DNA of 25,357 nt. Source: a virus. The stretch is taken from IMG/VR virus record IMGVR_UViG_3300037488_002083, positions 1-25,357 of that record, one strand, 5' to 3'. Position 1 is the stretch's first letter; each line of letters starts with the position of its first letter. The notes below the pieces were generated by a model, which worked only from the letters and a program-made list of their open reading frames with translations, made no database searches and was not told the origin of the DNA. The translations under genes and the position numbers were made by a program. This document shows positions 1-25,357 of this stretch, piece after piece.

Positions 1-174
1 TTACAAGTTGTGAACCCCCCTAGCTCGACAGGGGTCGATACCTGTGCTACCCTAGCCTTTGGAGCCCCCTAAGTATCGCGCACACGCACACACGCGATGT
101 GTAAACGCGCCCGATACTAGCACGTATCTTGCGTGCTCACGTACCATGCCACCTTGGGTACGCACGCGCACGCA

Positions 175-190
175 TGATATAGCTATATCA
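175..190. repeat. Perfect 16-nt palindrome
   Basis: TGATATAGCTATATCA equals its own reverse complement. It lies about 200 nt upstream of the first gene of the structural operon. It could be an operator for a dimeric DNA-binding protein or a cruciform/hairpin; no binding protein can be assigned. Confidence 0.6.
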
Positions 191-212
191 AACAAGCACG
201 AGGGCGATTAGC

Positions 213-240
213 ACAGGCGCATGATCATGCTTGTACCTGT
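213..240. repeat. Palindrome GCATGATCATGC inside a wider inverted repeat
   Basis: Bases 219-230 form a perfect 12-nt palindrome. Flanking ACAGG (213-217) and CCTGT (236-240) are also complementary, giving an imperfect extended inverted repeat with an asymmetric interior loop (1 nt against 5 nt). It is a possible operator or cruciform; function unknown. Confidence 0.5.
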
Positions 241-260
241 AGCTATGTGGGCTCATCGAC

Positions 261-300
261 CGCGCACGCGCACACGTGCACACACGCGCACGCACACACG
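261..300. repeat. 40-nt uninterrupted alternating pyrimidine-purine (CG/CA/TG) tract
   Basis: Every step from 261 to 300 alternates pyrimidine and purine, using only CG, CA and TG dinucleotides. Such tracts are known to favour left-handed Z-DNA under negative supercoiling. Translated, it gives a meaningless Thr/His/Ala-rich run, which is one reason for not starting the downstream gene at the upstream GTG at 247. Confidence 0.75.
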
Positions 301-370
301 AGAGGGTACGGGGGACGACCCCAACTCTGGAAAAAAATATTGAACTTATGGTCCACGGCTACAAACAAAA

Positions 371-376
371 AGGAGG
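371..376 (+). promoter_or_regulatory. Shine-Dalgarno deciding the TTG start at 385
   Basis: A perfect AGGAGG is followed by 8 nt and then TTG at 385, in frame with the HTH gene. The ATG at 378 is only 1 nt from the SD and would give just 30 codons in another frame, so TTG 385 is the better start. Confidence 0.7.
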
Positions 377-384
377 TATGCAAA

Positions 385-1251
385 TTGACCCACCTGCGCG
401 ATTGGAAATCAAACAACGCACGGGCCTATTTCCTCCAACACCCTACGGCCAGTATCTCCCAAGCAGCTAAATCGCTCGGTTTCTCCAATCGAACCTGTGC
501 CGAAGCTCGTGCCCTCTTAGCCTCCCAAGGTCTTGTCCAAGCGGGGGCTGAACGGTCAAATAAGAAGAAACGCCCCTCTATCTTAAATCCTCCCCCGGCT
601 CCCGGGATGATCGGTATCCCAGATCTACCTCCAGACGAGCCGGATACTCTACTCGACGACTCTACCCTCCGTGCCCTCGCGGACCCGTCCGCCTCCTTTG
701 ATGATCTCAACCTAGACGATGACGAGACCCGCAAGAAGCTGCTACACGAGGTGAAGAGGATCGCATTCTCTCCTGCGACGAACCCTGATACACGACTCTC
801 AGCTACCCAAGTATGGCTTAAGCTCAAAGATATGGCCAAGAGTCGTGACCTCGGTCCCGGCAAACCTCTCACCCGTGTGGCGGCAGTAGAACGTCTAGTC
901 TCACTCCTTCGAATGGTAGGCCCGGAACTTTCCCTCGCAGCTATGTATGATGCTTTCAGCGTAAAGGAGCCAACCAGTGAGGAAGCGAAAACTAACCAAG
1001 GTCCGCCTACTGGCGGAACTCAGGAGCCGCCTCTCTCGTCCGGACACGAAGATCCGACTCAAGCGCCAATCGATCTGCGGTCAATCGACTTGGATGGAAG
1101 ATTGGAACAACTCGACCTCTTCGGTGGTAGTGACCAATGTGGAACTACTCCTCGACCCGAGGCGGGATGGTCAAATCCGTCTAGTGATCCACGAACTATT
1201 ACATATCTGGATGGCGGAACACTTCCAACTCCACGACCGGATGGTCTATGA
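385..1251 (+). CDS. HTH-domain phage protein, candidate terminase small subunit
   Basis: 288 aa from a TTG start chosen by the AGGAGG at 371-376; the upstream in-frame GTG at 247 would add only a low-complexity Thr/His-rich stretch. Residues about 20-55 read as a helix-turn-helix (S-I-S-Q-A-A-K-S-L-G-F-S-N-R-T), followed by a basic RSNKKKR patch, an acidic Pro/Asp-rich linker and a helical middle (about 110-205, with QVWLKLKDMAKSRDLGPG). N-terminal HTH plus central helices, upstream of the large terminase, fits a small terminase that recognises phage DNA for packaging, but the gene is five genes from the large subunit, and a transcription regulator is equally possible. The last 91 codons (977-1251) overlap the next gene in another frame and are Pro/Gly/Asp/Ser-rich without clear fold. 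Confidence 0.65.
   Translation: MTHLRDWKSNNARAYFLQHPTASISQAAKSLGFSNRTCAEARALLASQGLVQAGAERSNKKKRPSILNPPPAPGMIGIPDLPPDEPDTLLDDSTLRALADPSASFDDLNLDDDETRKKLLHEVKRIAFSPATNPDTRLSATQVWLKLKDMAKSRDLGPGKPLTRVAAVERLVSLLRMVGPELSLAAMYDAFSVKEPTSEEAKTNQGPPTGGTQEPPLSSGHEDPTQAPIDLRSIDLDGRLEQLDLFGGSDQCGTTPRPEAGWSNPSSDPRTITYLDGGTLPTPRPDGL
963..969 (+). promoter_or_regulatory. Internal Shine-Dalgarno for the overlapping metallopeptidase-like gene
   Basis: AAAGGAG lies inside the HTH coding region, 7 nt before the GTG at 977. Its quality and spacing are the main support for starting the next gene inside its neighbour instead of after the HTH stop. Confidence 0.65.
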
Positions 1252-1375
1252 GCTTGAAGAAGACGCGATCTGTGGGTGGGAAAAGCTCTTATTCCTCTAC
1301 TTAAGTGCTCCAGCCCACGCGAGGGAGCTAGACAATTGGGACCGGGCGATCAAACGGAAGCTCGGGAGTCTATAA
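977..1375 (+). CDS. Small HExxH metallopeptidase-like phage protein
   Basis: 132 aa from GTG, with an internal SD (AAAGGAG, 7-nt spacing). Residues 72-76 are HELLH, a classic HExxH zinc-protease motif, preceded by a beta-like segment (IRLV) and followed about 18 residues later by Glu in YELEED (E92, E94, E95), which could be the third zinc ligand as in gluzincins. Small phage proteins with a (V/I)HELLH core followed by an EE helix are common in environmental tailed phages, but their substrate is not known. A role in prohead maturation would be speculative; host-protein cleavage or a non-catalytic zinc fold are alternatives. The first 275 nt overlap the HTH gene in a different frame. The stop overlaps the next start by one base (TAATG). 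Confidence 0.7.
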   Translation: MRKRKLTKVRLLAELRSRLSRPDTKIRLKRQSICGQSTWMEDWNNSTSSVVVTNVELLLDPRRDGQIRLVIHELLHIWMAEHFQLHDRMVYELEEDAICGWEKLLFLYLSAPAHARELDNWDRAIKRKLGSL

Positions 1376-1626
1376 TGGATATCTCACACAACGAAGTCCA
1401 TATCTTTAACGCCCACAATGGTCATATCTACTCTTCAGACTGTTGGTGCGAACCTAATCGGATCCAGTGGAGGACCAACTCACTCGGTGTTACTGCCCTG
1501 ATCGTCGAACATAACGATCCAGAACCTACCGACCTCCACCACTCAGGGGTAATCTACGCACGGGACCAAGCCGAAGACTGGATCACACTCTTCCTCGACT
1601 CTTGCGACCAAAGGAATCTCAAATGA
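1375..1626 (+). CDS. Small hypothetical phage protein with DCWCEP motif
   Basis: 83 aa. The start is ATG 1375, overlapping the previous TAA, with GGGAG at 1364-1368 as SD; a longer in-frame extension to 1276 would only read the neighbour out of frame. The sequence is His/Asp-rich, with several His in the first 17 residues, then a D-C-W-C-E-P motif, an IVEHND motif and LHHSG. The paired Cys and clustered His suggest metal binding. I recognise DCWCEP only as a motif of uncharacterised phage and actinobacterial small proteins. It overlaps the next gene by 4 nt (ATGA), so translation is probably coupled. Function unknown. Confidence 0.65.
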   Translation: MDISHNEVHIFNAHNGHIYSSDCWCEPNRIQWRTNSLGVTALIVEHNDPEPTDLHHSGVIYARDQAEDWITLFLDSCDQRNLK

Positions 1627-1874
1627 CCTCACACTGTATGAATTGTGGTAACGACAAAGGTACCAACTTCCACGCCAACTATTGTGACGAGTGTACTGCC
1701 GTTATTGCTGGTGCCGAGGCTGATGCTCAAGCTAAAGGAACGGATATCTACGATGCCCGTCGAGCAGCCTTAGCGACTCGTGCCCATCGTGCCCACAAAA
1801 ACTTTGTAGACCCACGGGTGATCGACCGTAAGACTGTCTGGCTTTATGGTAATGCCCCCCGCGAGGGCAGTTGA
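1623..1874 (+). CDS. Small zinc-ribbon protein
   Basis: 83 aa, ATG at 1623 overlapping the upstream TGA as ATGA, SD AAGGA at 1611-1615. Cysteines 5, 8, 21 and 24 form C-x2-C-x12-C-x2-C, a zinc-ribbon or treble-clef-like knuckle at the extreme N-terminus. The middle (about 30-65) is an Ala/Arg-rich helix, followed by a short aromatic tail (KTVWLYG). It could bind nucleic acid or a protein partner; the sequence does not tell which. It belongs to a run of small overlapping genes (977-1874) that are likely translated together. Confidence 0.65.
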   Translation: MTSHCMNCGNDKGTNFHANYCDECTAVIAGAEADAQAKGTDIYDARRAALATRAHRAHKNFVDPRVIDRKTVWLYGNAPREGS

Positions 1875-1903
1875 GACTCGTAGGACGAGAAAGGAAACGT
1901 CAT

Positions 1904-2071
1904 ATGTCATCAACAAATACTTGGCAAAAGACAGAATTAAGTATTTCTATCACCCGCCCTGATGGATCTACCATCAAGATCGGGACACTAGCTGGAGGTA
2001 CTTGGTACCGAAGGCTTCTTGGAAGGCTTAGATTGTACCTTTACAATCGTCGAGCCTATTTTAGGAGGTAA
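1904..2071 (+). CDS. Short hypothetical protein
   Basis: 55 aa from ATG 1904, with AAAGGAA about 8 nt upstream. The N-terminal two thirds looks like a small beta structure (ELSISITRPDGSTIKIGTLAGG), and the C-terminal end is Arg/Tyr-rich (WYRRLLGRLRLYLYNRRAYFRR is too basic to be membrane-spanning). The last codons (AGG AGG TAA) also serve as the SD of the next gene, so the two are coupled. The Arg-rich tail is unusual and could be a read through the neighbour's leader, so the true end is slightly uncertain. Not recognised. Confidence 0.5.
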   Translation: MSSTNTWQKTELSISITRPDGSTIKIGTLAGGTWYRRLLGRLRLYLYNRRAYFRR

Positions 2072-2075
2072 TACC

Positions 2076-2441
2076 ATGGCAGATCGTGGACTCGTTACAA
2101 CCAGTGGGAAGGCTCTCATCGCAGATGTGCTCGCTACCAATATCGCTACTCTTTTCCAGTATATGGCTCATGGGACTGGTACTACCCAGACAGAAGTGAC
2201 TGATGCTGCGCTTGAAACTAAATCAGCTGACACAGTGACAACTGTAACCGCGACTTCTCCGACCAATACACTAGTACTCGCAGGTACGATGGTCTCTGCG
2301 GCAGGAACTGTGGCTACTGAAGTTGGTCTCTTCCCCGCGATCGGGTGCACTTCAGCGTGTGCTTACCATGAGACCTTCCCTGCCGTTACTCTCGCTACAG
2401 GGGATGAGATCAATTACACAATCACTCTCACTATCACCTAG
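2076..2441 (+). CDS. Small virion/fibre-type beta protein
   Basis: 121 aa, ATG 2076 with AGGAGG 7 nt upstream. The pattern (MADRGLVTTSGKALIAD..., then YMAHGTGTT, A-L-E-T, repeated TVTAT strands, TEVGLF, LATGDEINYTITLTIT) matches small tail- or fibre-associated proteins found in many phages, in which a TE(V/A/W)GLF strand and a final LxxGDxIxxTxTxT strand are constant. I recognise the pattern but know no proven function; a virion decoration or fibre-base role is inferred. Being upstream of the terminase is an unusual place for such a gene, but it is followed by another virion-type repeat protein. Confidence 0.65.
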   Translation: MADRGLVTTSGKALIADVLATNIATLFQYMAHGTGTTQTEVTDAALETKSADTVTTVTATSPTNTLVLAGTMVSAAGTVATEVGLFPAIGCTSACAYHETFPAVTLATGDEINYTITLTIT

Positions 2442-2449
2442 GAGGATGA

Positions 2450-2974
2450 ATGGCAACTCCTATCTCGGGTAGTGCTTCTGTCACTCTCGCCGGAGACTCT
2501 GCCTACACATTAGGATTCCCTTTAGCGGGTAGTGCAGCAGTCACCCCAACTGGATCACACACTAAGTATGTTACTCGGAATTTAGCTGGTGGTGTCTCAG
2601 TTAATCTTTCTGGAGCACACACTAAACTTTGTTCTTACAATCATGCTGGTGGTGTCTCAGTTAATCTTTCTGGAGCACACACTAAACTTTGTTCTTACAA
2701 TCATGCTGGTGGTGTTTCGTTAGTCTTCACCCACCCTAGTTCGTTTGAGGGCGGTGATCAGTATGAACTCCATCATACCATTGATACTTTAGGAACTCCT
2801 CTCCGTTTTGGCGTGACTAGCTCTCGTTATTGGCCCCGTGGACAGACTGGGATTGTTACTTCCTACTCCACCCGAGGGGGATTCTCAGCAGGTATGGACC
2901 GAGAATCCTTTGCTGGTGCCAAGAAACGTCTAATCCAGAGTTCTTCCTACGATTATAAAGACGAAGTTCGTTAA
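2450..2974 (+). CDS. Repeat protein with 20-residue beta repeats, putative virion protein
   Basis: 174 aa, ATG 2450; the SD GGAGG (2441-2445) lies 4 nt upstream. Residues about 6-92 consist of four complete 20-aa repeats plus a partial fifth, with pattern (A/S)-G-(S/G)-x-(S/A)-V-x-x-x-G-x-H-T-K. The first two copies are diverged; copies three and four are identical down to the DNA. A non-repetitive Ser/Gly/Tyr-rich C-terminal half follows. Short regular beta repeats suggest an exposed fibre or decoration protein; nothing proves its location. The gene is 11 nt upstream of the large-terminase start. Function unknown. Confidence 0.65.
   Translation: MATPISGSASVTLAGDSAYTLGFPLAGSAAVTPTGSHTKYVTRNLAGGVSVNLSGAHTKLCSYNHAGGVSVNLSGAHTKLCSYNHAGGVSLVFTHPSSFEGGDQYELHHTIDTLGTPLRFGVTSSRYWPRGQTGIVTSYSTRGGFSAGMDRESFAGAKKRLIQSSSYDYKDEVR
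2585..2704 (+). repeat. Perfect 60-bp tandem duplication inside the 2450-2974 gene
   Basis: Bases 2585-2644 and 2645-2704 are identical; the first 11 bases of a third copy follow at 2705-2715 before the sequence diverges. Each unit encodes A-G-G-V-S-V-N-L-S-G-A-H-T-K-L-C-S-Y-N-H. Perfect identity including synonymous sites indicates a recent in-frame duplication. Confidence 0.95.
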
Positions 2975-2985
2975 AGGAGTTGACC

Positions 2986-4872
2986 ATGGCTACAGTCCCG
3001 GGGTGGGATTTGACGGCAGAAAGAGACCTCTGGCGTAGCCTCATGGCCCCTAATGGGTGGCATGGTCCAGATGGTCTAACACCCGCGACCCACCCCGACG
3101 CACTCTGGTCCTTCGTGAATAAGGGCTGGGGGGCAGAATTCTTCCTTAAAGGACACCCAGAAGTACCCCAATGGCTCTACGAACCAGTCCACCGTAAATT
3201 TTGTTCGTGGCTCCAGTTTCATCTACTCCGTTGGAAAGCGTTAGCCCAGACAGGTGTTCCCGGACGTTACCATATCGCCTGTGTTCTCCCTCGCGGTTAC
3301 GGTAAAACAGTGAGCGCCACAAAAGCAGGCTCCCTATGGACACACCTCGATGAGCCAGATATGTCGTCTCTCTATTGTTCAGCCACGGCTGACCTTTCGA
3401 CCGACATCCTCTTGGCCGTCAAAGGAGTCCTAGGGGGCGATGACGACTACGCTTGGTTCCCATGGCTCTACGGTAACTGGCGACAGGGGAACACCGCATG
3501 GACGAAACAGTTCCTCACCCACGGTCGTCGCAACGGTAACCTATCCGAACCCTCTTTCGATACGGCCTCGGTAGATACCGGAATGACCGGTTACCACCAT
3601 AGACAACATATCTGGGATGATCCGATCACTAAGAACAAACTCCGTGACGGGCGTGACGCCTACATGCGTTCTGTCCATGATGCGGTGGGTGCCTCATTTA
3701 ACGCCTGCCAATCTAATGGTCTTATCGAGTTCGTGCTCACCCGCTACCTCGACGATGATGTAGCCGGTCGCTACTTCAAGGAACAAGGTATCGCTACTTG
3801 GGACGGGATGGAGTGTCCTCATGTGGCAGCAGTAACTGAAAAAGTAGAGTGGGGAAAAGGTCTCTGGCATGTCTTCTTTTACCAAACCGAAGACGAGTTA
3901 ACGGGTGAACCTACCCATCCGGGCCTCTGGACCAAAGAGATGATCGCCGATGCGAAACGACGGGATGCCGAAGATTTCGCCTGTCAGCAGCAGAATAATC
4001 CCGGCTCAGGCGAGCACGCTCCTCTCTTAGAGTCACAGATCCCTTACCTCTACACCTCATATCAAGAATTCCTTTGGAAGGTCCCAATCAAGTGGGCCAC
4101 GATCCATATCGATACCGCCTTCAAACGTCCCGACACAGTCCGTACCGGCGATGATAACGCAATCGTAGTCTGGCTCGCAGATGCCCGCGATAACGGTATG
4201 ATGTATCTTGATACAGAACTCCTCTCGGCCTCTAATGAGTGGCGGGAAGAACAATTCAACCGAGAACTTATCCGAACCTGTCTCTCCCTTAGACGGCGTG
4301 GGATCTGGATCCGCGCAATCACCGACGAGACCGAACCGGGTGGTAAAGCAGGTACCTATAAGAATCGTATCCTAGGTGTCCTCTCTGCGGCAGGGATCGA
4401 ACTTGGACCTGACCAATTTATCGTCCTCAATCGTCGTATCGAGAAGACAGCACGTATCCGTACCGGGGCAGGTGTCTGGGCCGAAGGTTACGTCCGAGTG
4501 CTCCTATGGCAGGATGAGACGACCAAGAGTTGGAAGGTCCCTCCGATCTTCCGGAAACTGGTCAATCAGATCGTCCGTGTCGATGTCACTACCCATGATG
4601 ATCTAGCCGATGCTGCCACCGATGGGTTCATCCCACAACTCTGGGCTCGCCCACTAACGAATCCCGGCCTCATCAATGACGAGGGAGGAGTAGGTAGACG
4701 ACCCGGGGACGATGAATTAAAGGGTCTCGGGGCTCGTCCAACCGATTTAGAACTCCTAGCAATGATCGACGAGCAGAAAGAGATGGATCTAGCCGGCCGT
4801 TCTGATGGTGTCCGTGGACGCGGAGACATCTGGGGGCTCGGGGTTGGAGAGATCGATCGTACCCCAGTTTAA
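2986..4872 (+). CDS. terL: Terminase large subunit (DNA-packaging ATPase/nuclease)
   Basis: 628 aa from ATG 2986, AAAGGAG 6 nt upstream; the TTG at 2980 directly abuts the SD and is rejected. The N-terminal ATPase has a Walker A-like PRGYGKT (K107), a possible adenine/coupling region (SSLYCSATADLST) and Walker B-like IWDDP (D211-D212). The C-terminal RNase H-like nuclease shows IHIDTAF (D376), TDETEPGG (D447) and THDDLADA (D538/D539, D542). The enzyme docks on the portal, pumps DNA into the prohead using ATP and cuts the concatemer. Length is slightly above the usual 450-600 aa. The type of DNA end (cos, pac or direct terminal repeat) cannot be decided from sequence alone. Confidence 0.95.
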   Translation: MATVPGWDLTAERDLWRSLMAPNGWHGPDGLTPATHPDALWSFVNKGWGAEFFLKGHPEVPQWLYEPVHRKFCSWLQFHLLRWKALAQTGVPGRYHIACVLPRGYGKTVSATKAGSLWTHLDEPDMSSLYCSATADLSTDILLAVKGVLGGDDDYAWFPWLYGNWRQGNTAWTKQFLTHGRRNGNLSEPSFDTASVDTGMTGYHHRQHIWDDPITKNKLRDGRDAYMRSVHDAVGASFNACQSNGLIEFVLTRYLDDDVAGRYFKEQGIATWDGMECPHVAAVTEKVEWGKGLWHVFFYQTEDELTGEPTHPGLWTKEMIADAKRRDAEDFACQQQNNPGSGEHAPLLESQIPYLYTSYQEFLWKVPIKWATIHIDTAFKRPDTVRTGDDNAIVVWLADARDNGMMYLDTELLSASNEWREEQFNRELIRTCLSLRRRGIWIRAITDETEPGGKAGTYKNRILGVLSAAGIELGPDQFIVLNRRIEKTARIRTGAGVWAEGYVRVLLWQDETTKSWKVPPIFRKLVNQIVRVDVTTHDDLADAATDGFIPQLWARPLTNPGLINDEGGVGRRPGDDELKGLGARPTDLELLAMIDEQKEMDLAGRSDGVRGRGDIWGLGVGEIDRTPV

Positions 4873-4901
4873 CTTGCAACTATAACTTAAACTTGCAACT
4901 A
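4871..4901 (+). repeat. Direct repeat AACTTGCAACTA x2 after terL
   Basis: The 12-mer occurs at 4871-4882 and 4890-4901 (19-nt period), spanning the terL stop and the 50-nt gap before the exonuclease gene. Its TTGCAA/TATAAC words are promoter-like but the spacing does not make a proper promoter. Possibly a small protein-binding site or a duplication scar. Confidence 0.6.
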
Positions 4902-4922
4902 CACGCAGAGAAAGGATCCCAG

Positions 4923-5528
4923 ATGAATCGGGTCATTGTGTTCGACCTTGAAACTCGTAAATGGGCCTCAGACCTAAACCCTGAGGATAATGAGGCTGGA
5001 TGGGAGGCTCTCCGGGAAGGTAAAGGAGGCGCATCTGCCATCTGTCTCTGGGATTCAGAACTCGACTGGTGTTACATATACGACGATCATTCTGTAACAG
5101 AATTGGCCCGTCATCTTGAGGCCGCCGATCTTCTGGTCGGTTTCCGTTCCGAGAAGTTCGATGTCCCTGTGGTAGAGGGTCTCCTCGGTAGAAAACTCCG
5201 GATCCGGCAACACTACGATATCTATACTGAGATCGCCCGAGCGAATGCCGAACGAGGACTAATTGGGGGAAAAGGTGACTTTACCCTCGATGCTATCTCT
5301 CGCAGGAACCTCGCCCGAGGGAAGATCGACCATGGATCGAATGTCCGGAATCTCTGTCAGCAAGGGCGTTATGGACAGATAATGAACTATTGTTTAGACG
5401 ACGTACATCTTACCAGAGACCTGTTCGCGCACATTTGCCGCGATGGTGGTCTAATCAACCTTGGTGGTGGGTTCTTGCCACTTTTGGTCCCTGACCATAT
5501 CGCGAAAATCTTCGCGAGGAGTACTTGA
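4923..5528 (+). CDS. DEDDy-type 3'-5' exonuclease (DnaQ/RNase H-like fold)
   Basis: 201 aa, ATG 4923 with AAAGGA upstream; an in-frame TTG at 4893 lacks an SD. Exo I is VIVFDLET (D8, E10), Exo II is GFRSEKFDVPVV (D80), Exo III is YCLDDVHLTRDL (Y156-x3-D160), completing the DEDDy catalytic set. A FTLDAISRRNL segment between II and III matches the exonuclease domain also found attached to some DEAD/DEAH helicases and YprB-like nucleases. It should remove nucleotides from 3' ends of DNA (or RNA). Lying between terminase and portal is unusual: exonucleases normally sit in replication modules. It overlaps the portal gene by one base and shares its expression, so a packaging- or entry-linked job is a reasonable inference. 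No polymerase domain is present. Confidence 0.85.
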   Translation: MNRVIVFDLETRKWASDLNPEDNEAGWEALREGKGGASAICLWDSELDWCYIYDDHSVTELARHLEAADLLVGFRSEKFDVPVVEGLLGRKLRIRQHYDIYTEIARANAERGLIGGKGDFTLDAISRRNLARGKIDHGSNVRNLCQQGRYGQIMNYCLDDVHLTRDLFAHICRDGGLINLGGGFLPLLVPDHIAKIFARST

Positions 5529-7492
5529 TGGGAACTTCTCTCACCATTGAACGGGCGATCGGATCATACGCTCAACGCGAGCAGATGATCAATTACGCCC
5601 TAGACCACGTAAAAGAGAGTGAATCAATGTTCTCAGGGGTGCGCCAAACATGGCCTCGCCTCTACGATCTCTGGCGTGGTACGTGGACTTCTGCCCACTC
5701 TCCTCACCGAAACAGCGTCCATATCCCACTCATCTTCTCTGCCCTCTGGGCAGACGCGGCCCGTAAAGCTGCCACCTCTCTAAACACGTTCCCGATCGTT
5801 ACCTTCCTAGGGTACGGTCCAGACGATGGTGGGATCGCACGCAAGCGCGAGGGATTATTCTCCGCTCAAGGTAAGGACGATCTGATCTTCCAGAAACAGG
5901 TCGATATGATGCTCGCGGCCAGCCTCTACGGTACCTCGGTCATGCAGATCGGTTGGAAGCGTGAGTCGAAGATGCGGGTGATCGAGTCTATCGATCGTAC
6001 CCCTCTCACAAACCAAGTGGTTCGATCGATCAAGAAATCCAATATCGTCACCTTCGACGGTCCCGAGTCGAAACAGATCGACCTAATTGACTTCTTCCCT
6101 GCCCCCGGTTTCCGCACTATCGCTGAGATGCCTCGGGTGGGTCGTCGCTACTACCTTGATCTCGACAATATCCGGTACCTCGCTAAAGAAGGTATCTTTG
6201 ATGTGGGTGAAGTGGCGAGGATGGAACGAGAAGGAGGCGTTAATACTGGAGTCGTAGACTCAGGTCTAACAGTCCAGCGATTCCAAGCACGGACTGGGAT
6301 GACCGACGAGCAGGCCCAGTGTATGTCGAAGTGGAATCGGCCGGTTGAGTGTATCGACGTATGGGGTCTTGTCCCCTCAGAACTATGTCCTGATGGGGTT
6401 TACGAGCGTATCGTAACAGTTATGAATCGACGGTACCTTGCCCGTAATCGACCGATCCCGTACTGGCATGGGTTGAAACCATTCCTCTCCCACGCCCCAA
6501 TGCCCGACCTTCACTATTTCTACGCGGCTGGAAAGGCCGAGATTGTCGCCAAGCTCCAGATCGTCGCTAATCGATACGTCAACCAGTCGCTAGATGCCGC
6601 TGATCTGATGATTGATCCTATGTGGTTCTACGATCGAGCGGCTGGGATCAAGACTTCGAACCTCTACTCCAAACCGGGTAAGTATATCCCAGTCACTGGT
6701 AACCCAAATAGTGTGATCGCCCCTATGATCCGTGACCTCTCCGGACTCACGGTGGCAGATAATAAGGTCGGTCAGATGACCGATGCTATCCAACGTGGTA
6801 CCGGTATTGTTGACGACGCAGTAGCCGGTATGGGTGGAGATAGCCGTCAAACAGCCCGTGAATTTGTTGGCAGGCGCGAGGCTGCCGGAACCCGCCTTCT
6901 CCTTGAGGCCCGTCTCTATGAAGAGACTCTCCTTGAGCCGATGGCAAATATGTTCATGGCCTTAGACCGTCAGTTCCTTGAACTTCCGGTCGAGGTCCTC
7001 ATCCTCGGCGAAGGTGCTCGGATCGATCCTGATACTTCGGCTCCTCTCCGTGGGTCTCGCGAGACTCTCGATGGGTACGACCTGACCGCTAATTACTCGG
7101 CTCGGGCGTTGGGATCATCTTCAGGTCTTTCGAAGGGGATGAAACAGCAAAACTTGATCTCTCTCCTAAGTGCGCTCTCTGGGCCAATCGGTCAGGTTGC
7201 TATGGGGCAGATCAACGCAGTTAACTTTTTCAGGGGCCTCTTCCGTGAATTTGAGATCCCAAATATCAATGACATCTTCACAGCTAACCCTGCCCTCGGT
7301 GAGTTGATCCCTCCCGGAACCCCGGGTGGAGTTGCTGGAGTCCCAACCTCAGGCCAAATCGCCCAGACTGGTGCCCTCCCAATTCCAGCTATGGCAGGTG
7401 ATGGACCTCCACCTAATTCAGCACAATCAATGATGCAACCGATCGATATTGGAGCTACCCAAACTAATCTACCAGCTGGGATGGCTGCCTAA
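5528..7492 (+). CDS. Portal protein
   Basis: 654 aa from ATG 5528 (GAGGAG 6 nt upstream), overlapping the exonuclease stop. The portal is the ring at the unique capsid vertex through which DNA enters and leaves. The N-terminus has the typical helical start and a 'WPRLYDLWRG...NSVHIPLIFSALWAD' segment; the middle has stem/clip-like text including YFYAAGKAEIVAKLQ and NRYVNQSLDAADL; the C-terminus is Gly/Pro/Gln-rich (about 600-654), probably disordered. Size fits podovirus-type portals. Its place between terminase and scaffold/capsid is the standard one. Identification rests on pattern and synteny. Confidence 0.85.
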   Translation: MGTSLTIERAIGSYAQREQMINYALDHVKESESMFSGVRQTWPRLYDLWRGTWTSAHSPHRNSVHIPLIFSALWADAARKAATSLNTFPIVTFLGYGPDDGGIARKREGLFSAQGKDDLIFQKQVDMMLAASLYGTSVMQIGWKRESKMRVIESIDRTPLTNQVVRSIKKSNIVTFDGPESKQIDLIDFFPAPGFRTIAEMPRVGRRYYLDLDNIRYLAKEGIFDVGEVARMEREGGVNTGVVDSGLTVQRFQARTGMTDEQAQCMSKWNRPVECIDVWGLVPSELCPDGVYERIVTVMNRRYLARNRPIPYWHGLKPFLSHAPMPDLHYFYAAGKAEIVAKLQIVANRYVNQSLDAADLMIDPMWFYDRAAGIKTSNLYSKPGKYIPVTGNPNSVIAPMIRDLSGLTVADNKVGQMTDAIQRGTGIVDDAVAGMGGDSRQTAREFVGRREAAGTRLLLEARLYEETLLEPMANMFMALDRQFLELPVEVLILGEGARIDPDTSAPLRGSRETLDGYDLTANYSARALGSSSGLSKGMKQQNLISLLSALSGPIGQVAMGQINAVNFFRGLFREFEIPNINDIFTANPALGELIPPGTPGGVAGVPTSGQIAQTGALPIPAMAGDGPPPNSAQSMMQPIDIGATQTNLPAGMAA

Positions 7493-7507
7493 GAAAGGTG
7501 GTTCTAA

Positions 7508-7915
7508 GTGGCAGATTTTCGTAACTTCTTCGATCCCAAGCGACTCGATGAACAAACCCTCGGGTGCGTTGAATACGTACTCGCGAGTCCGGCCTACGCA
7601 GATGTCTTCGAACCCTACTTACGTGGGATCCGGGACACCCTAAGTCAACGTCTTCTCGATCCATCGAAAGATCGGAAAGAGGAACACCCTGACGACTTCC
7701 TTCGGGGAGGGATCGTCTGTATCGATGGTCTCCTAAGTTTCTTTAGACAGATCGTCACCGAGACTCAATTCGAAAGAATTAACACCTCCCTACAGGGACT
7801 CTCCCCAGAAGAAAGATATAGAAAAGCTGCTAACGACGGATTACACGATCCCGTTTTAGGAGCCTCCGAACCATATGAAGTAGGTCAGAAGTACGATCCA
7901 GCAGAAGATTACTAA
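7508..7915 (+). CDS. Conserved-type small protein between portal and scaffold
   Basis: 135 aa, GTG start at 7508 after AAAGGTGG. The sequence is mainly helical and acidic (many Asp/Glu and Arg), with a central GGIVCIDGLLSFFRQIV helix and an acidic, Tyr-ending tail (EPYEVGQKYDPAEDY). No Cys motif, signal peptide or membrane segment. The position suggests a minor head-assembly factor or scaffold partner, but I do not recognise the family and assign no function. Confidence 0.65.
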   Translation: MADFRNFFDPKRLDEQTLGCVEYVLASPAYADVFEPYLRGIRDTLSQRLLDPSKDRKEEHPDDFLRGGIVCIDGLLSFFRQIVTETQFERINTSLQGLSPEERYRKAANDGLHDPVLGASEPYEVGQKYDPAEDY

Positions 7916-7969
7916 ACAGCAACAACCACTCTGCAAGCCGACAACCGGTAGCAGGAAAAGGAGTTAAGT

Positions 7970-9124
7970 ATGGCAGACGAAAAGGCACCCCCATCAACGG
8001 TTCAGGAACTCGTCCGACACCTCGCCGATACTCTCGTCGAGCAGGAAGTTATGAAACCGATGACAGCCCTTGGTTGGAGACATGGGACTCCACCATCCCC
8101 TCAGGAGCTAGACAACCTAGCCTCCACTAGTGGACCAGAGACTACCTCTGCGTCACCAGCGAGGGAAGATAGTACCCAAGTGACCGTCCCAAAGACATTA
8201 GCTGATATCGACGTAGAATCTTTCAAGGATCCTGCCACCGGGAAGTATGGTGGTAAGTACGATACTCCAGCTGAATTTGTCCGTGGTATTGGTCACGCCA
8301 TTAATATGGCGAAGCAATCATTTGTTCAGCGAGATGCAGCGATTGAAGAAGCTGCTCGTCTTCGTTCTGAGCTATCGACTGCTCGTCAGTCTCCCCCTGT
8401 CGGATCCCCTACGACAGTATCATCCGAGTCTTACTCATTGTCAAACTCACGAGCGCTAGCAGATACGGCTAAGTCTGCCTATGATGCAGTTCTCGCACGA
8501 GTTGTCGAAGAGGGAGGTCTCTTAGATGGTGACTCCAGCAAGAGTCTTAGTGAAGCTCAGCGAGAGTTGAGCCGGGCTGAGGCTAAGTTGGCGGTGGAGG
8601 AATCGTTGATCCAGCACGACGGTGCTAGAAGTGCCGAACAGAGGAAATGGGATGCGGTCAATGAATTTATGAAGACTACTTACCCAGAATCCCTCCCATT
8701 GGCCGACGAGATTGGACTCTACGTACAGTCAGAACCACTGATCCAAGAGGCTGTTGCTGCTCTTGTCGCGCAGGGAAAGGAACAGCGTGCCGCCGAACTA
8801 GCGTGGAAGGAATTTGATAACGCTCAGCGAGGTGGTGCCCTAGTTGCTTCACGTGCTACCGCAGAGACCACAGAGGTCAGACTGTTGGCGGCAGATCAGG
8901 TCCGTAAAGAGGCAGTTGAGCAGGCCCGCAAAGATGCTGGCATCTCAAGTACCTCTGCTTCTGGTGTACACGAACGCCTCGATACTGGTCCATCACAGGA
9001 TGAGATCAATGCAGCTGCGAACGCGATGCGTGCTTATGGAACACAGCCCGGTAATCCGGCCGCTGCTCGTTGGCGCGAACTCACCATTGGCAAGTCACTC
9101 CCACCTGAATTCTTCGGCCCCTAA
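7970..9124 (+). CDS. Scaffolding protein
   Basis: 384 aa, ATG 7970 with AAAAGGAG upstream. It is rich in Ala, Glu, Lys, Arg and Ser, with a Ser/Thr/Pro-rich linker (about 45-70), helical/coiled-coil-prone stretches (about 105-145 and 160-215, e.g. EAQRELSRAEAKLAVEE) and a long helical C-terminal half. A short C-terminal region (ARWRELTIGKSLPPEFFGP) could be the capsid-binding tail. Composition and position directly upstream of the major capsid gene are those of phage scaffolds, which guide shell assembly and then leave. No protease motif is visible here. Assignment rests on composition plus synteny, not on a signature motif. Confidence 0.75.
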   Translation: MADEKAPPSTVQELVRHLADTLVEQEVMKPMTALGWRHGTPPSPQELDNLASTSGPETTSASPAREDSTQVTVPKTLADIDVESFKDPATGKYGGKYDTPAEFVRGIGHAINMAKQSFVQRDAAIEEAARLRSELSTARQSPPVGSPTTVSSESYSLSNSRALADTAKSAYDAVLARVVEEGGLLDGDSSKSLSEAQRELSRAEAKLAVEESLIQHDGARSAEQRKWDAVNEFMKTTYPESLPLADEIGLYVQSEPLIQEAVAALVAQGKEQRAAELAWKEFDNAQRGGALVASRATAETTEVRLLAADQVRKEAVEQARKDAGISSTSASGVHERLDTGPSQDEINAAANAMRAYGTQPGNPAAARWRELTIGKSLPPEFFGP

Positions 9125-9183
9125 GGCAGGAAGGAATCAAAACACTAAACTAGTATCACCCCCCACGGGGATGAGGATATAAT

Positions 9184-10227
9184 ATGGCTTCTATTTCAGC
9201 AGTTATGGCAACCACCTATGGTTACTCAGCTACCCTTTTGAATGGTGCTGCGAAAGAAGATCTTCTTGAGCAGATCACTAATATTGACCCTTGGGATACT
9301 CCTTTCGTAGCACAGGCTCCTAAGGTTGGTTGCAAGCATGTCTATCACCAGTGGCTAACTGATACCCTTGCCTCGACAGACCTGACTGGAGCAATCGAAG
9401 GGGCGAGTTGGTCGGCGGGGAATCTTAACCAGTCGATCCCAGAACGGCAATTCAACATCACAATGATCCTCCGTAAGGACCTTGGTGTTTCTGAGACCGA
9501 GCGGGCCGTTGACTCGGCGGGTTTCAAGGATCACTACGCTTACGAGGTTCAGAAGGCGACTAAAGAGTTGGCAATCAAGTTGGAGAAGTGTATCTTCCAG
9601 CTTTCTACTTCAGTCACCGGTTCTATCACTGCCGCCCGTGTAATGAAGGGGATTCAGGAGTTCATTACTGGTGGGGGCAATACCGCGATCGCTGGTGCTG
9701 CTGGTGCACAGCCCGGTAATGGTACTACTGTTGATGGGCAGTTGGATATTTCTGACTTCAACAATATGTTGAACAAGATCTATTCCGCTGGTGGTTCCCC
9801 TGAACAGGTGTATGTCTCTCCGATGGTAAAACGTCAGGTGAGTTCATTTGCCCCTGCGGGTGCGACCCAGTACAGAAATATCGCTGCGATTGAGAAGAAG
9901 CTCGTTAGCTCGATTGATTTCTACGATTCTGATTTTGGTCTTATCCAGGTCGTTCTTGATCGTTGGGTTGGTGAGTCAATCAACGTCGCGGGTCAGACAG
10001 CGACAGCAAACTCGACCGCGACCGGGACTGTTGGTGGGAAGATGTTCTTCCTCTCCCGTGCGATCAACCGACTCGCGTGGCTCCGTCCAATGGCACACCA
10101 GCTGATTGGTAAATTGGGCGATAGTGTAGGCGGTTACGTAGTTGGTGAAGTCACCCTTGAAGTTTTAAGTAATAAGGCGAATGGGATGATCAAGAGCGTC
10201 AACAACCGTCTCGGCACAGTAGTCTAG
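9184..10227 (+). CDS. Major capsid protein, SU10-like (DUF5309-type)
   Basis: 347 aa, ATG 9184 with GAGGAT upstream. The N-terminal arm carries ITNIDPWDTPFVAQ, followed by H-x-Y/H-Q-W-L-T-D-T-L and an ERQFNITMILRKD segment, a layout typical of the HK97-fold head protein family of phage SU10. A Gly/Ala-rich loop (about 160-185) precedes SDFNNMLNKIYSAGG and YVSPMVKRQV, and DRWVG lies in the last third. The length is as expected. It forms the icosahedral or elongated shell. SU10 itself has a long head on a short tail, but head shape here cannot be read from the sequence. It follows the scaffold gene and is followed by a strong hairpin. Confidence 0.88.
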   Translation: MASISAVMATTYGYSATLLNGAAKEDLLEQITNIDPWDTPFVAQAPKVGCKHVYHQWLTDTLASTDLTGAIEGASWSAGNLNQSIPERQFNITMILRKDLGVSETERAVDSAGFKDHYAYEVQKATKELAIKLEKCIFQLSTSVTGSITAARVMKGIQEFITGGGNTAIAGAAGAQPGNGTTVDGQLDISDFNNMLNKIYSAGGSPEQVYVSPMVKRQVSSFAPAGATQYRNIAAIEKKLVSSIDFYDSDFGLIQVVLDRWVGESINVAGQTATANSTATGTVGGKMFFLSRAINRLAWLRPMAHQLIGKLGDSVGGYVVGEVTLEVLSNKANGMIKSVNNRLGTVV

Positions 10228-10240
10228 TCGAAGGAAAGTG

Positions 10241-10270
10241 ATGGGGGTAGGTACATATACTTACCCCCAT
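10241..10270 (+). terminator. 13-bp stem / 4-nt loop hairpin after the capsid gene
   Basis: ATGGGGGTAGGTA pairs with TACTTACCCCCAT around a CATA loop (12 Watson-Crick pairs and one G-T wobble), 13 nt after the capsid stop. It is followed by ACTTAATTAT, not a T-run, so it is not a textbook rho-independent terminator. It may be a leaky terminator, an RNase III-type processing site or a 3' stabiliser keeping capsid mRNA abundant. Confidence 0.65.
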
Positions 10271-10290
10271 ACTTAATTATGAGGTGATTC

Positions 10291-10482
10291 ATGCCACTTA
10301 GTAAGACTGAGAAAGAAAGTTTGATCCTACTCCCAATTGGTGGTCAGCCGACCACTCCCGAGGGAGCTAAGATCGAGCCCACCGAAATTCCAGTCGGTCC
10401 AACTAACGATGGGGGAAATCCTAACCTTGGAGATGTCTCTCATTTTGGAATGGGGCCAGATTGTCGAAAGCGGGGCGGTTAA
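10291..10482 (+). CDS. Short hypothetical protein
   Basis: 63 aa, ATG 10291, GAGGTG 6-7 nt upstream. Pro/Gly/Thr-rich with no hydrophobic core (GGQPTTPEGAKIEPTEIPVGPTNDGGNPN), so probably largely disordered. Its end overlaps the next start by one base (TAATG). As the first gene after the capsid hairpin it may be a head-completion or decoration peptide; not recognised. Confidence 0.5.
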   Translation: MPLSKTEKESLILLPIGGQPTTPEGAKIEPTEIPVGPTNDGGNPNLGDVSHFGMGPDCRKRGG

Positions 10483-10664
10483 TGGCTCCTCGCCCTAAAC
10501 CACCCAATCGTACAGCTGTAGTTGGAAGTTACCGTGCTAATGTCGATCCTGTCGGAGTAGACGCATCGATGGCGGAAACTCTTGGTTTAAACGATAAACC
10601 AAAGGCACGGAAAAAGAAGACTACTCTCGTTGACGCAGTCAAGAAGACTTTCGGGATCAAGTAA
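10482..10664 (+). CDS. Short basic hypothetical protein
   Basis: 60 aa from ATG 10482, coupled to the previous gene by TAATG. The SD is weak (GGGGCGG), consistent with coupled translation. The protein is basic, Pro-rich at the N-terminus (MAPRPKPPNRT), with a Lys/Arg cluster (KPKARKKK) and a terminal amphipathic segment (TLVDAVKKTFGIK). Nucleic-acid or capsid-interior binding would fit the charge, but that is inference. Not recognised. Confidence 0.5.
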   Translation: MAPRPKPPNRTAVVGSYRANVDPVGVDASMAETLGLNDKPKARKKKTTLVDAVKKTFGIK

Positions 10665-10684
10665 CCTACAAAGGGGGCAGCAGT

Positions 10685-11119
10685 ATGGAGGGTAATGTCA
10701 AAATGCAGCGGATCAAGGCGGACAATAAGGTTCAACTTGATCGTCTTGCAGAGATTCTTAATCCTTCAGTACTCCATACTGCTGTCCCTCGTCTCGCTAC
10801 GGCGGAAGAGGGGAGGAAGGAACTAAAAGGACGACTCAATGAAATGTCCACCCTTGGTTCCTACTGTCGAACAAATGGGTTTGATCCAACGCGCAGTTTT
10901 CAGCATGTAGCTACGATCGAACAATCGGTCTGGTCTGCAATCCTAGAATCATTCGCTAAATATAATAAGGCCGGGGAGTTAATCCATGATGGTCTACTCT
11001 ATAAATCGGATGAGAATGGGACAGTTAAATTGAACAAAGATTTCTTTTACGCCCTGATCGGATTTTTAAACGAGAGTGGCTATCAATGTGACATGCGAAA
11101 TAAGACCAAACTCAACTAG
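10685..11119 (+). CDS. Hypothetical phage protein
   Basis: 144 aa if started at ATG 10685 (AAGGGGG about 7 nt upstream); ATG 10703, with GGAGGG 10 nt upstream, is an alternative giving 138 aa. Mainly helical and charged, with RLAEILNPSVLHTAVPRL near the start, a possible short helix pair in the middle (VATIEQSVWSAILESFAKYNK) and a basic C-terminus. No transmembrane segment or catalytic motif seen. It lies between two small genes and the glycosyltransferase in one operon. Not recognised. Confidence 0.6.
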   Translation: MEGNVKMQRIKADNKVQLDRLAEILNPSVLHTAVPRLATAEEGRKELKGRLNEMSTLGSYCRTNGFDPTRSFQHVATIEQSVWSAILESFAKYNKAGELIHDGLLYKSDENGTVKLNKDFFYALIGFLNESGYQCDMRNKTKLN

Positions 11120-11131
11120 AAAGGATCCTCG

Positions 11132-12478
11132 ATGGAATCATTTTATAATGATACTCGTGCAGGAGACCCTAATGCGTTATACGTTTGGACGAGTAACTCC
11201 GCTCCCGGCTCTCACGCCTGTACGTACTATCGGATTGAAGTCCCCCTTGGGATGCTACAGCATAAAAAGTTAATTAATCTATACGAAAATACTGGAAGAG
11301 TTGAGTACGGGGTTGAAAAACTATCAACTATTGCTCTTATGTATAGTGATATAATGCACCAGTACTCAGTCTCTGGAGAGGACGCCCTTCATCGGTGGCA
11401 GGCACTCAAATCAAAGAGACCCACTTATCGGGAAGATACCCTATTAGTTCCTCCTGCTATCATCTACGATGCGGATGATAATGCTGATTTTGTTCATCCG
11501 TTTAATGTCTCTTTTGCCTTCATGGGGGTCCGAGGTTATCCAGACGCACACTTCCTAAAACCCGGTGAAATTTTAGTCTACGAGGATGCGGAAGGTAATC
11601 CAAAAGAGTTGTGGGAAGATAAGGTCACTCCCCATGAGGACGTCTATTTTGATATCGAGAGAAATTTGTATGAGATGCAGATCCGAGGAAAACTGATTAA
11701 AGAAGCCCATGGGTGTACAGCGGCAAGTTCAGCCCTCTGTAGATATTTCAAAGAAGTGTATGGACAATCAAACGTCTACCACTTCCCCAACACAATTGTC
11801 CCTCAACACTTTGAGCACTATGAGGTGGTTCGAAAGAGCACAAATGTACGAATCCTTTGGCAAGGAGGGAACAGCCATTATATTGATTGGTTTCCTCTTC
11901 GGAATGCCCTCATAGAGATCGTAGAAAAGTATCGAGATAAAGTGACTTTCGTAATCTACGGACAACAATTTCCTTGGGTAACCGGTATCATCCCAGAAAA
12001 TATGATCGAATATCATCCTTGGACCCCCTATTCAGCCTATAAACTGAAACGGGGACTTTTAAACATTGATATCAACCTCTGCCCTCTGGTTGATAATGTT
12101 TTCAATCGTTGTAAGTCCGCGATCAAATGGTATGAGGCGTCCGTTTGGGATAAACCCGAGGCAACCCTTGCACAAAAAACTGAACCATACCACGAGATCG
12201 AGCACGGAAAGACAGGACTTCTCTTCTCCACTAGCGAGGAGTTCGTCGAGATGCTCTCTGGCCTGATCGACAACCCCACCTTACGAGCTTCCCTCGGTGC
12301 TGGTGCTAAGGAATGGGTTCTCGCTAACCGTACCCCTGACGCTACGATCCCGGGCCTATTCGAATTCTACACTGAGACGCGAGCCCGCCAGAAACGGGAC
12401 CTTGGGGTAACGGCCGTGAAGACCTTCTCTACGGCGGACCTGAAAGAGGCGACCAAGGATTTTCTTCCTAAGAGGTAA
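11132..12478 (+). CDS. GT4-like (GT-B fold) glycosyltransferase
   Basis: 448 aa, ATG 11132 with AAAGGAT upstream. The C-terminal half has hallmarks of retaining GT4-type enzymes: an EX7E motif at E335-E343 (WYEASVWDKPEA), then HGKTGLLFSTSEEFVEML and a closing LIDNPTLRASLGAGAKEWV helix. A 'GCTAASSALCRYF...NVYHFPNT' segment (about 195-220) is the usual inter-domain strand. The N-terminal acceptor domain starts SAPGSHACTYYRI. It should move a sugar from a nucleotide-sugar donor to a glycan, protein or base; donor and acceptor cannot be read. Sitting between capsid and adaptor genes and expressed with them, it could glycosylate virion proteins; modification of host glycans or phage DNA is an alternative. 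Confidence 0.85.
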   Translation: MESFYNDTRAGDPNALYVWTSNSAPGSHACTYYRIEVPLGMLQHKKLINLYENTGRVEYGVEKLSTIALMYSDIMHQYSVSGEDALHRWQALKSKRPTYREDTLLVPPAIIYDADDNADFVHPFNVSFAFMGVRGYPDAHFLKPGEILVYEDAEGNPKELWEDKVTPHEDVYFDIERNLYEMQIRGKLIKEAHGCTAASSALCRYFKEVYGQSNVYHFPNTIVPQHFEHYEVVRKSTNVRILWQGGNSHYIDWFPLRNALIEIVEKYRDKVTFVIYGQQFPWVTGIIPENMIEYHPWTPYSAYKLKRGLLNIDINLCPLVDNVFNRCKSAIKWYEASVWDKPEATLAQKTEPYHEIEHGKTGLLFSTSEEFVEMLSGLIDNPTLRASLGAGAKEWVLANRTPDATIPGLFEFYTETRARQKRDLGVTAVKTFSTADLKEATKDFLPKR

Positions 12479-12483
12479 CTTAC

Positions 12484-14982
12484 ATGAGTATGACCCTGAC
12501 GAACGCTAAAATCTATGTTTCCCGCATTGTCGGGGGAGCATCCAATTCAAGCATTACTGACATGGCCGGTGAAGCGATTATGCGTGCCTACGAAGATTGG
12601 GAGGTCGCCGCTAACTGGTCATTTTTGCTGACCGACAACTCAAAGAGCACGACAGTTGCTAATGTTATTACTACGGCTAGCGCCGACCCAATCCCTACCC
12701 CCTCAGTAGGGGCATTCGATGGGATCAATGTTGGTGTAACGATGGTAGGGACAGGGATCAATACCACCGTCTCCGCAGTCACACGAGATGGGACCACTGG
12801 ACGTGTGACTTCGGTCACTCCAGCAGCTTCCGTTTCAGCGAATACGACTCCGGGTGTGACAGTGACCTTTGGTGGTTATATCCCCCTCCGAGCAGCGAGT
12901 TCTATCCCCTACCCAGAGTATTCTGCCCCAGTAAATTTTCGTACTCGGTATCATGCTAAATCAGAACTGATTGGGGTGACCTTTGATTACGTAGAACTCC
13001 GACTCTGGTATAAGCTGCACCCAACTACGGCCGTCCTTGGTCTTCCTACCCAGTATACAGTGAATTACGGAACCAAACAGTTGTATCTTTATCCACACCC
13101 TAACGCCGCTGCTCTTGGTGCTGGTTCACCTACACTTCTTCTTCAGTACTATCGTAGCTTTGATCGTACTGCCACCTCGATCGACATCCCGGATACCAAT
13201 CTCTATCGATTCCTCGATTACGCTCAGTGGCATCTACTCCAAAAGAAGAACCTCTCCGATTCCCGCCTCGCGCAGGTAGAGGCTACTGCTAAAGCCGGTC
13301 TAGCCGCAGCTGTCACAGAGGACGGAGAAGGGGCACAGGAGAACTCTCTCCCGCTCTACCCTCTCTCGATGGCGCTAGCAAAGCGGTACGTAGCTGCCAC
13401 AGGCGAGGGCGAATCAGACCCTCGAACCCTTGGGGTTGCAGGAGAAGCGATCCTGCGTGCGTACGAGGACTGGGAAGCGGCAACCAATTGGTCATTCCTA
13501 TTGACTAATACCTCGTATGGGTTCTCCGTCCCAAGTTGTCTAATTACTAGTGGTTCAACCACAATTGTCCCTCCTTTCGTGGGGGCGTTTGATGGAGTGA
13601 ATAAAGGAGTCTCAGTATCGTCTACCTCAACAAGTCCAGAGTTTGTTGCTGGGACAGTCGCTACAGTGATTAGAACTCCGAATGGACATATCACTGCGAT
13701 TACTATCTCAACTACTCCAAGTATCACCACTACGGTCCTTGGAGCGACTCTTGTCTTTGGTGCAAGTACGGCCGCTGGAACTTCTAATATCCCATTGGCC
13801 GCCACTGTTGGAGAGTATAGTGCTCCGGCGAATTTTCGTACCGCCTATCACGCAAAATTAACCGCGAGTTCTTCTGTCCTTGATTACGTTGAATCACGAA
13901 TCTGGTATAAAGTTCATTCGGGTGCTATGACTGCTACTACGGCACCTCTCAGATATACAGTTAACTACGGAACTAAGGCACTTAATATTTATCCAATTCC
14001 TACGACCATCACAGCAGCCGATACTATTTTTCTTCAGTATTATCGGACCTTCGATAAGAGTGCTTCTAATATCGATATCTCTGAACGAAACCTTTACCGC
14101 TTTCTTGATTACGCTCGCCTCCTCTTTATTAAACGGATGGACTCTACTGGAGCAAACGCGGACGCGATCTCAAAAGCCGCCCAAGAGATCCTCTCCACTG
14201 CGGTCGCTGAAGACGCGGAAGTCTCACAGGAGAACTCATTCCAGACTGGCCCTATGTCCACAATGATGGCGAAACGGTACGTGGCCAGCATTGTAGGGGG
14301 CGAAGCGGATCCTAAGATCCTAGGACAGGCCGGTGAAGCGATCCTTCGTACTTATCAAGATTGGCAGGCAGCTAAGTTCTGGAATTTCCTCCTGATCGAA
14401 ACCTCCTCTTCTGCAACCACAGGGGTAGCAGACGACTTAGATTTTACTGCCGGAACTAATGAGCATGCGGCCCCAGCAGATTTTAATGCCGCATACACGG
14501 CCCGTCTTACCGGGACGAATACGACTGAACTAACTTACATTGATAAACGCTATTGGGATAAAAATACCTCAGATCAGACCATCCGAGGGATCCCTCGGAT
14601 GTATACTACTTCGATTTCTCATCTCTCAACCACTCTCGCCTCGACGACAAATATTAGAATTTTTCCTACCCCTAACGCTACCTATACTGTTCGACTTCGT
14701 TACTACCGCCAGTTCAACGTTGCCGCTGCTAATATCGACGTGCCTAATGAGTATCTCTATAAGTTCCTCGACTACGCGAGGGCGATCTTACTTGAGGCAG
14801 TCCGAGCGGTGAAGGATCCTTCTGCTTACTTAGCAATGACCAAGGCGTCCTTTGATGACGCCCGTCAGAACGATGAGCAGCCGGACGATGATGATGATGG
14901 CGGTTCCTGTCTTAGATCCCCCTACGAACAATATGGTTATCGTGGTCCGATCGTAGGCGATGGGATCTTCGACAATCTTTAG
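12484..14982 (+). CDS. Head-tail adaptor-type protein with its domain present three times
   Basis: 832 aa, ATG 12484, AAGAGGT upstream. Three homologous domains follow each other, aligned on the Ala-Lys at residues 8-9 (NAKIYVSR), 299-300 (AKRYVAAT) and 596-597 (AKRYVASI). Each has a GEAI(M/L)R(A/T)Y(E/Q)DW helix, a (S/N)FLL strand, a (S/H)APA/V(N/D)F segment, a tyrosine-rich (L/F/R)(Q/R)YYR strand and a (Y)(R/K)FLDYA helix. Domains 1 and 2 contain an extra beta segment (about 58-130 and 350-426, with VGAFDG) missing in domain 3. A single domain of this type is normal for the portal-bound adaptor or stopper ring of podoviruses. The C-terminus is acidic (DDDDD). Domain 3 is the most diverged. 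The next gene is the nozzle-like protein, which fits the role. Confidence 0.8.
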   Translation: MSMTLTNAKIYVSRIVGGASNSSITDMAGEAIMRAYEDWEVAANWSFLLTDNSKSTTVANVITTASADPIPTPSVGAFDGINVGVTMVGTGINTTVSAVTRDGTTGRVTSVTPAASVSANTTPGVTVTFGGYIPLRAASSIPYPEYSAPVNFRTRYHAKSELIGVTFDYVELRLWYKLHPTTAVLGLPTQYTVNYGTKQLYLYPHPNAAALGAGSPTLLLQYYRSFDRTATSIDIPDTNLYRFLDYAQWHLLQKKNLSDSRLAQVEATAKAGLAAAVTEDGEGAQENSLPLYPLSMALAKRYVAATGEGESDPRTLGVAGEAILRAYEDWEAATNWSFLLTNTSYGFSVPSCLITSGSTTIVPPFVGAFDGVNKGVSVSSTSTSPEFVAGTVATVIRTPNGHITAITISTTPSITTTVLGATLVFGASTAAGTSNIPLAATVGEYSAPANFRTAYHAKLTASSSVLDYVESRIWYKVHSGAMTATTAPLRYTVNYGTKALNIYPIPTTITAADTIFLQYYRTFDKSASNIDISERNLYRFLDYARLLFIKRMDSTGANADAISKAAQEILSTAVAEDAEVSQENSFQTGPMSTMMAKRYVASIVGGEADPKILGQAGEAILRTYQDWQAAKFWNFLLIETSSSATTGVADDLDFTAGTNEHAAPADFNAAYTARLTGTNTTELTYIDKRYWDKNTSDQTIRGIPRMYTTSISHLSTTLASTTNIRIFPTPNATYTVRLRYYRQFNVAAANIDVPNEYLYKFLDYARAILLEAVRAVKDPSAYLAMTKASFDDARQNDEQPDDDDDGGSCLRSPYEQYGYRGPIVGDGIFDNL

Positions 14983-14991
14983 AGGTACTGC

Positions 14992-17900
14992 ATGCTAACT
15001 CCTATCACTGAACTATTCAATGGCGGACTTGTCACCTCTAGGCACCCAGCCTTCCTTGCCCCCGGTGAGTTAGCTTGCACGGACGACTGTGTCTACCGGG
15101 AGAACGACCCCTCAATCTGGAGGGCTCCGGGACGAGTTCAGTACACCTCAGCGGCACAGGGCGAGAAGATCAAGGGACTTGCATATTTGTCATACGACAA
15201 AATCTATGCGGACCGGCTGCTTCTTTCTAGCGGGTCATCTCTTTACTCTGCTCCCACGACAGACGTTACTACCAGAGCGATGCTTGCTTACGGAGCAGGG
15301 AGCACAGTCACTCCTTCGGTCATCCTCGGGCAGTCCTCTCGCTACTGCTATGCTGCTTCTAGCACGACGATCAAAGCACAAATTCGGGCGACCCCCTGCG
15401 CTCTTTCTTCCGGTGGAGTCCTCACCGCAACAGGGTCAGGACAGAGCACTTTCGTCGGCGTGCAGGTAGGAGACGTTGTCACAGGGATCGCGGGAGTGAC
15501 GGATGCCGTAGTCACCGTTGTCACTTCTTATCTTTCACTGACGATCACAGGAACAGGGATCGCAGCGAAGACGAGCCAGACCTGCCTATTCACTCCTCCA
15601 GTCCTTCCTTTTACAGTTGCGAGCGTCGGCTTGCCCTTGATTCTTTTTCTGAATGGAATTCAGATTCCTAAGTCTTTCAATATCATCGGCTACGCTGATC
15701 AGGCAGGTTCAAGCGGAACGTACTTGACAGCTACTTTTTATCCAGCACTGAGTGCTGCTGAAGTGACAGCTTTAGGGGCAGGATCGACATACCCGTCGCT
15801 TACTTACGTAGTAAGAGGTGGATCGTCCAATCCGCTCACGGACACCGGCAGTGAAGTTCTCGATTGTCTTCAGTACGGATCATCCCGCCACTACCTCTGG
15901 AATGGCCACGACCCTCTCCAAGCGTTGGAATGGAGAACACGAACGAGCATCCCATCTGACCCAACGAGTCTCCCTCCGGTTTTAACCCTCAGGCCAGCAG
16001 GGATGAAGCCTGTGACAGCCTCTTTCAAGGTTGTCCTCGCTGACAATGGAACAGTCGGGTGGAACACAGATAGAGGTCCCGGGAGTTACTGGTTCTTGGT
16101 GACAGAAATCTACTCACCACTCTCTTCTGTTGAAGAGGCTGAGAGAGACCCTATCCTTAAGAACAGTGTCCGTGAGTCGATTTATTTAGGGGTTGATCCT
16201 ACCGCGAAAGACGTTCAAGGATCGAAAGGACTCCCACTGGTCTGTGCATTAGCTGATTGCTCCGACCAGAGTTTCACTATTCACTTTCCTTCGGCTGATA
16301 ACTACACAACGATGAAAGTGGCGAATGATGGGGTAGATGGCTATCTCGCGACCCATTGGGGTGTGTACATCTCTGGACCTTACGCAGAAAGACCCAGTCT
16401 AGCAACGATGCGTAGATGTGCTACCGTCCCGATCGACGCTACTCGGCCGACAGTCGGTCTCTCAGACGTGATCACATCACAAGGAGATTTTTATCCATCT
16501 GTAGTCGCTGCCGCACCCGGGGGATACCCTTCTTTCCAGAATTCTGCCGCATTTGTCTCACTATGCGATAGTAACTACGCAACCTCTGGGATAGCGCACG
16601 AAGGAATGCAGACTGGAGCAAATACTCTTTCCATTTTCAAAAACTCAGGCGGCGCCAGCCCCTCGGTCGCTGCCCCATACGATGGGTCAGTCTATGGTAT
16701 CGAAGTTAGGATACGAGCATATGCTGATCCTAGTAGAGGAGCAGGCCCTTCTACTGGGATAATGTTCTACCTGTACTCAACAACTGCCCCTGCAGTCTAC
16801 ACCGGACAGATCAATGGCATCGTCACAATGAAAAATGCGTACTACCAGACTTTCGGTGGTCCGGCTGATCGTCTTGGTGTCCCTTGGACTCCTGCACATA
16901 TCCCAACCCTTAAGATCGACCTGTACCATACGAACACAGGAGGCGAACAGCACCTCTTCATTGATTCTGTCAGCCTTAGAATCTACTATCAATCAAAAAG
17001 TGTTAATTTCGATGGTCCTGCGTATCGAGTAGTGACTTTTCAAGATCAGATCGGGACGACAGTCTCTGAGCCGGCTCGGAATCTTCCTCCAGCATGCTCT
17101 ACTGGAGATTTTTTCCAAGGCTCGCTCGTTCTGAATGACCTCTCTGACCCTACGCGCATCTGTTATTCACTGCCGGGTGAGCCTGAGTCCTTTCCGAAGC
17201 CTTACTTCTTGGCCTTCAACTCTAGGAAGAAAGACGAGGTCACTTTCATCCGTACGATCGGCCCTAATCTGGTCGTCGGACTCAAGAATGGGATCAAGCG
17301 GGTGAACTGGCTCCCTCGGGAGACTGACACCGACATGAATTCGAACGAAGCCGCGCACGAAGACATCGTCATCGATCACGGTATCCCGGGGCCGAACGCC
17401 GCGACGAGATTCGACCTCCCGGGCGTCGGGATTGTCCTAGCGTACACTTCTACCGTCGGCTGCTTCATTACAAATGGCATCTGGACCCGCCCGATCAACC
17501 TTGATCTGAAGTGGGACTCTTTGGTGAAAATCTCTGCCCTGCCTACCTGTGTGATGAAGGCATACCCGAAAGAAAAATGGATCGCCTTCTACTACTGTCC
17601 GGCAGGTGCTACACACAACAGCAACACCAGAGTGCTCTACTTCTGCTACCAGAGTGACAAGATCAAGACGGGGGGTCTCCTCCCGGCGGTCGGCCCGGTG
17701 CTCGCTTCTGGCCGTTCCGTCACCGAGGGCACGGTTAACGGTACCTCCTGTCTGTTCACCGGGCATGAGCACGACGGACTGGTTTACCTAGAGGACACGG
17801 GTACAGTCATCCCTGCTCAGTACCAAGTCATCATGTCGGATCAGGAGACTACCCACGGGAACGGGAAAACAGGGACGTCTGGCACTGATGTGACGATCAA

Positions 17901-18477
17901 TCCATTGATCCGGACAAGACGGTTGTATCCGTCTGGCATCGAAAACTACGCGAGGGAGGAGCGCATTCTGCTCCTCTACGAACCGTATGGTACAGCGATT
18001 ACGATCAGCGGAATCTCAACTACTTTAGGCAGTGCGGTGATCAGCGTCCTCAATGCGAATGTTGCCAGTATCCTCCTCGGGACAACCGTGACAGGGACAG
18101 GAATCGATCCGGGTGTGATCGTACTCTCGAAGGGTACTCCCGGCGGGACAGTAACGCCGGTCACTCTTTCAAGAGCCTCGAACACCACCTCTACTTCTGT
18201 CGCACTCTCGTTTGACACCGGAACCCTCGGGATCACGGTACGGGGGACCGGTATCGGTGAAGCAGTAGTAGGGTGCGACACTCAGTACGCTTCTACCCTT
18301 CTGAGTGACCTACTCCGTGTGCATAACGACAACAGTCGACAGGGGCTGGAGATTCAATTCGAGAAGGTCCCTCTCACGTTCGATAGTAACCACCTGACGA
18401 CTACTTCGGCTGATCTAGGCGTGAATATGCGTCTTCATCAGTTCACCGTCCTCGTCAGCAACGAGGGGCTTGACTAA
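14992..18477 (+). CDS. Tail nozzle-like protein with inserted beta modules
   Basis: 1161 aa, ATG 14992 with AGAGGT upstream. The N-terminus (FNGGLVTSRHPAFLAPGEL, then RAPGRVQYTSA) is the opening of nozzle / tail-tube B proteins of short-tailed phages, and residues about 720-860 (CYSLPGEPESF; LVVGLKNGIKRVN; IDHGIPGPNAATRFDLPGVGIVLAY) look like their propeller-like core. At 1161 aa it is much longer than usual. Inserts: a GTGI-type beta module (about 142-200), a jelly-roll-like region (about 498-668, with YYQTFGGPADRLGVPWTP and VSLRIYYQ) of the sort often used to bind carbohydrate, and two more GTGI modules near the C-terminus (about 1001-1100). It forms the tail tip below the adaptor. Direct evidence is patterns plus synteny. 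Confidence 0.75.
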   Translation: MLTPITELFNGGLVTSRHPAFLAPGELACTDDCVYRENDPSIWRAPGRVQYTSAAQGEKIKGLAYLSYDKIYADRLLLSSGSSLYSAPTTDVTTRAMLAYGAGSTVTPSVILGQSSRYCYAASSTTIKAQIRATPCALSSGGVLTATGSGQSTFVGVQVGDVVTGIAGVTDAVVTVVTSYLSLTITGTGIAAKTSQTCLFTPPVLPFTVASVGLPLILFLNGIQIPKSFNIIGYADQAGSSGTYLTATFYPALSAAEVTALGAGSTYPSLTYVVRGGSSNPLTDTGSEVLDCLQYGSSRHYLWNGHDPLQALEWRTRTSIPSDPTSLPPVLTLRPAGMKPVTASFKVVLADNGTVGWNTDRGPGSYWFLVTEIYSPLSSVEEAERDPILKNSVRESIYLGVDPTAKDVQGSKGLPLVCALADCSDQSFTIHFPSADNYTTMKVANDGVDGYLATHWGVYISGPYAERPSLATMRRCATVPIDATRPTVGLSDVITSQGDFYPSVVAAAPGGYPSFQNSAAFVSLCDSNYATSGIAHEGMQTGANTLSIFKNSGGASPSVAAPYDGSVYGIEVRIRAYADPSRGAGPSTGIMFYLYSTTAPAVYTGQINGIVTMKNAYYQTFGGPADRLGVPWTPAHIPTLKIDLYHTNTGGEQHLFIDSVSLRIYYQSKSVNFDGPAYRVVTFQDQIGTTVSEPARNLPPACSTGDFFQGSLVLNDLSDPTRICYSLPGEPESFPKPYFLAFNSRKKDEVTFIRTIGPNLVVGLKNGIKRVNWLPRETDTDMNSNEAAHEDIVIDHGIPGPNAATRFDLPGVGIVLAYTSTVGCFITNGIWTRPINLDLKWDSLVKISALPTCVMKAYPKEKWIAFYYCPAGATHNSNTRVLYFCYQSDKIKTGGLLPAVGPVLASGRSVTEGTVNGTSCLFTGHEHDGLVYLEDTGTVIPAQYQVIMSDQETTHGNGKTGTSGTDVTINPLIRTRRLYPSGIENYAREERILLLYEPYGTAITISGISTTLGSAVISVLNANVASILLGTTVTGTGIDPGVIVLSKGTPGGTVTPVTLSRASNTTSTSVALSFDTGTLGITVRGTGIGEAVVGCDTQYASTLLSDLLRVHNDNSRQGLEIQFEKVPLTFDSNHLTTTSADLGVNMRLHQFTVLVSNEGLD

Positions 18478-18486
18478 GAGGTACCT

Positions 18487-18831
18487 ATGGCAAAAAGATT
18501 CTCAGCGGGACAAATCCCAAAAGACATTCCTACTTGGCAGTATGAAGCCTTTCGAACTATCGGAGAATTACTTAACCGCCAAGGGAAGGGTATGTCGGCG
18601 ATCGCTCGGGGGGAAAACCCTTTAGATGGGGGAGACCTAGTTAATCTAAACGATTATTTCTACTTACCCGGTAGGAATAGTGGACAGTTAGGACATGGTG
18701 ACACACGAGCGGGAGGACTTTTAACTTTTAGTTCGACTAGAAGTCTCACTAAAGGATATATCTACCTTGGTGCAGACCATGTTTGCATCTACGATGAGAC
18801 CAATGGTTGTCTCGGGATAGGGTTAGGTTAA
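18487..18831 (+). CDS. Miniature fibre-type protein
   Basis: 114 aa, ATG 18487, AGAGGT upstream. The N-terminal half is helical (TWQYEAFRTIGELLNRQGKG), and the C-terminal half matches the frequent phage-fibre segment 'G(D/G)T..(A/S)GGxLTxxSTxxxTKGxIxLGxxxxxxxDExNxxLGIG' (here HGDTRAGGLLTFSSTRSLTKGYIYLGAD...YDETNGCLGIGLG). In other phages this segment is the first unit of a long fibre. Here the protein stops right after it, and the double-propeller gene begins 1 nt later. It may be a small hub or attachment adaptor. It is not obviously a truncated pseudogene because its stop and coupling are clean. Confidence 0.65.
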   Translation: MAKRFSAGQIPKDIPTWQYEAFRTIGELLNRQGKGMSAIARGENPLDGGDLVNLNDYFYLPGRNSGQLGHGDTRAGGLLTFSSTRSLTKGYIYLGADHVCIYDETNGCLGIGLG

Positions 18832-18832
18832 T

Positions 18833-20890
18833 ATGGCACTGCCACAAGCAAGAATCCATACGAAAGGAACGGCAGCCGGCGAAGCTGCCATCTTTCAAGC
18901 AGGCGGTGGGGTTGTCCAATCGCTACCGGCCGCGAGACTACATACGAAGGCGAGAGCGGCAACTATAGGGAGAAGCGGTATTTACGTGGTAGGAACCTTC
19001 CTTTCTCAGGTTGATCGCGCCAGAAAAGTAGCTCTCTCTCCCGGTGGGGACTATATCTACGTACAAGAAGGCCCGTACGTAAACAAGTACAATCTGACCG
19101 GGGACTCTTACACTCGGTTTGGAACAGGTTGGTCAGGCCTCCCCATCCTTCCCGGAGCCCTTATATCTCCGAGTTTTATAGATACAAATCAGGATGGGCG
19201 CTTGGTGGTGTTTGATACATACAGAACCGCACACCGTATCAGTGTGTTTAGCCCAGATGGGACCTTTCTCAATCGGTTTGGTTACTTCCAAGACCCCACG
19301 CATCCGCTTGAGAACATTGGAAGGATAGGGATGTGCGTGAACAACAATATTGTGTACGTGTCTAGTGGATATAATGCAATAAGGGTTTTTAGTATAGACG
19401 CCTATAATATCCTGACCAACTATTACCGAGTACAGGGTTGGTTGTATGATATAATAATACCCTACCCCGCTGAACTGTGTTGGCACGGGGGATACCTTTT
19501 CGCCGCATGGCAGCAGGTAGTTTCTGGCAGTATGGTGAGTTACATCTCTAAGCTCAACCCCACCACCGGAGAAAGACTGCTTACGATTGAGATGTCATAC
19601 AACGACCCCCAGTTTAATGGGTTCGGTTTTACAGTAGACGTGGAAGGGAATATATGGGTATCTGACGGGGGCCGCATTCGGGTTTTCGATGGCGTATCTG
19701 GTGTGTTGCTTACTACGTATCCATCGAATGGAATACCCAACCTTATCATCAACGACCCTACTGGTCTTGATTCCCAAAGCGACGGACTGATAGTGGTTGG
19801 GGATCTTAAGGTGGGAAGGGTAACCCTGCTCCGGTTTGGAGAGACGGTTCCACCATGCGAGGCTGCCATCTTCCAAGAAGGGGGTGGGACGGCTCCAGTG
19901 ACGCCCCACGCGAGGGTTCATACGCGAGGAATCGCTGCTCCCCCGAGAGGCGAACTGCGACTTCTTACTCAATTTTTGGCAACTCCTCCTGCTACGGCGG
20001 TCATCTGTTCCGCCGTCTCTCCAGATGGAGAAACGATTTATACAATAGAGACTACAGCTGCTCCAAGAGTAAATAAATATATCTGGAACGGTACTGCGTA
20101 TGTTTATAGTCTTTCTTTTGGAACAAATATCACTGACAACACGTTTGTTACAGGTAATTTGTTTCAACCGTGGATGGTGCAAGTTAGTCCTACTGGTAAT
20201 GTTTTCGTGTATAATAGCTGGCCGGGGACTACTTACGGCGGGACTTATAGATTTATAAATATCTTCAATTCTTCAGGCACTCCAGTACTTTCATTTGGAG
20301 TATATGGAGCAGGAAATGCTCCATTCGCTGGGGCAGATTTGACTCATAGTACATCCGCTGATATTCTTGTTACTAGTACGGTTTGTTATGTTACCGCTGG
20401 ATATAATTATATCTATAAGTTTGATCCACTAACAGGGGAGTTTATCACTAAAGTAACTTTAGCACGCGCAGGAAAACTAGCAACGGACGGACAGTACATC
20501 TACGCCCTCCATTCTATCACCACACCGCCTACTGAATACATGTCACAACTGAATCCATCTTCTCTGGATATTATACAAACATGTACTTACGTAAACGATA
20601 CTCCTTCACAGTACGGTGTAGGATTTGACTGTGCTACGGATGGACATATGTATCTTGGAATGGCTGCTTCTTTTAGAAAGTACGAGATAAGTCCAGTATT
20701 TGGTACACTAATTCATACTTATGGACCGGGGGACCCGGTTGGTTTCGTGGGGTCTGACAATCAGTCTATCTCTACAAATGCAGAAGGACTGATGGTTTTG
20801 AGCAGTTACGCAGGGGGCAGAGTATCTGTCCTTTCACTCGATGATCCGGTCCCTGCTGTCGAGGCCGCCATCTTTCAGGCAGGAGGGTAA
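18833..20890 (+). CDS. Double beta-propeller virion protein with repeated flanking cassette motifs
   Basis: 685 aa from ATG 18833, one base after the previous stop. Two NHL/YWTD-like propeller domains (about 45-340 and 372-674) share blade repeats such as (L/V)SP(G/D)G(D/E)xIY, VNKY, YVxxGYNxI and DxxGNIWVSDG. Each is flanked on the left by ARxHTKxxAA and on the right by EAAIFQxGG. At the N-terminus the same two motifs occur with nothing but one Gly between them (6-25). EAAIFQ copies begin at residues 17, 343 and 677. Propellers of this kind serve as protein- or sugar-binding platforms in receptor-recognition proteins. Location between nozzle and fibre genes supports a host-binding role. The final GCAGGAGGG codons also form the SD of the next gene. 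No enzymatic motif was found. Confidence 0.75.
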   Translation: MALPQARIHTKGTAAGEAAIFQAGGGVVQSLPAARLHTKARAATIGRSGIYVVGTFLSQVDRARKVALSPGGDYIYVQEGPYVNKYNLTGDSYTRFGTGWSGLPILPGALISPSFIDTNQDGRLVVFDTYRTAHRISVFSPDGTFLNRFGYFQDPTHPLENIGRIGMCVNNNIVYVSSGYNAIRVFSIDAYNILTNYYRVQGWLYDIIIPYPAELCWHGGYLFAAWQQVVSGSMVSYISKLNPTTGERLLTIEMSYNDPQFNGFGFTVDVEGNIWVSDGGRIRVFDGVSGVLLTTYPSNGIPNLIINDPTGLDSQSDGLIVVGDLKVGRVTLLRFGETVPPCEAAIFQEGGGTAPVTPHARVHTRGIAAPPRGELRLLTQFLATPPATAVICSAVSPDGETIYTIETTAAPRVNKYIWNGTAYVYSLSFGTNITDNTFVTGNLFQPWMVQVSPTGNVFVYNSWPGTTYGGTYRFINIFNSSGTPVLSFGVYGAGNAPFAGADLTHSTSADILVTSTVCYVTAGYNYIYKFDPLTGEFITKVTLARAGKLATDGQYIYALHSITTPPTEYMSQLNPSSLDIIQTCTYVNDTPSQYGVGFDCATDGHMYLGMAASFRKYEISPVFGTLIHTYGPGDPVGFVGSDNQSISTNAEGLMVLSSYAGGRVSVLSLDDPVPAVEAAIFQAGG
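18881..20890 (+). repeat. Three dispersed 30-nt direct repeats encoding E-A-A-I-F-Q-x-G-G
   Basis: Related sequences GA(A/G)GC(T/C)GCCATCTT(T/C)CA(A/G) start at 18881, 19859 and 20861 (978 and 1002 nt apart), bounding the two propeller domains. They differ at a few synonymous sites, so the duplication is older than the 60-bp repeat. Confidence 0.85.
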
Positions 20891-23800
20891 ATGGCACAAC
20901 GAATTATGTCTGTCCGGAGTGCCACTGACCCCGGGACAGGAGTTACTCCTCTCTTTAGTGTCTCCTCTGAAGCATCCAATTTCATTGGGGAACTTTATCA
21001 ACCGACGACTGGAACGGTAGGGACGGTTCTCTTAAAAATTGATAATCTCCTCGCTACTCAAACAGGAGATCTTCAGCAATGGAGAAGTGCTGTAGTTGGC
21101 TCCTGTACTTCCGCAGGGGTTAACTTCCTAGCGCAATTCACTGGCGATGGATCTCTTCTTAGTGGAATTGCTGGTCCGGGGGGTATCACGGCAAGTAATC
21201 TTCTCAGTGAATCTCACCTTGATACTACCACCGGGTCACCCTCAGCAGGAGCATTAATAGCAGGGACCACTGCTTCTCCTTCTACTTGGTCTGCCCTAGC
21301 GCTGGCAGTAGCCCCAGCCGATTTAGGGAAAGTCCTTACAGTAGGGGCAGCGAATGCCCTCGAATGGGTTACTCCAGTTGTTCCAGAGCACGCTATTTTA
21401 TCTACAGCGCACACTGGAACCGTTGTTCCCTCTCCACTCCTAGCTGGGAGCGTGCTAGTTACTACCGGAACAGATGAGACTCCTGTATGGACTGTTACTC
21501 CTCGTGGAGACGATGGAGATGTATTGATGTTACGACTGTCAGGAGGTGCTTATTCTTTTTCTTGGGCGGACACTTCTGGATTTGACACTGCACACTCTCT
21601 TTTAAGTGGTAAGCATCCCGATACGAATGCATACGCAGACGAGATTACTCGGGGGGACCTACTCACTGCAAGAGGTGCCTCACCAGACACTCGTTGGGAT
21701 ATTCTACCGATTGGAACACTCGGTCAGTATTTAGTCGTAGGAGAAGATGAATTAGAATGGATTTCTCCCCCTGATCACGATCACGTTAATACAGGGGGAG
21801 ATCTACCTGCTTATGTTCATCTCGCGGGGGATGAAAATATTTCGGGGGCAAAGACTTTCGTATTTCCAGTTGGGACTACTTCTGGCAGTAGAATTAATAT
21901 TCAGGACGGTGGTAATCACAATCAAACATTAATAACAATAGGAACAGAAATTGACACACTGACTCCAACACAAAACTATGGTGTGATTTCTTTAGGTCGT
22001 TCTGGTATTGACCCTACCGAACATCCTACCTTCATGTCGTATGCCACCATTCGTGGGGGCATTGCCCCAACAATTGAAATTACACGGGCCGGGAGTAGAC
22101 GACAAGGGCTATGGCTTTCTTCTGGCTTTCCAATCTATGGAACTACTACTTATTATGAAGATTGTATATTTACTACCGCCACTAATACTGATGGACTTTC
22201 TATAACTACAGTAACTAGGGCGGATAATGGCATCTTCAGCCAAGAACCTAAACCCTTTCCGGGGCAAACTGTTTCACTTCTCAATGGAACGGTTCGAACT
22301 ACTATCCTAACTACTGACCCAATGAGTTGGTCGGCATCTACAACATCACAATCTTATTCTTCTTCTGCTGCCCCTCGTCCCCCAAATCCAGCGATTACTT
22401 CCTTTACTGTACTTAATAATGCTGGTTTTCCTGCCGATGGTGCGGGGAATAGGATTGATTTAGTGGGAGTAGAGAGTGGTGTACTCAGGTTAGGAGATGG
22501 TTTTAGGGGCGCTGATAGGATGTACTATCGCGCACTAATCATGGGACAGGGAGGAAATGTATTAGACAATCTTATACTAAATAGTAAGAGTACAGTTATT
22601 ACTCCCTCCGGTGAGAACCATATTCCACTCCCACTAACTGCTAGTCCAAGTACAGAAATTTTAAGGGTTGTTAATCCCGCTCCAATCTTGGGCGGACATC
22701 CATCCGCACCAGACCAATCAGTTGATACTAAAGTTGTATTGGTTGTCGATAGCACTCGTACAGGACAATCTGTTGATTTACAGCAGTGGAAGAGCGCAGT
22801 TGATTCTGGTTACGCGGCTTCGGTTAATAATAAATGTCAATTTGTGGGCGATGGTTCACTCTTAACTGACATATCAGCATCGGCAATAACCGATATGTGT
22901 ACTCTCTCTACCGACCAGACCATCACCGGCCTGAAGACCTTCCCTGCCGATGGCACGAACGCTCCGGTGTTCAATGGGCACATATCCGACCACCTTCCTG
23001 CGCTGAAGTTGATAAACGATGGACCTGCTCCCGAAACGTTGGATGTGTACAGCGCAGGAGGCGGCAACCTGACTGTGTACGCTGGTGCGATGATGACGGA
23101 CGGAGCGAATGGAAGAATGGCCGCACTCGCCACCGGACTGCTCAAGTCCACCACGACGTCTGGCCTAATCTCCATCGCCACCGATTCCGACTACGTCGCG
23201 CCCGCCTTGCTCGCCGCCATGCGGGACCCTACCGGCTTCGCCGACCGGACCAAGTCCACCATCGCGTTCACCGTCGCGGGTACGGGCGCGGGGCAGACGC
23301 GCACGTTCGACATCGCCCACGCGGTGGACGCGACATTCGATATCTACTCGGGCGGGGTCAGGTACGCCAAGACGCACGACACGGTAGCCATCCCCGACGA
23401 GTCAGGCCTGTACTACATCTACTACTCGACCGTTGGAGTGCTGACCTGTAGCGAGATCAACGCCGCATGGGACATCAAGAGCGCGAACATCCCGGTCGCC
23501 ACGGTCTACTGGAACGCCAACCTCGACGAGGGGCTGCTTGGCGACGAGCGGCACGGCATACAGATGGACGGCAAGACCCACGAGTACCTGCACGAGACCC
23601 GAGGCCCAGCCTTTAGTTACGGCTTAACTGGGACGTTCACTAATACTACCCTAGCGGTGGCGGCAGGGGAATGGTACGACGATGATTTGGAGTATATATT
23701 TAGCGGGACTACCACACCAGCCGCTCCGCTTAGCAGTTGTCGCGTGCTTTGGAGGATTGGCACGGCTTGGACGTGGGGGGCAGAGCAGGCTACTTATTTC

Positions 23801-24811
23801 CACAATGTCTCATCTGTGCCTCAATATAATTCCGGGAGCGCGTCGGCCTTATCCGCGATGGGTATGTCATATTATTCAAACGCATGGTTCTACATAAGCA
23901 ACCTTGTCAACTCTACCACTGGCGCACATGAACCAATCGTGGTAGTGATGGGGCAGTCCCAGTATGCAAATAACACTACGGGCAGAAACGCTGCCCTTGC
24001 TGAGGGACCGGATTCCCTGTTGTTTGGAGCCCTACCAATCGCTGAAATGCTGCTACTATACAAGGTAACCTTTCAGCGCCACGATTCTGGTATAACGTAC
24101 TATTCGGCGACTGATTATCGCAGGCTTACCAGCGGACCGGCAAATAGCTACGTGGCCACCGACCACTCGGGGTTGAGCCATCTCGACGCGGCGACCTCGG
24201 GGCATACGGGCTACGCGTTTACCGGGGACATCTCGACCCGCGACACGCTCGGCCTCGACACCAACGACTCCCCGCAGTTCGCGGGAATCAATCTCGGCCA
24301 CGCGAGCGACACCACGCTGGCCCGCGAGAACACCGGCTTTGGCGACATGACGGTGGAGGGCAGCCACGTTGTGCGGATGGCAGGAACGCCGTGGAACGAC
24401 ACGCTGGCCGCACTTGCCACCGCTCAAGCGTGGTATCCATTTGGGGACGGCGGAGAACTCGGCCAGTACCCCCACGCCATCGGCCTTTACCGGGTCCACG
24501 TGTACATGAGAGTCACCAGCGGCGGTACCACGGGGGCGACCACCAAGTTTTCATTTTCCAACTACGACGCAACGGGAAATGCGGTAGCGATGTTTATTCC
24601 GATGGCGAACGACCTCGGCACCATGATGACCGCTGGAGCCTGTCCCCTGACCGCGACCAACCGCGTCTATCATGGAAGCGCACTTGTCTACTCATGCAAC
24701 AGCGGAACGGGCGAGGACCTTGAATCCATGATGAACATGGAACTGGTAGCTTACACCGCAAACGGGGCTACCGCAGATATCCGCGCCCGGCTGGAGTATC
24801 TCGGGGCGTGA
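20891..24811 (+). CDS. Large mosaic tail fibre protein
   Basis: 1306 aa, ATG 20891, with AGGAGGG 3 nt upstream embedded in the preceding gene's last codons. Low-complexity beta-rich text, with repeated fibre motifs: DLQQW(R/K)SAV...GDGSLL at about residues 60-94 and 627-662; (D)x(N/T)I(S/T)GxKTF; LLSGKHPDTN; DHSGLSHLDAATSGHTGY and LGLDTNDSPQFAGINLGHASDTTLAREN near the C-terminus. DERHGIQMDG-THEYLHETRG (about 880-900) is another segment recurrent in phage fibres. It probably trimerises and binds the host receptor with its C-terminal part. No chaperone or autoprotease motif was recognised. Base composition changes sharply from about 22880 onward, indicating recombination. Confidence 0.85.
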   Translation: MAQRIMSVRSATDPGTGVTPLFSVSSEASNFIGELYQPTTGTVGTVLLKIDNLLATQTGDLQQWRSAVVGSCTSAGVNFLAQFTGDGSLLSGIAGPGGITASNLLSESHLDTTTGSPSAGALIAGTTASPSTWSALALAVAPADLGKVLTVGAANALEWVTPVVPEHAILSTAHTGTVVPSPLLAGSVLVTTGTDETPVWTVTPRGDDGDVLMLRLSGGAYSFSWADTSGFDTAHSLLSGKHPDTNAYADEITRGDLLTARGASPDTRWDILPIGTLGQYLVVGEDELEWISPPDHDHVNTGGDLPAYVHLAGDENISGAKTFVFPVGTTSGSRINIQDGGNHNQTLITIGTEIDTLTPTQNYGVISLGRSGIDPTEHPTFMSYATIRGGIAPTIEITRAGSRRQGLWLSSGFPIYGTTTYYEDCIFTTATNTDGLSITTVTRADNGIFSQEPKPFPGQTVSLLNGTVRTTILTTDPMSWSASTTSQSYSSSAAPRPPNPAITSFTVLNNAGFPADGAGNRIDLVGVESGVLRLGDGFRGADRMYYRALIMGQGGNVLDNLILNSKSTVITPSGENHIPLPLTASPSTEILRVVNPAPILGGHPSAPDQSVDTKVVLVVDSTRTGQSVDLQQWKSAVDSGYAASVNNKCQFVGDGSLLTDISASAITDMCTLSTDQTITGLKTFPADGTNAPVFNGHISDHLPALKLINDGPAPETLDVYSAGGGNLTVYAGAMMTDGANGRMAALATGLLKSTTTSGLISIATDSDYVAPALLAAMRDPTGFADRTKSTIAFTVAGTGAGQTRTFDIAHAVDATFDIYSGGVRYAKTHDTVAIPDESGLYYIYYSTVGVLTCSEINAAWDIKSANIPVATVYWNANLDEGLLGDERHGIQMDGKTHEYLHETRGPAFSYGLTGTFTNTTLAVAAGEWYDDDLEYIFSGTTTPAAPLSSCRVLWRIGTAWTWGAEQATYFHNVSSVPQYNSGSASALSAMGMSYYSNAWFYISNLVNSTTGAHEPIVVVMGQSQYANNTTGRNAALAEGPDSLLFGALPIAEMLLLYKVTFQRHDSGITYYSATDYRRLTSGPANSYVATDHSGLSHLDAATSGHTGYAFTGDISTRDTLGLDTNDSPQFAGINLGHASDTTLARENTGFGDMTVEGSHVVRMAGTPWNDTLAALATAQAWYPFGDGGELGQYPHAIGLYRVHVYMRVTSGGTTGATTKFSFSNYDATGNAVAMFIPMANDLGTMMTAGACPLTATNRVYHGSALVYSCNSGTGEDLESMMNMELVAYTANGATADIRARLEYLGA
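22880..24811 (+). other. Compositionally foreign block in the 3' part of the fibre gene
   Basis: From just after the second DLQQW...GDGSLLTDI repeat the DNA becomes very GC-rich at 22900-23610, drops at about 23616-24140 and rises again at 24145-24500. Reading 22861-24842 I found a single GATC (in about 2 kb), whereas 4081-5040 alone has 12. The pattern suggests imported receptor-binding modules. Confidence 0.7.
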
Positions 24812-24842
24812 TGACTACTAAACAAAGTTATACGGAGGAAGC

Positions 24843-25357
24843 ATGATCGCAGCCGCAATACCGTACATCCTTCAAGGAGCAAGCCTCCTCGGAGGGATGA
24901 TCGGAAAGAAAAAGAAAACGATCGATCCAGAGTACAACCGAAGCCACTTTGGTTCTGGGGCGATCGCAGACGAAGCAGCAAGGATTCAATCTCGTATCCT
25001 TTCTAGTGCTTACGGAAACCAATTGATGTCCTCCGCGGCACAAGATGCTCAGCGGTTTCAAACTGGAGTTAACTCTCGTGTGGCAGCGGCTGGATTAGAT
25101 CCAAGTGGTGGAGGGGAGAGCGGAGCGAGTAACTTTGCTGTCGCTGCTGGAGGGTCAGCACAGGGAGCGATGGAACGAGGGGTTAAAAGTGATATTTATA
25201 AAGAAGCCCTCCCAATGGCTCAACAACAGATCGCACAGCAACGAGCAGATTATCAACAAAAAATAGACGAAGAAAACGCTAAGATGAGCACGTGGGAGAA
25301 GATCGCTTCAGTCGCCTCTCCCGCCGCCGCTGCATTTATCCAAGGAAGAAATAAAGA
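24843..25357 (+). CDS. Putative DNA-ejection/pilot protein (partial, cut by window end)
   Basis: 171 codons open to the window edge from ATG 24843; GGAGG lies 4 nt upstream. The N-terminus is a hydrophobic, Gly-rich amphipathic helix (IPYILQGASLLGGMIG) followed by KKKK. The middle is Ala/Gln/Ser-rich (AQDAQRFQTGVNSRVAAAGLDPSGGGESG), and the end is a Gln/Glu-rich helix (QQQIAQQRADYQQKIDEE) then a short hydrophobic region. Hydrophobic Gly-rich leader plus long Gln-rich helices, located after the fibre, is typical of internal virion proteins injected with DNA. The AAGLDPSGG...GAS segment resembles the AGLNP region of microvirus pilot proteins; the likeness is short and could be convergent. Function is inferred. 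Confidence 0.6.
   Translation, partial: MIAAAIPYILQGASLLGGMIGKKKKTIDPEYNRSHFGSGAIADEAARIQSRILSSAYGNQLMSSAAQDAQRFQTGVNSRVAAAGLDPSGGGESGASNFAVAAGGSAQGAMERGVKSDIYKEALPMAQQQIAQQRADYQQKIDEENAKMSTWEKIASVASPAAAAFIQGRNK

Follow-up and report, generated by a model that had tools for sequence, protein, structure and literature searches.

Head-tail adaptors have been described as proteins with one domain per chain that assemble into rings of 12 (PMC9509320), and podoviruses other than crAss001 had been observed with just one such ring (PMC10172136). crAss001 itself has five dodecameric rings of the adaptor fold, spanning 23 nm and encoded by four paralogous genes, and residues 15–26 of its R5 protein bind the muzzle (PMC10172136). 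Contacts with neighboring proteins have also been described for two other phages: The SU10 adaptor has a C-terminal embracing loop that is wedged between the portal clips (PMC9509320), and the P-SCSP1u adaptor has a C-terminal embracing helix that binds the portal clips, with residues E19, E20 and N24 binding the nozzle (PMC10575957). Both of these adaptors carry fiber docks (PMC9509320, PMC10575957).

The window analyzed here is the whole of a 25,357-base IMG/VR virus record, which derives from an uncultivated virus that infects bacteria. It carries the structural block of an SU10-like phage, and within this block a single gene encodes three adaptor domains:

2980-4872: large terminase
5525..7492, + strand: portal protein (Pfam SU10_portal, 1.6e-13), the expected partner above the adaptor
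9184..10227, + strand: major capsid protein (Pfam SU10_MCP, 3.8e-61)
11132-12478: glycosyltransferase-like gene (weak Glyco_trans_1_2 match)
12484..14982, + strand: triple-domain head-tail adaptor gene, 832 aa (intact ORF, three PF24175 matches)
14992..18477, + strand: predicted nozzle protein, 1161 aa (predicted model matches nozzles), the expected partner below the adaptor

The ORF downstream of the adaptor is predicted to be the nozzle from a weak structural model (pLDDT 61.7) whose top Foldseek matches are the podophage nozzles of A4 (2e-9), SU10 (1e-8), P-SCSP1u, P22 (gp10) and T7. Several other features of the region were noted. The glycosyltransferase-like gene lies directly 5' of the adaptor, within the structural block, in nearly all relatives in the clade. 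After the nozzle, a 114-aa ORF (18487-18831) matches about 100 residues of longer post-nozzle proteins (up to 641 aa) in relatives; since the remainder of these proteins is absent from the window and a new ORF begins 2 bases on, an attachment domain may have been split off its fiber body. Upstream, ORF 2450-2974 contains three 60-base tandem repeats (2550-2727) coding for repeats of GAHTKLCSYNHAGGVSVNLS. Self-comparison of ORF 18833-20890 did not bear out the internal duplication that had seemed to be present there.

Three adaptor domains in one reading frame

The adaptor ORF begins with an ATG that has a Shine-Dalgarno sequence (GAGGT) 7 nt upstream, and its product, with an estimated mass of about 88 kDa (from length), is divided among three copies that are connected by two linkers:

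12484..13347, + strand: D1 (residues 1–288), PF24175 29.5 bits; with the beta insert, without the conserved loop YNxxSxxTQN and without the C-terminal tail
13348..14238, + strand: D2 (residues 289–585), PF24175 33.0 bits; the most diverged copy, with the beta insert, without the loop and without the tail
14239..14979, + strand: D3 (residues 586–832), PF24175 51.1 bits; the probable vertical orthologue, without the beta insert but with the C-terminal tail kept
13318..13362, + strand: D1-D2 linker, EDGEGAQENSLPLYP
14209..14253, + strand: D2-D3 linker, EDAEVSQENSFQTGP

Each of the three domains matches PF24175 (SU10_adaptor) separately, in every case above the curated cut-off of 27 bits. Local alignment scores are 551 for D1-D2, 223 for D1-D3 and 277 for D2-D3, against shuffle means of 36–44, which correspond to Z values of 71, 33 and 40; the respective identities are 47% (131/277), 42% (72/172) and 48% (83/173). 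The claim of the initial annotation that three homologous copies are fused in one frame is therefore confirmed by these Z values together with the three profile matches, and their homology to adaptors holds for each domain individually.

Because silent sites are near saturation, with about 70% of four-fold third positions differing between copies, a recent tandem repeat or a misassembly is ruled out. Between D1 and D2, second codon positions differ less than third positions (0.33 vs. 0.60), as expected under purifying selection. No internal start with a Shine-Dalgarno sequence was found near the domain borders, i.e., before M296 or M591–595, and separate D2-D3 or D3-alone products were rejected on these grounds. 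Since the linkers are equal in length and both contain a QENS motif, the two joints are probably alike. When the full chain was included in MAFFT alignments, single-domain sequences were spread across D1 and D3 as chimeras.

A single-domain homologue, L005, was modeled (pLDDT 82.8) and stands in for the fold of D1–D3. Its best Foldseek matches are the adaptors of cyanophage A4, VP1, GP4 and SU10, along with the ring proteins of crAss001 (E down to 1.3e-5), and its structural Z scores (VIA) are 10.3 for GP4, 10.2 for VP1, 9.8 for A4 and 8.1 for SU10. As judged from this model, the adaptor family is predicted to have the helix bundle and beta-domain that make up the adaptor fold.

Viral contigs were scanned eight times, starting from the triple protein or its separate domains, from single-domain relatives, and from the capsid, the neighboring gene and the nozzle. 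The same gene order is common to about 20 related IMG/VR phages; the complete adaptors of this clade (those uncut by contig ends) amount to about 20 distinct proteins of 286–327 aa, all with one domain, and the triple adaptor was found in one genome only among the clade sampled. The earlier assertion that related phages encode one such domain thus stands in every distinct complete relative surveyed for copy number, several of these being near full genome size. Twelve of the larger relative records (32–65 kb) contain exactly one adaptor domain apiece, so there is no second paralogue elsewhere in the sequence available; PF24175 matches ten of these records once each, and the other two were detected by the family's own profile. 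L013 is the closest relative, with identities of 87% in the terminase, 84% in the portal and 73% in the capsid; its record stops short of the adaptor gene. The next-closest, L015/L016 and L014, have an ordinary adaptor that is complete in L014 and represented by its first 128 residues in L016. No relatives were found among GenBank phage records or bacterial genomes, and literature searches turned up no relevant account of adaptors that are fused or duplicated.

Two observations concern proteins beyond this clade. In the sister group L061–L069 (26–30% capsid identity), the family profile detected no adaptor in the available DNA; a more divergent adaptor may be present, or the gene may lie outside the sequenced stretch. 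Four predicted viral proteins in BFVD (A0A6J5SK89, A0A516LKT5, A0A516MAA4 and A0A516LHM6) are adaptor-like by Foldseek and, at 519–593 aa, about twice the usual length; they may each contain two domains or else be adaptors extended in some other way.

Origin and divergence of the domains

In the tree of portal, capsid and the neighboring gene, this virus sits with L013, L015 and L014. D3 groups with the single-domain adaptors of the virus's own clade, and its tail (SPYE...PIVGDGIF) is most like that of L014 (KSPYE...PIVGNGQF); from these sequence relationships, D3 is probably the vertical orthologue of the clade adaptors. D1 and D2 are sisters in the tree (support 100/99). Relative to the genome clock, rate residuals are –0.04 sd for D3, –0.35 for D1 and –1.25 for D2, the lowest species average being –0.88: D2 is the fastest-evolving copy, whereas D3 diverges as the genome clock predicts and D1 nearly so.

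The history of D2 appears to be composite. Its first 37 residues form a distinct segment in a change-point test at the protein level:

13348..13458, + strand: D3-like start of D2

At sites where D1 and D3 differ, this segment matches D3 at 10 of 11, and the remainder of D2 matches mostly D1 (permutation p = 0.0014); on DNA letters, the change-point test places a break elsewhere, at the C-terminal end (p = 0.004). Protein sites therefore point to D2 as a mosaic with a D3-like start and a D1-like body.

A simple triplication of one gene was rejected, in that a clade of D1 and D3 fails when D2 is omitted (AU p = 0.002–0.007). For D1, D2 and D3 as one clade, p is 0.007 with all columns and 0.072 with the core only. 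D1 and D2 fall near L002, L055 and L056, which suggests that they were captured from another lineage; but because their placement inside the virus's own clade is not rejected (p = 0.08–0.18), such a capture is not established. In one possible history, the ancestor had two domains, D1-D3, and unequal crossing-over then took place close to a domain start; this would yield the sister relationship of D1 and D2, the mosaic D2 and the equal QENS linkers. The view of the initial annotation, that duplication was stepwise and accompanied by specialization, is supported.

The beta insert also distinguishes the copies:

12646..12885, + strand: beta insert of D1 (residues 55–134), insert profile 65.0 bits
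13519..13764, + strand: beta insert of D2 (residues 346–427), insert profile 70.1 bits

The initial annotation was correct that, among the three copies, only D1 and D2 have this segment. It is, however, no gain of these two domains: Since the insert is present in the single-domain proteins, it is ancestral and was lost from D3. In the L005 model, the insert resembles the phage decoration protein 8eci_1 (Z 8.1, 1.8 Å over 69 residues). Its similarity to a segment of the nozzle (residues 1003–1076 of the ORF starting at 14992) is not significant, and this candidate was discarded. Elsewhere in the family, the single-domain adaptor at L011:1196-2056 has most of the insert deleted, and its close relative L009 retains it, so the insert has been lost at least twice.

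Placement of the domains in the neck

The three domains differ in the surfaces by which adaptors contact their neighbors. The segment at the end of the chain is present only once:

14872..14979, + strand: D3 C-terminal tail, SCLRSPYEQYGYRGPIVGDGIFDNL and the preceding acidic stretch, matching the tail of all complete single-domain relatives

This tail is equivalent by position to the C-terminal embracing segment of the SU10 and P-SCSP1u adaptors and, by analogy, would bind the portal. Six of 11 conserved tail positions are kept in D3 and none in either D1 or D2, where the tail has given way to a short linker that leads on to the following domain and the YNxxSxxTQN loop has been lost as well. 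The nozzle-side surface lies at the H1–H2 loop, the region of about residues 15–26 that binds the nozzle in P-SCSP1u and the muzzle in crAss001. In the H1–H2 region, D1 keeps GG17–18 and D26, D3 keeps the GG only and D2 has neither intact, faces being assigned by position and secondary structure rather than superposed coordinates, and from few diagnostic residues.

The arrangement that we favor, with a probability of about 0.45, is a neck of three stacked rings. Twelve chains would assemble, with their D3 domains making up the ordinary ring of 12, which the C-terminal tail of D3 would clamp to the portal; D2 would form a second ring below it, and D1 a third that bears the hexameric nozzle. The neck would consequently have three covalently tied layers in place of a single ring, much like a crassvirus barrel with its rings fused. 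The five rings of crAss001 are a precedent for stacking of this fold, and the rapid evolution of D2 and the likeness of the two linkers also speak for the arrangement. Stacking would put 12 D3 tails at the portal and D1 at the nozzle, with D2 touching neither, as the pattern of losses suggests; and because the tail occurs only on D3, the H1–H2 motif is complete only in D1, and D2 is degraded at both, chains that span several rings fit better than four chains of three domains in one ring. We infer from these residues and from known adaptors the 12 copies, the stacking and the assignment of domains to faces. Several considerations temper this reading: The loss of tails from D1 and D2 could be the mere price of fusion; the nozzle-side motif comprises few positions, aligned by position and not by structure; D1 and D2 have lost the YNxxSxxTQN loop too; and the triple adaptor is seen in one genome, the record of its closest relative, L013, stopping before the gene.

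The initial annotation offered chains that span several rings as one of two architectures; its other proposal was that four chains fill a single 12-domain ring (pseudo-C12, true C4), in which the insert-bearing D1 and D2 would alternate with the insert-free D3. That 12 is divisible by the number of domains, that the linkers have the equal lengths needed for a regular ring, that D1 and D2 still score above the adaptor cut-off and that the neighboring portal and nozzle look ordinary all speak for such a ring. But four chains in one ring would have all three domains facing portal and nozzle alike, and the portal-clamping tail would be available at only four of 12 positions, i.e., four tails for 12 portal subunits; D2 lacks both the portal-side and the nozzle-side features that each position should need, and the nozzle is normally a hexamer. 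We consider this arrangement quite improbable, and it is disfavored relative both to three stacked rings and to 12 chains with D1 and D2 at the periphery. If it were true, the neck would have fourfold symmetry, with the pattern D1-D2-D3, whereas the portal above it is twelvefold and the nozzle below it sixfold. The peripheral arrangement, in which D3 alone lines the channel wall and D1 and D2 are outward collar domains that dock fibers or touch the capsid, is itself unlikely. It would agree with the absence of portal-binding tails from D1 and D2, with their retention of an insert resembling a decoration protein and with the fiber docks of the SU10 and P-SCSP1u adaptors; yet the nozzle-side helix features are better preserved in D1 than in D3, which would be needless in a purely peripheral domain, and a ring of 12 would become crowded if every chain added two complete adaptor folds at its periphery.

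The occurrence of the triple adaptor in one genome only and the fast divergence of D2 would be expected if the duplication were degenerate or transient, with D3 alone functional and D1 and D2 as passengers. We regard this as very unlikely, in that the rate of D1 is close to that of the family, second codon positions have changed less than third positions, and the frame has remained open over 2.5 kb despite near-saturated silent sites. Also very unlikely is a polyprotein cut at the QENS linkers to release three separate adaptors, which would occupy stacked or mixed rings as do the crassvirus paralogues: Although the motif EDxExxQENS is common to both linkers, these are ordinary short acidic stretches, the tails of single-domain proteins begin likewise, and profile scans of a subset of the ORFs in the 25-kb fragment found no protease.

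A covalent trimer, if real, would illustrate how a phage neck can be lengthened or re-symmetrized by domain duplication and not by the addition of genes. With the domains fused, both their relative number and their order are set by the chain itself, which makes the triple adaptor a test case for the evolution of stoichiometry, symmetry mismatch and ring specialization.

Relation to known adaptors

The triple protein is a variant of a known adaptor type in which the architecture of one domain per chain has not been kept, there being three here. The single-domain adaptors of its own clade (L014, L005, L004 and others) occupy the orthologous position, are 29–47% identical to the domains and have insert and tail motifs in common with them, but hold one domain in 286–327 aa as against three in 832. 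The best fold matches to the L005 homologue, the adaptors of GP4, VP1 and cyanophage A4 (Z 9.8–10.3 over 157–166 residues), are single chains of 202–216 aa that, unlike the triple protein, leave no room for a fusion.

In SU10, the adaptor gp11 (PF24175; PMC9509320) matches the family fold (7z47_A, Z 8.1), and all three domains exceed the cut-off of the profile that is named for it. The two viruses are alike in having an SU10-type portal and capsid upstream and a nozzle (here a predicted one) downstream of the adaptor, as well as a C-terminal segment that in our virus is equivalent by position and is on D3. gp11, however, has one domain per chain in a ring of 12, whereas the triple protein has three per chain, with the tail on one of them, and D1 and D2 additionally have the beta insert. 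A parallel to its diversity of domains is provided by R1–R5 of crAss001 (PMC10172136), which, like D1–D3, are diverged and specialized paralogues of the adaptor fold within one virus, and several of which are matched by the L005 fold (7qoj_E, 7qoj_F and 7qog_B). The crAss001 paralogues are encoded by separate genes and form five stacked dodecameric rings; those described here share one chain and may be stacked.
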